Assembly: GCF_027594545.1 (NCBI RefSeq)
Contig: NZ_CP115160.1
Location: forward strand, 1,869,001-1,933,000
Reading direction: 5' to 3'
DNA: 64,000 bases
From: Algoriphagus sp. TR-M9
Lineage (GTDB): Bacteria > Bacteroidota > Bacteroidia > Cytophagales > Cyclobacteriaceae
The position numbers were made by a program, and so were the translations under genes. Below the pieces are notes generated by a model. It did not search any database. It worked only from the letters and a program-made list of their open reading frames with translations, and was not told the origin of the DNA. Shown one piece after another: positions 1-64,000 of this stretch (within the stretch, counting starts at the first letter, position 1; every line of letters begins with the position of its first letter).

Positions 1-406
1 TGGCAGCAGCTTCTTCTATGACTACCGCAGTTTCAGGCACATAAACGGCCTTTTTCCTTACGATAATATTCTCATTGATCTGTCTGAACTCAAGTCTGGT
101 TTGTCTGGACAAATTCACCAAAGCATCAAATACATTGGTATTGACCTGAAGTGCCACTTTTGAATTCCCTTTGATTTCCTTATTGGTGTAGACAAAGTTA
201 AATCCGGAAGCTACTTCAATTGCTTTGAATGCTTCCTCAATAGTTGCATTGCTTAAATGCATACTCATGTGTACCTCGTCCATTCTCTTGTCCTGAACCT
301 TTGCAGGAGCGGCCATCAGCACGGACAGGGTGAGGCATTGCACTAAGATTATTTGGAAAAATCTCTTAGACATAGTTAAAATGCGTAACCTTTTGTCATT
401 TTTCAT
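1..406 (-). CDS. SusC/RagA-type TonB-dependent receptor, N-terminal part (runs off left edge)
   Basis: The visible 135 codons are the amino end of a protein that continues beyond the window. They hold a signal peptide (hydrophobic IILVQCLTLSVLMA) followed by a secretin/TonB short N-terminal (STN) domain, with phrases such as ASGFNFVYTNKEI and FDALVNLSRQTRLEF. In Bacteroidota, STN plus a SusC barrel marks receptors that signal through an inner-membrane FecR anti-sigma factor, and fecR and an ECF sigma gene lie just upstream on the same strand. The start may be the ATG at 406 or the in-frame ATG at 373, which begins MSKRFFQ and puts the signal peptide nearer the N-terminus. The transported substrate cannot be told from this part. 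Family confidence is high; the barrel itself is not seen. Confidence 0.85.
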   Translation of the reverse strand, partial: MKNDKRLRILTMSKRFFQIILVQCLTLSVLMAAPAKVQDKRMDEVHMSMHLSNATIEEAFKAIEVASGFNFVYTNKEIKGNSKVALQVNTNVFDALVNLSRQTRLEFRQINENIIVRKKAVYVPETAVVIEEAAA

Positions 407-453
407 AACTTTAAATTTGGTTTAAACTACTAGGATTGGTTTATACTAAAATC

Positions 454-516
454 CAGCATGTTTTTGACGAAACATGCTGCAACCTCAGACCGGAGATGTT
501 GACGCATCTCTGGTCT
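454..516 (-). terminator. Twin hairpins between fecR and the SusC-like gene
   Basis: Two perfect or near-perfect hairpins stand side by side. One is 454-463 paired with 470-479 (10 bp). The other is 487-498 paired with 505-516 (12 bp with one G-U pair). Both have the same six-base loop, CGTCAA read on the minus strand. Neither has a long U-tract. They lie after the fecR stop and before the receptor start, so they could end fecR transcription, act in the receptor leader, or mark an mRNA processing point. Confidence 0.6.
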
Positions 517-563
517 TTTGCACATTTACATTCTTGGGTTTTTTTTGCATAGATAAGAGGGGG

Positions 564-1652
564 TTATTGTTGAAAATTGATTTGAATTTCTTTGCCTTCG
601 ATTTCGTATTTGAAGCGGGCTGTATAGCTCAAGCCTTCCAGAATGTTTTTTAAAGTCTCTCCTTTGTATTTGCCAGATAGGGTCAGGTGTTGGTCCTTAT
701 AGTTCAATACCGTAATGCTCACACCAAACCAGTTTTCCAACATTTTAATGGCTTCGGGTAGGGGGGTCTTGTCAAAAATTATGGTCTGATCCAGCCAGGC
801 CATAATCATTTCTGGATCAAATGCGCGTTTCTCCCAGGCTTCGCCGGATGCCAAGGTATTGATCTGTTCCCCCGGAGTCAGGTAGTCTATAAATTCCGGC
901 ACTTGTGCGGATTTAACTTCCACCTTTCCTGTGATCAGGGAAACTGCGATTTTTCCACCTATTCCACTTTTGATATTGAAGGTGGTGCCCAGTGCTCTGG
1001 TAGTAATGTCTTTAGTATGTACTATAAAAGGTTTGTCCGCATTATGAGCCACATCAAAAAAAGCTTCGCCTTCCAGATATACCTCCCGCGTATCACCTAC
1101 AAAATTCTGTACATAGCGAATGCTGCTTCCTGCATTCAGCTTGACCACAGAGCCATCGCTCAGGGTAATCGCTGACTTTACACCTGGCTTGGTAGAGTAA
1201 GTCAACCACTTAAGCTCTTGTATTTCTTCTTGCTCCGGGGCAGTGAAATACATGAGGCCGAGGGTGAATGCCAAAAGCAAAATGGCAGCAGCTTTTACCA
1301 TTTGGAAGTTTATCTTCCGGCTTGGCTTGGTGCTTTTTTGTCGGGAATAATGATTAATAGTCGCTTCAGCGTGGATGGGGAAGCTTTTGGCTTCCTGCTT
1401 TTGTTCTCTTCCATCCAGTTTCTTATCTATTTTGTCCCAGAGCTGGTCTATTTTCACACTACCAAGTTGACGAGAAGGAGAAGGCATGTTCAGTACCAGT
1501 TCTCTGGCGATGCGAATATGCTCTAAACTCTGGGGGTTGTTTTTTATATATTCATCCCATTGAAGATTTCTCTTATTATTCGGGGAAAGGATCCATTCCC
1601 TGAATTCTGTGTCCAAGACAAAATCTTCTACTGAGAAATTTGATTTATCCAT
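564..1652 (-). CDS. FecR-family anti-sigma factor
   Basis: This is a 362-residue inner-membrane anti-sigma regulator that should hold the neighbouring ECF sigma factor until the SusC-type receptor signals. The N-terminal ~115 residues are cytoplasmic. One membrane segment follows (MVKAAAILLLAFTLGLMYF, about residues 118-136). The periplasmic FecR domain begins near STKPGVKSAITLSDGS and contains GEAFFDVAHNADKPFIV. The C-terminal ~75 residues (FDKTPLPEAIKMLENWFGV) match the DUF4974 region usual in this family. An in-frame GTG lies 15 bases upstream (1667), but the ATG at 1652 is preferred. Order sigma, fecR, receptor on one strand is the standard Bacteroidota arrangement. Confidence 0.93.
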   Translation of the reverse strand: MDKSNFSVEDFVLDTEFREWILSPNNKRNLQWDEYIKNNPQSLEHIRIARELVLNMPSPSRQLGSVKIDQLWDKIDKKLDGREQKQEAKSFPIHAEATINHYSRQKSTKPSRKINFQMVKAAAILLLAFTLGLMYFTAPEQEEIQELKWLTYSTKPGVKSAITLSDGSVVKLNAGSSIRYVQNFVGDTREVYLEGEAFFDVAHNADKPFIVHTKDITTRALGTTFNIKSGIGGKIAVSLITGKVEVKSAQVPEFIDYLTPGEQINTLASGEAWEKRAFDPEMIMAWLDQTIIFDKTPLPEAIKMLENWFGVSITVLNYKDQHLTLSGKYKGETLKNILEGLSYTARFKYEIEGKEIQINFQQ

Positions 1653-1998
1653 AATGAGTCGATTCACTACATTAAGGAGAGTACAGGCAAAAGTTATCCT
1701 TCAAAATTTTAAAAATTTTTAACTTTTATGGCTTTTTCAATAAATCTCTCAATCGATTGCGGAATAGATATGAAATCTAGGTTTGTCTTGAATAAATCGT
1801 AAAGGAATATTTAACTCAAACTCACTAATTCTGCTAAAACAAAATCAGAAGGACTTGTCCAATGTGGCGCATATAATAAGTGTAGTGGTTCAGATGAAAG
1901 CGTAAATCGTAAATGACCTCAAGGCAGATTTGGGTTTTAGCAAACCTTTGTACGCTGTGTCATTCTCTGCGTTCTCCGAGGTTTTTAAAAAAAAGATT
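1653..1998. other. Long gap between sigma gene and fecR
   Basis: These ~345 bases separate the sigma stop from fecR. FecI and FecR genes are usually much closer. I see no ORF with a good start, and the part next to fecR is AT-rich. At 1961-1987 a stretch reading CTCTGCGTTCTCCGAGGTTT resembles a degenerate intergenic repeat of the form CTCTGCG(T)TCTCTGCGGTT that I remember from many Bacteroidota genomes. That identification is from memory and is weak. Confidence 0.4.
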
Positions 1999-2583
1999 TC
2001 AGAAAAAAATAACTAAAAGTAGAATAGCCTTTTTCAGTGCATTGATAGCTTTCCAGGCCAAGGTATAGGTGGAGCGGATATTGATGTCCAAAAGTTTGGA
2101 AGTTTCCTCGTAGCTGAGCTTTTCGAAGTAGAGGTATTGCAATACTTCTTTTTGCCGAATCGGTAATTTCTCCATGGCTACTTTCATTTTGGCAGTGGTT
2201 TCGGATTGCTGTTGATTTTGGATCAAAATCTCCTCTGCAGAATCGCTCAGTGATTCTTGGTCTGTAGTCCAGTGAAGTGCCGTTCTTTTGGCATTTTTAC
2301 CTAGTTCCTTATGAATTCTATTGGAAAGAGCCTTAAAAAGATACTGCTTGACATTAGCATCCTGGCAAAGTTTACTTCTATAATTCCATATATCAATAAA
2401 CACATCCTGTATAGCATCCTTAACCAAGGTTTCATCTGCATGTAGGCTCATGCCAAAGCTGAATAAATCGTGTATAAATTGCCTGTAAATAGCCTCCAGG
2501 GCAGATTTGTCTCCCGAGCGCAAGCCTGACCACAAGCTCTCGATAGATTTATCTTCTAGGGCATTTGTATAAAAATAAGACAA
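1999..2583 (-). CDS. ECF-type RNA polymerase sigma factor (FecI-like)
   Basis: This 194-residue protein has the two sigma domains of group IV factors. Region 2 is about residues 20-90 (LWSGLRSGDKSALEAIYRQF, then DAIQDVFIDIWNYRSKL). Region 4 is about residues 130-185 (KLPIRQKEVLQYLYFEKLSY, then the recognition helix DINIRSTYTLAWKAINALKK). It should direct RNA polymerase to the SusC-type locus once released by the FecR protein encoded next. No ATG is available near the N-terminus: an in-frame TAA lies 15 bases before a TTG at 2583, so TTG (or the ATT two codons earlier) must start it. That would give inefficient translation. Confidence 0.9.
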   Translation of the reverse strand: MSYFYTNALEDKSIESLWSGLRSGDKSALEAIYRQFIHDLFSFGMSLHADETLVKDAIQDVFIDIWNYRSKLCQDANVKQYLFKALSNRIHKELGKNAKRTALHWTTDQESLSDSAEEILIQNQQQSETTAKMKVAMEKLPIRQKEVLQYLYFEKLSYEETSKLLDINIRSTYTLAWKAINALKKAILLLVIFF

Positions 2584-2712
2584 TTTAATCTTGGGTTAGT
2601 TAATTTGAAAAAGCAAGTAAAGGAATTTTTAAAGGCAATAAAAATTTATAATTGATAAGTGGCGAAGAAAATGATTTGTCTTTGAAGTGTACAATTGCTA
2701 TAAAAATTACAT

Positions 2713-2745
2713 ATCCAGCAGTTGATTTGTAAAAAAATGCTGGAT
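2713..2745. repeat. Inverted repeat ATCCAGCA / TGCTGGAT
   Basis: An 8-bp perfect inverted repeat (2713-2720 and 2738-2745) with a 17-base spacer lies between the AraC-type gene and the sigma gene. Read on the minus strand the loop contains a T-run and the stem is followed by AT-rich sequence. It could be a weak terminator for the AraC-type gene or a binding site upstream of the sigma gene. Confidence 0.3.
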
Positions 2746-2817
2746 GTCATGTGATTTGACTTGTAAACATTGTAGAAGCCTTTAAACTGGATTTACACAT
2801 TTGGGAAATTACTCCAT

Positions 2818-3381
2818 TCACACTTCGTCCAATCCTTTTCGTTTACCTAAGCCTTGTTTTTTGAATTGGCTTGGACTCATCCCTGTTTCTTTTTTAAACT
2901 GGGCAGAAAGGTAAGCTACGCTGCTGTAATTCAAGAGGTCAGCAATCTCAGAAAGTGTTTTTTCCTGATAAAAAATCAATTCCTTAATCCGCTCTACCTT
3001 TAATTTAGTGATGTATTTCTCTATGGTGATTCCTTCTACTTGGGAAAATAGCCTGCTCAGATAAGTGTATTCATGGTTTAGGCTTTCGGAGATAAAACTT
3101 GAATAGTTTTCAGATTTATTTTCATCAGAATGCTGTATGCGCTCGATAAGGATACTTTTGATCTGGGAAATTAAAGTTGACTTGCCGTTCTCCAGGAGTT
3201 CAAAACCATGGTTTTTTAAGGTTTCAGCCAATTGGATCGTTTGTCTGCTATTTAAAGGAGATTCCAGCCTTATTTTCCCCAAATCAACTGAGGTAAAGGT
3301 GATTTCAAGTTGGTCTAATGTATCTGATACAGATGCAATGCATCTAGGGCAAACCATATTTTTAACGTAAATCAGAGCCAT
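2818..3381 (-). CDS. HMA-like metal-binding domain fused to AraC-type HTH regulator
   Basis: The 187-residue protein joins two parts. Residues 1-70 look like a small heavy-metal-associated (HMA) ferredoxin-fold domain, with the MxCxxC motif as MVCPRC (Cys11, Cys14). Residues ~85-187 are an AraC/XylS helix-turn-helix pair (YITKLKVERIKELI, then LSEIADLLNYSSVAYLSAQF and FKKETGMSPSQFKKQ). A metal sensor is the natural reading (copper or a similar soft metal, by analogy with HMA domains), but the neighbours do not include a clear metal pump. The start is an ATG at 3381. It could also respond to thiol oxidation through the CxxC pair. Confidence 0.8.
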   Translation of the reverse strand: MALIYVKNMVCPRCIASVSDTLDQLEITFTSVDLGKIRLESPLNSRQTIQLAETLKNHGFELLENGKSTLISQIKSILIERIQHSDENKSENYSSFISESLNHEYTYLSRLFSQVEGITIEKYITKLKVERIKELIFYQEKTLSEIADLLNYSSVAYLSAQFKKETGMSPSQFKKQGLGKRKGLDEV

Positions 3382-3451
3382 AATTCAAAGGATTAGTCGT
3401 ACATCAAATGTATTTGTTCCGATTTTAGTTCTCACCCTTTACTCGTAAAAA

Positions 3452-3495
3452 ATCCAAAAAGCGTCCTGGGATTCCTCATAGGATGCTTTTTGGAT
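3452..3495 (-). terminator. Intrinsic terminator of doxX
   Basis: A 16-bp stem with one G-T pair (3452-3467 with 3480-3495) and a 12-base loop begins 8 bases after the doxX stop. On the minus strand it is followed by TTTTTTACG. Confidence 0.85.
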
Positions 3496-3502
3496 AAGAG
3501 GT

Positions 3503-3862
3503 TTAACCATTGATCCTTGCTAGGAAAATCCTGGACACGACCAGTAATCCCAACGCTACCAACGGCATCATCAAAGCCGAAACTGGATCCCCATTCGCAG
3601 CATGAGCAATGAATGCTGAGATAAATGTGATGCCAAAACCTGCATAAGCCCATTCCTTTACCAACTTTGGAAAAGCTGGGATTAGAAGTACGATGACTCC
3701 CAGAATTTTTGCGATTCCTAGTTCTATCCTGAAGAAATCCTTGAATCCCATAGCCGTAAATCCTGCGGAAACATTCGGGTCGGCAAAATAAGCATAAGCG
3801 CTAAATAGCATCATGAGTGAGATTAAGCCTGTGGCAGTCCAATAGATAATTTTATTAGTCAT
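3503..3862 (-). CDS. DoxX-family membrane protein
   Basis: A 119-residue integral membrane protein with about four hydrophobic segments (IIYWTATGLISLMMLFSAYA, LGIAKILGVIVLLIPAF, AYAGFGITFISAFIAHAA, ALMMPLVALGLLVVSRIFL). Length, segment pattern and the sequence FRIELGIAKILGVIVLL fit the DoxX/DoxX-like family, often linked to thiol or redox homeostasis, but its exact reaction is unknown. A GTG six codons upstream (3880) lies inside the -7 box, so the ATG at 3862 is chosen. It diverges from an HxlR regulator across a shared operator region, so HxlR is likely its regulator. Confidence 0.85.
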   Translation of the reverse strand: MTNKIIYWTATGLISLMMLFSAYAYFADPNVSAGFTAMGFKDFFRIELGIAKILGVIVLLIPAFPKLVKEWAYAGFGITFISAFIAHAANGDPVSALMMPLVALGLLVVSRIFLARING

Positions 3863-3879
3863 AGTGTTATTATTTGGCA

Positions 3880-3887
3880 CAAACTTA
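3880..3887 (-). promoter_or_regulatory. -7 box of the doxX promoter
   Basis: The minus strand reads TAAGTTTG, an exact match to the Bacteroidota TAnnTTTG box, 18 bases before the chosen doxX ATG. No good TTTG is present at -33. Palindrome 3915-3930 begins just upstream of where it should be, which would suit activation by HxlR. Confidence 0.65.
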
Positions 3888-3910
3888 TCGTAATTAGCTA
3901 TACATTTGTA

Positions 3911-3948
3911 AGTACTATACTCTGGTATAGTGCTATACTTTGGTATAG
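3911..3948. promoter_or_regulatory. Tandem palindromic operator for HxlR
   Basis: Two 16-bp palindromes of form CTATAC-N4-GTATAG occur at 3915-3930 and 3933-3948, spaced 18 bp centre to centre, which is under two helical turns. The first extends to nearly 24 bp (3911-3934, 9 of 10 outer pairs). They lie between divergent doxX and hxlR genes. Winged-helix regulators such as HxlR bind as dimers to such sites. The TTTG in the middle of the second site (3939-3942) can serve as the -33 box of hxlR, which suggests autorepression. Confidence 0.75.
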
Positions 3949-3973
3949 TTCAGTAGTTCACTTCTAATATTTG
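3939..3973 (+). promoter_or_regulatory. Promoter of hxlR
   Basis: TTTG (3939-3942), 22 bases, then TAATATTTG (3965-3973), one base longer than the TAnnTTTG consensus. The box ends 4 bases before the ATG at 3978, so the mRNA may be leaderless or nearly so. Confidence 0.5.
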
Positions 3974-3977
3974 CCAT

Positions 3978-4370
3978 ATGGAAAAACCAGATAAGTCAAA
4001 CCATAGCCAATGCACCGGGATAATCCGTCCGGTTCAGGATGCATTGGATGTATTAAGTGGAAAGTGGAAGCTTCCAATCATCGTAGCTTTGCTTCACGGC
4101 TACAAGCGGTTTTCTGAAATTTCCAGACAGGTTCCCGGCATTACCGACCGCATGCTTTCAAAGGAATTACGGGATTTGGAATTAAATCAACTGGTGAAGC
4201 GGAAAGTCTATGATACCTTTCCTGTGACGGTGGAATATACCATGACTCCCTATGGGGAGACGCTTAAGGATGTAATCTCTGCGCTTCATATCTGGGGAGA
4301 AAAACACCGTCAAAAAATCTTTGGCGCAGGTCTAGTTCATCATCCAGTAGATAAAAGTCACCTTGGGTAG
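3978..4370 (+). CDS. HxlR-family winged-helix transcriptional regulator
   Basis: A 130-residue regulator of the HxlR family (MarR-like winged helix). The signature is seen in QDALDVLSGKWKLPIIVALL, then FSEISRQVPGITDRMLSKEL (recognition helix) and VEYTMTPYGETL (wing). Cys12 is in the position where many HxlR proteins (such as the YodB and HypR type) carry a redox-sensing cysteine, so it may sense quinones, aldehydes or disulfide stress. It diverges from doxX across two palindromes, its likely binding sites. The inducer is not known from sequence. Confidence 0.9.
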   Translation: MEKPDKSNHSQCTGIIRPVQDALDVLSGKWKLPIIVALLHGYKRFSEISRQVPGITDRMLSKELRDLELNQLVKRKVYDTFPVTVEYTMTPYGETLKDVISALHIWGEKHRQKIFGAGLVHHPVDKSHLG

Positions 4371-4432
4371 CCTCTATATTTTCATTTTTATGTTATCTAT
4401 TCCTTCAATTAGACAATTTGAAAAATTATTCG

Positions 4433-4450
4433 GTTCTCTATTTGCAGAAC
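4433..4450. promoter_or_regulatory. Candidate GbsR operator, site 1
   Basis: GTTCT-N8-AGAAC, an 18-bp dyad with 5-bp arms, covers the TTTG at 4441-4444. The same dyad with the same spacing recurs at 4988-5005 within the operon, so both are likely sites for the MarR-type protein encoded between them. Confidence 0.6.
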
Positions 4451-4473
4451 TAACTGAACTTTCTCTATATTTG
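4441..4473 (+). promoter_or_regulatory. Promoter of the gbsR-type/efflux operon
   Basis: TTTG (4441-4444), 21 bases, TATATTTG (4466-4473): full match to the Bacteroidota sigma consensus. The leader to the ATG at 4509 is about 30 bases. Confidence 0.8.
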
Positions 4474-4508
4474 TCCCGTTGTACCTGCATGACCCAAATT
4501 AATTGTAG

Positions 4509-4970
4509 ATGATTTTAACAGAAAAACATAAGGAGCTGATCGAGCGAATCGGAGTCTTCCATGAGCATAAAGGAATGCAGCCTTTGGTGGGAAGGATTAT
4601 CGGACTGCTTTTGGTACATGATGAAGGAGAGGTTTCATTTGATGAAATCGTAGAGCAGCTTGGGGTAAGTAAAAGCGCCGTGAGTAATGCTTTAACCTTC
4701 TTACAGGCAAAAGGTAGATGTGTGTATTCTACCCGACCCGGAGATCGAAAAAGGTACTTTGCGCTTAAGGTGAGTGACTGGAGAAGCGATTTCGAAAAAG
4801 AGCTGGAGAATATCGCCGAAATTCAAAAATTCATCGATGAGGTTTTGGAGGTGAGAACAGATAAAACCCCTGAGTTCAACTGTAAAATGAAGGATTTTTC
4901 GGAGTTTCTGGCATTCTTCAAAAAAGAAATCCCCGTTCTTTTCGAAAGATTTAAAAGACAAAGAGCTTAA
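4509..4970 (+). CDS. GbsR/MarR-type transcriptional regulator of the efflux operon
   Basis: A 153-residue protein with a winged helix at residues ~25-85. VSFDEIVEQLGVSKSAVSNAL forms the helix-turn-helix and TRPGDRKRYFAL the wing. A coiled C-terminal half probably dimerises. The short form and the N-terminal LIERIGVFHEHKGMQPLVGR fit GbsR-like MarR relatives that often head TolC-RND operons in Bacteroidota. It precedes tolC by 72 bases, and two identical dyads flank it. It most likely represses the pump genes and itself; the ligand is unknown. Confidence 0.85.
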   Translation: MILTEKHKELIERIGVFHEHKGMQPLVGRIIGLLLVHDEGEVSFDEIVEQLGVSKSAVSNALTFLQAKGRCVYSTRPGDRKRYFALKVSDWRSDFEKELENIAEIQKFIDEVLEVRTDKTPEFNCKMKDFSEFLAFFKKEIPVLFERFKRQRA

Positions 4971-4987
4971 AAAAATTTGAATTTTAA

Positions 4988-5005
4988 GTTCTTTAAACAC
5001 AGAAC
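4988..5005. promoter_or_regulatory. Candidate GbsR operator, site 2
   Basis: Second copy of GTTCT-N8-AGAAC, in the 72-base gap before tolC. Only the arms are conserved between the two copies; the spacers differ, as expected for a protein-binding dyad. AT-rich sequence follows, but no clear -7 box. Confidence 0.6.
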
Positions 5006-5042
5006 CAACTATTATTTTCAAAAATAACTACTACAAAATAGA

Positions 5043-6410
5043 ATGTTACGAAAGTTTCTAATTTACTCTACATTCCTTCTAGGTCCTGTCACGCTGTCTG
5101 CACAGGATCAATCGGAGCAGTTTGCATTACCGGACACTTTGACGCTGAAGGAAAGCATACAGATCGGTTTGAAAAATAACCGGGATTTCAAAAAAGCGGT
5201 CTTGGATGAAGAATCCGCCATGTATCAGCGAAATGAGATCCGTGGAGCTGGCCTGCCACAATTATCCGCCTATGGTCAATACAATAATTTCATCGATGTG
5301 TTTCCTCAGGCTGTGCCAGGGGGGATTTTCGGTGGAGACCCTGGGGATATAGAGGTGATCTCTTTGGGTGTGCCCCAGTCACTTAAGGCGGGTTTGGAAC
5401 TGAATCAGCTGATTTTCAGTAATTCTTACCTCATAGGCCTGAAAGCAGCCAAGACAGGAGAGGAGTTTTACCGCTTGCTGGCGCAGCAGTCCGAAGAGGA
5501 TGTGATTCATGAGATTTCCATGAACTACCTGGCCACCATTCAGGCTGAACTTCAAAAGGAAAACCTTCTGGCAAATATAGATCAGCTGCAAAGTTTGGAG
5601 AAAATCCTGCAGGCGCAGTATGAAAATGACCTGGCCAGAAAAGTGGATTTAAATCGGGTGAAGGTCAACCTGACTTCCATCAAAAGTGAGTTGGAAAACC
5701 TGGAGATCTCTATCTATCAGCGGGAAGGTTACCTGAAATTGGTCATGGGAATTCCGGTGGATACTCCGATCAATCTGGATAGATCCATCGCTGATATGAA
5801 TCAAAAAGTACAGGATTTTAAGATCCAGGACTTTAATATTTTTGACCGAAAGGATATTCAGATTTTGGGAGTTCAGGAGCAGCTGTACGAGTATGAATAC
5901 AAAAATATCAAAGCGGAGCATCAGCCTTCCTTGGTTGGATTTGCAGATTTTAATAAAAATGCTTTTTCCCAGGACTTTGATTTCATCAGCCAAAATAAGG
6001 TATGGTATCAGGGGTTTTTGATAGGCTTAAAGCTTCAGATTCCGATTTTTGATGGATTCACTACCAAAAACAAAGCGGCACAGTCTAAGGTGAGAGCCTC
6101 CCAACTTCAGCTGGATAGATTGCAAGCTGAAGACGCTGCATCCCTGGAATATCAGAATGCGATAAACAAATATTACTCTTCGCTGAGCACCTTGGAATCT
6201 CTTCAGGACAACCTAGCCCTGGCAGAAGATGTGCTGGACGAAACCACCTTGCTATATAAGGAAGGACTCAGCCCGCTTACTGATCTGCTGGATGCAGAGA
6301 CTACCCAGCGGCAAGCACAAACCAACTATAATAATCAAATCATTCAGGTGAGAATAGCGCAGTTGGAAATTCTTAATTCCACCGGGAAAATCAAAAACCT
6401 TATCCAATAA
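5043..6410 (+). CDS. TolC-family outer membrane efflux protein
   Basis: A 455-residue outer-membrane channel subunit. A signal peptide ends near LSAQDQ (residue ~20). Two outer-membrane-efflux repeats follow: LTLKESIQIGLKNNRDFKKA starts the first, and the second has QSKVRASQLQLDRLQAEDAA and LYKEGLSPLTDLLDAETT, the typical helical hairpin with YxxGxxxxxDLLDA. Length is normal. It should trimerise and connect with the adaptor encoded 19 bases downstream and the RND permease after it, exporting drugs, lipids or other hydrophobic compounds. Substrate is not predictable. Confidence 0.95.
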   Translation: MLRKFLIYSTFLLGPVTLSAQDQSEQFALPDTLTLKESIQIGLKNNRDFKKAVLDEESAMYQRNEIRGAGLPQLSAYGQYNNFIDVFPQAVPGGIFGGDPGDIEVISLGVPQSLKAGLELNQLIFSNSYLIGLKAAKTGEEFYRLLAQQSEEDVIHEISMNYLATIQAELQKENLLANIDQLQSLEKILQAQYENDLARKVDLNRVKVNLTSIKSELENLEISIYQREGYLKLVMGIPVDTPINLDRSIADMNQKVQDFKIQDFNIFDRKDIQILGVQEQLYEYEYKNIKAEHQPSLVGFADFNKNAFSQDFDFISQNKVWYQGFLIGLKLQIPIFDGFTTKNKAAQSKVRASQLQLDRLQAEDAASLEYQNAINKYYSSLSTLESLQDNLALAEDVLDETTLLYKEGLSPLTDLLDAETTQRQAQTNYNNQIIQVRIAQLEILNSTGKIKNLIQ

Positions 6411-6429
6411 TCGAAAACTAATACCAGCC

Positions 6430-7482
6430 ATGAAAAAATTAATCATCATAGCCTTACTTCTAGTAGGAGTAGGAGCAGTGGCCTTCACACTCTACACAAA
6501 CAAAGAAGAAATGAACGAAGCTGCCACCCTGGCCATGAAATCCAGCGAGTATATCTCGGTGACTGTCCAAAAGGTGGAAGAGAAGACGGTAAACAGGAAC
6601 TTCGAGGCCAATGGAGTATTTGAACCTTCACAGGAGCTGAAACTGATGTCCGAAACCTCTGGTGCAGTAGTTAAAATCTATAAGAAAAAAGGAAGCTTTG
6701 TGAAAAGGGGCGACTTGATCGTGCAGATCGATGACCGCCTGATCCGCTCCGAGTATACCATTGCCAAGCTGAATAGAGACCAGGCTGAAAAAGACCTGAA
6801 GCGCTTTGAAAATCTGGCAAATACAGATGCCATCACCAAAAAACAATTGGAAGAAAATGAAAAGGCCTTCAAAATCGCTGATGCTCAGTTGGCAGCCTTG
6901 CAAAAAAGGCTGGATGATACTCAGGTGACCGCCCCAATCTCCGGTTTTATCAATGAGGATTATTATGAAATGGGTGCTTTGGTAAGTCCAGGAATGCCAT
7001 TAGCAGACATCATCAATAAATCGCCACTTAAACTTAGCGTGAATGTGACCGAGAGCGAAATCTCTAAGGTGAAAATCGGAGATGAAATCCCGGTTAAAGT
7101 AAACGCGATCTCCAATCAGGAATTTACCGGCAAAGTGCATTTCATTTCTGATATGGCTGATGCTTCATTTAAATACGAAGTGGAGCTGGTAATGAACAGC
7201 AAAAATCAGGATCAGATCAAACCAGGTATGTTTGGTACCGCTCAGTTTAAATTTTCTCAGGATGAAAAAGTGCTGAAAATCGATAGAAAGTCTATCGCAG
7301 GAAGCCTAAAAGATCCGGGTGTTTACCTGATCAAAAATGGGGTAGCAGTCTACCAGCCAGTAAAAATCAACCCTTTGGATGATGGAACGGTGGAGATTTT
7401 GGACGGCTTAAAAGCCGGAGACGAAGTGATCGCCTCAGGTCTGATCAATGTGAAAGAAGGAACCAAAGTCAAAGTACAGTAA
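6430..7482 (+). CDS. RND efflux periplasmic adaptor (membrane fusion protein)
   Basis: A 350-residue HlyD/AcrA-type adaptor. It has an N-terminal membrane anchor (LIIIALLLVGVGAVAFTLY), a lipoyl/barrel-sandwich half (GAVVKIYKKKGSFVKRGDL), a short coiled-coil hairpin (DQAEKDLKRFENLANTDAIT and KKQLEENEKAFKIADAQLAA), the second lipoyl half (VTAPISGFINEDYYEMGALV), a beta-barrel, and a membrane-proximal domain ending KEGTKVKVQ. It bridges TolC and the permease. The permease gene starts 3 bases after its stop, indicating translational coupling. Confidence 0.95.
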   Translation: MKKLIIIALLLVGVGAVAFTLYTNKEEMNEAATLAMKSSEYISVTVQKVEEKTVNRNFEANGVFEPSQELKLMSETSGAVVKIYKKKGSFVKRGDLIVQIDDRLIRSEYTIAKLNRDQAEKDLKRFENLANTDAITKKQLEENEKAFKIADAQLAALQKRLDDTQVTAPISGFINEDYYEMGALVSPGMPLADIINKSPLKLSVNVTESEISKVKIGDEIPVKVNAISNQEFTGKVHFISDMADASFKYEVELVMNSKNQDQIKPGMFGTAQFKFSQDEKVLKIDRKSIAGSLKDPGVYLIKNGVAVYQPVKINPLDDGTVEILDGLKAGDEVIASGLINVKEGTKVKVQ

Positions 7483-7485
7483 ACC

Positions 7486-10400
7486 ATGCAAATCACTAAA
7501 ATATCCATTCAGCGGTCGACCATGGTGGTCGTCCTCTTTACCGTACTGACTTTACTGGGGATTTTCTCCTACACCCAGCTGTCTTATGAGCTTTTGCCAA
7601 AAATGGAAACCAACGTGGTGACCATCTCTACGGTTTATCCTGGAGCAGCACCAACGGAAGTAGAAACCTCAGTGACGAAGAAGATCGAGGATGCAGTGGC
7701 TTCCTTGGAAGGGATAAAATCCATGAATTCCATTTCACAGGAAAGTATCTCCATTATCACCATAGAATTGGAAGCAGGCGAAGACGTAGATTATTCCTTA
7801 CAGGACGCACAGCGTAAAATCAACGCCATCCTAGGCGACTTGCCAGATGATGCAGATCCACCGAGTTTGGGCAAATTTGATTTAGATGATTTGCCTATCA
7901 TGCAGCTGGCAGTGTACTCCAACTTAAATCCATCAGAGTTCTATGATTTGGTAAAAAACAAAATCCAACCATCTCTAGCTCAGATAAAAGGTGTGGCCCA
8001 AGTGAATATGCTAGGTGGTACCGAGCGTGAAATCAAAGTTAACTTGGACCGGAATAAACTGGACGCTTACGGTATTTCACCGATTTCTGTAGCTCAGACT
8101 ATCAATGCCAGTAATCTGGATTTTCCCACGGGTAGGCTAAAAGATAATGAGGGACAGGTGTTGATTCGTCTTGCAGGTAAATTTCAGAATATTCAGGATA
8201 TAGAAAACCTCGTGATTGCTTACCGTAATGACGAATCTCCTATACAATTGAAAGAAGTAGCTGAAGTCCAGGATTCCTTTAAAGACGAGGAAATCCTGAC
8301 CAGATTAAATGGTAAATCGGCGATTGGTTTAACAGTACAAAAGCAGTCTGATGCCAATGCAGTAGAAGTTTCGGAGGTGTTGGAGCAGGAGCTTCAAATC
8401 CTGGAGCAGACCTATACCGCTGAGGGCGTTTCTTTCCAGATCTCCCAAAATACATCTGAGTTTACATTGGAAGCAGCCAATCATGTGATCACGGATTTGG
8501 TTATTGCGGTAGTATTGGTGGCGCTGATCATGCTGCTGTTCCTACACAGTATACGAAATGCGATCATCGTAATGGTAGCTGTGCCGGCTTCCATAGTAGC
8601 AACATTTACAGTGATGTTCCTGGCAGGTTTTACCCTGAACCTGATGTCCTTACTGGCACTTTCGCTGGTGGTAGGTATCCTGGTGGATGATGCCATCGTG
8701 GTGATAGAAAATATTTACAGGCACCTGGAAATGGGGAAAAATATCGCACAGGCTTCCTATGACGGTATCCGCGAAATCGGAGCTACGGTGGTTTCCATTA
8801 CCTTGGTTATTGTAGTGGTGTTCGTGCCTCTTGCGATGACGGGTGGTTTGATTTCGGGTATTTTGACCCAGTTCAGTATTACAGTAGCTGCTGCTACCCT
8901 GATTTCCCTGTTAGTCGCATTTACTTTGATTCCTCTTTTGACCTCTAGATTCTCCAAACTGGAGCATTTGGATAAGGATTCATTCTTTGGCAAAATTGTC
9001 TATGGGTTTGAAGCAGGTTTGGATGCATTTGTGGATTGGTTGATCGGGATTTTGAGATGGGGTTTTGCACACAAAATCGCTTTATTAGGAATCACCCTTG
9101 TCCTTTTCATTTCCTCTTTCTTTTTGGTGATCAAAGGATTTATAGGTTCCGAATTCGTTTCTGAAGGAGATAGAGGGGAATTCCTACTTAGACTGGAGCT
9201 CCCTAAGGATGCCACATTGGAGCAAACCAATTTCAAGACTCGCGAGGTAGAAGATTACCTGAGAACGCTTCCTGAGGTCACAGAGGTGTTTACCACAGTA
9301 GGTGTGACTTCTGGCCAGTTTACGGGTTCCCAATCTTCTTCATTTACATCTGAGATTTTGGTGAAGCTAGTTGGGCCAGAGCATAGAAGCATGACCGGGC
9401 CTGATTATGCCAGACAACTTGAAAACTATCTGGAAGAAAATATCACAGGAGCAGAATACACCGGAGTGCCTATATCTATCATGGGTACTGCGAATGATGC
9501 ACCGATTCAGGTAATCGTATCTGGTCCGGATAAGGATTCTATTCGTATAGTTTCTGAAAAAATTGAAGGGATTCTAGCCGGATTAAAAGGTACAAGAAAG
9601 ATAGAAAGCTCGCTGGAAGATGGTAACCCAGAAATCCGTGTGGAAGTAGATCGCTATAAAATGAATGAGCTGGGGCTTTCCATGGACATGGTGGGCGGAG
9701 CACTTCAAGTAGCATTTAACGGGAACGACGATTCGAAATATACTGATGGTGATTACGAATACGATATTCTGGTAAAACTGAATGAGTTTGACAGGAAGTC
9801 AATCTCTGATGTTCAGAACCTTACATTCCTGAATAGAAGCGGTCAATTGGTGAAACTCGAGCAGTTTGCGACAGTTAATCAGTCGGAAGGCCCTACCAAG
9901 CTGGAAAGAAGGGACCGTGTTTCTTCTGTGAAAATCACTTCTCAGGTAGCCGGTGTTCCTTCTGGAACAGTAGGGGCAGAATTGACTGCTGCGATAGAGG
10001 CGATGGACCTTCCCCAGCAAGTGCAGATCAACTATGATGGAGATATGAAAAACCAGGCAGAAGGTTTTGGTTCCTTAGGAATTGCGCTTTTGGCATCTAT
10101 CATTTTGATCTACCTGATCATGGTTGCCCTGTATGATTCCTATGTCTATCCATTGGTGGTGATGTTCTCACTTCCTATGGCATTGATCGGTTCCTTATTG
10201 GCTTTGGCACTCACCAAAGGCACGCTCAGTATCTTTTCCATCATGGGGTTGATTATGCTCATGGGACTTGTGGCAAAGAATGCGATTCTATTGGTCGATT
10301 TCACCAATCAGCTTAAAGCTGAAGGAGTGGAAGTCAAGACCGCCTTGGAAAAGGCAGTTAAGATTCGTTTCCGTCCGATTTTGATGACTACCATCGCGAT

Positions 10401-10644
10401 GGTGATAGGTATGATGCCTATTGCATTGGCTACTGGAGCAGGTGCCGAATGGAAAAATAGCTTGGCTTGGGTAATTATTGGGGGCCTACTTTCGTCTATG
10501 TTTTTGACGCTGGTAGTGGTTCCGGTGATTTACTACTTATTCGATCGGTTTATGTTCAAAATCGGGAAGTCTGAAAAGAAACAGATTGAGCTAGAAGAGA
10601 CTGACGTAGAGGAGTTTGAATCTGAAGCTGCTGCTTACGTTTAA
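7486..10644 (+). CDS. RND-family efflux permease
   Basis: A 1052-residue proton-driven inner-membrane pump subunit of the AcrB/MexB-MdtB type. The N-terminal TM1 is STMVVVLFTVLTLLGIFSYT, followed by porter subdomains. TM4 carries the proton-relay aspartates in VVGILVDDAIVVIENIYRHL. The second half repeats the fold (TM10 GLVAKNAILLVDFTNQL) and ends in an acidic tail. The usual family length is 1010-1060. The HAE-1 or lipid/other subclass cannot be fixed by eye; the double Asp in TM4 fits HAE-type pumps. It is the third efflux gene, and a hairpin plus a small ACP-like gene follow. Confidence 0.95.
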   Translation: MQITKISIQRSTMVVVLFTVLTLLGIFSYTQLSYELLPKMETNVVTISTVYPGAAPTEVETSVTKKIEDAVASLEGIKSMNSISQESISIITIELEAGEDVDYSLQDAQRKINAILGDLPDDADPPSLGKFDLDDLPIMQLAVYSNLNPSEFYDLVKNKIQPSLAQIKGVAQVNMLGGTEREIKVNLDRNKLDAYGISPISVAQTINASNLDFPTGRLKDNEGQVLIRLAGKFQNIQDIENLVIAYRNDESPIQLKEVAEVQDSFKDEEILTRLNGKSAIGLTVQKQSDANAVEVSEVLEQELQILEQTYTAEGVSFQISQNTSEFTLEAANHVITDLVIAVVLVALIMLLFLHSIRNAIIVMVAVPASIVATFTVMFLAGFTLNLMSLLALSLVVGILVDDAIVVIENIYRHLEMGKNIAQASYDGIREIGATVVSITLVIVVVFVPLAMTGGLISGILTQFSITVAAATLISLLVAFTLIPLLTSRFSKLEHLDKDSFFGKIVYGFEAGLDAFVDWLIGILRWGFAHKIALLGITLVLFISSFFLVIKGFIGSEFVSEGDRGEFLLRLELPKDATLEQTNFKTREVEDYLRTLPEVTEVFTTVGVTSGQFTGSQSSSFTSEILVKLVGPEHRSMTGPDYARQLENYLEENITGAEYTGVPISIMGTANDAPIQVIVSGPDKDSIRIVSEKIEGILAGLKGTRKIESSLEDGNPEIRVEVDRYKMNELGLSMDMVGGALQVAFNGNDDSKYTDGDYEYDILVKLNEFDRKSISDVQNLTFLNRSGQLVKLEQFATVNQSEGPTKLERRDRVSSVKITSQVAGVPSGTVGAELTAAIEAMDLPQQVQINYDGDMKNQAEGFGSLGIALLASIILIYLIMVALYDSYVYPLVVMFSLPMALIGSLLALALTKGTLSIFSIMGLIMLMGLVAKNAILLVDFTNQLKAEGVEVKTALEKAVKIRFRPILMTTIAMVIGMMPIALATGAGAEWKNSLAWVIIGGLLSSMFLTLVVVPVIYYLFDRFMFKIGKSEKKQIELEETDVEEFESEAAAYV

Positions 10645-10663
10645 CCTATAAATAAACAATAAC

Positions 10664-10691
10664 CCGCTTACCGGACTTATACGGTAAGCGG
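10664..10691 (+). other. Hairpin between RND permease and ACP-like gene
   Basis: A 10-bp perfect stem (10664-10673 with 10682-10691) and an 8-base loop lie 19 bases after the permease stop and 16 before the next ATG. No U-tract follows (ATAAAATAAATAC), so it looks more like a partial attenuator or an mRNA-stability element than a full terminator. Confidence 0.6.
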
Positions 10692-10707
10692 ATAAAATAA
10701 ATACCCA

Positions 10708-10938
10708 ATGAATAATATTGCTAACCTCCGTAAGATTTCCAAGGTGTTCACCCAATATGGAATAGACCTGACTGGAAAAGGAAAATATGCATCATTTGAA
10801 GGCGATCTGCAGATGGACAAGGTGTTCGTTTCAGGCTTGATATTCGAGTTGGAATATGAGCTTCACAAAGAGCTGGAAGATGATAAAGTAGCTGGAGTAC
10901 AAGCCCCGGCACAGATTATTGAATTGTTGATGAGTTAA
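10708..10938 (+). CDS. Small acyl-carrier-protein-like protein lacking the phosphopantetheine serine
   Basis: A 76-residue acidic protein. Residues ~30-75 (FEGDLQMDKVFVSGLIFELE, then YELHKELEDDKVAGVQAPAQ) line up with the second half of acyl carrier proteins (FDEDLGADSLDTVELVMALE). The helix-II DSL motif that carries the 4'-phosphopantetheine is replaced by DKV. If the alignment is right, it keeps the ACP fold but cannot be charged. It follows the RND permease as probable last gene of the operon and ends at a strong terminator. The known interaction of E. coli ACP with MukB or AcrB preparations makes a structural partner role conceivable, but that is speculation. Confidence 0.65.
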   Translation: MNNIANLRKISKVFTQYGIDLTGKGKYASFEGDLQMDKVFVSGLIFELEYELHKELEDDKVAGVQAPAQIIELLMS

Positions 10939-10973
10939 GTTCTGTATGGGCAAGGTTGCTCATACCTAAACTA

Positions 10974-11004
10974 AAAAGAGTCCCGGGTGTCCGGGACTCT
11001 TTTT
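10974..11004. terminator. Bidirectional terminator of efflux operon and S9 peptidase
   Basis: A 13-bp perfect GC-rich stem (10974-10986 with 10991-11003), 4-base loop, A-run before and eight Ts after. It separates converging genes. Confidence 0.92.
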
Positions 11005-11024
11005 TTTATGCATTACACCAATTT

Positions 11025-13397
11025 TTACTCTTGCAGCAAGGTGTTATTGAACAGCTTCAAAATCCGTTTATACTCATCTGTCCAGGAACTTGGCTCTACG
11101 AATCCGTGATCTTCCACAGGATAAATCGCCATTTCCCAATTATCTTTTCCCAGCTCGATAAACCGCTGGGATAGCCTCACTACGTCCTGAAAATGAACAT
11201 TTACATCTACCATGCCATGCGCCATTAGTAAGTTTCCTTTAAGTCCTTCGGCAAAGTAAATAGGAGAGGAACGTCGGTAAGCAATAGGGTCCTCTTCGGG
11301 TGTGTTCAGGATATTGGAGGTGTAGCCGTGATTGTAATGCGCCCAATCTGTCACTGAGCGGAGTGCTGCTCCGGACTTGAATGTGTCAGAAGCATTGAAA
11401 AGTGCCATAAGTGTGATAAAACCACCATAGCTGCCTCCATACAAGCCTACGCGGTCTGGATCTACCCCGTGATTTTCGATGAGATATTTCACTCCATCCA
11501 CTTGGTCAGAAAGGTCTTTGCCACCCATATGGCGGTAGATGCCTGTTCTCCAATCTCTCCCATATCCCGCAGAACCACGGTAATCTATGTCCAAAACAGT
11601 ATAACCTAAATCTGTCAATAAATTATGAAACATGTACTCTCTAAAGTAACTGCTCCACCATTTATGGACATTTTGTAAATATCCGGCACCATGGACAAAG
11701 ACTACTGCAGCACCGTTCTTTTTGGCTGGGTCGGGCGTGTACAGTCTAGCAGGCACCTGAGCGCCATCCTCAGCAGTAAATCTTACAATTTGCGGATCCC
11801 TCCAGTTGTAAGCTTTAAATTCATCGCTTTGACCAGCTGTGAGCTGAACAGCCTTTGCACCAGCTTTATTGTCCTGTAGGTAAAGCTCTGCAGGCTTGTT
11901 ACTATAAGAATATACAATGGCGAGCTTTTTCTCATCTGGAGAAAGACTTACATCGTTGTTTCCAGTCATGGAAGTCAGCTTGACCGCCTTACCGCCCATC
12001 AAGGGCATTTGATAAAAATGACGCTCGCCTGGATCTACTTCTGAGCTGGTGAAATACCAGGATTTTTTGTCTTTGGAGAGGAAAGGATCAAAGACTTCAT
12101 ATTTTCCTGAGGTCAAAGCTTTCTTTTCCCCAGTGCTCACATCCAGCAAATACAGGTGGGAATAACCACTTTCTTCAGATTGAAAATAAATGTGCTTGTT
12201 GTCCGGTAGCCATCCCATGGTTCCCCCAGAAAATGACCAGCCTATGCCCGGACCGGCGATCCATGCCTCATCACGCTGGCGATCAAGGGTTTTAAGTTTA
12301 CCTGAATTCAGGTCAATTTCTGCTATCCACCTGTCTTTATTATCTGTAGATCGAATATTGATAATTGCTCTGCTGCCATCTGGAGAAAAATATGGACTGG
12401 AAAAACTGACTGTTCTTTCTTTTTCCTCCCAGGTTTTGTCTGGGTAATCGGATACATAATCGGGTAGGTCTTTGATACCAGGAAGTTCCGAAGCGGTCAG
12501 GAAATAGACCGTATCCTGCTCTAAATCGTAGATTCCGATTTCCGCTTGGGCAGGAGTAGAGGTTCCCACTTTTGCCCGGGCATTAAGATCCACGGTGTAG
12601 CCTGATGCATCTACATAGTCGGGCACTTTGGTGTTTTTACTGTTGGAGGAATTATAGATGGTAAAACTGGCAAATTTGCCATCCGGAGAAAGCTGTAGGT
12701 TTACCGGGGACTTTCCTTCTGTGTAATACACAAACTCCTCTACCTCCCCGTCTTGAAAGGATTCCCGGTAGTCTTTTCTCATTTTACTTTTTTCCTCTCT
12801 TTCACGGACTACAGCGAGCAGTTCTAGGTTTTCCGACTCCAGCCAAGGTAAGTCCGTAGCATTTCCCTTTGAATTATCCTTTGGTTTGGAACTTGTGGAA
12901 ATATTGGTGGCTTTGCGTATGGTTTTACTGGATAGGTTATAGATGTAGATATTTGCCTTTGAGCTAAAGGCGATTTCTTCTTCATTGGCAAGAAACTTGG
13001 GGTCTGCAAAATTCTCTGGCCACTCCAGCAGTACCTCAGTGTTGCCGGAAGATAGGTCTTCTAACATTAGTTTTTCATCGATCTGATATAAACGAAGGGT
13101 TTTATCCGCATTATAGCTCGCCTCGTCACGTTCTCTGGACCGTAGTTCCAGCCAGGATACTTTTGAGATTTTTTGGTCCCGATTCAGCTGGATTTTGTAT
13201 AAGGAATCAGCCGGATCCTGATCCAGATTGTACCGAAAATAAATAGTTTCAGAATCATCACTCCATGATGCACTGGAAGGGAAAGTACCCATCCAGCTGG
13301 GATCTCTCATGATGTATTCTACACTCAATTCGGACTGTGCCTTGGCCTGAAACAGGGCAATAAAAAGCAAAGGCAGAAACATTAGTTTTCGCTGCAT
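11025..13397 (-). CDS. S9-family serine peptidase (DPP-IV/prolyl oligopeptidase type)
   Basis: A 790-residue secreted peptidase with a signal peptide ending near FQAKAQS (~residue 20). An N-terminal beta-propeller spans ~40-520, with repeated phrases such as SPDGKFASFTIYN, FSPDGSRAIINIRS and SPDEKKLAIVYSY. A C-terminal alpha/beta hydrolase domain (PF00326) follows. The catalytic triad is visible: Ser656 in GLYGGSYGGF, Asp731 in AHGMVDVNVH, His764 in PVEDHGFVEP. It probably trims peptides, often after proline, in the periplasm or at the cell surface. Length and domain order match DPP-IV-like S9B/C enzymes of Bacteroidota. The Hpt gene lies 31 bases upstream on the same strand. Confidence 0.93.
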   Translation of the reverse strand: MQRKLMFLPLLFIALFQAKAQSELSVEYIMRDPSWMGTFPSSASWSDDSETIYFRYNLDQDPADSLYKIQLNRDQKISKVSWLELRSRERDEASYNADKTLRLYQIDEKLMLEDLSSGNTEVLLEWPENFADPKFLANEEEIAFSSKANIYIYNLSSKTIRKATNISTSSKPKDNSKGNATDLPWLESENLELLAVVREREEKSKMRKDYRESFQDGEVEEFVYYTEGKSPVNLQLSPDGKFASFTIYNSSNSKNTKVPDYVDASGYTVDLNARAKVGTSTPAQAEIGIYDLEQDTVYFLTASELPGIKDLPDYVSDYPDKTWEEKERTVSFSSPYFSPDGSRAIINIRSTDNKDRWIAEIDLNSGKLKTLDRQRDEAWIAGPGIGWSFSGGTMGWLPDNKHIYFQSEESGYSHLYLLDVSTGEKKALTSGKYEVFDPFLSKDKKSWYFTSSEVDPGERHFYQMPLMGGKAVKLTSMTGNNDVSLSPDEKKLAIVYSYSNKPAELYLQDNKAGAKAVQLTAGQSDEFKAYNWRDPQIVRFTAEDGAQVPARLYTPDPAKKNGAAVVFVHGAGYLQNVHKWWSSYFREYMFHNLLTDLGYTVLDIDYRGSAGYGRDWRTGIYRHMGGKDLSDQVDGVKYLIENHGVDPDRVGLYGGSYGGFITLMALFNASDTFKSGAALRSVTDWAHYNHGYTSNILNTPEEDPIAYRRSSPIYFAEGLKGNLLMAHGMVDVNVHFQDVVRLSQRFIELGKDNWEMAIYPVEDHGFVEPSSWTDEYKRILKLFNNTLLQE

Positions 13398-13428
13398 ATT
13401 TAGTTGGTTTGGTTTTATGCTGATATTC

Positions 13429-13761
13429 TTAAATCTTAGCTAGAAAGGCTGCTAATTCGCTTTCGATGAGTTGCAATTGACTTTGAAGCTCCTCATTGAG
13501 AGCTTGCGAATTCCTTAAGTCATTTTCAATAGCTTCCAATAATTTACGGGTTTGCAGGGCACCTATGTAGCTCATACTGGGTTTTGCTTTGTGACAGCGT
13601 TTTTTGATGGAAGCAAAGTCTTCTTCTTGGTAAAATCCATCTAGCTCTTTAAGATCCACAATGTTGGTGTCGAGTATGATTTGGATCATTTCCCGGATCA
13701 TTTCCGGATCATCTTCTCCAAAGTACTGGTAGATGGCTTGCTCACTGATGAGTTGGTACAT
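13429..13761 (-). CDS. Hpt (histidine phosphotransfer) domain protein
   Basis: A 110-residue helical protein. The Hpt signature is HKAKPSMSYIGALQTRKLLE, with phospho-accepting His57 in the pattern HxxKPSxxxxGA (family HxLKGSSxxxGA), followed by a helix of leucines and glutamates. It should relay phosphate between a hybrid kinase receiver and a response regulator, but no kinase is adjacent. A longer reading would begin at a TTG (13833); the ATG at 13761 gives the normal Hpt length and avoids an unlikely N-terminal extension. No RBS helps the choice. Confidence 0.85.
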   Translation of the reverse strand: MYQLISEQAIYQYFGEDDPEMIREMIQIILDTNIVDLKELDGFYQEEDFASIKKRCHKAKPSMSYIGALQTRKLLEAIENDLRNSQALNEELQSQLQLIESELAAFLAKI

Positions 13762-13903
13762 ATTGCTTACAAAATGGTATGAATAGGAAAAAGTCTGTTT
13801 GGCACTTATTCTAAAATTAATCACATTTTTCAAAAAGCATAAATTAAGCGGGGGAGAGTTTGATATTATTAGTATAAAAGCAACAAAAAGACCGCTGAAT
13901 GGT

Positions 13904-13911
13904 TAATTTTG
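13904..13911 (+). promoter_or_regulatory. -7 box upstream of the small membrane protein
   Basis: TAATTTTG, an exact TAnnTTTG match, 28 bases before the ATG at 13940. No convincing -33 TTTG at the right distance. Confidence 0.5.
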
Positions 13912-13939
13912 CGCCATTCTGGTTTAAAGGAAATCTGAG

Positions 13940-14098
13940 ATGCAGAAGAACAAGAAAATATTTCTGATACTATTTGTGCTGTTCATGTTGATCATGCTAT
14001 GGATAGGATATGACATTTCCCAAAGAACTACTTTCCCAGGCTCCAAAGGAAACCTGGAAGAAAGAATAGGTTCGGAAGTAAAGGAAGAGAAGAATTAA
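13940..14098 (+). CDS. Small single-span membrane protein, 52 residues
   Basis: It opens with charged MQKNKK, then one hydrophobic segment (IFLILFVLFMLIMLWIGY, residues 7-24), then a short polar tail rich in Glu and Lys. I do not recognise a family. The reading frame is supported by an exact -7 promoter box upstream, an ATG, and a position 32 bases ahead of the next gene on the same strand, suggesting a two-gene unit. The positive N-terminus predicts the tail on the outside, or a signal anchor. Confidence 0.6.
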   Translation: MQKNKKIFLILFVLFMLIMLWIGYDISQRTTFPGSKGNLEERIGSEVKEEKN

Positions 14099-14130
14099 TA
14101 GCAGCAGCAAAAGCTGAAAAAAGAAGTAAA

Positions 14131-14778
14131 ATGGACAATCTAATGACTCGGCAGCTAGACCTGATCCTAAGGGAAGGCGAGGTGGATTTCGAGCGTGAGT
14201 TTGAGTTAGTAGCCAAGCCTGATTTTCTGGACCAAAAAGGAAAAAACTGGCTTGCAGAAATATATGAAGACCTGGGTGGAAAAAAAGGGGGACCTTTGTT
14301 GGAAAAGTTTAGGTTCGATTTCAAAATCGGCAGAAACCTCTTCCTCTATGACGATGAACTCCACTTTAATAGATATAGGCTAATTTCTTTTAGATCAGAT
14401 CTCTATAATGAATTGAATTTTGAATTTGTAGATGCTCAACGACGGCTTTGTAGGAGCTTTGAAAAGGAGTGTCTCAAGGTAGGTATGCAAGAAAGGGTTT
14501 GGTATGGACCTCCCATTGCCAAGCACTGTTTTGGTGCCGGAAGTGAGCCAGGTGACTTTTCAGGAAATGGTGCTATAGGCTGGAAATTATTTGCTTATAA
14601 CGACGCTCAAATGGATCTCCAAACCAGAATTCATGGCTATAAGTTGCATAGAATTACTCCTTTCGAAACCCTGATGACAGGTGGATCTCTAAAGCGACTG
14701 GATCAGTTGCTCATTAATCCCAAAGAAGAACAGCGCGTGATGCTATTGAACTGGTTTAATAGAAAGTATCAAGACTGA
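14131..14778 (+). CDS. Conserved-looking hypothetical protein, 215 residues
   Basis: A soluble protein with no signal peptide or membrane segment and no motif I recognise. It has aromatic- and charge-rich stretches such as RLISFRSDLYNELNFEFVDA and a central WYGPPIAKHCFGAGSEPGD with one His and one Cys. It lies 32 bases after the 52-residue membrane protein and converges on the deoxynucleoside kinase gene. The regular codon use and length make it a real gene. Function unknown. Confidence 0.8.
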   Translation: MDNLMTRQLDLILREGEVDFEREFELVAKPDFLDQKGKNWLAEIYEDLGGKKGGPLLEKFRFDFKIGRNLFLYDDELHFNRYRLISFRSDLYNELNFEFVDAQRRLCRSFEKECLKVGMQERVWYGPPIAKHCFGAGSEPGDFSGNGAIGWKLFAYNDAQMDLQTRIHGYKLHRITPFETLMTGGSLKRLDQLLINPKEEQRVMLLNWFNRKYQD

Positions 14779-14853
14779 TCTCTCTTTCACAACATGAAAA
14801 TGGGTGTGAGGGTCAGTCAAAATATGGTAGGAACCCATGAATGGGCCCAAATC

Positions 14854-15471
14854 CTAAGCGAATAAACCAAAGATCTCCCGGTCCACTTTCTCAACTACGA
14901 AAGCAAAATCGTCTGCCCGCTCCACAAAATCCAAATTGTTCACATCGATTACCAGTAGTTTACCCTCCTTATATCCATTGATCCAGTCTTCATAGTGGCT
15001 ATTTAGGTTTTTCAGGTAATCGATCCGCATAGTGGTCTCATAGCTTCTTCCTCGCTTTTCTATTTGCCCGACCAGTTTAGGAATATCTGCTTTGAGGTAG
15101 ATCAGCAGGTCGGGTGCTTTTACATGCGAGATCATACTGTCAAATAAACTTAGGTAATTGGCATAGTCCCGCTCAGTCATGAGCTTACTTTTATGCAGAT
15201 TGGCCGCAAAAATATACGCATCCTCGTAGATAGTTCTATCCTGAATGGTGGGGTTTTCGCTATCCTGAATCTTTTTGATTTGGTTGAATCTAGAATTCAG
15301 AAAATAAACTTGCAAATGGAAAGCCCATCTTTTCATATCCTCATAAAAATCAGGAAGATAAGGGTTGTTATCTACAGCTTCAAATTCAGCTTTCCAGCCA
15401 TAATGTTTGGCTAGTTTTTCGGTCAGTGTGGTCTTACCACTGCCGATGTTTCCAGATACTGCTATGTGCAT
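14854..15471 (-). CDS. Deoxynucleoside kinase (dNK/dGK-dAK family)
   Basis: A 205-residue salvage kinase that phosphorylates deoxynucleosides with ATP. The P-loop is at the start (SGNIGSGKTT, residues 6-15). The EDAYIFAANLH and DRTIYEDAY region holds the family's E-R-(S/T) substrate site. Further on RGRSYE fits the lid segment. Length is typical of bacterial dAK/dGK-like enzymes. It starts 5 bases after the 3-hydroxyacyl-CoA dehydrogenase stop, so the two are co-transcribed, though they are not obviously linked in metabolism. The exact base preference is not visible. Confidence 0.92.
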   Translation of the reverse strand: MHIAVSGNIGSGKTTLTEKLAKHYGWKAEFEAVDNNPYLPDFYEDMKRWAFHLQVYFLNSRFNQIKKIQDSENPTIQDRTIYEDAYIFAANLHKSKLMTERDYANYLSLFDSMISHVKAPDLLIYLKADIPKLVGQIEKRGRSYETTMRIDYLKNLNSHYEDWINGYKEGKLLVIDVNNLDFVERADDFAFVVEKVDREIFGLFA

Positions 15472-15476
15472 TTCTT

Positions 15477-16370
15477 TTACTTTAAGAATCTATCCGAGAC
15501 CACTAACTCTTTGCTTGCTTTGGTGTATTTGTAGAATCCCTCGCCTGTTTTTACGCCTTTGTAGCCTGCCGTTACCATATTCACGAGTAGGGGGCATGGG
15601 GCGTATTTGGGATTACCAAAACCCTCCTGAAGTACGCGCAGGATAGAAAGACAAACGTCCAGCCCTATAAAATCTGCCAGTTGCAATGGTCCCATAGGAT
15701 GCGCCATGCCCAGTTTCATCACGGTATCTATTTCCTGGATTCCGGCCACACCTTCATAGAGGGAATATATCGCCTCGTTAATCATAGGCATAAGGATTCG
15801 ATTTGCCACAAACCCCGGGTAATCATTGACTTCTACCGGCTCTTTGGAAAGGTCTTTGGCAAGCTGCATGATTGTAGAGGTAACCTCATCAGAAGTCGCG
15901 TACCCTCTTATCACTTCCACTAGTTTCATCACCGGTACTGGGTTCATAAAGTGCATGCCGATCACCTGCGCTGGACGTTGGGTGACGGCAGCTATTTTAG
16001 TAATGGAAATAGAGGAAGTATTGCTCGCTAAAATGGCTGCAGCAGGGGAGAATTGATCTATTTTTCTAAATAAATCAAGCTTGATGTCCATGCTTTCTGT
16101 GGCCGCCTCTACTACTAGGTCTGCGTTTTGTATGCCAGCTTCCAAGTCAGTGAAAGTATTGATTCTGTCCAGGGCTTGCATTTTTTCTGTTTCGGTAAGC
16201 ACTTCCTTACTCACTTGCCTATCCAGATTCTTGCTAATGGTAGCGAGGGCTTTTTGTAAGAAATCATCTTTGAGGTCAATCAGATTGACTTGGTATCCGT
16301 GCTGTGCAAAAACATGGGCAATGCCATTTCCCATGGTACCAGAACCTATTACTGAGATATTGTTTATCAT
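15477..16370 (-). CDS. 3-hydroxybutyryl-CoA / 3-hydroxyacyl-CoA dehydrogenase
   Basis: A 297-residue NAD-dependent dehydrogenase of short-chain 3-hydroxyacyl-CoA. The Rossmann motif is GSGTMGNGIAHVFAQHGYQV (residues ~8-27), followed by an Asp at the end of strand 2 (LIDLKD). The central part has ASNTSSISITKIAAVTQRPA, then the catalytic His in GMHFMNPVPVMKLVEVI and ANRILMPMINEAIYSLYEGV. The C-terminal helical domain includes KLGMAHPMGPLQLADFIGLD. Length fits the single-domain Hbd/PaaH type used in fatty acid or butyrate metabolism. Confidence 0.93.
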   Translation of the reverse strand: MINNISVIGSGTMGNGIAHVFAQHGYQVNLIDLKDDFLQKALATISKNLDRQVSKEVLTETEKMQALDRINTFTDLEAGIQNADLVVEAATESMDIKLDLFRKIDQFSPAAAILASNTSSISITKIAAVTQRPAQVIGMHFMNPVPVMKLVEVIRGYATSDEVTSTIMQLAKDLSKEPVEVNDYPGFVANRILMPMINEAIYSLYEGVAGIQEIDTVMKLGMAHPMGPLQLADFIGLDVCLSILRVLQEGFGNPKYAPCPLLVNMVTAGYKGVKTGEGFYKYTKASKELVVSDRFLK

Positions 16371-16524
16371 GAAGTACGTGAGTTGAAAAGTGATTTATTT
16401 GGGTTTAACTGATCCGAAGACCTGCCCAAAGCTAATGGCGTAAATGTCTAATTCCAATTTTTTTGCTGTGGGATTAATGCTTGGCAATGTGCTTAAAGAT
16501 TCCTTTCAAACTGATAGAATTACC

Positions 16525-16532
16525 TACCTTTG
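16525..16532 (+). promoter_or_regulatory. -7 box of the cvfB-type gene
   Basis: TACCTTTG, exact TAnnTTTG, ends 4 bases before the ATG at 16537. The transcript is therefore expected to begin at or next to the start codon. No good -33 box. Confidence 0.5.
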
Positions 16533-16536
16533 AGCT

Positions 16537-17373
16537 ATGAACGAACTCGGTTTAATTTCAAAATTACCCATCAATCGCTTCACGGATTTCGGGGCTTATT
16601 TAGCTTTAAGTTCAGGTGAAGAAGTGCTTTTGCCCCAAGGCTATCTAAAGGGAGAGGAAAAAGAGGGGGATGAGGTAGAAGTTTTTGTCTATACAGACAG
16701 CGAAGATCGGCCGGTGGCTGTGACCCAAAAACCTAAGGTTTTATTGGATGAATTTGCGGTTCTGGAAGTGAAAGAAGTGACCTCCTTTGGTGCTTTTTTA
16801 GACTGGGGCTTGCCAAAAGACCTCTTGGTTCCCAACTCAGAGATGGGCAAAAACATGGAAGTCGGGGAGAAATATCTGGTAAAAGTCTGCTTGGACTATA
16901 AAACCAATAGACTGATCGGGGTGAATAAGTACCGAGATTTTATCCGGCTTTCGCCTTTGGACTGGGAGGCTGGCAAGGAAGTGAGCGGGATGATTTTTGA
17001 AGAGACGGATTTGGGTTTTAAAGTGCTGGTGGAAAATGAGTTTGAGGGGCTGCTTTATAAAAATGAAGTATTTCAGCCACTGGAAATGGGAGAGGTGCGC
17101 AAGCTATTTATCAAGAAAAACAGAGAGGACGGAAAGCTGGACTTACAGTTATTGGCTCCCGGCCGCGCAAAATATGACGAGGGGTCAGAAAAAATCCTTT
17201 CGATTTTGGAATCAAAAGGATTTTTGGCTTTGCATGACAAGTCTGATCCGGAGGCGATCAAGGCTGAACTGGGGATGAGTAAGAAGCATTTTAAACAGTG
17301 CATAGGCCAACTTTATAAAGCCCGCATGATTCAGATTCAGCCAGATGGGATTAGTTTGAACGGATCGAATTGA
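16537..17373 (+). CDS. CvfB/YitL-family S1-domain RNA-binding protein
   Basis: A 278-residue protein with tandem S1-like OB-fold repeats: residues ~5-65 (TDFGAYLALSSGEEVLLPQ), ~70-140 (VTSFGAFLDWGLPKDLLVPN) and ~150-210 (ETDLGFKVLVENEFEGLLYK). A C-terminal winged-helix part follows (ILSILESKGFLALHDKSDPE, then MSKKHFKQCIGQLYKARMI). This is the layout of CvfB, an RNA-binding regulator of virulence and metabolism in Gram-positives. Its RNA targets here are unknown. Its last 23 bases overlap the converging ArsC-like gene. Confidence 0.9.
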   Translation: MNELGLISKLPINRFTDFGAYLALSSGEEVLLPQGYLKGEEKEGDEVEVFVYTDSEDRPVAVTQKPKVLLDEFAVLEVKEVTSFGAFLDWGLPKDLLVPNSEMGKNMEVGEKYLVKVCLDYKTNRLIGVNKYRDFIRLSPLDWEAGKEVSGMIFEETDLGFKVLVENEFEGLLYKNEVFQPLEMGEVRKLFIKKNREDGKLDLQLLAPGRAKYDEGSEKILSILESKGFLALHDKSDPEAIKAELGMSKKHFKQCIGQLYKARMIQIQPDGISLNGSN

Positions 17374-17725
17374 GCTTGAGTATATCCGTGGGAGTTAGAC
17401 AGAGTATCGCGTGATTTCGTAGTAAAGCGATAGGTGCCTTCACCAGATTGGGAGATTTCACCAATATATTCAGCCAACTTTCCTCGTCCCAGTTTTTGCC
17501 GGCGATATTTCGCTGGTATTCCGGATCTGCACGGTTGAGCAGGTCTTTCGCTCTCAGCTGCAGCTTGAGCAAGAGGCTATACCACTGGGTGGGTGTGAGC
17601 TTTTCCTTGGACAAATCAATGGAATTGACAAAGGGCGCAATGGATTTGGCGTATGCCAGAGTCTGCTTATCTACTGGCTGCGACGGCGAATGATAGAAAT
17701 ACAATTCTGAGGGATGGATTTTCAT
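17351..17725 (-). CDS. ArsC/Spx-fold protein without the catalytic cysteine
   Basis: A 124-residue protein aligning with the ArsC/Spx thioredoxin-like family. YHSPSQPVDKQTLA lies without gaps on the ArsC start YHNPRCSKSRQTLA, so the catalytic Cys is replaced by Gln. The end (ILVKSPNLVKAPIALLRNHA, then TPTDILKL) matches the ArsC IKRPIVV and PPEKVLEL region, but the phosphate-binding Arg is replaced by Ala. The only Cys is at ~110. It cannot work as an arsenate reductase; an Spx-like or regulatory role is possible. It overlaps the 3' end of the S1-domain gene. Confidence 0.7.
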   Translation of the reverse strand: MKIHPSELYFYHSPSQPVDKQTLAYAKSIAPFVNSIDLSKEKLTPTQWYSLLLKLQLRAKDLLNRADPEYQRNIAGKNWDEESWLNILVKSPNLVKAPIALLRNHAILCLTPTDILKLNSIRSN

Positions 17726-17827
17726 AGCTGGAGTGATTTAGTGTATTATAAGTTACTGAAAGTCTATCAATTATGCAAAATTTCCCTTTGGGAATTAAGT
17801 TTTTAAAAAGTAATAAATTCTGAAAAA

Positions 17828-18322
17828 TTGGAAATAGACCTTGAAAATTTCAGGAGAGAGAGTAAGTCAGAATATTCTTCTAATCAGAAATTGAAGAACC
17901 GTCTCAGAAAGGTAAAACCAAAGGTGCTGGATGAGCAGTTCAGTCAGCTCAATGACGAAGTGTTTGAGGAAATTGACTGTTTGGATTGTGCTAATTGCTG
18001 CAAGACTACCAGTCCTATTTTTCTGAATACGGATATTGATAGATTGGCCAAGGTCTTCAGGATGAAAAGCAGTGGGTTTATCGAGGAGTATCTGCACCGG
18101 GATGAAGAAGGGGATTTTGTATTGAATTCTTCGCCCTGTCCATTCTTGAATGAGGATAATAAATGCCTGGTGTACGAGGATAGGCCCAAGGCCTGCAGAG
18201 AATATCCCCATACCAATCGTAAAAAAATGCACGGAATTTTAACTTTAACGCTTAAAAATACGCTTGTTTGCCCTGCAGTTTTCAAAATTTTCCAGCAGAT
18301 TGGGAAGGATTATAGGAAGTAA
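17828..18322 (+). CDS. YkgJ-family cysteine-cluster protein (putative zinc/iron-chelating)
   Basis: A 164-residue protein with the CxxCxxCC-like cluster (CLDCANCCKTTSPIFL) and later cysteines in SSPCPFLNEDNKCLVYEDRP and KACREYPH, the pattern of the CxxCxxCC family (PF03692) thought to bind zinc or iron-sulfur. Function is not established for the family. The frame opens with TTG at 17828 (MEIDLENF). Much later Met codons lie past the first part, so the TTG start is accepted with moderate confidence. The gene lies 46 bases ahead of the ROK kinase. Confidence 0.85.
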   Translation: MEIDLENFRRESKSEYSSNQKLKNRLRKVKPKVLDEQFSQLNDEVFEEIDCLDCANCCKTTSPIFLNTDIDRLAKVFRMKSSGFIEEYLHRDEEGDFVLNSSPCPFLNEDNKCLVYEDRPKACREYPHTNRKKMHGILTLTLKNTLVCPAVFKIFQQIGKDYRK

Positions 18323-18368
18323 AATATTTCTTTTGCTTTTTTGAAGACATAAACCTATTAATAATACT

Positions 18369-19301
18369 ATGCAAAATCAGGAGGCGCACTTCCTAGGTGT
18401 GGACGTGGGGGGAACCCATTTGAAAATCGGACTTGTAGATAAGCAAGGAAATATTTTAGACTTTGAAAAAGAGGATACCACTCCTTACCGTGATGATCCT
18501 GATGGTTTTGGACCGTGTTTTATTAAAGGTTTAGGCAAATACTTGAAGAAATATCCCCAAGTCAAAAATATTGGGATCGGCCTGCCCGGTATGATCTCCA
18601 AAGACAGAACCACGGCCATTGAAATCCCTGCCATCCCAGACTTAAACGGTTTCAATTTAAAAGGCGGACTGGAAGAAGCTTACCCAGATCATGAGTTTTC
18701 ATTGGAAAACGATGCTGCTGCAGCAGCTATTGGTGAGTTTTATTTTGGGAAAGATGATCCAGCTGAAAATTTTCTTTTCATTACTATGGGAACCGGCATA
18801 GGTAGTGCCCTGGTCTTAGATGGCCAGGTGTTCAAAGGTTCCAGAGGTAATGCCATGGAGATGGGTCACATGCTTTCCAAAGGCAGTGCCCGACTAGAGA
18901 CGCTGATCGGTAGACAGGGAATCCTGAATATCATGTCCAGAATGATAGCAGCCTATCCTGAGAAAGCAGGAGAACTGGTGGGGGCAACCCTAGGAACTCA
19001 CCTCTTAGTGGATACTGCCAAGGCCGGTAACCCGGTATCTTTGATGGTTTTCGAGGAAGTAGGAATGATCATGGGGGAGGCTATAGTTTCTGCTATTCGT
19101 ATTCTGGATGTCACCGACGTGTATTTTGGAGGTGGGATATCCGCCGGATTGGAGTTTATGATGCCTACGCTAGAGCGGACCATCAAGCAGTACCTTTCCC
19201 AGTATTATGGTAAAGACTTGGTACTGAAAAAAGCAACTTTAGAAAACAATGCCGGCACCCTTGGAGCTGCGGCTTTGTGTTTTATGGGTTCAGGTTTGTA
19301 A
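18369..19301 (+). CDS. ROK-family sugar kinase (glucokinase-like)
   Basis: A 310-residue kinase. The N-terminal ATP site is LGVDVGGTHLKIGLVD, the sugar-binding part SLENDAAAAAIGEFYFG, and the second phosphate loop FITMGTGIGSALVLDG. The ROK zinc-binding motif CxCGxxGC is missing; its position reads MEMGHMLSKGSARLETLIGR, with the His of GH present. Such zinc-less ROK proteins are common among Bacteroidota glucokinases. Probable role: phosphorylating glucose or another hexose. Its terminator sits inside the opposing gene. Confidence 0.9.
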   Translation: MQNQEAHFLGVDVGGTHLKIGLVDKQGNILDFEKEDTTPYRDDPDGFGPCFIKGLGKYLKKYPQVKNIGIGLPGMISKDRTTAIEIPAIPDLNGFNLKGGLEEAYPDHEFSLENDAAAAAIGEFYFGKDDPAENFLFITMGTGIGSALVLDGQVFKGSRGNAMEMGHMLSKGSARLETLIGRQGILNIMSRMIAAYPEKAGELVGATLGTHLLVDTAKAGNPVSLMVFEEVGMIMGEAIVSAIRILDVTDVYFGGGISAGLEFMMPTLERTIKQYLSQYYGKDLVLKKATLENNAGTLGAAALCFMGSGL

Positions 19302-19668
19302 CTGTAACCTCAGATACCCTGCTCAATGAATTCATTCGAAAAAGAACCTTCAGAGGTTCTTTTTCTATTTCTACCCCTTCACACGTCTGGCTAGGCTCCA
19401 AGAAGTAAAAAAAGAAGCTTTGGCTTTTGTCAGCCAATTCCACTCGGTCTGGCCTACCAAATGTTTTGATGATAGCCTGGTTATCTGCACCCAGAAAAGT
19501 ATGCCTCATTTCTTCAAAAGCATCCAAATCCTGTAGTCTAAGGCCTTTGCAACCATAGCGGTCTGCTTTCCAGTTGGAAATGTTAATGGCTCCAGTTTCC
19601 AGCTTGGAACTGCAGGAAAAAGCAAAAAGCATACTGATGACTAGAAGGGTGAAGTTGATTCTGCGCAT
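19282..19668 (-). CDS. Small lipoprotein, unknown function
   Basis: A 128-residue protein. The signal peptide with lipobox is MRRINFTLLVISMLFAFSC, and the lipidated residue is Cys19. The mature part has CKGLRLQDLDAFEEMRHTFL and AIIKTFGRPDRVEL, which recall SmpA/BamE-like small lipoproteins, where a ...GxPxxv segment is typical, but similarity is limited. An ATG at 19668 is preferred to a much longer frame starting with TTG. Its last 20 bases overlap the ROK gene, and its codons for EKEPLKVLF encode that gene's terminator stem on the other strand. Confidence 0.8.
   Translation of the reverse strand: MRRINFTLLVISMLFAFSCSSKLETGAINISNWKADRYGCKGLRLQDLDAFEEMRHTFLGADNQAIIKTFGRPDRVELADKSQSFFFYFLEPSQTCEGVEIEKEPLKVLFRMNSLSRVSEVTVTNLNP
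19339..19364 (+). terminator. Terminator of the ROK kinase gene, within the opposing CDS
   Basis: An 11-bp stem (19339-19349 with 19354-19364), loop TCAG, followed on the plus strand by CTATTT with the stem itself ending in five Ts. It lies 38 bases after the ROK stop and inside codons of the minus-strand lipoprotein gene. Confidence 0.75.
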
Positions 19669-19672
19669 GAAT

Positions 19673-20905
19673 TTAAAGCGAGGCCGAAGGGATTTTTGAA
19701 TTGAGCTGTTGGTTTTTCCACAGCCAGGTGATAGAGAATGCTGCAAAGGTACCCAATGCAGGATAAAGAATTGGCAAAGGTAGGAGAGTTTGACCGATGA
19801 AAAACACAATGCCTGCAAAAGCTAAAATTCGCAAAACCTCCTGCGGAAAGTACCAGCTTCTCTTTTCGAATATACCTGAGAAACTTACCGTAGTCCAAAT
19901 GATGATGGCACTGATGAGCACCTTTGGCAGCCAGGTGAAATTGTTTACTTCGAAAAGGAAATATCCAGTGAGCACCAGTAGGAGGGTATATTGTACAAGT
20001 ACATACCAGTTCATCGTGCTGGGCACTACGGTGTCAAATTTCTGGTAATTGCTTTCTATTTCTTTTGGGCTACGGTATCCGCCAAGGTACTCTGGAAGCC
20101 AGCCCGGCTTCTTGACCAGGTACTTTACCTTGTCAGACCAGTTTTTGATTTGCTTTAGCTCCTGCTTCATAGTAGCATAGTGTGCCAGGTTTACCCATAC
20201 CGGGTTCCAGCTGTTGACCGGAGTGGTGATTCCGTAAGTGGGTGTTTCCTCTTCTTTCTGAAATGTACCAAACCACTTGTCGAAAAGTATAAATGTGCCA
20301 CCGTGATTTTTATCTATGTATTTAGGATTTCGTCCATGATGCACTCTGTGATGAGAAGGCGTGTTGAGGAAGTGTTCCAGAAAACCCATTTTGCCGATGG
20401 CTTCGGTGTGAATCCAGAATTGGTACAGCAAATTAATACCAGAGGCCAACACCAACATAACCGGATCAAAACCCAGAAAAGCTAGAGGAAAATAAAAGAA
20501 GAAGGTCCAGAGGGTCTGGGTACTACTTTGCCGCAAGGCTACAGAGAGATTATACTCTTCGCTGGAGTGATGAACTACGTGTCCTCCCCAGAACAGGTTA
20601 ATTTCATGACTCATCCTATGTGCCCAATAATAGCAAAAGTCATAAAGGAAGAACAAGAGGAGGAAAGTCCATATCGTATTGGGAATTTGAAAAAGAGCTG
20701 CTTTTTCAAAAATCAAGGTATAAATGCCTATGGACAGGACTTTGATAAAAACTCCGGTCACCTGGGAGAGTACGCCGCAGTTGATATTAGTGATGGCATC
20801 ATTTAGCCGGTAACCCGGATGTTTTTGAAATCGCAGGGCGATCATTTCAATAGCCATCAAAATGAAATACATGGGGATGGCAATTACTACTGGACTGAGA
20901 TTCAT
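19673..20905 (-). CDS. Sterol desaturase / fatty acid hydroxylase superfamily membrane protein
   Basis: A 410-residue di-iron integral membrane protein. Histidine clusters are HRMSHEINLFWGGHVVHHSS (HxxxH and HxxHH types) and HTEAIGKMGFLEHFLNTPSH with HHRVHHGRN. Several hydrophobic segments flank them, with more at the C-terminal end (VQYTLLLVLTGYFLF, FAGIVFFIGQTLL). The typical role is C-H oxidation of membrane lipids (hydroxylation or desaturation, as with hopanoid, ornithine-lipid or carotenoid substrates). Its product is unknown. ATG at 20905 chosen over a TTG 33 bases upstream. It ends 4 bases before the lipoprotein start, so they are an operon. Confidence 0.9.
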   Translation of the reverse strand: MNLSPVVIAIPMYFILMAIEMIALRFQKHPGYRLNDAITNINCGVLSQVTGVFIKVLSIGIYTLIFEKAALFQIPNTIWTFLLLFFLYDFCYYWAHRMSHEINLFWGGHVVHHSSEEYNLSVALRQSSTQTLWTFFFYFPLAFLGFDPVMLVLASGINLLYQFWIHTEAIGKMGFLEHFLNTPSHHRVHHGRNPKYIDKNHGGTFILFDKWFGTFQKEEETPTYGITTPVNSWNPVWVNLAHYATMKQELKQIKNWSDKVKYLVKKPGWLPEYLGGYRSPKEIESNYQKFDTVVPSTMNWYVLVQYTLLLVLTGYFLFEVNNFTWLPKVLISAIIIWTTVSFSGIFEKRSWYFPQEVLRILAFAGIVFFIGQTLLPLPILYPALGTFAAFSITWLWKNQQLNSKIPSASL

Positions 20906-21020
20906 TATTTTGGGCTTTATTCTGACGCTAATTGGCAAATATAAAGATAAAAGGATGTACGAATAGTCCGAATCTGTTTGCTCAAATCCTTTATATTAGC
21001 GCATTCAATACCCTTCGATT

Positions 21021-21506
21021 ATGTATCACCGATTCGGAAAATCCTTCTATTTTCTTAGCATTGCCTTATTTGTTTTCTTCTTATTGTACTTCTATGCAGC
21101 TTTACCGGAAAAGGTAAGCTATAGCCTGGACAGTGGAGCTGAGCTGATCAGCAGGAGTTCATTCTTCTATGGAATGATCGCGGCCTTTATTATCATTAAC
21201 CTGGCAGTTCTACTCCCGCCTAAGTTGCTGGAGACAAAAAGTAACAGAAGTCTGAGTAGTGTTTTTCCAAAGGGAGACAATTACCGCGATTATTTCCTTA
21301 CCTGGTTTTACTCTTTTGGGGGGATTATTAACTTCAGTTTGGCGTTTTTGGTGTTTTATACTCATGCGCTGAACAATCAGGAAGAACTCGCTGCCAGCGA
21401 ATACAACCTGTTTTTTTACCTGATACCTATTCTCTTTGCGGTTTGGGTGGTCAGTTTCTTCATCATTTTGGTGGGCAAATTCACACAGGTAAAAAATAAG
21501 TCATAA
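21021..21506 (+). CDS. Hypothetical four-segment membrane protein
   Basis: A 161-residue protein with four hydrophobic segments (SIALFVFFLLYFYAAL, GMIAAFIIINLAVLLPP, SFGGIINFSLAFLVFYT, LIPILFAVWVVSFFIILV). It resembles no family I can name. The start ATG follows an AT-rich stretch and the gene ends 24 bases before parE, so it may be read together with topoisomerase IV. Its conserved context could be tested across Cytophagales. Confidence 0.75.
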   Translation: MYHRFGKSFYFLSIALFVFFLLYFYAALPEKVSYSLDSGAELISRSSFFYGMIAAFIIINLAVLLPPKLLETKSNRSLSSVFPKGDNYRDYFLTWFYSFGGIINFSLAFLVFYTHALNNQEELAASEYNLFFYLIPILFAVWVVSFFIILVGKFTQVKNKS

Positions 21507-21529
21507 GTCAAACCTGAGATTAACTAACT

Positions 21530-23431
21530 ATGGCAGATTCAGTAAAATATACAGAAGATAGTATCAAATCTCTCGATTGGAGGGAGCATATCCGTCTGCG
21601 GCCAGGGATGTATATCGGTAAGCTTGGAGATGGAAGTGCTCAGGATGATGGCATCTACGTATTGGTCAAGGAGGTTCTGGACAATTCTATCGATGAACAC
21701 ATGATGGGGTATGGCAGGACCATAGAAGTCAAAATCTCTGAGCATAAGGTGGAAGTACGGGATTATGGCCGTGGCATCCCTCTGGGGAAGGTTATAGACT
21801 GTGTGTCTAAAATCAATACCGGCGGTAAGTATGATTCCGGCGCATTCCAAAAGTCAGTAGGACTAAACGGTGTGGGTACAAAAGCTGTGAATGCCCTGTC
21901 CGACTTTTTCAAAGTACAAGCGTACAGAGATGGGCAAACCAAAGTGGCAGAATTTGAAAAGGGTAATCTGGTAAATGACGCCCCGGTGACCAAAACCTCC
22001 GACCGAAATGGGACTAAGGTGGTTTTTAGCCCAGATGCAAGCATTTTTAAGAATTATCACTTCATTCCAGAATACCTGGAAAACCAAATTTGGAACTATG
22101 CTTATCTAAATGCAGGTCTGACCATAAATTTCAATGGTAAAAAGTATTTCTCGGACAGAGGGCTTTACGATTTACTATCCAATAAAATAGACGAGGAAAG
22201 TCAGCGATATCCCATCATTCACCTCAAAGGCAATGATATAGAAGTCGCAATCACTCACTCCAATCAATATGGGGAAGAGTATTATTCTTTTGTCAACGGG
22301 CAGTACACCACCCAGGGTGGTACACACCTCGCGGCATTTAGGGAATCTGTAGTCCGTACCGTTCGGGAGTTTTTCAAAAAGGATTATGATGCCTCCGACA
22401 TTCGGCAGAGTATAGTAGCATCCATATCTATACGAGTTCAGGAGCCGGTTTTTGAGTCTCAGACCAAGACCAAATTAGGATCTCAATCTGTAGGACCTGA
22501 TGGGCCTACTGTGCGTACTTTCGTCAATGATTTCCTAAAGGTGGAGCTGGACAATTACCTGCATAAAAACCCGGCGGTGGCAGATGCACTCCTGAAAAGG
22601 ATTTTACAATCAGAAAGAGAACGAAAGGAAATTTCGGGAATTAAAAAGCTGGCAAATGAGCGGGCTAAAAAAGCCAATCTACATAACAAAAAGCTGAGAG
22701 ATTGCCGGGTGCACTACGATGATCCGAAGGCAAATGAAGATGCAAAGAATAATACCATGCTTTTCCTTACCGAGGGAGATTCGGCCTCAGGTTCCATTAC
22801 TAAATCCCGTGATGTACAGACTCAGGCGGTATTTTCACTGCGAGGAAAGCCACTGAACTGTTTTGGTATGACCAAAAAAGTGGTATATGAAAATGAAGAA
22901 TTCAACCTTCTGCAGCATGCATTGAATATAGAAGATGGCATTGAAAATCTTCGCTATAGAAAAATTGTGATTGCCACGGATGCCGATGTTGATGGAATGC
23001 ATATTCGACTGCTGGTGATGACCTATTTTCTACAGTTTTTTCCTGACTTGGTAAAAAATGGTCATTTGTTTATTCTGGAAACCCCACTTTTCAGAGTGCG
23101 AAATAAGAAGGAAACCATCTATTGCTACTCGGATGAGGAGCGGCAGCGTGCCATTCACAAACTGGGAGGTAAACCCGAGATTACCCGATTTAAAGGGCTG
23201 GGAGAGATTTCGCCGGAGGAATTTGGCGGGTTTATAGGTGAAGATATCCGCCTGGAGCCGATTATCCTCAATAAGGAAACCAAGATCGCAGATCTCTTGA
23301 CCTTTTATATGGGTAAGAATACACCAAACAGGCAGAATTTCATCATCAAGAATCTGAAGATCGAAAAGGACTTGGCACTGGATGATCCTAAAAATAATGT
23401 AGGAGAAAGCGATGAGAATGAGGCGGCTTAA
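21530..23431 (+). CDS. parE: DNA topoisomerase IV subunit B
   Basis: A 633-residue ATPase subunit that, with ParC, decatenates daughter chromosomes. The GHKL ATPase domain is at the start: [15 protein letters not shown] (Glu48, Asn52), then [10 protein letters not shown] and [14 protein letters not shown]. The transducer follows, then the TOPRIM domain with [13 protein letters not shown] and [12 protein letters not shown]. Length fits ParE; GyrB of this phylum is near 645-650, so ParE rather than GyrB is inferred from the pairing with a downstream ParC-type A subunit that has a short C-terminal region. ParC follows 125 bases later. Confidence 0.92.
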
Positions 23432-23556
23432 TAAATATGCTCTGGTGCTGCAGTAATTGCGCTTCGGGTTTAGGTGAAATAAATAATTATTTGAATTATG
23501 ATCTCGGCTGGCTTGGTCTTTTTGACTTTCCGGCTTTATAATTATTGGATTATACG

Positions 23557-26172
23557 ATGAGTGAAGAAAAGGAATTACCAGAAAATTCAGATGATGCGAT
23601 GCAGAATGCAGTCCCGGTGACGGGAATGTATAAGGAGTGGTTTTTAGACTATGCATCTTATGTGATATTGGAGCGGGCAGTACCTGCGATAGAGGATGGA
23701 TTGAAACCAGTGCAGCGCAGGATTTTGCATGCCATGAAGGAGATGGATGATGGCCGGTTCAATAAGGTGGCCAATATCATCGGTCAATCCATGCAATATC
23801 ACCCGCACGGAGATGCTTCCATTGGAGATGCCATCGTGAACCTGGGCCAAAAAGAACTGTTGATAGAAACCCAGGGTAACTGGGGAGATGTGCGCACCGG
23901 TGACCGTGCAGCAGCGGCAAGATACATCGAGGCCAGGCTTTCAAAGTTTGCTTTGGAAATCCTCTTCAATGCGCAGACCACTGAATGGCAGGTTTCCTAT
24001 GATGGAAGAAAAAGAGAACCCGTCACCCTCCCGGTAAAATTCCCCTTATTGCTAGCTCAGGGAGTGGAAGGGATCGCTGTGGGGCTTTCTACCAAGATTC
24101 TACCTCATAACTTCTGTGAGTTGATCGAAGCTTCTATTGAGGTATTGAAAGGAAATGAAACCAATATTTTACCGGATTTCATTACAGGCGGGCTGGCAGA
24201 TTTTTCTGAATATAATGAAGGACTTCGTGGCGGTAAGATCAAGGTTAGAGCAAGGATAGAAGAGGAGGATAGCAAGACTTTATTGATCAAAGAGATACCT
24301 TATGGTACTACTACAGATTCTTTGATAGAATCTATCCTGAAGGCAAACGATAAAGGCAAGATCAAAATCAAAAAAGTAGTAGACAATACTGCCAAGGATG
24401 TGGAGATTGCCATACAGCTCGCATCGGGTACTTCCCCAAATGTCACTATTGACGCCCTATATGCATTTACGGATTGCGAGGTCTCTATATCTCCCAATGC
24501 CTGTGTGATCGTCAAAGACACGCCGGTATTCCTGACTGTCAATGATATCCTGAAATACAACACCAAGCAGACCAAAGCCTTACTGAAACGTGAGCTAGAG
24601 ATCCGTAAAGGTGAACTGATGGAGAAATTATTGTTTTCTTCCCTGGAAAAAATATTCATTGAAAACAGAATTTACCGAGATATAGAAGAGTGTACCACTT
24701 GGGAAGAGGTGCTGGAAGCCATAGACAAGGGGCTAGATCCATATAAGCCTGATTTTTATAGGGAAATCACCACAGACGACCTGGTTCGATTGACTGAAAT
24801 TAAGATAAAGAGAATATCCAAGTTTGATGCTTTCAAGGCTGATGAGCTGATGAAAAAACTTCAGGACGAGCTCAAGGAAGTCAATCACCATTTGAGGCAC
24901 CTGACGGACTATGCGATTCTCTATTATCAGAATTTGCTAGCCAAGTATGGCAAAGGCAGGGAGCGTAAAACTGAAATCAGAGAGTTTGATACCATACAGG
25001 CCAATGTAGTAGCAGCAAACAACGCCAAGCTTTACGTCAATCGTAAGGATGGTTTTGTGGGCTATGCTTTAAAGAAAGAAGAATTCGTCAGTGATTGCTC
25101 GGATCTGGACGATATCATAGTGATCCGAAAGGACGGGGTATGTATGGTATCCAAAATTCAGGAAAAGAACTTCATGGGCAAGGATATTCTCTATGTAGGA
25201 GTTTTCCGCAAGGGTGACGAGCGAATGGTTTACAACCTTATTTACCTTGATGGAGCCACGGGCAGAGCAATGGTTAAGCGTTTCCAGGTTTTGGCAGTGA
25301 CTCGGGATAAAGAGTATCCGCTCACCAAAGGAACCAAAGGAAGTAAAGTGCTCTACTTGACTGCAAATTCAAACGGAGAGGCAGAAATCGTTACTGTTTA
25401 TCTTACCCAGGGGGCAAAAGCCAGGGTGAAAGTTTTTGATTTTGATTTTGCTTCCATAGATATCAAAGGACGTGGAGCAGGTGGGAATATCATGACCAGA
25501 TATCCAGTCCGCAAAATCCAACTCAAAATGGAAGGTGTATCCACACTTGGAGGTCTGGACATCTATTACGACTCGGTAGTGGGCAGACTGAATACCGAAG
25601 AGCGAGGTAAAAAAATAGGGAATTTCCTAGGTGATGACCGGGTAATTGTATGCTATAAGAGTGGAGATTATGAGCTGACCAGTTTCGAGCTGACCAATAG
25701 GTACGATGCACCAAATGTATTGTTGATCGAGAAGTTTGATCCCGATAAAGTGCTATCAGCCATTTACTTTGACGGGGCTAGTAAAAGCTATTATGTAAAG
25801 AGATTCCAAGTGGAAACTACTACCCTGAACAAGAAATTCAACTTTATTTCTGATCATAGAAATTCCCATTTAGCGGTGATTTCTTCTGAAAAACAACCTC
25901 AGGTGAAAGTGCTCTTGATGAAGAATAAGCAAGAAGAGGAAATGGAGTATGACCTGGATATGCTCATCGATGTGAAAGGCTGGAGAGCGGTAGGAAATAA
26001 ACTATCCACCTATGAGGTCAAATCTATCCAGTTGCTTGAGTCAGTGAAGGACAAAAAGCCGGTGGGTAAAGCAGAGGAGCAAAAAGATGATGAAGACCTA
26101 GACGTGGGAACTACTATAGATTTGTCGGTCAAGAAAGATGAAGATGATGAAGAACAATTGGGGTTATTTTAA
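23557..26172 (+). CDS. parC: DNA topoisomerase IV subunit A
   Basis: An 871-residue DNA-cleaving subunit. The catalytic Tyr123 is in RAAAARYIEARLS, and the DNA-gate region starts KEWFLDYASYVILERAVPAI. QYHPHGDASIGDAIVNLGQK contains the quinolone-site pattern, with Ser/Ala-type residues in ASIGDA. Coiled-coil tower and C-terminal beta-pinwheel follow, and the end is highly acidic (DEDLDVGTTIDLSVKKDEDDEE). ATG at 23557; an in-frame TTG lies 12 bases upstream. Usual length for Bacteroidota ParC. Confidence 0.92.
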   Translation: MSEEKELPENSDDAMQNAVPVTGMYKEWFLDYASYVILERAVPAIEDGLKPVQRRILHAMKEMDDGRFNKVANIIGQSMQYHPHGDASIGDAIVNLGQKELLIETQGNWGDVRTGDRAAAARYIEARLSKFALEILFNAQTTEWQVSYDGRKREPVTLPVKFPLLLAQGVEGIAVGLSTKILPHNFCELIEASIEVLKGNETNILPDFITGGLADFSEYNEGLRGGKIKVRARIEEEDSKTLLIKEIPYGTTTDSLIESILKANDKGKIKIKKVVDNTAKDVEIAIQLASGTSPNVTIDALYAFTDCEVSISPNACVIVKDTPVFLTVNDILKYNTKQTKALLKRELEIRKGELMEKLLFSSLEKIFIENRIYRDIEECTTWEEVLEAIDKGLDPYKPDFYREITTDDLVRLTEIKIKRISKFDAFKADELMKKLQDELKEVNHHLRHLTDYAILYYQNLLAKYGKGRERKTEIREFDTIQANVVAANNAKLYVNRKDGFVGYALKKEEFVSDCSDLDDIIVIRKDGVCMVSKIQEKNFMGKDILYVGVFRKGDERMVYNLIYLDGATGRAMVKRFQVLAVTRDKEYPLTKGTKGSKVLYLTANSNGEAEIVTVYLTQGAKARVKVFDFDFASIDIKGRGAGGNIMTRYPVRKIQLKMEGVSTLGGLDIYYDSVVGRLNTEERGKKIGNFLGDDRVIVCYKSGDYELTSFELTNRYDAPNVLLIEKFDPDKVLSAIYFDGASKSYYVKRFQVETTTLNKKFNFISDHRNSHLAVISSEKQPQVKVLLMKNKQEEEMEYDLDMLIDVKGWRAVGNKLSTYEVKSIQLLESVKDKKPVGKAEEQKDDEDLDVGTTIDLSVKKDEDDEEQLGLF

Positions 26173-26190
26173 AAAGCTCCTTTTCTGCCT

Positions 26191-26895
26191 ATGTCTGAAG
26201 AAAAAAGTGCTGAAATAATCGACCAAGCATTGCTGGATTATCTGGCGGCTTACATCACTGACCACAAGAAAAAAGTGATGGGAGAAGTGCTTGCCAACAG
26301 AACCCGGCATTTTACGGTGGTTTTGGAAGATATTTTTAAGCCGCACAATGCCAGTGCAGTTTTACGAACCTGCGATTGTTTTGGCGTGCAGGATGTGCAT
26401 ATCATTGAAAAGGTAAACCAGTACAAAATCAATCCCTATGTGACCAGGGGTGCATCTCAATGGGTAGATTTGCACAAATATTATAATCCCAGCGGATCTG
26501 CGGTCCAGGATTGTTTTTCGGAGTTGAGGCGTAGAAAGTATAAAATTTATGGGACCAGCCCTTCTGCGCAATCCATCTCTCTCTATGATCTGCCAGTAGC
26601 GGAGCCATGTGCCTTGGTTTTTGGCAACGAGCATGAAGGGATTTCTGCAGAGGTGAAAGCTAATGTAGATGGCCTGGTACACATCCCCATGCTGGGCTTT
26701 ACGGAAAGCTTTAATATTTCAGTTTCCGCATCTATCATTTTATATGAGCTGGTTAAAAAGGCCCAGGAACAGGAGCTTCCAGATTATTTTTTATCAGAAA
26801 CAGAGAAACAAATCCTCCGCTTGAAGTGGTATAGGCAGGTAGTAAAGCGCTCAGATCTGCATGAGAAAGCTTTCTTAAAGTCTATGAAGGAGTAG
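26191..26895 (+). CDS. TrmH-family (SpoU) tRNA/rRNA 2'-O-methyltransferase
   Basis: A 234-residue SPOUT methyltransferase that uses S-adenosylmethionine to methylate a ribose 2'-OH. The three SpoU motifs are seen: HNASAVLRTCDCFGVQDVHI (motif 1), PCALVFGNEHEGISAEV (motif 2) and GFTESFNISVSASIILYELV (motif 3, knot). Length and the IIPM-type VHIPMLGF fit TrmH, the tRNA Gm18 enzyme, but other SpoU proteins cannot be excluded. It starts 18 bases after parC on the same strand. Confidence 0.9.
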   Translation: MSEEKSAEIIDQALLDYLAAYITDHKKKVMGEVLANRTRHFTVVLEDIFKPHNASAVLRTCDCFGVQDVHIIEKVNQYKINPYVTRGASQWVDLHKYYNPSGSAVQDCFSELRRRKYKIYGTSPSAQSISLYDLPVAEPCALVFGNEHEGISAEVKANVDGLVHIPMLGFTESFNISVSASIILYELVKKAQEQELPDYFLSETEKQILRLKWYRQVVKRSDLHEKAFLKSMKE

Positions 26896-26913
26896 ATTCT
26901 GCCCAGTGAGTGC

Positions 26914-27519
26914 TTAATTATCGGAATTAAAAATCGACTGAATTTGCTCTGTTAAAGGAGTCTTCTCTGCGTTCTTCTTGGCTCTTTGCCTTTTTCTCTG
27001 ACGTTTTTTTTGTTCCTTACTTTTTACCAAAACCATTCGTGCAGAAATCCCCACTTGTCCACGGTAAAACTCCTGTCTGCCCGTTAAGTTGATGTTGGGT
27101 TTATAATCCAGAGAAATTACTGTGTTCAGCACTGTAAGTTCTAGTCCAGCGAGTAAGTCCAGACCAAATGTGGCATTGCCATAGGTATGGATGATTTGCT
27201 GATTTTCAGCGTCTTTTACAAAGCTTTCTTCCATTCCAAAAGATGGTCCAGCTCCGTAATAATAATTGAAGCGTTTGGATAGGATCGGGTGGTGTTTTTC
27301 CAATAAAGCTGAAAAGGTAGAATTGAGTTTGAAGTCTGATTGAATGATTCCTTCGATGCTAAGCCTTTTAGTGATCCTCTGCTGCGCACTTAGCCCAATT
27401 GTCCTGTATAGGTTATTATTGCCAAATCTAAGACCTACCGCGGTACCATAGCGCTGAGCTTGGGTAGTGGTGAGCGAGACAAAAAATATGATGGTGAGTA
27501 GGGTAAGGCGTTCTTTCAT
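26914..27519 (-). CDS. Outer-membrane beta-barrel-like hypothetical protein
   Basis: A 201-residue protein with a signal peptide (TLLTIIFFVSLTTTQAQ) and alternating strands such as YGTAVGLRFGNNNLYRTIGL and FGLDLLAGLELTVLNTVISL, which suggest an eight-stranded barrel. The C-terminal 35 residues are unusual: highly basic (KEQKKRQRKRQRAKKNAEKT), probably periplasmic. Function not recognised. It converges on the SpoU gene with only 18 bases between. Confidence 0.75.
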   Translation of the reverse strand: MKERLTLLTIIFFVSLTTTQAQRYGTAVGLRFGNNNLYRTIGLSAQQRITKRLSIEGIIQSDFKLNSTFSALLEKHHPILSKRFNYYYGAGPSFGMEESFVKDAENQQIIHTYGNATFGLDLLAGLELTVLNTVISLDYKPNINLTGRQEFYRGQVGISARMVLVKSKEQKKRQRKRQRAKKNAEKTPLTEQIQSIFNSDN

Positions 27520-27801
27520 CTGTTTATAATTTGTCTTTTAAAGGCCATAACCTGTCCCGTGACGAAGGAAACGGGATGGAATCTCGGATGCATAATAATC
27601 ATCCCTCTGTGTGTCGCTATGGATCATGCTTGATTTCATAGGTTATTTTCAAAAGAAATGACCACAGTTCAATAACCATTCCAAGGTTGATGAATTGGAT
27701 TATTGTTCAGTTTTAATAATTTCGTACTTACAGCATTTCAGGAAAGTTTTACTATTCACGTGAGATTAACAAAGTCCTACTAAGCTACATTTTGCAAATC
27801 T

Positions 27802-28314
27802 ATGATCAGGATTATTTTTTTTGCCCTTTGCTTCTCTGCCATTTCTTGCGAGTCCAAGGAGGTTTCTACAACACATAAGGAATACCTTCGATGGGTGGGG
27901 GATATCCCATTTGATCCGGCTATTGATAATCCTGAATTTGAACTCTGCCATGGTGATTCGAATGCCAGGCAATATTTTAATTTTAGTCAGGGTTTTCAGT
28001 ATGAGGGAGAAAAATTAGCACTGGTTCAGGAGTTCAAAAGCAGCTACGAACCTGTTGGAGTAGATGACAGCGGTCTAATTAGAATTCGATTCCTCGTAAA
28101 CTGTAAAGGAGAATCGGGTAGATTTCGGGTGATTGCTATGGACAATAACTATGAGGAGATGGTTTTCGATGAGCGTATTACGAATCAGCTTCTACAAATA
28201 ACCAAGCAACTTGATGGCTGGAAGATTCTACCAACTTTAGAGGAACCACTGGACTATTACCAATACCTCATTTTCAAAATTGAGAAGGGTAATGTTGTTG
28301 AAATTTTACCATGA
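27802..28314 (+). CDS. Hypothetical lipoprotein
   Basis: A 170-residue protein with signal MIRIIFFALCFSAISC (lipid Cys16). The mature part has a conserved-looking stretch YEPVGVDDSGLIRIRFLVNC, then GESGRFRVIAMDNNYEEMVF. This resembles the periplasmic TonB C-terminal-like fold of some Bacteroidota proteins (IRFLVNCKGESGRFRV), but it is not close enough to name. It overlaps the next TPR gene by 4 bases (ATGA), so they are translated together. Confidence 0.75.
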   Translation: MIRIIFFALCFSAISCESKEVSTTHKEYLRWVGDIPFDPAIDNPEFELCHGDSNARQYFNFSQGFQYEGEKLALVQEFKSSYEPVGVDDSGLIRIRFLVNCKGESGRFRVIAMDNNYEEMVFDERITNQLLQITKQLDGWKILPTLEEPLDYYQYLIFKIEKGNVVEILP

Positions 28315-29147
28315 AGATTAGATTGATTGTTACGCTTTTGGTTATATCAGCCTTTGGGAAAATCCATGCCCAGCAAAACTGCAATTCCTACCTCTACAAT
28401 GGAGATAGTTTGAAATATGAAGCGTGCTTGGTTACTGAACGTCTTGCAGGCCTCTATCAGTTTAGCAAAGAGTTCCAAGAAGTTTTAGATGAAGCTCTTG
28501 CCATCGACTCAACGTATGATTATGCCTATCGGGCAAAATCTGTGGGGTACTTAAAAAGTGGTGATTTTTTAACTTGGAAAAAACTGATAGATAAGGCAGT
28601 ATTGTACAATCCTGTTGGGAATCTGGGCTATCGTGGCTGGTGCAGGTATCAGTTTTTTGGGGATTATGAAGGAGCTATAGAAGATATTGAACGGTTAGAT
28701 TCCTTGATCAACTATGATATTGGAACATCCGCAAACGGGGATTATCATTTACAGATTGCCAGAGCATTATCTTACAAAGCTCTTGGGCATAGGGCTAAAG
28801 CTATTGAGATTATTGAAACACAATTAGCCGATGCTGAGCATTTTGTTGGGAAATATGATTACCTGCATCTCGGTGTGCTTTACCTAGAAAATGATGAATG
28901 TGAAAAAGCATTGGATTTATTTACCAAGCAAGAAAAAGAGAATGACCTGGCTGAAAATCAGTACTATATCGCTATGGTGTATCGCGAATTAAACCATCGA
29001 GGTGAATACATTGCTCACTTGGAAAAGGCTATTGATATGTACAAACAAGGTAGGATTATGCTAGATGGATACACGCACATAGCGGATAAAGTTTATTTGA
29101 GCGAAATTGAAACAGAGCTAAAAAAAGCCCGGGGTATCTCAGGCTAG
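28311..29147 (+). CDS. Tetratricopeptide-repeat protein, exported
   Basis: A 278-residue protein with a signal peptide (LIVTLLVISAFGKIHAQ, ends near residue 21) and several TPR-like helix pairs (YDYAYRAKSVGYLKSGDFLT, ARALSYKALGHRAKAIEIIE, HLGVLYLENDECEKALDLFT, QYYIAMVYRELNHRGEYIAH). Such repeats make protein-binding scaffolds. It is coupled to the upstream lipoprotein by a 4-base overlap, so a two-protein outer-membrane complex is possible. The actual partner is unknown. Confidence 0.8.
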   Translation: MKIRLIVTLLVISAFGKIHAQQNCNSYLYNGDSLKYEACLVTERLAGLYQFSKEFQEVLDEALAIDSTYDYAYRAKSVGYLKSGDFLTWKKLIDKAVLYNPVGNLGYRGWCRYQFFGDYEGAIEDIERLDSLINYDIGTSANGDYHLQIARALSYKALGHRAKAIEIIETQLADAEHFVGKYDYLHLGVLYLENDECEKALDLFTKQEKENDLAENQYYIAMVYRELNHRGEYIAHLEKAIDMYKQGRIMLDGYTHIADKVYLSEIETELKKARGISG

Positions 29148-29192
29148 CACTCAGCCCAAGGTTAATTAGGATTGAAATCCATATACTTCTAT

Positions 29193-29227
29193 AAAAAAGC
29201 CCTCAAAAGCATGTAGCAAATGAGGGC
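29193..29227 (-). terminator. Terminator of the peptidyl-prolyl isomerase gene
   Basis: GCCCTCA (29199-29205) pairs with TGAGGGC (29221-29227); the inner part adds a short TGC/GCA stem. On the minus strand six Ts follow. Confidence 0.75.
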
Positions 29228-29251
29228 AATGGTTAGTGTTAATTCGTTTTC

Positions 29252-29689
29252 TTAAGACTCAGATACCACGATTTTTTCGATTTTGTCTCCAGCTTTGATC
29301 TCATCTATGACATCTAATCCTTCCACAACTTTACCAAAGCAAGTATGATTTCTATCTAGATGAGCCGTATTGTCTCTGCTGTGACAGATGAAAAACTGGG
29401 ATCCACCGGTGTTTCTTCCAGCATGGGCCATGGAAAGTACACCTCGGTCATGGTACTGATTTTCGCCATCTAGCTCACATTTGATGTGGTAGCCAGGACC
29501 TCCGGTACCATTACCTTTGGGGCAGCCCCCTTGGATTACAAAATTGGGGATTACTCTATGAAATGTAAGGCCGTTATAAAAGCCTTTGTTGGCTAAGTCT
29601 ATAAAATTTTGCACAGCTATCGGTGCGTCATTGTCATAAAACTCCACTTTCATGGCGCCTTTTTCTGTTACTATCTCTGCTGTTCTCAT
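29252..29689 (-). CDS. Cyclophilin-type peptidyl-prolyl isomerase
   Basis: A 145-residue cytoplasmic enzyme catalysing cis-trans isomerisation of proline bonds. Family motifs: [19 protein letters not shown] (catalytic Arg), [20 protein letters not shown] and [20 protein letters not shown]. There is no signal peptide. The length is that of the short single-domain class. ATG at 29689 is chosen over a TTG two codons upstream. Confidence 0.95.
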
Positions 29690-29796
29690 GGTCAATTATT
29701 TAGGGAGCATTACAAAATTAGGAATGCAAAAATATCATAATTCATGGAACAAATGTCCATATTTCGGTTTGCAATTCCTGTGAAATTTAAATTTTA

Positions 29797-31419
29797 TCAA
29801 ATTTCTTCATTGCCGGATGAATGAAAAGGAGCTCCACGAAGGATTTCTTCAGCGGTGAGATCTTTAAATTTTTCGAAATTTTGCTCAAAAGCTTTTCCCA
29901 GTTCTACAGCTTTCTGATCATACAGGTTTGGATCAGCCCAGGTATCCCGAGGGTTCAGAATGTTATGCGGTACATTTGGGCATGTGAGCGGTACTTCGAA
30001 TCCAAATACTGGGTGTTTCTGGAATGCCACTTTTGCCAGACTGCCGTTCAAAGCTGCACTGATCATGGCTCTGGTATGGCTAAGCTTCATACGCTGTCCT
30101 ACTCCATAAGCACCTCCTGTCCATCCGGTGTTGACCAGCCACACATGGGTATCGTGCTGTTCCATTTTCTGGCCCAATAATTTGGCATAAACGGAAGGGT
30201 GCAAGGGAAGAAAAGCTGCCCCGAAACAGGCAGAAAAGGTTAGCTTTGGTTCCGTGATGCCCATTTCTGTTCCAGCTACCTTGGCAGTATAGCCAGAGAT
30301 AAAATGATACATCGCCTGATTTTTGTTCAGTTTGGAAATAGGGGGCATAACCCCAAAAGCATCTGCGGTCAGAAAGAATATATTTTTGGGTATTCCTGCA
30401 ATAGAAGGGATGATGGCGTGATCGATGTGCGTAATAGGGTAGGCCGTCCTGGTGTTTTCTGTAACACTTTTGTTACTGTAGTCCACTTCTCTGGTGTTTG
30501 GTTTGAATCTCGTGTTTTCTACAACAGCTCCAAACCGAATAGCGTCCCATATCTCAGGTTCTTTTTCCCTGCTGAGATCGATTACTTTGGCATAGCACCC
30601 ACCTTCGAAATTGAAAACGCCATGTTCGGTCCACGCATGCTCGTCATCACCGATGAGATTTCGATTTGGATCTGCTGAAAGAGTGGTTTTGCCTGTGCCC
30701 GACAATCCGAAAAATATAGCTGCATCTCCATCTTTTCCCACATTGGCAGAGCAGTGCATGGAAAGAATCTGCTTGTCATGGGGCAAAATGAAGTTGAGCA
30801 CGGAGAAAATTCCCTTTTTCATTTCACCTGCATAGCCAGTCCCGCCGATCAAGATGATACGCTTGGACAGATTTAGGATGGCAAAGTTTGCACTTCGGGT
30901 TCCATCGGTTGCTGGATCTGCCTGAAAATCCGGTGCACAAATAATGGTGAAATCAGCGTTGAATTGAGCTTTTTCATCTTCATTAGGCCGCAGAAACATG
31001 TTGTGACAAAACAGGTTGTGCCAAGCCAGGGTGTTTACGATTTTTAAATTCAGGCGGTGATTCGGGTCAGCTCCAGCAAAGGCATCTCTGACAAAAAGCT
31101 CCTTGTCTGCCAGGAAGCTTTTCATTTTTGCATAGAGTGCTTCGAATTTCTCCGGATCAAAGGGGATATTAATATCGCCCCACCATACACTATCTCTGGT
31201 TTTATGGTCCATGACGATAAACCGGTCTTTGGGCGAACGCCCTGTGAAAGTGCCGGTGTCAGCCATGAAGGCACCAGTAGAGGTGAGAAATCCTTCCTTT
31301 CGAGCCAAAGCCGTTTCTATCAATTCGGCTGGTGAAAGGTTGTAGTGAACTTTTCTGCTTTGATTTGAGTCAAGAAAAGCCAGGTCAGAGGTCTGGGGAG
31401 CCAGCGCTATTTCCTGCAT
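29797..31419 (-). CDS. pckA: Phosphoenolpyruvate carboxykinase (ATP)
   Basis: A 540-residue gluconeogenic enzyme: oxaloacetate plus ATP to phosphoenolpyruvate, CO2 and ADP. The kinase P-loop and metal site are GLSGTGKTTLSADPNRNLIG and DDEHAW. The substrate-binding part is GRSPKDRFIV, and the C-terminal domain has NTGWTGGAYGVGQRMKLSHT. Length is typical of ATP-type enzymes (530-540). An exact -7 box lies upstream, so it has its own promoter. It diverges from a POT transporter. Confidence 0.97.
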   Translation of the reverse strand: MQEIALAPQTSDLAFLDSNQSRKVHYNLSPAELIETALARKEGFLTSTGAFMADTGTFTGRSPKDRFIVMDHKTRDSVWWGDINIPFDPEKFEALYAKMKSFLADKELFVRDAFAGADPNHRLNLKIVNTLAWHNLFCHNMFLRPNEDEKAQFNADFTIICAPDFQADPATDGTRSANFAILNLSKRIILIGGTGYAGEMKKGIFSVLNFILPHDKQILSMHCSANVGKDGDAAIFFGLSGTGKTTLSADPNRNLIGDDEHAWTEHGVFNFEGGCYAKVIDLSREKEPEIWDAIRFGAVVENTRFKPNTREVDYSNKSVTENTRTAYPITHIDHAIIPSIAGIPKNIFFLTADAFGVMPPISKLNKNQAMYHFISGYTAKVAGTEMGITEPKLTFSACFGAAFLPLHPSVYAKLLGQKMEQHDTHVWLVNTGWTGGAYGVGQRMKLSHTRAMISAALNGSLAKVAFQKHPVFGFEVPLTCPNVPHNILNPRDTWADPNLYDQKAVELGKAFEQNFEKFKDLTAEEILRGAPFHSSGNEEI

Positions 31420-31455
31420 ATGTTATTTGGGTTTACAATCTGAAAATTGTCTCCC

Positions 31456-31488
31456 CAAAACTAAGCAAAACTGATTTAATAAAATCAA
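31456..31488 (-). promoter_or_regulatory. Promoter of pckA
   Basis: On the minus strand: TTG (31488-31486), 22 bases, TAGTTTTG (31463-31456). The -7 box is an exact TAnnTTTG. It begins 37 bases before the ATG. Confidence 0.7.
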
Positions 31489-31703
31489 TAAAATGTGCTT
31501 TTTTTGGCTATTCAATCGATTACGTAGAAAAAACAGACTTTTATTTGGTGAGGCATCTGGAAGAGAAATAAAGCCATTAATACAGGCGCACAGCCTCTTA
31601 GTGTATTTGCTGATTCAGCTTGATTTGCTGTGTATTAACTTTGGGAACAAGAGATAAAATACTTTATCATTGTAAAATTAAATTCACCCAAATAAAACTA
31701 TCC

Positions 31704-33242
31704 TTGGAAAAAGACCTTACTCCTGAATTTGAAGAGCCAATGCTATTTGGCCATCCCAAAGGCTTATTTTACTTGTTTTTTGCAGAACTCTGGGAGCGAT
31801 TCAGCTTCTACGGCATGCGGGCATTGCTCACCTTGTACATGGTGGATGTCATCTTTGAAGCATTAAGTGACAGAGATTATGCCACTGCGGCGGTTTACGC
31901 ATCCTATGGATCATTGGTATATGCCTCCACGGTGATCGGGGGAAGAATATCTGATAAAGTCCTGGGTATGCGAAATTCTATCTTCCTGGGGGGCATTTTG
32001 ATGTCGCTGGGACATTTTGTGCTTGCGGTAGAAAACAACGTGGCCTTCTTCCTCGCTCTATCCCTGATCATTGTAGGAAATGGCTTTTTCAAGCCTAATA
32101 TCTCTACTTTCGTGGGTACCCTCTATAAAGATGGGGATCCTAGAAAAGATTCTGGATTTACCATTTTCTACATGGGTATCAATATAGGTGGATGGGTAGC
32201 CCCGCTTCTTTGTGGCTGGTTAGCCGTAGCTTATGGCTGGCATTATGGGTTTGGCTTAGCTGGTATTGGAATGCTTTCCGGACTTATTTTCTTTTGGTCA
32301 GGTATCCGAAACGGAGTATTTGGCGACCGTGGCATGCCACCTGTAAATGGAGGAATAGATGACAAAATCATGGGCGTAAAGCAGCGGTACTTTATCCCTG
32401 CTGTATCATTCTTAGCTGTTCCCGTGATCGCTTATTTATTGTCTTCTTATAAGCCCCTTGGCAGTGGGGATGGTTTCTTTGCAGATCAGAATATCGTTAA
32501 CATCATTTTCAAAATCATAGGTGTTAGTATACTAGTATATCTTGGCTATATCATTTTCCAATCGTCAAAGGAGGAACGCAAGAAGCTGATTGTAGCCGTT
32601 TTAATTACTGTTTTTATGACTATTTTCTGGGGTTTTCATGAACTTTCCGGAAGTGTCATCACCTTATTTGCTGCCCGAAACGTAGATTTAGCCGGAGTCA
32701 TGACTGCTTCGCAGACTAACTCACTGAACTCGATGTGGATTATCATATTGGCTATTCCTATATCCCTCTTATGGACTACGCTCTCGAAGAAAAACCTAAA
32801 TCCTAGAACTCCTTATAAGTTTGGAATGGGACTATTGTTTGCAGGTATTAGTTTTTACATACTTTCTATTTCCGAAGGCAGTGCCAATGAAGATGGACTG
32901 GTTCCTTTTGCCTACCTATTACTGATGTATTTCTTGATTTCTGTAGGGGAGTTGTTTATGTCCCCTGTTGGATTGTCAAAAATCACTGATTTGTCACCAA
33001 AGCGGATTGTAGCATTTATGATGGGAGTATGGTTCCTTTCCTCAGCATTTGCCTTTCAGGTAGTAGGTTTCATAGGAAAGCAGCTCTCCATTGAAAGTAC
33101 GGACAAAAACATTGGAGGCTTTGATACGCTTTATGTCTATACAGAAGGCTTTCTGCTTATTGCCAAGTACTCTATTGGAGCTGGCTTATTGGTGCTTTTG
33201 GCAGGACCATTTATTAAAAAGCTAATGGGGGATGTGCACTAA
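31704..33242 (+). CDS. POT/PTR2-family proton-coupled oligopeptide transporter
   Basis: A ~512-residue MFS-type symporter importing di- and tripeptides with protons. PTR2 signatures: FAELWERFSFYGMRALLTLY (the ExxERFxYYG-type motif) and GFTIFYMGINIGGWVAPLLC. There are 12-14 hydrophobic helices, and the conserved loop GGRISDKVLGMRN is present. The start is uncertain: TTG at 31704 (LEKDLTPEF) gives a usual N-terminus. The ATG at 31740 would remove a few residues before the ELWERF helix. A TTG at 31620 lies upstream of the likely -33 box (31640-31643), so it is less likely. Confidence 0.92.
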   Translation: MEKDLTPEFEEPMLFGHPKGLFYLFFAELWERFSFYGMRALLTLYMVDVIFEALSDRDYATAAVYASYGSLVYASTVIGGRISDKVLGMRNSIFLGGILMSLGHFVLAVENNVAFFLALSLIIVGNGFFKPNISTFVGTLYKDGDPRKDSGFTIFYMGINIGGWVAPLLCGWLAVAYGWHYGFGLAGIGMLSGLIFFWSGIRNGVFGDRGMPPVNGGIDDKIMGVKQRYFIPAVSFLAVPVIAYLLSSYKPLGSGDGFFADQNIVNIIFKIIGVSILVYLGYIIFQSSKEERKKLIVAVLITVFMTIFWGFHELSGSVITLFAARNVDLAGVMTASQTNSLNSMWIIILAIPISLLWTTLSKKNLNPRTPYKFGMGLLFAGISFYILSISEGSANEDGLVPFAYLLLMYFLISVGELFMSPVGLSKITDLSPKRIVAFMMGVWFLSSAFAFQVVGFIGKQLSIESTDKNIGGFDTLYVYTEGFLLIAKYSIGAGLLVLLAGPFIKKLMGDVH

Positions 33243-33264
33243 GCTTTAGCATTTTCTGGTAAAG

Positions 33265-33302
33265 AAAAGAGGCTGTTCAATTGATATTGAACATCCTCTT
33301 TT
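33265..33302. terminator. Bidirectional terminator of POT and TetR genes
   Basis: A two-part stem: AAAAGAGG with CCTCTTTT and TGTTCAAT with ATTGAACA, separated by a C/T mismatch, loop TGAT. Lies between converging genes. Confidence 0.88.
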
Positions 33303-33320
33303 CGTATATGGGGCATTGAT

Positions 33321-34016
33321 TTAGAACAAGCTTCCCTGTACTGTTGCCGGCTTTGTGGCTTGGATGGTTCCTTTGAGCATTTCCTGCATTAAGCGAAGAA
33401 ATCCAGGTTCCCAGTTTTCGGCGTGGATCTTCATTTCCTTGCCTTCGTATTCTATAGGGCCTAGCATTTTCTCATACCCAATAATCATACTCCAAATGGT
33501 ATAAAATGTGATTTCGGGCTGCAACTGTGGACGTATACTACCATCCTTGATGCCCTGGCTAACCATCATAATGCCGATTTTTGCCGGTTCATGGTGGATT
33601 TCCAATAACTTCTGAAAGTGCTGACTTTCTAGAATCTTAGGGTCGATTTGTGCTCTGGTTTTTGGGTTGTTGTACTTTTTCAGTAAGTCTAGGAAGTTCA
33701 ATATGGAGTCGTAATAAACCTGGTTGGTCCTGGCGAATTGCACAATTCTTACGAGCAGATCTGAAACCATTTCCAGACCAGATTTACCCTTGGATCTATA
33801 TATATCCCTGAATTCATCCTTGAATTGATCAAAAGCTTTTTTGGTCAAAGCCATGAACAGGTCCTCTTTGTTTTTATAGTAGAAATAGGTGAGTCCCTTG
33901 CTGATTCCTGCACTTTTGGCCACATCTTCCATTCTCGTAGCCAAATATCCTTTTGAGGTAAAGAGTGATACAGCAGAGTCTAAAATTACCTTTTCTTTGT
34001 TCTTCTCTCCAGCCAT
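33321..34016 (-). CDS. TetR/AcrR-family transcriptional regulator
   Basis: A 231-residue repressor. The N-terminal HTH is KVILDSAVSLFTSKGYLATR, then MEDVAKSAGISKGLTYFYYK, which is a classic TetR pattern (residues ~8-55). The remainder is a helical ligand-binding domain of unknown specificity. A dyad overlapping its own putative promoter suggests autorepression. No obvious target operon is adjacent; the neighbours are tyrS and the POT transporter. Confidence 0.92.
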   Translation of the reverse strand: MAGEKNKEKVILDSAVSLFTSKGYLATRMEDVAKSAGISKGLTYFYYKNKEDLFMALTKKAFDQFKDEFRDIYRSKGKSGLEMVSDLLVRIVQFARTNQVYYDSILNFLDLLKKYNNPKTRAQIDPKILESQHFQKLLEIHHEPAKIGIMMVSQGIKDGSIRPQLQPEITFYTIWSMIIGYEKMLGPIEYEGKEMKIHAENWEPGFLRLMQEMLKGTIQATKPATVQGSLF

Positions 34017-34042
34017 GTTATTGGGAATATCTGTTAAAAACC

Positions 34043-34069
34043 TAAAGATATTAAACTTCGGTCAATATC
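34043..34069 (-). promoter_or_regulatory. Candidate TetR promoter and operator dyad
   Basis: GATATT (34047-34052) and AATATC (34064-34069) form an inverted repeat with an 11-base spacer. A minus-strand TATCTTTA (34050-34043), 7 of 8 to the -7 consensus, overlaps the first arm. A fitting autoregulatory site, but arms are only 6 bp and AT-rich. Confidence 0.35.
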
Positions 34070-34104
34070 GTGCAAAGTCATTTAGTTTTTCAGTAGAATA
34101 CCTA

Positions 34105-34140
34105 AAAAAAGGCATTAGGGAGTATCCTGATGCCTTTTTT
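34105..34140 (-). terminator. Terminator of tyrS
   Basis: AAAAAAGGCAT pairs with ATGCCTTTTTT (11 bp) plus a short inner AGG/CCT pairing. On the minus strand, Ts follow at once. 16 bases after the tyrS stop. Confidence 0.9.
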
Positions 34141-34156
34141 ATGGAGTTATGATGAC

Positions 34157-35449
34157 TTATCTTACTTCTACTATGAAGTAGTTTTTCTTGCCTTTTTGGA
34201 TAAGAAGGTATTTGTTTTGAAGCAGGGTCAAATTTAGATCTGCATTGGGATCGCTTAGCTTCTCCTTATTGATACTTACGCCTCCTCCTTGGATCATTTT
34301 TCTCGCTTCGCCTTTGGAAGCAAAAATCACCCCCTGGGTAGCTTCTCCAAAAAGGTCTAAAATAGATACGAGTGATTCAAATTGGGATTTTTCTATCTGA
34401 ACTTGAGGCACTCCATCAAAAACCTGCAAAAAGGTACGCTCATCTAGCGCAGCCAAGTCATCGGTAGAAGATTTTCCAAAAAGGATTTGAGAAGCTTTCA
34501 CCGCCATTTCATAGTTGGGTTCCCCATGTACCATGATGGTGATCTGCTTTGCGATTTCTTTCTGAAGTACCCTAAAGTGCGGGGCTTCTGCATGTTCGTT
34601 TTCCAGTCCCTCTATGGTTTCCTGATCCAATACTGTGAAGATCCGGATGTATTTGGAAGCATCTTCGTCGGAAACATTCAGCCAGAACTGATAAAATGCG
34701 TATGGGGATGTTTTTTCTGGATCCAGCCATACAGACCCTCCTTCTGTTTTACCAAATTTGGTACCGTCCGCCTTGGTGATCAGTGGCACAGTGAGGGCGT
34801 ATGCACTGCCTCCGCCCATTCTTCGGATAAGTTCGGTTCCAGTCACTATATTTCCCCATTGATCCGAACCTCCTAGCTGTACGGTACAGTTTTCATTTTT
34901 CCAGAGGTGGTAGAAATCATACCCTTGGATCAACTGGTAGGTAAATTCTGTGAAGGATAGTCCGTTTCCATCTTCCAGACGTCTTTTGACAGAGTCTTTG
35001 GACATCATGTAGTTTACTGTGATGTGCTTCCCAATATCTCTGATGAAATCTAAGAAGCTGAATTTAGACATCCAGTCATAATTGTTCACCAGTTCTGCTT
35101 TGTTCTCACCTGACTCAGAAAAGTCTAGAAATTTAGCCAGCTGAGCCTGTATAGAAGCTACGTTATGGTCCAGGGTTTCCTTGTCCAGCAGGTTTCTTTC
35201 TGCTGACTTGAAGGAAGGGTCTCCGATCATGCCTGTGGCACCGCCTACCAGCGCAAAGGGTTTGTGACCAGCACGCTGAAAGTGCAATAAGGTCATTACC
35301 CCTACCAAGTGCCCAATGTGAAGAGAATCAGCTGTAGGATCAAAACCAAGATAGGCAGATGCCATTCCTTTATTCAAATGTTCTTCGATTTCGGGGGTCA
35401 TATCCTGAAGCATTCCTCTCCAGCGTAATTCTTCTATAAATGAGTTCAT
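34157..35449 (-). CDS. tyrS: Tyrosine--tRNA ligase
   Basis: A 430-residue class I synthetase. The HIGH motif is in [15 protein letters not shown], the KMSKS-like loop in [10 protein letters not shown] (KFGKT), and the substrate-binding region in [20 protein letters not shown] and [13 protein letters not shown]-terminal S4 RNA-binding domain ([20 protein letters not shown]) binds the tRNA. A longer frame starting upstream would begin above the -7 box at 35474-35481, so the ATG at 35449 is chosen. Confidence 0.97.
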
Positions 35450-35473
35450 CTTGTAGGTTGATTTTTCAAAGTG

Positions 35474-35481
35474 CAAATATA
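35474..35481 (-). promoter_or_regulatory. -7 box of the tyrS promoter
   Basis: TATATTTG on the minus strand, 24 bases before the ATG. No clear TTTG at -33. Confidence 0.6.
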
Positions 35482-35616
35482 GGTTTGTCTGTGAAAGGAA
35501 AGAAGGATTGCGTAAAAGCATTAGGTAGATATTATCCGTACCCTAGGCCGCATCCTACCATTTGCTGGAAGCAAGGCAACCAATTATTTTGGATTAAAAG
35601 CGGATTCAATAAAAAT

Positions 35617-35654
35617 AAAAAGGGGAGACCCATATTGATGGATTTCCCCTTTTT
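35617..35654 (-). terminator. Terminator of the blaI-type gene
   Basis: AAAAAGGGGA pairs with TCCCCTTTTT (10 bp); an inner CCAT/ATGG can also pair. On the minus strand it is followed by Ts. 28 bases after the stop. Confidence 0.85.
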
Positions 35655-35682
35655 TGATTTGGTGGGTTACTTTTGATGAATT

Positions 35683-36015
35683 TTACTGATACTCCTTTTT
35701 GTTCAACGTTTCATCATTTTTAAAGAAGTCGGCTAGCTTCCCAAATGAACTTTCAAAATACCCGTCAAGCATCTTTTTGATAATGAAAGATCGGTATTCA
35801 TCCTTAGATACTATTGGGAAATACTCATGGCTCTTACCATAGGATTTGTGACTTACGAAACCCTTACGTTCTAGGATTCTTACAATTGTCGAGACGGTAT
35901 TGTAGGCTGGTTTTGGCTCTGTGGTCATTGGAGCCAAGATATCCTTGACAAAGCCCCGCTCGATATCCCAAAGGATTTGCATGATTTCTTCTTCTGCTCT
36001 TGTTAATGGTTTCAT
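35683..36015 (-). CDS. BlaI/MecI/CopY-family winged-helix repressor
   Basis: A 110-residue repressor. The helix-turn-helix is TRAEEEIMQILWDIERGFVK, with recognition helix AYNTVSTIVRILERKGFVSH and wing YGKSHEYFPIVSKDEYR. The C-terminal helix dimerises. The usual partner, a BlaR1/M56 metalloprotease sensor that cleaves the repressor, is absent: tyrS and a fatty acid desaturase flank it. So it is an orphan member with unknown targets. Proteolytic release could still come from a distant BlaR1. Confidence 0.92.
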   Translation of the reverse strand: MKPLTRAEEEIMQILWDIERGFVKDILAPMTTEPKPAYNTVSTIVRILERKGFVSHKSYGKSHEYFPIVSKDEYRSFIIKKMLDGYFESSFGKLADFFKNDETLNKKEYQ

Positions 36016-36150
36016 AAAAAAGGCGTTAAGTTTAATAATGCAAGTAAATTATTCGTTTAGTTTCTTATTTGCAAAAAAAATCAGCTTTAGTTTTAAATTT
36101 TTTATCCTCAGACTTTCGGCTTTTAAATAATCTTTTTACCGTTTTAGATC

Positions 36151-36174
36151 AAAAAAGGCCTCTAATGAGGCCTT
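36151..36174 (-). terminator. Terminator of the desaturase gene
   Basis: AAGGCCTC pairs with GAGGCCTT (8 bp, loop TAAT). On the minus strand six Ts follow. 16 bases after the stop. Confidence 0.85.
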
Positions 36175-36190
36175 AAGGAGGTTTTTGTAC

Positions 36191-36940
36191 TTACGCTGGA
36201 CGTAGTTTAATTATTCCAGTAGCATGCAATAATTTTACGATCGGGTACGTTGGGTCAAATTCATACCATTTCACGGCGAAGTTTGGACGGTTTGGTAGTT
36301 TGTGGTGATTGTTCTGGAAAAGCTCCCCCAGCATCAGCACATCTAACAGCAAACTGTTCTTCGATTTGTCATTATTATCAAAGTTTGCATAGCCGTATTT
36401 GTGGCCGCTCCAGTTCACGATAGCGCCATGAACCGGTCCCATCAAAAAGTGAATAGGGAGTAAAAAGTACATCCACCAGTGTGTACCCGGTAGCTCAAAT
36501 ACAGAAATACACAATACATAGATGGCTACATATAATAAACCCCAGCTTACTCTCACAAGCATGGTATCTGCAAACTTGTCAAATCTATTCCAATCCGGGA
36601 TATCCTTGGAGAATCTTTCTTCAGGTTTAAGTCTGAAAGAAAAATATTCATTATAAATGTTTTTGGTTTTCCACATCATGGTAAAGAGGTTTTCTGTATG
36701 ATGCGGACTGTGCGGGTCTTTGGGGGTATCACTATAGGCGTGGTGCATTCTGTGCAGGATAGCATAAGCTCTTGGGGATAAATAAGAGCTACCTTGCCAC
36801 ATCCAGGTGAAGATGTAAAAGAATTTTTCCCAGTACTTGTTCATATAGAACATTTGGTGGGCTGCGTAGCGGTGCAGGAAGAAACTCTGGCAAAACAAAG
36901 AGAAATACCAGTGAAGGAGAAAGAAAAGGATAATGATCAC
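36191..36940 (-). CDS. Acyl-CoA / fatty acid desaturase
   Basis: A 249-residue di-iron membrane desaturase. The three His boxes are HRYAAH (HxxxxH), HRMHHAYSDTPKDPHSPHH (HxxHH) and QNNHHKLPN (HxxHH variant). Hydrophobic spans lie between them, and DMA-type iron ligands are conserved. It introduces a cis double bond, probably at position 9, into acyl chains to control membrane fluidity. It is at the short end for the family. The start is GTG at 36940: an in-frame TAA lies just upstream and the first ATG would remove the first His box. Confidence 0.93.
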   Translation of the reverse strand: MIIILFFLLHWYFSLFCQSFFLHRYAAHQMFYMNKYWEKFFYIFTWMWQGSSYLSPRAYAILHRMHHAYSDTPKDPHSPHHTENLFTMMWKTKNIYNEYFSFRLKPEERFSKDIPDWNRFDKFADTMLVRVSWGLLYVAIYVLCISVFELPGTHWWMYFLLPIHFLMGPVHGAIVNWSGHKYGYANFDNNDKSKNSLLLDVLMLGELFQNNHHKLPNRPNFAVKWYEFDPTYPIVKLLHATGIIKLRPA

Positions 36941-36966
36941 TAGGTCTAGGATTTAATGTTGGAATG

Positions 36967-36974
36967 CAAATATA
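36967..36974 (-). promoter_or_regulatory. -7 box of the desaturase promoter
   Basis: Minus strand TATATTTG, exact match, 26 bases before the GTG. No clear -33 TTTG, which may point to activator control of this cold- or lipid-responsive type of gene. Confidence 0.55.
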
Positions 36975-37045
36975 ATGCATGTGAGGCAACTAACGAATTG
37001 CCAGCTTAGCTCATTTACGGATAATTTGCCTGATAAAAGTCAGTT

Positions 37046-37076
37046 TTTGAGAATATTTAACCGAATTGTATATTTT
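37046..37076 (+). promoter_or_regulatory. Promoter of the holin-IV-like gene
   Basis: TTTG (37046-37049), 19 bases, TATATTTT (37069-37076), 7 of 8 to consensus, 7 bases before the ATG. This places an alternative upstream start (37066) inside the promoter and rules it out. Confidence 0.55.
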
Positions 37077-37083
37077 TACCCAC

Positions 37084-37449
37084 ATGGCAAATAATTCAAA
37101 ACCATTAAATATCCTGGTCAAAATTCTTTTGGGAGGGATCTCGGTGCTTATAGCGGAGTATTTCATCAGTGGAGTGCACATTGATTCTGTGATTACGGGG
37201 TTTTTGCTGGCGGCAGTGATCATTTTGATCAATATGACTCTGAAGCCTATTTTGATCTTGTTGACGCTACCGATCACATTTCTCACTTTGGGTCTGTTCC
37301 TTTTGATAATCAATGCCTGTATGTTTCTCTTGGCTGATGAGCTTATCCCCGGCTTTCAATTGGATGGATTTTGGTGGGCCGTGCTTTTTGCGATAGTAGT
37401 CAGTATCATTAATTCCCTTTTTGGAAATAATTTAAATTCCACGGATTGA
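37084..37449 (+). CDS. Phage-holin superfamily IV-like membrane protein
   Basis: A 121-residue protein with four membrane segments (ILVKILLGGISVLIAEYFI, VITGFLLAAVIILINMTLK, ILLTLPITFLTLGLFLLIIN, WWAVLFAIVVSIINSLFG), as in the PF04020 group named from phage holins but widespread in chromosomes of free-living bacteria. There is no phage context here, so it is probably a cellular membrane protein of unknown function. Confidence 0.88.
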   Translation: MANNSKPLNILVKILLGGISVLIAEYFISGVHIDSVITGFLLAAVIILINMTLKPILILLTLPITFLTLGLFLLIINACMFLLADELIPGFQLDGFWWAVLFAIVVSIINSLFGNNLNSTD

Positions 37450-37642
37450 GACAGGTGTGATAAGCTTAACTACTGATTACTAGCTCGCTGCAAATCTTGG
37501 AATTAATCAATTTTTTAACAATTTCTTCATTAAGGATTGTGGATTTAATTAAAATCGATTAGATTTTGATGTTATATTACTACTTCATTTAGTACTATTG
37601 GGGTGCTAATCACTTAAAAGTATATCTAAAAATTTTTGCCCT

Positions 37643-38206
37643 ATGTCACTTTCCAACCCAGGTTTTGATCCAAACCACATAGCTGAGCTTAAGGAAGAGC
37701 TCGCTAAGCATGGGAAAAACTTTAAAATAATCCCAGACGATGAGAACTCTGATGAGTTTGTAAATTTTTATTTCATAGGAATGTATGAAGGCAGAGAAGT
37801 GATCTATGATGCTGCGCTCTACACGCTGAGACTGCACCACTCCAGTGAGGTCTATGAAATAGCTGAACACAAAGCTGCTCAGAAATTCCCTGATTTCAAT
37901 GGTATTTCCTATGAAGAAGATGAGAATGGGAATATGAAACCGCTTACCAGTGCCGAAGAAGAAATCGGCTGGTTCATTACCGAGATAATCATGGAAATGG
38001 AAGAAGAGGAAACGGTGAAGGTTCAGGAGTTCGTGGATATAGATACACATCACGATTTTGGCATAGGCTTAGACGCCGCCTTAAATGTGGAAGCCATCAC
38101 GCCAGCGTTTATTTCCAAATTCATTCAGGATTTTAATGATGATACCTTGGTACTGGATGATACGCTGTATGCTTTTCAATCCGAAGAAGAAGATATTGAG
38201 GACTAA
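37643..38206 (+). CDS. Acidic hypothetical protein, 187 residues
   Basis: A soluble acidic protein (tail SEEEDIED). Its N-terminal half has EFVNFYFIGMYEGREVIYDA and LYTLRLHHSSEVYEIAEHKA. The second half is rich in Glu and Asp. No membrane segment, signal or motif is recognised. A terminator hairpin follows at 38232. It may be a Cytophagales-specific protein: the gene is well isolated with its own long AT-rich leader. Confidence 0.75.
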   Translation: MSLSNPGFDPNHIAELKEELAKHGKNFKIIPDDENSDEFVNFYFIGMYEGREVIYDAALYTLRLHHSSEVYEIAEHKAAQKFPDFNGISYEEDENGNMKPLTSAEEEIGWFITEIIMEMEEEETVKVQEFVDIDTHHDFGIGLDAALNVEAITPAFISKFIQDFNDDTLVLDDTLYAFQSEEEDIED

Positions 38207-38231
38207 AAAAACTAGAAATTCGAAATTTCAG

Positions 38232-38259
38232 ACGCTTGTTTCCGACAGGCGTTTTTTTT
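38232..38259 (+). terminator. Terminator of the acidic hypothetical gene
   Basis: ACGCTTGT pairs with ACAGGCGT (8 bp, one G-T), loop TTCCG, followed by eight Ts. Confidence 0.85.
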
Positions 38260-38322
38260 GTCCCTATTGCACAAACAGGATGCGACCAGAGCGGTTTACT
38301 GAGCAGTTCCAAACTAAAGAAA

Positions 38323-39225
38323 ATGCTTAAAATTGCCTATGCACCCAATTATTGTCACCCTTTGCCGGCAGGGCATAGATTTCCCATGGAGAAATATGAA
38401 CTGCTTCCGGGACAACTTTTGTACGAGGGTATAGTGTCGCAGGAGAATTTTTTTCAGCCTGAGCAAATAGCTGAGAAATGGATTTTAAAGGCGCATAGTA
38501 AATCATATTGGGATAAACTAAGATCTCTATCCCTGAGCAAGTCTGAAATCCGTGCGACAGGTTTTCCGCTTTCCAAAGCCCTTGTGGATCGTGAAACGAC
38601 CATAGTGCAGGGCTCAGTGCAGGCAGCAGAATTTGCACTAGAGTTTGGCATAGGGATGAATATCGCCGGCGGTACCCACCATGCTTTTACGGATCGGGGA
38701 GAGGGTTTTTGTTTATTGAATGACATTGCAGTGACTGCCCATTATCTTTTGGACCAAAAGCTTGCAAGCCGGGTTCTGGTCGTAGATCTAGATGTGCACC
38801 AAGGCAACGGGACCGCAGAGATTTTTCAGCAGGAACCGAGGGTGTTTACCTTTAGCATGCATGGTGAAAAAAACTACCCACATCGAAAGGAGCAATCAGA
38901 TTTGGATCTGCCCCTAGTGGATGGGATTCAGGACGAGGTTTATCTTGAGGTTTTGAAGAAAAACTTGGTGGATGTACTGGAGCAGTTCCAGCCTGACTTT
39001 ATCATTTATCAATCAGGAGTAGATATTCTTGCTTCGGATAAACTGGGAAGGCTAGGTTTGAGTATGCAAGGAGTGAAGGAAAGAGACTATTTTGTTCTTA
39101 ATCTGGCAAAATCACAAAATATTCCAACTATGTGCTGCATGGGTGGTGGATATTCCGAAGATATACGAATTATCATAGATGCTCATACTCAGCTGTATAG
39201 GGCTGCTCAGGAGTTGTTCTTCTAA
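38323..39225 (+). CDS. Histone deacetylase-family Zn deacylase
   Basis: A 300-residue arginase-fold deacylase. The catalytic His pair is His119-His120 (AGGTHHAFTDRGEGFCLLND). Zinc ligands are Asp157, His159 (DLDVHQGNG) and Asp239 (ASDKLG), and the transition-state Tyr is in MGGGYS. The N-terminal HPLPAGHRFPMEKY matches class IV/HDAC11-like bacterial members. In bacteria, substrates include acetyl-lysine, acetylpolyamines and acyl chains; HDAC11 is a fatty deacylase. The ATG at 38323 is chosen, since the upstream frame has no recognisable part. Activity not determined. Confidence 0.93.
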   Translation: MLKIAYAPNYCHPLPAGHRFPMEKYELLPGQLLYEGIVSQENFFQPEQIAEKWILKAHSKSYWDKLRSLSLSKSEIRATGFPLSKALVDRETTIVQGSVQAAEFALEFGIGMNIAGGTHHAFTDRGEGFCLLNDIAVTAHYLLDQKLASRVLVVDLDVHQGNGTAEIFQQEPRVFTFSMHGEKNYPHRKEQSDLDLPLVDGIQDEVYLEVLKKNLVDVLEQFQPDFIIYQSGVDILASDKLGRLGLSMQGVKERDYFVLNLAKSQNIPTMCCMGGGYSEDIRIIIDAHTQLYRAAQELFF

Positions 39226-39267
39226 AAGTCCTAGAATCAAAAAATAGCCGATGATTTACACTCCTTT

Positions 39268-39297
39268 CTTGTAAAGTCAATACTTTCTTTATATTTG
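39268..39297 (+). promoter_or_regulatory. Promoter of the OmpH-like gene
   Basis: CTTG with TTG at 39269-39271, 18 bases, TATATTTG (39290-39297). Leader of about 25 bases to the GTG at 39326. Confidence 0.7.
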
Positions 39298-39325
39298 CGC
39301 CCTTGTAATCAATAACATCAATACA

Positions 39326-39928
39326 GTGAAAAGAGGATTAAATCTACTTGGTGCACTAGGCTTGGCTTCTGTGCTATTATACGGTTGTAACAATTCTGGT
39401 ACGCCATCAACAACAGCATCTAACGATCAGCCATCATCTGAAGTGAAATCAGAGGTAAATGTGGCATTTGTTTTTACGGACAGTGTGATCAATAAGTACG
39501 ACTACTTCAAAATGAAGTCTGAAGAATTGACCGAGAAGGGGAAGAAATTTGAAGGAGATCTTCAGGGTCGTGCCAGCGGATTCCAGCAGGAAGTGCAAGC
39601 TTTTCAGCAAACTGGAGGCAATATGACTGTAAACCAACAGAGAGCTAAGCAGGAAGAACTAGCCAAAAAAGAGCAGAACCTGATGACCTACCGTGACAAT
39701 TTGATGCAGGAATTGTCAGCAGACGAAGCGGCGCTTTACAGTGAAGTGTATGATCGCGTGCAGAAATACCTGGAAACCTATGCGGAAGCAAACAATCTGG
39801 ATGTCATCCTGAGCTACACCAGAGGCGGTGCGGTTTGGTATGCAAATGATGCCATTGACCTGACTGAATCAGTGATTGAGGGTCTGAACAAGGAATACAA
39901 TGCAAATCCTACAGATACAGCAAAGTAA
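39326..39928 (+). CDS. OmpH/Skp-like outer-membrane chaperone lipoprotein
   Basis: A 200-residue protein with lipoprotein signal MKRGLNLLGALGLASVLLYG, Cys21 (lipid site). The mature part begins with Ser/Thr-rich sequence and then SEVNVAFVFTDSVINKYDYF, the Skp beta strand. It then has long helices (QGRASGFQQEVQAFQQTGGN and RAKQEELAKKEQNLMTYRDN), which form the Skp tentacles, and ends with EANNLDVILSYTRGGAVWYA. Skp trimers hold unfolded outer-membrane proteins; a lipoprotein form anchored in a membrane is unusual but occurs in Bacteroidota. Start is GTG. Confidence 0.88.
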   Translation: MKRGLNLLGALGLASVLLYGCNNSGTPSTTASNDQPSSEVKSEVNVAFVFTDSVINKYDYFKMKSEELTEKGKKFEGDLQGRASGFQQEVQAFQQTGGNMTVNQQRAKQEELAKKEQNLMTYRDNLMQELSADEAALYSEVYDRVQKYLETYAEANNLDVILSYTRGGAVWYANDAIDLTESVIEGLNKEYNANPTDTAK

Positions 39929-39952
39929 GTTTACTTTCCTACAGGAATACTT

Positions 39953-39978
39953 AAACCTGGCTTAGGCCGGGTTTTTTT
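39953..39978 (+). terminator. Terminator of the OmpH-like gene
   Basis: AAACCTGGC pairs with GCCGGGTTT (one T-G), loop TTAG, followed by more Ts. Confidence 0.85.
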
Positions 39979-40024
39979 GTGCCAAAAATTTGGTAATTTT
40001 AGGCCTCAAACGAAAAGCTAAAGA

Positions 40025-40996
40025 ATGAAAATCACAGAATTTTTAAAACATAATTATCGTCATTTCAATGCAGCAGCATTGATAGATGCTGCAGACGCGT
40101 ATAAAAGTCACCTGGATAATGGAGGTAAAATGATGGTGACGCTTGCAGGCGCCATGTCCACAGCAGAACTGGGGATTTCTTTGGCAGAAATGATCCGACA
40201 GGACAAAATCCACATCATCACCTGTACCGGTGCCAACTTGGAAGAAGATGTTTTCAACCTAGTGGCCCACGATTATTATGAGCGAATCCCAAACTACAGA
40301 GACCTTTCTCCACAGCAGGAGCAAGACCTGGTGGAGCGTCATATGAACCGCGTGACTGATACATGCATTCCGGAAATGGAAGCGATGCGGAGAATTGAGG
40401 ATGTGATTTTGGAGGAATGGGTCAAAGCTGATCAAGCTGGAGAAGCCTACTTCCCGCACGAGTTTTTTTACAAAATATTGCTTTCCGGTAAACTAGAAGG
40501 CTCTTATCAGATTGATCCAAAGGACAGTTGGTTGCTGGAAGCTGCCAAGAAAAACATACCGATTATAGTACCAGGATGGGAAGATTCCACTTTAGGTAAT
40601 ATGTTTGCCGGTCATGTGATCTCCGGAGATGTGAAAAATGTACATACGGTGAGATCAGGAATAGAGTACATGATGTATCTGGCAGATTGGTACACTGAAA
40701 CTGCTACAGATGAAAGTACTATCGGGTTTTTCCAGATTGGCGGGGGAATTGCAGGAGACTTCCCAATATGTGTGGTGCCGATGTTGCATCAGGATCTTCA
40801 GCGTGAAAATGTGCCGCTTTGGGGGTACTTCTGCCAGATCTCTGATTCGACCACTTCGTACGGTTCTTATTCAGGAGCTGTGCCAAACGAAAAAATCACT
40901 TGGGGTAAGCTGGGAATAGATACTCCAAAGTACATTATTGAGTCAGATGCAACGATCGTAGCACCTTTGGTATTTGCCATTGTGCTGGATCAGTAA
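40025..40996 (+). CDS. Deoxyhypusine-synthase-like protein
   Basis: A 323-residue NAD-dependent enzyme of the deoxyhypusine synthase family. The characteristic end is ESDATIVAPL, the catalytic lysine region EKITWGKLG (Lys295), and the NAD site includes GKMMVTLAGAMSTAELGISL and FQIGGGIAGDFPICVVPML. In eukaryotes and archaea DHS moves the aminobutyl group of spermidine to eIF5A. Bacteria have no such target, and family members here are thought to make homospermidine or similar polyamines; this is inferred. The OmpA/PD40 gene starts 3 bases after the stop. Confidence 0.9.
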   Translation: MKITEFLKHNYRHFNAAALIDAADAYKSHLDNGGKMMVTLAGAMSTAELGISLAEMIRQDKIHIITCTGANLEEDVFNLVAHDYYERIPNYRDLSPQQEQDLVERHMNRVTDTCIPEMEAMRRIEDVILEEWVKADQAGEAYFPHEFFYKILLSGKLEGSYQIDPKDSWLLEAAKKNIPIIVPGWEDSTLGNMFAGHVISGDVKNVHTVRSGIEYMMYLADWYTETATDESTIGFFQIGGGIAGDFPICVVPMLHQDLQRENVPLWGYFCQISDSTTSYGSYSGAVPNEKITWGKLGIDTPKYIIESDATIVAPLVFAIVLDQ

Positions 40997-40999
40997 ACT

Positions 41000-42625
41000 A
41001 TGAGAAAATTTAAGAACGTATTTCTAAAAGCAAGTGGCTTCCTGCTGCTTGCTTTTTGTATTTCTAATCAGGTGAGTGCTCAGCAGGTAGTTTCGCTATC
41101 AGGAGCCAATTCCCCTCAGGATGATATGAATCCAGTCTGGATTGGGGACAATACTCTGATATTTACCCGTGCATTTCATCCCCAAAACCTAGGCGGAATT
41201 TCCGATCCAGGTGATATTTGGATGACCCAAAAATCGGATACAGGAGAATGGCTGGAGGCTGTGCATAGAGCAGATTTGAGTACAGATGGTTATGACTTTG
41301 CTTTAGGACTAGAAGATCTGCTTACCATGCTGGTGTATCACAGTGGGGGTGAGCGATATGGGATTTACCAGTATTCTAAATTTGGAACTGAGTGGAATTT
41401 CCTTCGGCAGGTTAACATTGCAGGTCTATTAGAACTGAAAGGTCAGCTTAGCGGAAGGGTGGCAAATGGAGGAAAGGTCATCATGCTTTCCGGGATAGGA
41501 AGTGAAACCATAGGAAATGAAGACATTTATGTAAGTGAAAAGACTGGCCCGATTTCGTGGTCAAAACCTGTCAATCTGGGTTCGGCTATCAATACACCCG
41601 GACAGGAAATGAGTCCATATTTTGACCTCGCTACGGAGGAGTTGTACTTTTCTTCCAACATGCATGAGGGAGCACAGGGAAAGGATATTTTTATTGCCAA
41701 AAGAATGGGAGAGGGGTGGAATACTTGGAGTAAACCCATGATCTGGAAGCAAGTGAGCTCTCCTGGATCAGATGTTTCTCTGACTTTTGTGAGCAAAGAA
41801 GAGGTAGTATGGACCAGTACTCAGAACAGCGATGGATTTGCGGACTTATTAACATTTGAAAACCCTGTTCCTCTGGACATCCCTCAAGAATTCGCTTTGG
41901 CAAAACCGGCAGCAACTGAAAAACCTCAAGATAAACCCAGACAAAAAGTTAGTTCAATAGAGCCCATATATCCCTCTTCCTCAGTAGGAGTGCCTGAGAT
42001 CAAGGTGGTAGAAAAAGAAGTGGAATTAGAGGAGGAACCCATTTCTTGGTTTGTGGTGGATGCCAAGAATAAAACCTTGGTTCCGTATGGGCTGGAATGG
42101 ACAGGTGAATTGGCCGGATTAGACTCCATTAGTCCTGAGAAATTGACTATCTCCCAATTGAGAAGCAAGGGAGTGAATGAGATTAAAGTAATAGCTACAG
42201 GTTACTTTCCTAAAAAGCTATCTATCAATGAAATAAAATCAGGTGAGCCGACAGTCGTTCTGATGACCAAAGCTGAATCGGGTAGCATTGTATTGCTGGA
42301 CAATGTGAATTTCAAACGGGGAACTGCTGAACTGGAAGGTTTAGATACAAAAGCCTCACTTGAAGATTTGGCCACGTTTTTATTGGAAAACCCAGAGATG
42401 AAACTTAGAATTCACGGCCATACGGATAATGCAGGAGATCCAAGCTTAAATAAGGCTTTGTCTTTTGAGCGGGCAGGAAGTGTAAGGGATTTTTTGATCG
42501 AGCAGGGTGTTCCATTCGAAAGTATTAGGATTTCAGGTTGGGGAGGAACTAGACCAATTGCCTCCAACGCCACTGAGGTAGGAAGGTCAAAAAACCGGAG
42601 AGTAGAACTGGAGGTAATTCAATGA
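41000..42625 (+). CDS. PD40-repeat and OmpA-domain outer-membrane protein
   Basis: A 541-residue protein with a signal peptide (SGFLLLAFCISNQVSAQ). WD40-like/PD40 repeats follow (MNPVWIGDNTLIFTRAF, EMSPYFDLATEELYFSS), then a proline- and charge-rich linker (~305-360). The C-terminal OmpA domain, residues ~425-541, is LRIHGHTDNAGDPSLNKALS, then RAGSVRDFLIEQGVPFESI and GRSKNRRVEL, which binds peptidoglycan. It may link the cell wall to the outer membrane. PD40-OmpA proteins are common in Bacteroidota near secretion or gliding genes, but none are adjacent here. Confidence 0.9.
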   Translation: MRKFKNVFLKASGFLLLAFCISNQVSAQQVVSLSGANSPQDDMNPVWIGDNTLIFTRAFHPQNLGGISDPGDIWMTQKSDTGEWLEAVHRADLSTDGYDFALGLEDLLTMLVYHSGGERYGIYQYSKFGTEWNFLRQVNIAGLLELKGQLSGRVANGGKVIMLSGIGSETIGNEDIYVSEKTGPISWSKPVNLGSAINTPGQEMSPYFDLATEELYFSSNMHEGAQGKDIFIAKRMGEGWNTWSKPMIWKQVSSPGSDVSLTFVSKEEVVWTSTQNSDGFADLLTFENPVPLDIPQEFALAKPAATEKPQDKPRQKVSSIEPIYPSSSVGVPEIKVVEKEVELEEEPISWFVVDAKNKTLVPYGLEWTGELAGLDSISPEKLTISQLRSKGVNEIKVIATGYFPKKLSINEIKSGEPTVVLMTKAESGSIVLLDNVNFKRGTAELEGLDTKASLEDLATFLLENPEMKLRIHGHTDNAGDPSLNKALSFERAGSVRDFLIEQGVPFESIRISGWGGTRPIASNATEVGRSKNRRVELEVIQ

Positions 42626-42661
42626 AAAAAGCCTTTGGAATTTAGCTTCCAAAGGCTTTTT
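42626..42661. terminator. Bidirectional terminator of OmpA and Gfo/Idh/MocA genes
   Basis: A 15-bp perfect stem (42626-42640 with 42647-42661), loop TTTAGC, running straight on from the OmpA stop and 10 bases from the opposing stop. Confidence 0.92.
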
Positions 42662-42670
42662 GCTTTTTTA

Positions 42671-44128
42671 TTACAGTGTATAATCACCGCGGTAAGTCCT
42701 TTTTACGAATTGATTGGCAGGTTCGAAGTTGGTGATTTTCATGTTGGCTCCATCCCAAAGGAGTTTGATACCTCTGCCTGGATAGTCAAACTGTGAATTG
42801 TTACCTTCACGGGGCTCTCTATAGTCATAACTTCTGATGGCTAGATTTCCCATCAAAACAGACTCTGTCAAAGGTCCCGCTACTGAAAACGGAGAGCTCA
42901 AGTTTTGATATTCTTCTGAGCCATGACCGGCAATACAAGCTTCTACCCAGTTATTATAATGTCCTGAATCTCCGCCTGGAACTCTGCGAAGGGTTTGAGG
43001 TACATTTGCTTCTTTGGTCTTGCTAGTAGGAAGAAGTTGCGGGTTTTTACCATAAGTTGAGCACATCATTTTACCCTTGGTTCCCTCTATTATCACTCCA
43101 TTGCCTCCGTCACCCATTTGTTCATTTGGTGCCAACTCTTCGGGTCTTGTGGGCTGTATACCCCCATCCATCCAGTGAAATTCTAGTTCATCTTTGCCAG
43201 GCCTGTCAAATCTTAAAGTAATATGAGAGGAAGGAGGACAACTGTCCGGGAAGTAGCCTCTTTGGAATTCGCCTACATAGACAGAGCCCACAGAGCACTC
43301 TGCAGAAGTAGGATAACCTAATCCTAATACCCTAAACGGAGGTTCCATGATATGACAAGCCATGTCCCCTAAAGCTCCAGTGCCATAATCCCACCATCCT
43401 CTCCAATTGAAGGGTACAAGATTTCCAACGTAATCCTTGTAAGGTGCTGTGCCCAGCCAAAGATCCCAATCCAGATCAATAGGTGGTTTAACGGGCTCTG
43501 TTGGCCACTTTATGCCTTGAGGCCATACCGGTCTATCCGTCCAAGAATATACCTTAGTCGCTTCTCCGATCAGGCCAGCTTCATACCATTCCACCATTTG
43601 TCTCACTCCATCTCCGGAGGCACCTTGGTTACCCATTTGAGTGACTACCTTGTATTTTTCGGCTGCCTCGGTGAGCATTCTTGCTTCATAAATATCATGG
43701 GCCATAGGCTTCTGTACGTAAACATGTTTGCCCATCTTCATAGCCATCATAGCTGCTACAGCATGCATGTGGTCGGGCGTGGAAACAGAAACTGCGTCAA
43801 TGTTATTTTCTTCCTTTTCCAGCATTTCGCGGAAATCATGGTAGTATTTGGCTTTTGGGTGTAGCTGCCGACTTCCTTTCGCTCGGGTATCATCTACATC
43901 ACAAAGAGCGATAAAATCTGCTTTTTCCGTTCGGGTAATACCTCGCACATCACTTCCTCCCATGCCTCCTACACCAATTCCGGCTACTCGTAGTTTGTCA
44001 CTTGGTGCCACAAAACCAGCTCCTCCCAGAACATGCCTTGGTACGATGTAAAATCCTGCAGCAGCTAGTGCAGATCCTTTCAGAAATTTCCTTCTAGAAT
44101 TCCCTGAAGTTGACTGTTTATTATCCAT
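42671..44128 (-). CDS. Gfo/Idh/MocA-family oxidoreductase, Tat-exported
   Basis: A 485-residue NAD(P)-dependent dehydrogenase. A Tat signal is present at the start: SRRKFLKGSALAAAGFYIVP (Arg12-Arg13). The Rossmann part reads AGIGVGGMGGSDVRGITRTE, and the EKP motif is in KMGKHVYVQKPMAHDIYEAR. The C-terminal half has GALGDMACHIMEPPFRVLGL and NGVIIEGTKGKMMC. Periplasmic members in Bacteroidota act on sugars or inositols, often beside GH genes; a GH20 gene diverges across a 322-base gap. The substrate is unknown. Confidence 0.92.
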   Translation of the reverse strand: MDNKQSTSGNSRRKFLKGSALAAAGFYIVPRHVLGGAGFVAPSDKLRVAGIGVGGMGGSDVRGITRTEKADFIALCDVDDTRAKGSRQLHPKAKYYHDFREMLEKEENNIDAVSVSTPDHMHAVAAMMAMKMGKHVYVQKPMAHDIYEARMLTEAAEKYKVVTQMGNQGASGDGVRQMVEWYEAGLIGEATKVYSWTDRPVWPQGIKWPTEPVKPPIDLDWDLWLGTAPYKDYVGNLVPFNWRGWWDYGTGALGDMACHIMEPPFRVLGLGYPTSAECSVGSVYVGEFQRGYFPDSCPPSSHITLRFDRPGKDELEFHWMDGGIQPTRPEELAPNEQMGDGGNGVIIEGTKGKMMCSTYGKNPQLLPTSKTKEANVPQTLRRVPGGDSGHYNNWVEACIAGHGSEEYQNLSSPFSVAGPLTESVLMGNLAIRSYDYREPREGNNSQFDYPGRGIKLLWDGANMKITNFEPANQFVKRTYRGDYTL

Positions 44129-44450
44129 TTCGAGATAGATTTGAAATTATAGGTTATCTGGTACTTTATTTTCCAAATGGGAAATTAGAAAAACTGAAAA
44201 GAACTGCGCATTCACTGGTGTAAAAAATCGAAATTAGTTTAGTCATTTCTATCAAAATTCAGAAATTTTGGTTTTTGAATAAAATTTAATTCGAAGAAAA
44301 AGATTTTTAAAAATTTACATTAAGTTTACTCTTCAGGTTTACTTTGCCAATCCTTCATGATAGCAATCTACCCATGTAGGTAAATCTGTGATATGCTAGA
44401 CTTGGGCAATTATAGTACCTGCCTAAAACCCTAAAAACGACAATTAACAG
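44129..44450. other. Divergent intergenic region, 322 bases
   Basis: It holds the promoters of the Gfo/Idh/MocA and GH20 genes. The middle is AT-rich. An 18-bp dyad, CAAAATT-N4-AATTTTG (44253-44270), may be an operator. A partial -7 box TAGACTTG (7 of 8) is at 44397-44404 before the GH20 gene. No ORF seen. Confidence 0.4.
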
Positions 44451-46046
44451 ATGAAAAAATCACTTTGGATACTTGCCCTAGCTCTGGGGGTGACGGTAAG
44501 TTCCTGTCAAAAAGCAGTCTCACCTCTGACTGAGGTTAGTTTTTTACCTATACCGCTCAGTGTTTCATCTTCCTCTGGAGGATTTGAATTGGATTCGGAT
44601 GCAAGTATTCAGCTTGTAGGCGCTTCCGGAGATTTAAAAAAAGTGGGCGAATACCTAGCTCAAAAGATTCAACCTGCTACCGGTCTTGAAATCCCAATTG
44701 TAGCTGAATCCGGCAATATAATTTTAGAACTGAAAACTGGTGAACCAGCAGAAAAATACCTGATTGACATTAGTTCTGATCAAGTAAAAATCAGCTCTGG
44801 TAGTGCATCAGGCTTGTTTTATGGTGTTCAGACACTCTTACAAACCCTCCCTGCCGAGATTGAAAGTACTGAAAAAGTAGCTGGTGACTGGATTTTCCCC
44901 AGTGGCACCATAATAGATGAACCCGAGTATGCCTACAGGGGTGCAATGCTCGATGTGGCAAGGCATTTCTTTTCAGTAGAGGAGGTCAAGCATTACATAG
45001 ATGAGATTGCTCGACTGAAAATGAACTACCTGCATTTGCACCTTACGGATGATCAAGGTTGGAGAATTGAAATCAAATCCTGGCCAAAACTTACAGAAAT
45101 TGGCGGACAAACTGAAGTAGGAGGTACCGAAGGAGGATTTTATACTCAAGAAGATTATGCGGAATTGGTGGCTTATGCAGCAAACCAGTTTATCACCATA
45201 GTGCCGGAAATCGATATGCCCGGTCATACCAATGCTGCTTTGGCATCCTATGCCGAACTCAATCCAGGTGTAAACTTGCCAGATGGAGATTTTTCTACCA
45301 TGACCGAAGGAAAAATAGATTTTGATATTTTGGATAAAGAGCCGGAGCCTGCTGAATTGTATACCGGTATAGAGGTTGGGTTCTCCACGTTCGCTACGGA
45401 TAAAGAGATAACCTATGAATTTGTGGATGACGTAGTGAGAGAGCTTTCGGCATTAACTCCCGGACCATACTTTCATATTGGTGGGGATGAATCTCATGTG
45501 ACGGAGAAGGATGATTACATCTTTTTCATAGAGCGAGTACAGGAAATAGTAAAGAGCCATGGCAAAACCTCCATAGGATGGGATGAGATAGCAACAGCCG
45601 AATTATTACCTGGTACGGTTTCACAGTTTTGGGCCAAAGAAGAAAATGCTGAACTGGCCATAGAGCAGGGTAACCAGGTGTTGATCTCGCCAGCAAAGTA
45701 TGCCTACTTGGATATGCAATACGATTCTACCACTAGGATAGGCTTGCACTGGGCGGCTTACATAGAGTTGGATGCGGCTTACGATTGGGATCCTGTGAGT
45801 TCATATCCTGGGATTACCAAGGCCGATATATTTGGGGTAGAAGCACCCATCTGGACAGAAACCATCACAGACAGAGCGGATTTGGAATACATGGCATTTC
45901 CAAGAATAGCTGCCATCGCAGAGATTGCCTGGGCGCCAGAAAGCAAGCGCAACTGGGATGATTTTGCCAAGCGAATCTCCGCCCAAGGGAAAAGATGGGA
46001 TATAAGGGGCATTGGCTATTATAAATCACCAAAAGTGGAATGGTAA
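44451..46046 (+). CDS. GH20 beta-N-acetylhexosaminidase, lipoprotein
   Basis: A 531-residue exo-enzyme removing terminal GlcNAc/GalNAc. The lipoprotein signal has Cys19 (VTVSSC). An N-terminal GH20b domain (~25-155) is followed by a TIM barrel (~160-510). The catalytic pair is Asp346-Glu347 in FHIGGDESHVTEKDD; other GH20 landmarks are AMLDVARHFFSVEEVKHYID, HLTDDQGWRIEIKSWPKL and VPEIDMPGHTNAALASY. It probably acts on chitin oligomers, peptidoglycan or glycan fragments at the outer membrane. Its terminator follows at 46064. Confidence 0.95.
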   Translation: MKKSLWILALALGVTVSSCQKAVSPLTEVSFLPIPLSVSSSSGGFELDSDASIQLVGASGDLKKVGEYLAQKIQPATGLEIPIVAESGNIILELKTGEPAEKYLIDISSDQVKISSGSASGLFYGVQTLLQTLPAEIESTEKVAGDWIFPSGTIIDEPEYAYRGAMLDVARHFFSVEEVKHYIDEIARLKMNYLHLHLTDDQGWRIEIKSWPKLTEIGGQTEVGGTEGGFYTQEDYAELVAYAANQFITIVPEIDMPGHTNAALASYAELNPGVNLPDGDFSTMTEGKIDFDILDKEPEPAELYTGIEVGFSTFATDKEITYEFVDDVVRELSALTPGPYFHIGGDESHVTEKDDYIFFIERVQEIVKSHGKTSIGWDEIATAELLPGTVSQFWAKEENAELAIEQGNQVLISPAKYAYLDMQYDSTTRIGLHWAAYIELDAAYDWDPVSSYPGITKADIFGVEAPIWTETITDRADLEYMAFPRIAAIAEIAWAPESKRNWDDFAKRISAQGKRWDIRGIGYYKSPKVEW

Positions 46047-46063
46047 GAAAATAGAATCACGAG

Positions 46064-46090
46064 AAGCCCGGCTAGTTCCGGGCTTTTTGT
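46064..46090 (+). terminator. Terminator of the GH20 gene
   Basis: AAGCCCGG pairs with CCGGGCTT (8 bp), 6-base loop, then Ts. Confidence 0.88.
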
Positions 46091-46190
46091 TGATTCTTGT
46101 ACTTTCATTCTTTGAAAATGGGTAAATACAGGCTATTATGCTGCTTTAAATTGAATTAACTTTCAGGTAGAATTTCAAAACAAATTATTA

Positions 46191-47540
46191 ATGGGTGAGC
46201 TGATTATTTCTTTTGCTAATTGGATATGGGGAACACCAATGCTGGTTCTGCTGATGGGGGGAGGGCTGATTTTATTGGTCCACTCAGGTTTTGTCCCATT
46301 CCGAAAAATCGGCCATGCCATAGGTTTGTTAAGCGGGAAATATGACGATGACTTAGCACCAGGTCAAATCACCTCATTCCAGGCCTTATCTTCGGCTATT
46401 GCTGCCACTGTAGGATTAGGAAATATCTCCGGAGTAGCTATCGCAATCAATATGGGCGGCCCGGGGGCGATTTTTTGGATGTGGGTTTCGGCTTTTGTAG
46501 GAATGGCTACTAAGTTTTATACCTGTAGTTTGGCTATCATGTATAGAGGGAAAGACTCAGAAGGACAGATCCAGGGCGGTCCGATGTATGTGATCCAAGA
46601 AGGGATGGGGAAGAAGTGGAAGTTTCTTTCTGTGATTTTCTGTGGAGCCGGAGTCTTGGGGCTCTTGGCAATATTTCAAGCTAATCAGCTTACAGCGGTT
46701 TTAAGAACAGTGATTCTAGAGCCTGCAGGTTTGGATGAAGGACAAAAAACGCGATGGATCATAGGAATTACGATGATGATTTTGGTCGCCATTGTAATCC
46801 TCGGCGGAATCAAACGAATAGCTGGAGTAGCATCTAAGATGGTACCTTTTATGGTAGCATTGTACTTTGTCACCGTACTAATAATTGTTTTTAAAAACCT
46901 TGGAGCTGTTCCGGATATGCTAGTGAAAATTGTGACAGATGCATTTACAGGAGAGGCAGTAGCTGGAGGGGCAGTAGGGGCAGTGATCATCACAGGAGCT
47001 AGGAGAGCTGCTTTTTCCAATGAGGCAGGAATCGGAACTGCACCTATGGTCCATGGAGCTTCTAAAAATAATGAACCGATCAGAGAGGGACTTATCGCCA
47101 TGCTTGGGCCGTTTATTGACACCATAGTGGTTTGTACACTCACCGCATTAGTTATCATGTTGACTGGTGTTTGGAAAGTGACCGATAATGACGGGGTAAG
47201 ACTGACCTTGGCCGCTTTTGATACTGCGCTTCCTAGCATAGGGCGGTACCTTTTGATGATAGCGGTGTTGGTTTTTGCGCTTTCTACCATGTTTACCTAT
47301 TCTTATTATGGTCATAAGTGTTTTGGATATCTTTTTGGAGCTAAAAGAGCAGACTACTACAATTACTTTTATTTAATCACCATAGTAGCTGGCGCAGTGA
47401 CATCCCTGGAGGTAGTCATTAGTCTGGTGGATGGTATGTATGCGATAATGGCCGTTCCGACAATGATATCTACATTCTATCTAGCGCCCAAAGTAAAAGC
47501 AGCAGCAAAGGATTATTTTCAGCGAATGAAAAATGCCTAG
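46191..47540 (+). CDS. Alanine/glycine:cation symporter (AGCS family)
   Basis: A 449-residue sodium-coupled amino-acid importer with about 11 hydrophobic segments. Family signatures: ATVGLGNISGVAIAINMGGP near residue 65, then FWMWVSAFVGMATKFYTCSL, and GAVIITGARRAAFSNEAGIG, the conserved AGCS motif. The typical substrate is alanine or glycine with Na+ or H+. The glycerate kinase gene starts 2 bases after its stop, so they form an operon; a glycine/serine-to-glycerate link is possible but not shown. Confidence 0.95.
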   Translation: MGELIISFANWIWGTPMLVLLMGGGLILLVHSGFVPFRKIGHAIGLLSGKYDDDLAPGQITSFQALSSAIAATVGLGNISGVAIAINMGGPGAIFWMWVSAFVGMATKFYTCSLAIMYRGKDSEGQIQGGPMYVIQEGMGKKWKFLSVIFCGAGVLGLLAIFQANQLTAVLRTVILEPAGLDEGQKTRWIIGITMMILVAIVILGGIKRIAGVASKMVPFMVALYFVTVLIIVFKNLGAVPDMLVKIVTDAFTGEAVAGGAVGAVIITGARRAAFSNEAGIGTAPMVHGASKNNEPIREGLIAMLGPFIDTIVVCTLTALVIMLTGVWKVTDNDGVRLTLAAFDTALPSIGRYLLMIAVLVFALSTMFTYSYYGHKCFGYLFGAKRADYYNYFYLITIVAGAVTSLEVVISLVDGMYAIMAVPTMISTFYLAPKVKAAAKDYFQRMKNA

Positions 47541-47542
47541 AC

Positions 47543-48640
47543 ATGCATGTACTGGTCGCTCCAAATGCCTTTAAAGGCACCTTAAGTGCTCAGGAAGTTG
47601 CAGGCATTATCGAGCATTGTCTCAAAGCAGTGAAGCCTACTTATTTTACGCAGTCACTGCCTGTAGCTGATGGTGGAGATGGTACCTGCGAACTCCTGAC
47701 TGAGATTGGAGGATATCAAAAAAAGGAAACCTGGACTTTGGATGCATTGGGCAGGCCTATAGCAGGCCAATTTGGCTGGGACCATGAATCGCTCACCGCT
47801 TATATTGATGTTTCCACTGCCTCAGGTGTTGGTAATCTTTTGCCTGAAGAAAAAGACCCGCAGATAGCTTCTACATTTGGGACAGGAATATTGATTTCAG
47901 AAGCGATTGATTTAGGAGCTAAACATATTGTTCTTGGCCTAGGTGGAAGTGCCACCATAGATTTGGGCTTGGGAATTTTGGCGGCTTTAGGACTGGAGTT
48001 TTTAGACGAAAAAGGAAGGGCTTTAGCCTTATTCTCACCTGGTTTTACAAAGAGAATAAAGCATATCCAGCTTAAACCTAATCTGCCCAAAATAAAATTC
48101 AGCTGTTTATGTGACGTCAGCAATACCTTTTTTGGTCCGAAAGGAGCCGTACCGGTTTTTGGCCAGCAAAAGGGTCTAAATCCGGATTTATTTGAAGAAT
48201 ATGAAAAGCAGTGTCAGCAAATAGCCCATAAGCTGTACGCCAAATCAGGAAAGTCATTTACAGATCAAGATGGTTTTGGTGCTGCTGGCGGGATTGCCCT
48301 GGGTTTATCGGCTTTCTTCGATGCCAGGATTGAATTTGGAGCCCAATACTTTTTCCAAAAAACAGGCTTGGAGGATGCAGTCAAAAAAGCTGATTGGGTA
48401 ATCACAGGCGAAGGGCGATACGATTCGCAGAGTGAAGCAGGAAAAGCCAGTCATGAACTGCTGCAAATCGTACGTAGACAGGAAAAAAAAATAGCATTAA
48501 TCACCTCTGGAGATGAAGGGAGGGATGTTTTTGATCAGCATTGGAAGCTGAAAGACCTAGATTTTTCCCAAGAGAATTACCTACAGGAAGCTAGAACAAA
48601 TCTGCGCAACTTGGTAATGGAAAAAATTCGTGATCTTTAG
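47543..48640 (+). CDS. Glycerate kinase (GlxK/GarK family)
   Basis: A 365-residue kinase that phosphorylates D-glycerate (class II, giving 2-phosphoglycerate). Signatures: APNAFKGTLSAQEVAGIIEH and QSLPVADGGDGTCELLTEIG at the start, then IVLGLGGSATIDLGLGILAA and GAAGGIALGLSAFFDARIEF, with DWVITGEGRYDSQSEAGKAS near the end. It is translationally linked to the AGCS symporter. Likely downstream of glyoxylate or serine breakdown. Confidence 0.94.
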   Translation: MHVLVAPNAFKGTLSAQEVAGIIEHCLKAVKPTYFTQSLPVADGGDGTCELLTEIGGYQKKETWTLDALGRPIAGQFGWDHESLTAYIDVSTASGVGNLLPEEKDPQIASTFGTGILISEAIDLGAKHIVLGLGGSATIDLGLGILAALGLEFLDEKGRALALFSPGFTKRIKHIQLKPNLPKIKFSCLCDVSNTFFGPKGAVPVFGQQKGLNPDLFEEYEKQCQQIAHKLYAKSGKSFTDQDGFGAAGGIALGLSAFFDARIEFGAQYFFQKTGLEDAVKKADWVITGEGRYDSQSEAGKASHELLQIVRRQEKKIALITSGDEGRDVFDQHWKLKDLDFSQENYLQEARTNLRNLVMEKIRDL

Positions 48641-48661
48641 TTATTGTACCAAAGGCATAAA

Positions 48662-48683
48662 AAAAGAGACCGAAGTCTCTTTT
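48662..48683. terminator. Bidirectional terminator after glycerate kinase and the 45-residue gene
   Basis: AAAAGAGAC pairs with GTCTCTTTT (9 bp), loop CGAA, A-run and T-run on both sides. Confidence 0.9.
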
Positions 48684-48710
48684 AAATGGGGTAGAATCGA
48701 ATTGAGCAGA

Positions 48711-48848
48711 TTACTTCTTTTTAGTGAAAGTACTTCTGGTGTCAATTGCTGTTACTCCTGCACCAAGACCGATTAATACACATACAATGATTAAAAATGT
48801 CTGAGCTCCGCCGGCCAATGGGGAGGAGAAAATATCGAGTAGTACCAT
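48711..48848 (-). CDS. 45-residue single-span membrane protein
   Basis: Reads MVLLDIFSSPLAGGAQ, then the hydrophobic segment TFLIIVCVLIGLGAGVTAI (residues 17-35) and a basic tail FTKKK. ATG start, with a bidirectional terminator just past the stop. The tail predicts a cytoplasmic C-terminus. No family recognised; small genes of this kind are common but rarely annotated. The 59-residue gene upstream on the same strand may share its transcript. Confidence 0.55.
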   Translation of the reverse strand: MVLLDIFSSPLAGGAQTFLIIVCVLIGLGAGVTAIDTRSTFTKKK

Positions 48849-48937
48849 GTTCAATGATTTGATTAGCTAATGATGCCCGAAGATAATTTCTTCAGCTGAC
48901 TTTACCAAAAAGCATTTGGATGAGTCTTTTTTACCAG

Positions 48938-49117
48938 CTATAGATCGTCTTCGAAGTCTTCTTCATCTTCGTCAAACTCATCTTCGTCAAAATCAAGGAT
49001 GGTATCATCCATTAATTCATTGCTTTCATCAAGGTCGTATTCGTCCTCAAAATCATTTTCGAATTCTTCGTCGATGAAATCATCGTCTTCTTCGTAGTCG
49101 TTGTCAAAATCCTCCAT
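48938..49117 (-). CDS. Ultra-acidic 59-residue protein
   Basis: It has 37 Asp/Glu among 59 residues, with no Lys, Arg or His. Frequent Phe at regular intervals (DFDNDY, EEFENDFEDEYDL, LDFDEDEFDEDEEDFEDDL) suggests amphipathic surface patches. ATG start, TAG stop. I know no family by sequence, though very acidic small proteins act as calcium or metal buffers, nucleic-acid mimics or chaperones. On the opposite strand the same bases would give a Ser/Arg/Leu-rich frame, which is less natural. Confidence 0.6.
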   Translation of the reverse strand: MEDFDNDYEEDDDFIDEEFENDFEDEYDLDESNELMDDTILDFDEDEFDEDEEDFEDDL

Positions 49118-49448
49118 AACGGTCTGAATTAAGAGTTTTAGTTAGTAAACGGTACGAATTAAATCAAAAAAATAATTCCAATTATTATCCGCAGGAAAAA
49201 AATATTGTAATTTCTTATCCTATTGACAGTCAGTGTCCTGTGATGTAGCTACATACCTATACCTATTCGATGAAAAAAGTTATAGGACTTTGGCTAAAAG
49301 TGTTTCTTGAAATTTTTCCTGACAGATCAGAACCGCTCTATGAAAAGGTAATTTCTCATCTGTAGGCAAGGTGTATGGACTAAAAAACTTTTCTCACTAA
49401 CCTCTACTCTTTCTAAGCGGTTAGAATGGTAGACCGAAAAAAGGTGGA
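49118..49448. other. Intergenic stretch with one doubtful tiny ORF
   Basis: A 331-base region between the acidic gene and the response regulator. The only frame is 49270-49365 (+), 31 residues from ATG (MKKVIGLWLKVFLEIFPD); it could be a small amphipathic peptide, but nothing supports it. Confidence 0.35.
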
Positions 49449-49805
49449 TCAATTAAAAATCGACTTGATGTATTTTTTTATGAGTGGTTTAGAGAGGTAA
49501 TCTTTGACCACACTGTAATTACTGGCTTTAGAGATGTCCCTTTCGTCCACAGAACTACTCAAAATGTAGATTTGAGCTTCATTTTTTTCAGAATTAAAAC
49601 TATCCAGAAAATCCCATCCATTCATCTCTGGCATATTCAGGTCCAAAAACAGGTAATTGGGTCTGATGGAGTAGATTTCTTTGAGGGCATCTTTGGCACT
49701 TTGGTATTTAAAAAAAGTACACGGCTCCTTGACATTTCTAGAAATGAGTTTTTCAGTCACGAAAGTGCTGATTGGATCGTCGTCTATTAATACTATAGTC
49801 AGCAT
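49449..49805 (-). CDS. Single-domain response regulator
   Basis: A 118-residue receiver domain only. The acidic pocket is LIDDDP (residues ~7-12), the phospho-acceptor Asp55 in LFLDLNMPEMNG, the switch Ser in IYILSSS, and the conserved Lys106 in LSKPL. It has no output domain. It probably takes phosphate from a hybrid kinase or the free Hpt protein, as in chemotaxis, gliding or phosphorelays. It has a good promoter of its own. An upstream TTG is not needed; ATG at 49805. Confidence 0.93.
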   Translation of the reverse strand: MLTIVLIDDDPISTFVTEKLISRNVKEPCTFFKYQSAKDALKEIYSIRPNYLFLDLNMPEMNGWDFLDSFNSEKNEAQIYILSSSVDERDISKASNYSVVKDYLSKPLIKKYIKSIFN

Positions 49806-49847
49806 CAAAATGCAAAAACAAGTGGATAAAAAGCAATAATTGTATTA

Positions 49848-49878
49848 CAAAATTAATATGTAATTTAATTTATGCAAA
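49848..49878 (-). promoter_or_regulatory. Promoter of the response regulator
   Basis: Minus strand: TTTG (49878-49875), 19 bases, TAATTTTG (49855-49848). Both boxes fit exactly. Leader of about 40 bases. Confidence 0.8.
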
Positions 49879-49969
49879 TATTTTACCAAAAGGATTACCT
49901 TAATTTCTAAGTGTTTTAAAATCAGTAATTTTTGAACGCTATTTAATTCGCTGGTAAGCTGAAGGTTTC

Positions 49970-50557
49970 CTATTTCCTTGCATTTTCTAATTCATCCAGA
50001 AAAAATGATATGATTTTGTCGGTAGTGGCCAGTACTTTTTTGCTCTTATGTTTCGGGTTGCTCACCTCTGTGACTCCAGTCAGGGTCATGAGTAACTTAT
50101 CCTCTTTGGGATCAATAAAATCTACGATCACCTGTAAAAGCTCGTAGGAAGAGGAGCTTCTGGAGTTGTTGTTGAAATTAGGTCCATACGGACTGTACAT
50201 CCACGGATTCCACACACGATATCCCCAAAAAGGGTAAGGGTTATAGTTATTGTTGATTTCTCTTTGTCTCTTGTCCTCATTGGAGGTGTAGCGGATTACT
50301 AGCTCCGGCTTGAGCTTATCATAGCTCATGCCACGGTTTTGCAGGGCTTCTTCTATGTGGATTTGTACCTGTTGATCCACAAACTGGGAGTTGAATCCAT
50401 TGACGCCCACCTCTTTATTCATAATTACAAATGATTCATAAGGAGTATTGACGGGGGTCTCTACATTTTCCTTAAAAATGTCTATGGAGCTGCACGAACT
50501 TAGTATAAACCCTGCTACTAAGAGATAAACTAATGTTTTTAATTTTGAGTAATTCAT
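49970..50557 (-). CDS. DUF4136 lipoprotein
   Basis: A 195-residue lipoprotein: signal MNYSKLKTLVYLLVAGFILS, lipid Cys22. The mature protein fits the DUF4136 family (SSIDIFKENVETPVNTPYES, VVIRYTSNEDKRQREINNNY and LLQVIVDFIDPKEDKLLM). An NNYNPYPFWGYRVWNPWMYS segment is rich in Tyr, Trp and Pro, as usual in this group. Function is unknown. An upstream in-frame ATG (50575) would add six residues. It diverges from the dCMP deaminase. Confidence 0.9.
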   Translation of the reverse strand: MNYSKLKTLVYLLVAGFILSSCSSIDIFKENVETPVNTPYESFVIMNKEVGVNGFNSQFVDQQVQIHIEEALQNRGMSYDKLKPELVIRYTSNEDKRQREINNNYNPYPFWGYRVWNPWMYSPYGPNFNNNSRSSSSYELLQVIVDFIDPKEDKLLMTLTGVTEVSNPKHKSKKVLATTDKIISFFLDELENARK

Positions 50558-50649
50558 GATTTTTTCCTTTCGCATTCAAAAACGAAGAGCTTTATAGAAA
50601 GTTAGAATTTACACATAAAACGTAAATTTAGGAGGAATATTCATTTTGC

Positions 50650-50683
50650 TTTGGGCTGGAATTAGGATGATTACTTACTTTTG
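50650..50683 (+). promoter_or_regulatory. Promoter of the dCMP deaminase gene
   Basis: TTTG (50650-50653), 22 bases, TACTTTTG (50676-50683). An alternative TTG start at 50681 lies inside the -7 box and cannot be used; the ATG at 50699 is favoured. Confidence 0.65.
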
Positions 50684-50698
50684 GCGAAAGCACAAGTT

Positions 50699-51181
50699 AT
50701 GAGCAAACCAGATTTCGACGATATTTTCATGGAATTGGCAGTGAACCTGGCCCGTAGGTCACACTGTATTAAAAAGCATGTGGGTGCCGTTTTGACGAAG
50801 GAAACCCGGATTATCTCCATAGGGTATAACGGCCCACCTGCCGGCACGCATAATTGTGATGTAGAGTTTCCTCAGTCTGGCTGTGCTAGAGATAGCAAAG
50901 GAAGCTGCTCTTTGGCACTTCATGCGGAGCAAAACGCGATTCTTTACGCTGTGAAAAACAATACAGCCGTGGAAGGCTCAACCTTATATGTGACTTTGTC
51001 TCCATGTCTGGCCTGCTCCAGAATCATATTTTCCATGGGGATTTCCAGAGTGATTTATCTCTATTCCTATGCAGAATATAAGGGAATAGGTTCTGATGAG
51101 GGAGTGGATTTTTTAAGAAAATTCGGTGTGAAAGTAGATAAATATGAGAAAAACCTAGAGGTTCACGACGAGTTGATTTAG
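50699..51181 (+). CDS. dCMP deaminase (ComEB-like)
   Basis: A 160-residue zinc enzyme that turns dCMP into dUMP for dTMP synthesis. The zinc ligands are His and Cys in SLALHAEQNAIL (HAE motif) and SPCLACSRIIFSMG (PCxxC). The N-terminal HVGAVLTKETRIISIGYNGP is typical of the family. Start ATG at 50699. It converges on murB with a 4-base overlap. Confidence 0.95.
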   Translation: MSKPDFDDIFMELAVNLARRSHCIKKHVGAVLTKETRIISIGYNGPPAGTHNCDVEFPQSGCARDSKGSCSLALHAEQNAILYAVKNNTAVEGSTLYVTLSPCLACSRIIFSMGISRVIYLYSYAEYKGIGSDEGVDFLRKFGVKVDKYEKNLEVHDELI

Positions 51182-52191
51182 AGAAAATTCACTTCAGGGT
51201 GGATCTCGATCTGGAATTTCTCCAAAACTGACTTCTGGATTTTCTCAGCCAGTTTTTTGATTTCATTGCCATCGCCTGCTCCATAATTCACCAAAACCAG
51301 GGGCTGTTTGCTATGGACTCCTATTTCACCCAATCGTTTTCCTTTCCAGCCACACTGCTCGATCAGCCATGCTGCCGGTACTTTGACCCCTTCATCATTA
51401 GGGTAGCCGGGGATTTCCGGGTAATCGGCTTTTAAAGAGTCGTATTGAGAAGCTGGGATACTCGGGTTTTTAAAAAATGAACCTGCATTTCCTATTTCCT
51501 TTGGATTAGGAAGTTTGGATTGCCGTATTTGAATCACCGCATCAGAGATGCTTTTTAGGTTAAGGTGCTCTATACCGTTTTGGGCAAGGGTGGCTTTAAT
51601 GGCGCCGTAGTCGGTGTGGTATGCAGCCACCTTATTGAGTCTGAATATCACGGAGCAAATGACATATTTGTCCTTCAGTTCATGTTTGAAAACACTTTCC
51701 CTATACCCGAAAGCACAGCTCTTAGCATCAAAATCTTCCAGCTTAAGATCTGATTTTCTCAAAGCGGTCAAACTATGGAATACATCCTTGATCTCTACTC
51801 CGTACGCTCCAATATTCTGCATAGGGGAGGCGCCAACAGTGCCTGGAATCAAGGATAAATTTTCTACTCCGGCCCATTCATTTTGGATGGCAATGAGTAC
51901 GAAATCATGCCAAACCACTCCTGCACCTACTTCTACCCAGTAGTATTTCTCATCCTCTTTGACTAGCTCTATCCCGGTGATTTCATTCTTGATAACTAAA
52001 GCCTCTTGGTCTTGAGTCAAAAGAATATTACTTCCCCCTCCCAAAATCAGTGTGTTGATGTGTTTTTCTTTAGCCCATGTCAGGGCCATTTTGAGATCGG
52101 AAACAGATTGTACGGCAGTAAAAAATCTAGCCTTTTTGTCTATTCCGAAAGTATTGAATTGCTTGAGGGAAATGTTTTCTTGTATATTCAT
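51178..52191 (-). CDS. murB: UDP-N-acetylmuramate dehydrogenase
   Basis: A 337-residue FAD enzyme reducing UDP-GlcNAc-enolpyruvate to UDP-MurNAc in peptidoglycan synthesis. Features: ILGGGSNILLTQDQ and AGVENLSLIPGTVGASPMQN (FAD binding), YGVEIKDVFHSLTAL, GYRESVFKHELKDKYV and the catalytic Ser region NAGSFFKNPSIP, with the end Glu/Gly loop IEIHPEVNFL. Length is typical of type I MurB. It converges on the dCMP deaminase and diverges from the AspA-like gene. Confidence 0.95.
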   Translation of the reverse strand: MNIQENISLKQFNTFGIDKKARFFTAVQSVSDLKMALTWAKEKHINTLILGGGSNILLTQDQEALVIKNEITGIELVKEDEKYYWVEVGAGVVWHDFVLIAIQNEWAGVENLSLIPGTVGASPMQNIGAYGVEIKDVFHSLTALRKSDLKLEDFDAKSCAFGYRESVFKHELKDKYVICSVIFRLNKVAAYHTDYGAIKATLAQNGIEHLNLKSISDAVIQIRQSKLPNPKEIGNAGSFFKNPSIPASQYDSLKADYPEIPGYPNDEGVKVPAAWLIEQCGWKGKRLGEIGVHSKQPLVLVNYGAGDGNEIKKLAEKIQKSVLEKFQIEIHPEVNFL

Positions 52192-52267
52192 AACCTTAAA
52201 ATGCCTTGCGAATTAAGCAAGATTTTGACCGAATAAGAAATCAATTTAGCCATTAGATAAGTCCTGC

Positions 52268-53212
52268 ATGAAAGAATTGGTCATCAACGGGGTGAGAATA
52301 CGTCCCGGACAGTCCATGAATATTGACATTGCCATAGCAAAGCTTCCCACTCATACTTTAATTGATTTACCTATTTTTATTCGCACCAGTAGGGAGCCAG
52401 GGCCTGTAGTCCTGATCAGCGGAGGTGTGCATGGTGATGAGATCAATGGTGTAGTCACTGCAAAACGCCTGCTAGAGGAGGTGGACGAAGGGCTAGAGTT
52501 GCTAAAAGGAACCTTAATATTTATGCCTTTGGTGAATATTTATGGCTTTCTGTCCAATAGCCGGACCTTTCCCGATGGGAGGGATTTGAACAGGAGTTTT
52601 CCCGGAAGCAAAAAAGGATCCCTGGCTGCAAGCATAGCTTTTATCCTAAGCAATGAAATTATTCCTCAGATTGACTACGGGATAGACTTTCATACCGGTG
52701 GTAGAATGCTGACCAATTTCCCGCAAATTCGGGTGGACTATAAAGATAAAGTGGCTATGGAGCTGGCTAAAGCCTTTGGTACGCACTACGTGGTCAATTC
52801 CAAATACATAGAGAAATCCTTCCGAAAGGAGGCGTTCAAAGCCAAAAAGCATATTTTGGTGTATGAGGGCGGAGAATCTATGCGGTTGGACGAATATGGG
52901 ATAGAAGAAGGAGTCAATGGAACCAAGCGATTACTGGGGAATTTGGGAATGCTGGCAGAAGTACCGGATGCTCCAAATACTGTTTTCCTAAAGGAAAGCA
53001 GGTGGGTACGAGCCAAGGCTTCAGGCATTTTTAATTCCAGCGTGAAAGTAGGTGAGTCGGTAAAAAAAGGACAGATACTGGCACGGATTTCGGATCCATA
53101 TGGGCAAGTAAAAATACCAGTGAAAGCTCCTACAAATGGCCATATCATTGGGATGAACAACATGCCTGTGATCAATACTGGAGACGCATTGGTTCACATA
53201 GGAAAGGAATAA
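52268..53212 (+). CDS. Aspartoacylase / succinylglutamate desuccinylase-like metallohydrolase
   Basis: A 314-residue zinc hydrolase of the AstE/AspA (M14-like) family. Metal ligands are His55 and Glu58 (GGVHGDEINGVV) and His142 (GIDFHTGG); the general base Glu200 is in LVYEGGES. A C-terminal domain (KASGIFNSSVKVGESVKKGQ, ISDPYGQVKIPVKAPTNGHI) is lipoyl-like, as in many members. It may remove an N-acyl group from an amino acid or peptide. It lies 44 bases upstream of egtB on the same strand, so it may belong with ergothioneine use or breakdown, but this is only proximity. Confidence 0.9.
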   Translation: MKELVINGVRIRPGQSMNIDIAIAKLPTHTLIDLPIFIRTSREPGPVVLISGGVHGDEINGVVTAKRLLEEVDEGLELLKGTLIFMPLVNIYGFLSNSRTFPDGRDLNRSFPGSKKGSLAASIAFILSNEIIPQIDYGIDFHTGGRMLTNFPQIRVDYKDKVAMELAKAFGTHYVVNSKYIEKSFRKEAFKAKKHILVYEGGESMRLDEYGIEEGVNGTKRLLGNLGMLAEVPDAPNTVFLKESRWVRAKASGIFNSSVKVGESVKKGQILARISDPYGQVKIPVKAPTNGHIIGMNNMPVINTGDALVHIGKE

Positions 53213-53256
53213 AAATTCGAAAACTTTAACTTGTAAGCTATTTATCAGCCTTTTAT

Positions 53257-54402
53257 ATGACAGTTTTAGCCAAGTACCAACGAGTAAGAAAACATTCATT
53301 ACACCTCTGTAGCCACCTGATTACGGAGGATTTTAGCCTTCAGGCTTCTGAGGAAGTCAGTCCCCCAAAATGGCATTTGGCGCATACTACTTGGTTTTTT
53401 GAGCAGTTTATTTTGGTACCAAAAGATCCCAGTTATGAGGTCAAGCATCCCCAGTTTAACTTTCTGTTCAATTCTTATTACAATTCGCTCGGTGCCCGAA
53501 CTGCCAGAAATCAGCGCGGGCTCATGTCACGACCTTCGGTGGAAGAAGTGAAAGTTTACCGGGCATATGTAGATGACGCAATGCAGAAGTTGATTCAGAA
53601 AAATAATGCTGAAATAAATGAATTGGTAACTCTAGGTTTGAACCACGAGCAACAACATCAAGAGTTATTGATTACGGATTTAAAGTACAGCCTTTGGTTT
53701 AATCCACTGAATCCAAGTGTGATGGATATCCAGGAATACGGTTCTGAACCAAATTCAAAGTGGGTTTCTGTAGATGCTGGAGTATATGAAATTGGATATA
53801 CGGGCAATGACTTTTGCTACGATAATGAATTAAACCCTCATAAAGTTTACCTCAATGATTTTGCGATTTCTACAGCTCTGGTTACAAATCAGGAGTATTT
53901 GGAATTTATGAATGCCGGAGGCTATGAGAACCCAACCTATTGGCATGATGAGGGCTGGGCTTGGGTTAAGGAACTTCAGGTAAAAGCTCCTCTTTATTGG
54001 GAGATGAAAGATGCCTCCTGGGTTTATTACACGTTGGATGGATTAAAGTCTATCACTCCTGAAGCAGCATTATCCCATGTTAATTTCTACGAAGCTTCAG
54101 CCTATGCTGCTTGGAAAGGAATGAGATTGCCAACGGAATTTGAATGGGAAGTAGCCCAGGATCAATTTGACTGGGGGCAGAGGTGGGAATGGACTAACTC
54201 GGCATATTTACCTTACCCTGGATTTAAAGTAGCTCCAGGAGCAATTGGGGAATACAATGGAAAATTTATGGTTAATCAGATGGTACTTCGAGGCGCGTCT
54301 GTAGCCACTTCTGAAGGTCATTCAAGGCCGACTTATAGAAACTTTTTTCATCCAAAATACAGATGGCAATTTATGGGCATCCGCCTAGCCAAATCACTAT
54401 AA
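53257..54402 (+). CDS. egtB: Ergothioneine sulfoxide synthase EgtB
   Basis: A 381-residue non-haem iron enzyme forming the C-S bond between trimethylhistidine (hercynine) and a thiol. N-terminal DinB-like part: iron ligands His43 (KWHLAHTTWFFEQ), His130 and His134 (NHEQQHQELL). The C-terminal FGE-sulfatase-like domain ends MNAGGYENPTYWHDEGWAWV, MRLPTEFEWEVAQ and RGASVATSEGHSRPTYRNFF. The length is short for EgtB (usual ~430). It is followed 3 bases later by egtD. Absence of egtA and egtC here suggests it uses cysteine rather than gamma-glutamylcysteine. Confidence 0.93.
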   Translation: MTVLAKYQRVRKHSLHLCSHLITEDFSLQASEEVSPPKWHLAHTTWFFEQFILVPKDPSYEVKHPQFNFLFNSYYNSLGARTARNQRGLMSRPSVEEVKVYRAYVDDAMQKLIQKNNAEINELVTLGLNHEQQHQELLITDLKYSLWFNPLNPSVMDIQEYGSEPNSKWVSVDAGVYEIGYTGNDFCYDNELNPHKVYLNDFAISTALVTNQEYLEFMNAGGYENPTYWHDEGWAWVKELQVKAPLYWEMKDASWVYYTLDGLKSITPEAALSHVNFYEASAYAAWKGMRLPTEFEWEVAQDQFDWGQRWEWTNSAYLPYPGFKVAPGAIGEYNGKFMVNQMVLRGASVATSEGHSRPTYRNFFHPKYRWQFMGIRLAKSL

Positions 54403-54405
54403 TTT

Positions 54406-55371
54406 ATGAACGCAAAAAACACGGATTTCGGGACTTTTGCCCAGGATGTAATGCTTGGTCTTAATTCAACTCCGAAAACTTTACCTTCAAAATATTTCTA
54501 TGACGCCAAAGGAGACAAACTGTTTCAGAAGATTATGGCGTTGCCGGAGTATTACCTCACACGGAAAGAATATGATGTTTTAGAAGGCCAACACGAGCAA
54601 ATTCTAGCTGAAATTCTTGCCTTAGACAAAACATTCAATTTGGTGGAATTGGGAGCTGGAGATGGTATGAAAACAAAAATCCTATTGAGGTATCTTGCCA
54701 AAATGGAAGTCGAATTCACTTATTTTCCAGTGGATTTCTCCGGTTCAGTATTGGAGGAATTGGAGGAAAGTCTGTCTTTTGAATTCCCAGCTTTGGAAGT
54801 AAAACCTATCCAGGATACGTATAGAGAATCGCTCAAGAAGCAAGTTTGGGAAAATGGAAAGCCAAACCTGATTTTATTTTTGGGGGCAAATCTTGGAAAC
54901 TTTGGAGCCGATGAAGCTAAGAATATCATTGATCATCTAAGGGTAGGAACAAAAAAGGGAGACTTTGTTTTAATTGGTTTTGACCTGAAAAAAGATCCCC
55001 AGGTTATTCTGAATGCCTATCACGATAAACAAGGAGTAACCCGGGAGTTCAATTTGAACCTTTTGGATAGAATTAACAGGGAGTTAGATGCGGATTTTGA
55101 TCGGGAGTCTTTTAGCCATTGGCCGACCTATGATCCTGTCAGTGGGGAATGCAGAAGCTATTTGGTTTCACAAAAATCACAGGAAGTTACTATTGGTGCA
55201 CTAAATCAAACATTTGAATTTGAGGAATTTGAGTCAATCTTTACTGAAATTTCCAAGAAGTATAGCCTGTCTGAAATCAGCCATTTAGCATCCTTAGGAG
55301 GTTTTGAAGTTAAGGAAAACTTTATGGATTCCGAAGGATATTTTGCTGATGTGCTGTGGGTGAAAAAATAA
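54406..55371 (+). CDS. egtD: L-histidine N-alpha-methyltransferase EgtD
   Basis: A 321-residue SAM-dependent enzyme that trimethylates the amino group of histidine to hercynine, the first step of ergothioneine synthesis. Features: PSKYFYDAKGDKLFQKIMAL, LPEYYLTRKEYDVLEGQHEQ, the SAM site FNLVELGAGDGMKTKILL and FLGANLGNFGADEAKNI. Length equals other EgtD proteins. It starts 3 bases after egtB, so the order is egtB then egtD, opposite to the order of the pathway. Confidence 0.95.
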   Translation: MNAKNTDFGTFAQDVMLGLNSTPKTLPSKYFYDAKGDKLFQKIMALPEYYLTRKEYDVLEGQHEQILAEILALDKTFNLVELGAGDGMKTKILLRYLAKMEVEFTYFPVDFSGSVLEELEESLSFEFPALEVKPIQDTYRESLKKQVWENGKPNLILFLGANLGNFGADEAKNIIDHLRVGTKKGDFVLIGFDLKKDPQVILNAYHDKQGVTREFNLNLLDRINRELDADFDRESFSHWPTYDPVSGECRSYLVSQKSQEVTIGALNQTFEFEEFESIFTEISKKYSLSEISHLASLGGFEVKENFMDSEGYFADVLWVKK

Positions 55372-55420
55372 TTGATTTTCAATAAATTATTTATTCCCCA
55401 ATTAATTTCACGAGCTTACT

Positions 55421-56485
55421 CTACTCTTTTGTTAACGCATACATTACTATTTTAGGGTTTTTCTCTTCAGCACCTTTCATATTTTTAATGATTGAATAAT
55501 AGGTATCCTTAGTTAGATGTTTTGGAAAAACTTCAAGAGAGTAACTTTCCCGAGGCAGTTGCCTACTAAATGTTGGAACACTGTTCTTTAAATCAAGGAT
55601 TAAGTGATAGGAATCTTTTTTATAACCTATGAGTATGCTTGCATTTCCATCATTTATTTCCACTGACTGGGTCCGTATGGTATCTGACTTTCCGAAATCT
55701 GTGAAGTCAAGTTGATATTCAGGGATTAGGTGATCTTCCTCAACCCGGTAAATCGTATCCTTTTGATCAACCATTCCCTCGAACCGAACGCGCGGAATAT
55801 AAAAGAGAAGGTTTTCATTTTTTTTACCAAATGGCTTAAGGAAAGTGTTGATTCTGTAAAATCGTGAATAAAAGCTATAGAGTGGGGTTTCCTGTGAGTT
55901 GAATTCCAGGGTGGTAGGCTCTAAGAAGCTTAGCAATACCGTTTGTGCACCACTACCATAAGATTCAATACCTTCTTGAATTACTAATACCTTATCATTT
56001 TCCTTATAGATGGAAATTGGACGTCCGGGTAATTTTTTACTTGATGCTATAAAATCCCCTTCCAAATCAAAGGAACTCAATACCATTTTTTCCCAATCAG
56101 CAAGTAGGACTCTACTATTAATTTCATCTAAGTAAATGGAAGTAGGAACATTATATTCATCTGGACCATCACCTTTTTTTCCTAAAGTCTGAATGAAATT
56201 CCCATCGTGATCAAACTTTAAAAGGCCTTGCTTCATATCCAAAAGGAAAATATAGTCCTTTGCAAAAGTAATATACTGTATTGAAGAAATTGGGGGATTA
56301 CCTGGGCGTTCTAGATCGATAGTGTCTATTGCCTTAAACTGTAAATCATTTTCATGATCGAGCAAAAATTCTTTGCTGATTTCTATCTGATGGATGCCTT
56401 TTACTACTTCGGTCTCATTTTTAGTGTTACAATATTGAAAAAGTGCCAGGCACAACAAGAGATAAAATCCAGTAGAAAATTTCAT
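55421..56485 (-). CDS. Six-bladed beta-propeller lipoprotein
   Basis: A 354-residue lipoprotein, signal MKFSTGFYLLLCLALFQYC (lipid Cys19). The mature protein contains propeller strands of the 6-bladed type seen in Bacteroidota (FLLDMKQGLLKFDHDGNFIQ, LGKKGDGPDEYNVPTSIYLD, RVLLADWEKMVLSSFDLEGD, IYRVEEDHLIPEYQLDFTDF). This matches the 6-bladed propeller group near PF17170; function unknown, possibly glycan or peptide binding. ATG at 56485 rather than 56500 fits the lipoprotein signal. It follows the phosphomutase on the same strand but after a strong terminator. Confidence 0.85.
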   Translation of the reverse strand: MKFSTGFYLLLCLALFQYCNTKNETEVVKGIHQIEISKEFLLDHENDLQFKAIDTIDLERPGNPPISSIQYITFAKDYIFLLDMKQGLLKFDHDGNFIQTLGKKGDGPDEYNVPTSIYLDEINSRVLLADWEKMVLSSFDLEGDFIASSKKLPGRPISIYKENDKVLVIQEGIESYGSGAQTVLLSFLEPTTLEFNSQETPLYSFYSRFYRINTFLKPFGKKNENLLFYIPRVRFEGMVDQKDTIYRVEEDHLIPEYQLDFTDFGKSDTIRTQSVEINDGNASILIGYKKDSYHLILDLKNSVPTFSRQLPRESYSLEVFPKHLTKDTYYSIIKNMKGAEEKNPKIVMYALTKE

Positions 56486-56576
56486 GGTCAATAGGGCCAA
56501 ATTTGTTTTGCTAAAAAAATTGATAAAAGTTAAATTACTGGATAGTACGCACCGACTAAATATTTTGTTGCATATT

Positions 56577-56612
56577 AAAATGAAAGCACTGAATTTTCAG
56601 TGCTTTCATTTT
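56577..56612 (-). terminator. Terminator of the phosphohexomutase gene
   Basis: A 16-bp perfect stem (56577-56592 with 56597-56612), 4-base loop. On the minus strand As precede and a T-run follows. 17 bases after the mutase stop. Confidence 0.92.
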
Positions 56613-56629
56613 TTTCAATTGTAGGCGTT

Positions 56630-58360
56630 TTAGCTGAAATATCGCTTTAAACCTTCCAGTCTTTCTACCAATTCAGCTTCCACCTTTCTATAGTCTGAGG
56701 TATTTGCCAGAGGAGCATTAACTGAAAAGTAATACTTGATTTTTGGTTCGGTACCAGAGGGTCTGGCGGAAATTTTACTGCCGTCTGCCAAATAAAATTG
56801 GATGACATTGGATTTATCCATTTCTAACTTTTCAGATTTACCAGTAAGCAGGTCTTTGATGCTGCTTTCTTTCACATCCATGATTTTTACCACTTTTACC
56901 CCGTTCATTTCTGAAGGCGGATGGTGGCGGAAATCTGTCATCAGTGCCTGAATTTGCTCGGCTCCGTCTTTTCCTTTTTTGGTTACTGAAATCAGTGCTT
57001 CTTTGTAGAATCCAAATTGAGAATAGATTTCAGCCAGTACATCAAAAACCGTTTTTCCCTGGGTTTTATAATAGGCTATAGCTTCAGCTACCATGGCGCA
57101 GGCACTTACACCGTCCTTATCACGGACAAAGTCTCCCACCAAATACCCGTATGACTCTTCGCCACCACCTATGAAGGTTTCTTTGCCTTCTAGATCTTTG
57201 ATGATGGCAGCTATATTCTTGAAGCCCGTCAATACGGAGAAACATTTCACTCCAAATCCTTCACAAATTCTATCAATCAATTCTGTGGTCACTATGGTAT
57301 TGACCATAAACTGCTTTCCATCCAATTTGCCGGCTTCTTTCCACTTACTAAGCAAATAATAGGTCAGCAAGGAGCCCGTTTGATTTCCGTTCAGCAGCTC
57401 AAACTCACCTGATTCATTTGGCACCGCTGCTGCATATCGATCTCCGTCCGGATCACAAGCCAAAACCAGTTCGGCATTGACTTCTTTACCTAACTTAAGA
57501 GAGAGTGTGAGTGCCTCGGCTTCTTCAGGATTGGGATAAATTACAGTAGGGAAATTCCCATCCGGTTCCGCTTGTTCTTTGACTATGTTTACATTTTCAA
57601 AACCAAAAGTTTTCAGTGCTGCTGGTACCATTTTGCCGGAAGCTCCATGAATCGGAGAGAAGACAATAGGCATGCTATTTTGAGCCTGCACAGCCTCCGG
57701 AGAAAGGCTTAATCCTTTGACCAAATCCAGGTAAATCTGGTCAAAATCCTCTTCAATGAAGTGAAAAAGCTCATCGTTCTTGTCCCAGTTCACATCATCA
57801 AAGGAGGTGATTTTTTTAACCTCATCAATGATGTTTTTGTCGTGGGGAGCGACCACCTGTGCCCCATCATCCCAATAGGCCTTGTAGCCATTGTACTCTT
57901 TAGGATTGTGAGATGCAGTGATCATCACCCCGCTTTTGCAGTCAAAATGCCTCACGGCAAAAGAAAGCATGGGGGTGGGGCGCATTTCTTTGAAATACAT
58001 CACATGAATACCGTTTGCTGTCAACACATTTGCTGTGGTGGTAGCAAAAAGCGTATTGTTAATACGGCAGTCATTGGTGATTGCCACACGGATGGTTTCT
58101 CCTGGGAAGCATTTCAAAAGGTAATTTGCCAATCCTTGGGTGGCCATCCCTACGGTGTACACATTCATCCGGTTTGTCCCTACGCCCATCAGGCCACGGA
58201 GCCCACCCGTACCAAATTCCAGGTCTTGATAGAATGAGTCAATGAGTTCCGAAGGATTTTCATCAATCAGTTTTTGAATTTCAAGTTTTGTGTCCTGATC
58301 GATGTTTCCACTTAGCCATGAATTTGCTTTGGCTAAGATGCTAGGGTCTATGCTTGTCAT
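56630..58360 (-). CDS. Phosphoglucomutase / phosphomannomutase family protein
   Basis: A 576-residue hexose-phosphate mutase that moves phosphate between C6 and C1. The four conserved loops: active Ser in MITASHNPKEYNGYKAYW, the metal-binding DPDGDR in ACDPDGDRYAAAVPN, the sugar loop in FIGGGEESYGYLVGDFVRD, and the phosphate-binding ARPSGTEPKIKYYFSV. Size and the extended N-terminus fit the PgcA/PGM2-like branch used in trehalose, glycogen or nucleotide-sugar metabolism. The exact sugar is unclear. Confidence 0.93.
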   Translation of the reverse strand: MTSIDPSILAKANSWLSGNIDQDTKLEIQKLIDENPSELIDSFYQDLEFGTGGLRGLMGVGTNRMNVYTVGMATQGLANYLLKCFPGETIRVAITNDCRINNTLFATTTANVLTANGIHVMYFKEMRPTPMLSFAVRHFDCKSGVMITASHNPKEYNGYKAYWDDGAQVVAPHDKNIIDEVKKITSFDDVNWDKNDELFHFIEEDFDQIYLDLVKGLSLSPEAVQAQNSMPIVFSPIHGASGKMVPAALKTFGFENVNIVKEQAEPDGNFPTVIYPNPEEAEALTLSLKLGKEVNAELVLACDPDGDRYAAAVPNESGEFELLNGNQTGSLLTYYLLSKWKEAGKLDGKQFMVNTIVTTELIDRICEGFGVKCFSVLTGFKNIAAIIKDLEGKETFIGGGEESYGYLVGDFVRDKDGVSACAMVAEAIAYYKTQGKTVFDVLAEIYSQFGFYKEALISVTKKGKDGAEQIQALMTDFRHHPPSEMNGVKVVKIMDVKESSIKDLLTGKSEKLEMDKSNVIQFYLADGSKISARPSGTEPKIKYYFSVNAPLANTSDYRKVEAELVERLEGLKRYFS

Positions 58361-58521
58361 GTTTTAAAAATTGTTTGAGTTCTAAGATATATAAATTCAT
58401 AAAATATGCCATCCGTTAATTGCTGAGCTTCTGATAATGATGAGAATAAATTATGGAGGTCTATTCGCTAAGTAGCTTTGCTCACATACCCTGCAATATT
58501 TTTTTAGCGTAGAGATTCAGC

Positions 58522-58529
58522 TATTTTTG
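58522..58529 (+). promoter_or_regulatory. -7 box before the LacZ-like gene
   Basis: TATTTTTG, exact TAnnTTTG. A TTG start at 58527 would overlap it, so the ATG at 58554 (24 bases downstream) is preferred. Confidence 0.55.
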
Positions 58530-58553
58530 AGCACATTTCAGGAGTATTCATCT

Positions 58554-61010
58554 ATGCAAACCCACAGGACTTGGCTTTTAGGCCTATTTATTTTTTTTCA
58601 GCTCACCCTTCTTTCTGCACAAAGTCCAACCAAAAATATTTCTGCTCATAGGTTCTATCTCAGTGGACAAGGGGCTGAAACTAAAGTGTATTGGGATTTT
58701 AAGGTTTCTAGTGGTAGAAAAAGTGGAGATTGGTCAAAAATTCTGGTACCCTCCAACTGGGAAATGCAGGGATTTGGGAAGTTTCATCCTCCTTCAAGGG
58801 AAGTCGAAAACCCTCTAAATGCAGAGCAAGAGACCGGGATATATAGACATCGGTTTTTTGCAAATTCAGCATGGAAAAGAAAAGAGATAAACTTGGTGTT
58901 TGAAGGAGTGCTAGCTGAATTTGAAGTGACTTTAAATGGAGAAAACTTAGTGCCTACCTATTCTGAAAACCTAGGAAAAACCGTTTATCCTATTTCTGAA
59001 AATATTGATCTCAGAAGTGAAAATGTACTAGAGGTAAAAGTTTATAAATATTTTGATAAACAGTATATTAAAAAATATTTTAACACTAAGGGTCAATGGA
59101 TTTTTGGCGGGATTTATAGGCCAGTTTATTTAGAGATTTTACCAAAGTTTCACTTTTCAATTTCTAGCTTAGAAGCCCGGGCTGAGGGTACGCTGAAAGC
59201 ACAGCTTGATTTTTTTGATACTTCAAATTCAGCTGAAGTTCTGCTGGAGCTTTATGACCTGAAATCAGGTGAATCTATAGGCCGTTCTTCACAGCAAGTA
59301 ACAGGAAAATCAGTTTTTATTGATCAAAATTTCAGTGGGATTGTGTCCTGGAGTCCTGAGCACCCCAAGCTTTATGAGGCTAGATTTTCAGTGGTACAAG
59401 GAGGTAAAATACGCTATCAACAATCCGAAACTATAGGCTTTAAAACTTTCAATTGGACTGAATCAAATGAAGTAATTTTCAATGGCAAACCATTGAAAAT
59501 AAAGGCAGTTGAAAGGGTCTCTTTTTATCCTACTACGGCAAGAACACTTAGCAAGCAGCATATTCTTGAGGATATCCAACTGCTAAAAGCGATGAACGCA
59601 AACGCAGTAGTGATGCCGCTTATAGGTGCGGAGGAGTATTTTCTCGACCTGGCCGATTCCCTTGGTATGTTGATAATTCCAGGGATTAAAAGTAACAATT
59701 TCAATCCCTCTTTGCTTGACCTGGAAGGAAGATCCTTAAATTCCATTCGCATGGAAAATGCCGGAAAACTAACCTTCGAAGCGGTGGTCAGAGATGATTT
59801 AGGGGGTGTTTTGGACTGTGATGAGCAGTCAAGTCCGGCAGCTTTACTGGGGCCATATAGAAGTAAAAGCGCTTTATATTATTCTTATCAATCGAACTGG
59901 TCGCCGATCCAAATTTTAGATTTTGACCTCAAAGATGATGCTTCAACAAAAGTCTTGGTTCGAAATAATTTCCACTTTAGTGACTTAAGTACTTCTCAAA
60001 TTCTTTGGGCTGTGGATAAAATAGAGGCTTGGGATCAAAGCAGAACTTTGTATTCTGGAAGCCTTACTTTACCAAAAACAGAATCTGGAGATTCTGTTTG
60101 GGTGGATGTGAAATTGCCGGCAAATTGGCGGGATGGAGATCTGCTCCGTGTCACGCCTGCAAGTGAAAACGCTGAAGCATTCAATCCTTGGTCCGTCCCT
60201 CTGCGAAGGCCACAGGCTGGAAATGCAGCCTATTTTAAAAGCCGAGCAGTATGGGATGAGCAAGCGGTATTAGTTCGGGAATCTTCTACAGATCTGCAGT
60301 TTTCGGTCGGAGAGCGTTTGTTCGTCTTTGGGAAAACTGATGGCTTACTGCAAATGGTCAAAATTAATCGAGATTTGATTTACCTAAGTCAGTATGTTGG
60401 TGAAAGTCAAGGTCTATCGATTCAACGTGAAGTCACTTGGAAGCAACAGGACGATGGTTCTGTGAAGATTTTGTCGCTGAATACGGAGACCTCAGCGTAT
60501 TATTCATGGACCGTTTTTCCTAGCGGGGAAGTTTTGCTAAAGGCCGGTTATGGGCTTGGAGACTCTGGCTTTTCAAAGCTTGGTTTTAGATATAAAGTGT
60601 CTGGTTTGAAGGAAGTTAAGTGGATTGGAAATGGGCCCTTGCCAGTTTCAGAGCCAAGCCAGCAACGTGTTAATTTTGGTCTTTGGCAGCAAAGCACTAG
60701 CCCACAACATCTGAATTTACCCTCCTTGCCATGGGAAAGTAAGGCTTATGGCAATTTTCCCGACATCCATGCTTTTCAGTTGATAAGTGATAGAAGTACA
60801 ATAGAGCTCAGGACAGAAACTGAAGGCTTGGCAGTAAGTTTACAGAATATGGCTAGGGAGAAAATGGATTTGGCAGAAAGTTCCAGGGCATTCGAAAACC
60901 TAGACTTGTGGATCGAACCTACATCTAGCTTTGAAAACCAAGAGAATGGTGTGTCTAAGGAAGTAGCGAGAAAGGTTGAGGAAACCGTCATTTGGTTTAG
61001 GTTCTTTTGA
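58554..61010 (+). CDS. GH2/LacZ-like protein lacking most of the catalytic barrel
   Basis: An 818-residue exported protein (signal near LLGLFIFFQLTLLSAQ). Its parts line up with LacZ-type GH2 enzymes: N-terminal sugar-binding fold (VPSNWEMQGFGKFHPPSREV, TGIYRHRFFANSAWKRKEIN, QWIFGGIYRPVYLEI), an Ig-like domain (~200-300), then only the first ~75 residues of the TIM barrel (~311-384: KIKAVERVSFYPTTARTLSK, LEDIQLLKAMNANAVVMP). After LIIPGIKSNN the sequence passes at once into the later beta-domain part (~420 on). It ends with the Bgal small-chain domain (VKWIGNGPLPVSEPSQQRVN). The GH2 acid/base N-E pair and nucleophile region are absent. The frame is intact, so it is a preserved pseudo-enzyme rather than a broken gene. 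Confidence 0.8.
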   Translation: MQTHRTWLLGLFIFFQLTLLSAQSPTKNISAHRFYLSGQGAETKVYWDFKVSSGRKSGDWSKILVPSNWEMQGFGKFHPPSREVENPLNAEQETGIYRHRFFANSAWKRKEINLVFEGVLAEFEVTLNGENLVPTYSENLGKTVYPISENIDLRSENVLEVKVYKYFDKQYIKKYFNTKGQWIFGGIYRPVYLEILPKFHFSISSLEARAEGTLKAQLDFFDTSNSAEVLLELYDLKSGESIGRSSQQVTGKSVFIDQNFSGIVSWSPEHPKLYEARFSVVQGGKIRYQQSETIGFKTFNWTESNEVIFNGKPLKIKAVERVSFYPTTARTLSKQHILEDIQLLKAMNANAVVMPLIGAEEYFLDLADSLGMLIIPGIKSNNFNPSLLDLEGRSLNSIRMENAGKLTFEAVVRDDLGGVLDCDEQSSPAALLGPYRSKSALYYSYQSNWSPIQILDFDLKDDASTKVLVRNNFHFSDLSTSQILWAVDKIEAWDQSRTLYSGSLTLPKTESGDSVWVDVKLPANWRDGDLLRVTPASENAEAFNPWSVPLRRPQAGNAAYFKSRAVWDEQAVLVRESSTDLQFSVGERLFVFGKTDGLLQMVKINRDLIYLSQYVGESQGLSIQREVTWKQQDDGSVKILSLNTETSAYYSWTVFPSGEVLLKAGYGLGDSGFSKLGFRYKVSGLKEVKWIGNGPLPVSEPSQQRVNFGLWQQSTSPQHLNLPSLPWESKAYGNFPDIHAFQLISDRSTIELRTETEGLAVSLQNMAREKMDLAESSRAFENLDLWIEPTSSFENQENGVSKEVARKVEETVIWFRFF

Positions 61011-61099
61011 AAATTAGTGAATTCGCACCATTTTCGATTTAGATTTAGGGAATGAAAATATTTTTCAATTAACTTAAAGGGTACCTATTTTTAGACAGT

Positions 61100-62296
61100 A
61101 TGTTCAAAAAGATTTTTGCTTTAACGCTTTTGCTTTTGCCTATTAAGGTTTTTGCTCAGACTGAAGAGAAGCCATCACTTGAGATTTATGGGCAGTTCAT
61201 GACCGATATTGGATATAATTTTGGTCAACTTGACCCGCTTTGGTTTGATGTAATGCGCCCATCTAAATTACCGGCTTACCCCAATGAATTCGGCGGAGAT
61301 GGGAGTGTTTATTTTTCTATACGACAGACCAAATTAGGTTTTAAGGTAAAGACTCCCACCAAGCTGGGGGAGTTGATGACCTTTGTTGATTTTGATTTTT
61401 TCGGTGTGGGTAAAATGGCAGGGGAGGTAGCATTTCACCTTCGTTACGCATATTTACAGCTTGGCAAGTTCGGCATAGGCCAGGTAGATTCTCCTTTTCA
61501 AGATGTAGATGTTTTCCCCAATACGGTAGAATATTGGGGGCCATCCGGAGTGGTGGCATTTCGAAATGTACAGTTTAGGTATATGCCACTTCAAGGCAGG
61601 AATAGATTGACCTTCGCCATAGAGCGGCCAGGGGCCAGTGCAGATGAAGGGATTTATGCAGATAGGCAGGAGTTGGAAGGAGTGAGGTTCCGCTTTCCCA
61701 TGCCCGATGTTTCCGGCGAGTTTCGCATGAGTAGAGACTGGGGTTATGCAGAGGTGGCAGGCATAGTGAGAAGGATAGTTTGGGATGATTATCAGGAGGA
61801 TGGTATTGATCTGAATGGTAGTGCCTGGGGATGGGGAATCAATCTAAGCACGAATATCAAAGTGGGTGATTTTGGGGTGATCAAAGGACAGGTGGTAGGT
61901 GGGGAGGCATTCCAAAGTTACCTGGACGATGCTTCTGCAGATATTGGCGTAGTGGACAATCCAGATGGCCCAAGTGACAGACCTTTTGAAGGCGTGGCCA
62001 TGCCTCAAATTGGCGTAGTGCTCTACTATAACCATTCCTGGGGCGAGAAACTGACCAGCGCTTTTGGATGGTCAGTTTCAAATGCCAGGCTTACAGATCA
62101 GTTGATCCCTTCAGCTTTTCAACGGGGTGATTATGTGTCGGGTAATTTAATGTACCACCCATTTCCAAATGTGACAGGTGCTGCAGAGGTGATATTTATC
62201 AACAGGAGGAATTTCTCTGATGGGTTTACCAGTCAGGCTACCAAACTCCAGTTTAGTTTTCGATATTCTTTTTCCCATATTTTTCAGAGGAATTAA
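61100..62296 (+). CDS. DcaP-like outer-membrane porin
   Basis: A 398-residue beta-barrel protein with a signal peptide ending at VFAQT. Alternating strands and loops (GEVAFHLRYAYLQLGKFGIG, QVDSPFQDVDVFPNTVEYWG, LTFAIERPGASADEGIYADR, GFTSQATKLQFSFRYSFSHI) and an aromatic C-terminus fit the DcaP-type trimeric porins that pass small anionic or carbohydrate-like compounds. It follows the LacZ-like gene by 89 bases on the same strand, so it may import sugars for it. Overlaps the converging YihY gene by 4 bases. Confidence 0.85.
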   Translation: MFKKIFALTLLLLPIKVFAQTEEKPSLEIYGQFMTDIGYNFGQLDPLWFDVMRPSKLPAYPNEFGGDGSVYFSIRQTKLGFKVKTPTKLGELMTFVDFDFFGVGKMAGEVAFHLRYAYLQLGKFGIGQVDSPFQDVDVFPNTVEYWGPSGVVAFRNVQFRYMPLQGRNRLTFAIERPGASADEGIYADRQELEGVRFRFPMPDVSGEFRMSRDWGYAEVAGIVRRIVWDDYQEDGIDLNGSAWGWGINLSTNIKVGDFGVIKGQVVGGEAFQSYLDDASADIGVVDNPDGPSDRPFEGVAMPQIGVVLYYNHSWGEKLTSAFGWSVSNARLTDQLIPSAFQRGDYVSGNLMYHPFPNVTGAAEVIFINRRNFSDGFTSQATKLQFSFRYSFSHIFQRN

Positions 62297-63306
62297 GCTC
62301 TTTCTTCCAAATCATCCTCTTCTCCTTCAGGTAGCGGGTCTTGTGGGGGAGGAATGAGTTCACCCTGCTCTATTGATTCTTTTTTTTTAACCCTTGAATA
62401 ATGCTTTTTCGGTATTATCCCATAACCATATCTGATGGAGAAAACCTTGGTAAATTCAGCTCCATAGAAGAATATCAGACAAGAATACGATACCCAAAGC
62501 AGTACCAAAATAATAGAACCTGCAGCGCCATAAGTGGAACCCGGTTCTGCGGCTCCAAAGTAAACTCCAAGTAAGAACTTTGATATAGAGAAAAGGAAGG
62601 CCGTGAGTAATGCGCCGATCCAAACAGATTTCCACCGGATTTTGGCATCAGGTAAATATTTGAAAATCAAAGCGAAAAGTACTGCAACTACTCCGTAGGA
62701 AATAATAAAATCAACCATAAAGGCGAACACCACTACGAATTCCGGCAGGATACTCCTGATAAAATCGCTAAACATGGAGAGCAAGGCGGTCAGTACAAAA
62801 CTGATCAAAAGCAAAAATCCCAAAACAAGCACAAAACTGAAGCTTACGGCACGTTCCCATAAGGTGTAATACCACTTTACAGTGTCTGTTTGTTTCAGGC
62901 CCCAGATGTCATTGATGGAAATTTTCAGATGGAAGAATACTCCGGAGGCCCCGAAAATCAGTACGCCAATACCTATAATGGAGGCAATGGTAGATTTTCC
63001 ACTAGTTTGGGTTTGCGCTACCATGTTTTGGAGAAATTCTGCGGTTTCCGGCCCCAATGCAGAAGCCATCTCGTCTGTGAGTTTTCCAGTGACTATATCT
63101 ACGCCCCAAATAGCTCCCACAGTATTGATCACGATTACCATCAAGGCTGGCAGTGAAAGTACAGCATAGTATGCAATTACGGCACTTAGCCTCCAGGGCT
63201 CGGCATGGTTCCACTGCTTAAAACTCTCCACCATTAAGCTGGGGATATGTGTGACTTTGAACCTCGAAGGGGTGATTTTATTCATGTCCTTAATTTCAGT
63301 TTCCAT
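62293..63306 (-). CDS. YihY/BrkB-family inner-membrane protein
   Basis: A 337-residue membrane protein with six hydrophobic segments (AVIAYYAVLSLPALMVIVIN, TIASIIGIGVLIFGASGVFF, FVLVLGFLLLISFVLTALLS, VVVFAFMVDFIISYGVVAVL, VWIGALLTAFLFSISKFLLG, IILVLLWVSYSCLIFFYGAE). The end is polar and acidic (IPPPQDPLPEGEEDDLE). It is the YihY family, once annotated ribonuclease BN; its true role is uncertain and may be transport or envelope stress. It overlaps the MscS gene stop by one base (TAATG). Confidence 0.92.
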   Translation of the reverse strand: METEIKDMNKITPSRFKVTHIPSLMVESFKQWNHAEPWRLSAVIAYYAVLSLPALMVIVINTVGAIWGVDIVTGKLTDEMASALGPETAEFLQNMVAQTQTSGKSTIASIIGIGVLIFGASGVFFHLKISINDIWGLKQTDTVKWYYTLWERAVSFSFVLVLGFLLLISFVLTALLSMFSDFIRSILPEFVVVFAFMVDFIISYGVVAVLFALIFKYLPDAKIRWKSVWIGALLTAFLFSISKFLLGVYFGAAEPGSTYGAAGSIILVLLWVSYSCLIFFYGAEFTKVFSIRYGYGIIPKKHYSRVKKKESIEQGELIPPPQDPLPEGEEDDLEERA

Positions 63307-64000
63307 TAACTTTCAGCATCTTCAGAAGATCCATTTTTGGTAGAAATGGATAAGTCTGTGAGCTGCTGATTCAATTGATTGCCTCCTTTGATACCAAAGT
63401 CCAGTGTACGAATTGGGAATGGAATCATGATATCGTTTTCATCAAAAGCTTTTTTCAAGGAGATTATCGCTTCATTTCTTACCGGAATAAAATCCAGGTT
63501 ACTACCCTTGAATCTACACCAAATGTTCAGTGTGAAGTTTATGGAGCTATCCCCAAAACCTGTCCAGAATAAAGTTGGCTCCTCTGATTTTAATCGACTG
63601 GAAACATTTCTGGCCGATTCTAAAGCTACCTTTTCCACCTGCTCCAAATCCTCTCCATAGCTTACCCCACACTCCACTTGTACTCTTCGCTGGGCAAATT
63701 CAGTGTAGTTGGTGAAGCATTCCTGAAAGAGGTAGCGATTGGGCACATATACAATGGGCCCGTTATACGTTTTGATTTTGGTGACTCTCAAGTTGATGTC
63801 GATCACAGCACCTTCGTGCCCGTCATGCGTCTCTATTATATCTCCGATTTTATACGGTTGGTTAAAAGTGATGTAAACTCCGGAAATGAAATTCGCAGCT
63901 GTATCCTGAAAGGCAAATCCTAATGCCAATCCGATTATACCCAGACCAGCCAGGATGGAGGATACGGTCTTAGTGAGGTCCATCGCAGAAAGGGACAGCA
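63306..64000 (-). CDS. MscS-family mechanosensitive channel, C-terminal part (runs off right edge)
   Basis: The N-terminal part lies outside the window. Visible are the pore helix (VSSILAGLGIIGLALGFAFQ), the beta domain (ISGVYITFNQPYKIGDIIET, DGHEGAVIDINLRVTKIKTY, NGPIVYVPNRYLFQECFTNY) and the alpha/beta C-terminal cage. The frame stays open past base 63983 to the edge, so its apparent ATG there is not the start. A stretch-gated channel that releases osmolytes on hypo-osmotic shock is the expected function. YihY is translated directly after it. Confidence 0.93.
   Translation of the reverse strand, partial: LSLSAMDLTKTVSSILAGLGIIGLALGFAFQDTAANFISGVYITFNQPYKIGDIIETHDGHEGAVIDINLRVTKIKTYNGPIVYVPNRYLFQECFTNYTEFAQRRVQVECGVSYGEDLEQVEKVALESARNVSSRLKSEEPTLFWTGFGDSSINFTLNIWCRFKGSNLDFIPVRNEAIISLKKAFDENDIMIPFPIRTLDFGIKGGNQLNQQLTDLSISTKNGSSEDAES

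Follow-up and report, generated by a model that had tools for sequence, protein, structure and literature searches.

The last gene of an RND efflux run in the window, i.e. the whole stretch of 64,000 nucleotides analyzed here (G000:C1:1869001-1933000), belongs to a family of small proteins resembling acyl carrier proteins (ACPs) that lacks the phosphopantetheine serine in every gene examined and that is linked to five dissimilar clades of RND pumps. In our reading, the family no longer carries cargo and serves RND pumps of the Cyclobacteriaceae as a dedicated accessory subunit or regulator on the cytoplasmic side, an interpretation to which we give an even chance of being right.

The open reading frame on which the initial annotation had focused is intact, spanning positions 10708..10938 of the forward strand with 76 codons plus stop; where an ACP would have the phosphopantetheine serine, it encodes lysine (K38). 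It closes a run of genes on the same strand that begins with a MarR-type regulator (4509..4970) and continues with a TolC-type outer membrane efflux protein (OEP; 5043..6410), a periplasmic adaptor (HlyD_D23/HlyD_3; 6430..7482) and an RND permease of 1052 residues, here named RND-I (7486..10644), in an order that is repeated in relatives. The permease matches the Pfam family ACR_tran with an E-value of 2e-259 and, more weakly, the related family MMPL (E 5e-17), and its stop codon is separated from the start of the ACP-like gene by 63 bases. A hairpin in this gap and a terminator behind the gene had both been proposed, and RNAfold shows both: one hairpin in the gap (10664..10691, forward strand; -19.8 kcal/mol) and, 3' of the gene, a GC-rich, terminator-like hairpin with a T run (10973..11008, forward strand). 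A pattern scan called the gap hairpin terminator-like on the minus strand only, and the downstream hairpin was absent from its output, perhaps because the stem extends into the T run. Gap hairpins recur in relatives, where RNAfold predicts several to be weak or absent; since, in addition, their sequence is not conserved, the gap hairpin was kept out of the core finding. An Rfam scan of positions 4300-11100 returned nothing at gathering score.

The second half of the protein had been aligned with ACPs by eye, and this alignment, including the reading of the DSL attachment site as DKV, was reproduced by phmmer and hhalign, which place FEGDLQMDKVFVSGLIFELE against the DSL segment of ACPs so that K38 falls on the serine. 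For the window protein taken singly, the likeness to ACPs is, at the level of sequence, beyond chance, though weak. Its top NCBIfam match was an ACP model (E 7e-4, under the curated cut-off), and all 8 matches to PDB sequences up to an E-value of 10 were ACPs (E 0.003 to 1.2); Pfam returned no match for it, and the curated family cut-offs (Pfam PF00550, NCBIfam) were not reached. At the level of the family, hhalign aligned the proteins with 14 ordinary ACPs at 96.5% (E 9e-10), with ADS over MDK, and among 44 profile matches in the PDB, of which 5 were proteins other than ACPs, the top 7 were ACPs or NDUFAB1 (best E 0.0025). The best NCBIfam ACP model matched 60 of 112 family members at an E-value of 0.01, the same threshold at which Pfam found no carrier family in any of 112 relatives. 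Of 29 homologs, three short ones (P0028-P0030) were omitted. A first AF2 model from 27 close rows was poor (pLDDT 59.6) and was set aside. The structure check that had been suggested was run, and the confidently predicted structure (pLDDT 93.3) has a helical ACP fold and finds ACPs as its best structural matches; together with the hhalign result, this predicted fold supports the ACP origin that the initial annotation had taken as established.

The loss of serine noticed in the window protein extends to its relatives, with no serine at the phosphopantetheine site in any of the 112 aligned rows or of the 138 distinct family genes; two very divergent members (u2 and u91) carry a serine one position before the site, at D37. 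Neither outcome named beforehand as speaking against the initial annotation, a model lacking the ACP fold or orthologs with a normal DSL serine, was observed. Outside the bacterial family, the ordinary ACPs matched by the profile keep the serine in all 20 cases fetched from 26 genomes with weak matches. One of these 20, an odd ACP encoded on the minus strand at L137:441-677 and matched by the family profile, has the serine in an unusual GMDSL. The 138 genes were distilled from 203 matches in the loci that were fetched and are not a random sample. The scan of genome contigs used two patterns, one with and one without MD[KR], and kept 80 of 88 loci; because one pattern demanded MD[KR], these loci lean to K or R at the site. 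The profile searches made no such demand, and one of them did return ordinary DSL ACPs.

With the 112-row profile, matches at an E-value of 1e-7 or below were obtained in 58 of 245 Cyclobacteriaceae genomes, representing 22 of 84 genera, and a draw across the phylum (E-value of 1e-5 or below) gave matches in 5 of 395 genomes, all of them Cyclobacteriaceae. Family members were thus seen, in both draws, only in the bacterial family of the window, and no confirmed relative was found in viral contigs. The gene is under purifying selection: 22 pump-linked genes form 231 pairs, and the 92 that were usable have a median dN/dS of 0.105. In most pairs that include the window gene, synonymous sites are at or close to saturation.

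Seen from the small gene, linkage to RND pumps is frequent. The C-terminus of an RND gene on the same strand lies within 520 bp upstream of 60 of the 138 genes (36 RND-I, 23 RND-II and 1 RND-III), one of the 138 having just 461 bp of upstream DNA. The chance of an RND end lying that near a random oriented position, given 8 pump genes per genome, is about 0.0004 (0.04%), a figure that serves only as a rough yardstick because the genes are related. Among the RND frames beside these 60 genes, 49 are open over at least 900 residues, 6 stay open until a short locus ends, and 5 are partial or broken (beside u44, u59, u78, u107 and u126). Eight further genes follow an RND gene with intervening genes, either an OEP (u83, u85, u86, u92, u109) or an OEP and a patatin-like gene (u40, u93, u104). 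Of the five RND-IV runs, one had its OEP identified by Pfam, and BLAST matched the OEPs of the other four to that one; for the clade V runs, Pfam identified OEP and patatin in L079, L238 has an identical patatin, and in L223 the place of the patatin is split between two frames. At 35% identity, clades I, II and III stay apart; the pump of u83 (clade IV) shows 49% identity to another pump of its own genome and no more than 31% to any further pump compared, and the pump of u40 (clade V) shows at most 27% to all pumps compared. The small gene is, therefore, linked to five dissimilar RND clades. The gap is 5 bp or less in 13 of 57 measured cases, and 12 of these lie behind RND-II (3-5 bp).

Counted by hand, 16 of the 22 genera contain at least one gene in an RND run, with the permease adjoining in 12 and an OEP, or an OEP and a patatin, in between in 4; for a seventeenth genus (G064), a match to one of the linked genes covers the small gene plus 100 bp. 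Of three copies in Marivirga, two are close to each other and follow different pumps (RND-II and RND-III), and the third is more distant and follows no pump. Well supported branches of the gene tree force at least 6 changes for RND-I, 5 for RND-II and 3 for RND-IV; this tree has 81 columns and 138 rows, with many unresolved forks, long branches that meet and unsettled bootstrap values. Its labels also count as RND-linked u17, u19 and u106, whose RND end is 0.55-2.1 kb off and which stand outside the 60 and 8 genes above. Elsewhere in the genome of the window, an RND permease (G000:C1:2969529-2972615) lies in an open frame of 1457 codons, with room for a fused further part.

Seen from the pump, linkage depends on the relative considered. 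In one draw of 245 genomes, all 22 RND-I orthologs at 68-100% identity have the small gene downstream, none of the next 8 RND-I relatives (57-61%) has a gene of the window family, and none of 29 RND-I relatives at 50-55% in the phylum draw, two of them with less than 600 bp of downstream DNA, is followed by an ACP-like gene; only RND-I matches with a fetched locus entered these counts. For RND-II in the genus, the small gene is present in 17 of 28 evaluable loci and absent from 11. The 22 linked RND-I permeases share a similar acidic C-terminal tail. This tail was rejected as a general explanation for docking because the unlinked permease of L268 has a similar one and RND-II permeases have none.

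The proposal that the protein is a partner of the pump is accordingly strengthened in part and weakened in part: five RND clades are linked and the gaps behind RND-II are of 3-5 bp, but many copies lie outside RND runs, the gene persists without a pump run, and other pump relatives lack it. It is a role that we still infer.

The copies outside RND runs, defined as lying outside both the 520 bp set and the eight RND-OEP runs, number 70 of 138, and their upstream neighbors include CLC channels, patatins, sugar-isomerase-like genes, a histidine kinase and others. The second copy in the genome of the window (G000:C1:1966908-1967132) is one of them, following a sugar-isomerase-like gene and having no adjoining pump. 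In L053, L055, L060, L063 and L070, the ACP-like gene is followed by a gene for a metallo-beta-lactamase-fold protein and one for a MaoC-like dehydratase (identified by Pfam in L053). A Kef-type exchanger gene is the upstream neighbor in 8 loci (L083, L086, L087, L088, L091, L097, L106, L114), and in 9 loci where RND-II adjoins the small gene (L089, L093, L096 and others), the same Kef gene lies on the other side of the RND-II run, some 6.2-6.7 kb upstream. Since the Kef gene flanks the RND-II run elsewhere, the run must be missing from the 8 loci, either by loss or because it never arrived there, and the small gene was kept. The exchanger, considered as a second partner, was dropped because its gene only flanks the far side of the RND-II run. 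Remnants of RND-II precede unlinked RND-II-type copies in 2 of 20 loci (L109 and L104), where the small gene is intact and the pump decayed; none were found in the other 18 of the 20 loci checked, one of which has 461 bp only. Genomes G050 and G340 have an RND-II-type small gene and no RND-II match. A neighboring pump is, then, not needed at every locus, and partners that are encoded elsewhere, or other partners, must be allowed for the copies without an adjoining pump.

Other partners are the essence of an alternative in which the protein is a general adaptor that binds several membrane- or lipid-facing proteins (RND pumps being the commonest, along with CLC channels and patatins) and reports the state of lipids or of acyl-ACP. 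A CLC channel gene lies 117-154 bp upstream in 11 loci (L052, L058, L061 and other Cyclobacterium-type loci), identified by Pfam in one locus and by similarity in the rest, and patatin-like genes stand directly before the small gene in several. Genes away from pumps are constrained too, with a median dN/dS of 0.04 both for those without a pump run (13 pairs) and for the CLC group (3 pairs). The CLC gaps are, however, wider than the 3-5 bp behind RND-II, the Kef-type neighbor is the far flank of an RND-II run, and several further neighbors are non-membrane proteins; we therefore regard a general adaptor as unlikely, at perhaps one chance in a few. Patatin-like genes lie directly upstream with gaps of 5-91 bp at L079:7124-7990, L216:3672-4568 and L231:3515-4447, one of these cases forming part of an RND - OEP - patatin - ACP-like run.

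A second alternative turns to fatty acid synthesis, for which the dead ACP would act as a decoy or regulator, rivaling AcpP for enzymes or for AcpS and being co-expressed with efflux under membrane stress. The predicted fold is ACP-like, the same genome also encodes an ordinary AcpP with DSL, a MaoC-like dehydratase gene lies one or two genes off in a set of 7 neighbors (one of them Pfam-checked), and the window protein is acidic, with a pI of 4.78. The surface of the family argues otherwise. The acidic helix II residues represented by D38 and E41 of E. coli ACP, which we take to be enzyme-recognition residues, are absent from the family, the first position being F or Y in 138 of 138 genes and the second G in 136; E49 is invariant across the 138. 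The AcpP of the genome has a pI of 4.05, whereas 107 distinct proteins of the family range from 4.4 to 9.7, with a median of 6.2. A decoy is, on this evidence, improbable.

The small gene could also be a bystander, a duplicated ACP that came by chance to the ends of pump runs and whose role is unrelated to them. Half of the copies are located elsewhere, the gene is kept where the pump run is absent or decayed, and most gaps exceed 5 bp, often with a hairpin. Against chance stand the five RND clades to which the gene is linked, the recurrence of such links on several branches of the tree (which has few columns and unsettled bootstrap values) and the linkage of every one of the 22 close RND-I orthologs, which together make a bystander quite improbable. 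A carrier with covalent cargo on another residue, for instance Lys38, is the most doubtful reading by far: lysine does occur there more often than any other residue (60 of 138 genes), but the remaining 78 have P (36), Q (17), R (14), E (4), W (3) or H, N, D or A (1 each), and Lys38 was dropped as a substitute attachment site because of this variation.

For the preferred reading, a non-carrying accessory of RND pumps, the following course of events can be envisaged. A duplicate of an ACP would have lost the serine of the prosthetic group and become a pump accessory, retaining the ACP fold and one docking face while its cargo function disappeared. Encoded at the end of the pump run, the protein would dock on the cytoplasmic face of the permease, most likely via a remodeled helix II with a near-invariant Phe40 and Gly43 where an ordinary ACP has acidic positions. 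Once docked, it might stabilize or gate the pump, or fill a site otherwise used by charged acyl-ACP. Binding to the permease, the docking surface and the effect on transport are, all three, what we infer.

A second type of serine-less ACP was encountered behind the RND-I relatives at 57-61% identity. In 4 of those 8 loci (L266, L267, L269 and L270), the permease is followed by another ACP type in which DSL has become DQL or DQV; three of the genes are intact and one is apparently broken, the frame looking disrupted in L269. This DQL type (Cesiribacter type; P0031-P0041, L270) comprises 11 database entries including the query, with DQ in 12 of 12 aligned sequences, and hhalign relates it to ordinary ACPs at 96.9% and to the window family at 13%. 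Both types are serine-less ACPs directly behind an RND-I permease, but the DQL type passes the Pfam PP-binding model (in all three proteins scanned), whereas the window family does not. Because the DQL type is closer to ordinary ACPs than to the window family, serine-less ACPs may, judging from these profile comparisons, have come to the RND-I pump twice, with the DQL type of separate origin; the MDK and DQL types may also stem from one origin followed by strong divergence, the profile comparison between them giving 13%.

An ordinary ACP on an RND-superfamily transporter has been seen only recently, and with a cargo-less family kept behind several RND clades, what an ACP does as a structural or regulatory partner would become separable from what it does as a carrier. 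A bolder proposal, that AcrB-type RND pumps have carrier-dead ACPs as genuine cytoplasmic subunits, the cofactor site having been lost perhaps twice (in the MDK and DQL types) and the gene copied to five pump clades in the Cyclobacteriaceae, is put forward tentatively, as somewhat likelier to fail than to hold. The family also shows that a protein listed publicly as an acyl carrier protein can be a non-carrier. The titles and abstract openings of the literature searched contain nothing on a serine-less ACP, on ACPs in RND runs of Bacteroidetes or on Algoriphagus together with ACP.

Among known systems, the closest in sequence is AcpP (PF00550; NCBIfam NF002148, TIGR00517). The window family shares with it the length, the predicted arrangement of helices, the hydrophobic pattern, the D ahead of the modified position and the E closing helix II. 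Unlike AcpP, all 138 members lack the phosphopantetheine serine, the acidic positions of helix II are replaced by F/Y and G, and the window protein falls under every curated cut-off seen.

Ordinary ACP is also known to dock on transporters, as in the case of the SLC26 type (YchM/DauA). With S41 of the mycobacterial protein AcpM presumed to be its cofactor serine, AcpM D40 and E52 correspond to D37 and E49 of the window family, and E46 corresponds to G43. Cryo-EM of M. smegmatis MmpL5 places AcpM, a mycolate ACP that was initially a fortuitous co-purifying protein, on the cytoplasmic side of the RND-superfamily transporter MmpL5, in a trimeric 3:3:3 complex with MmpS5 in which AcpM contacts MmpL5 through D40, E46, E52, D53 and D61, among others (PMC11633376, PMC12346298; PDB 9DP6). 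The match of D37 and E49 to AcpM is a lead and not a test, because both residues are conserved in many ACPs. The precedent is also a loose one, because MmpL5 falls outside the AcrB type and the AcpM that co-purified with it is of the ordinary kind. If the window protein does bind, the two systems would be alike in having an ACP-fold protein on the cytoplasmic side of an RND-superfamily permease; they differ in that AcpM is an ordinary ACP, whereas the window protein is a pump-linked serine-less paralog.
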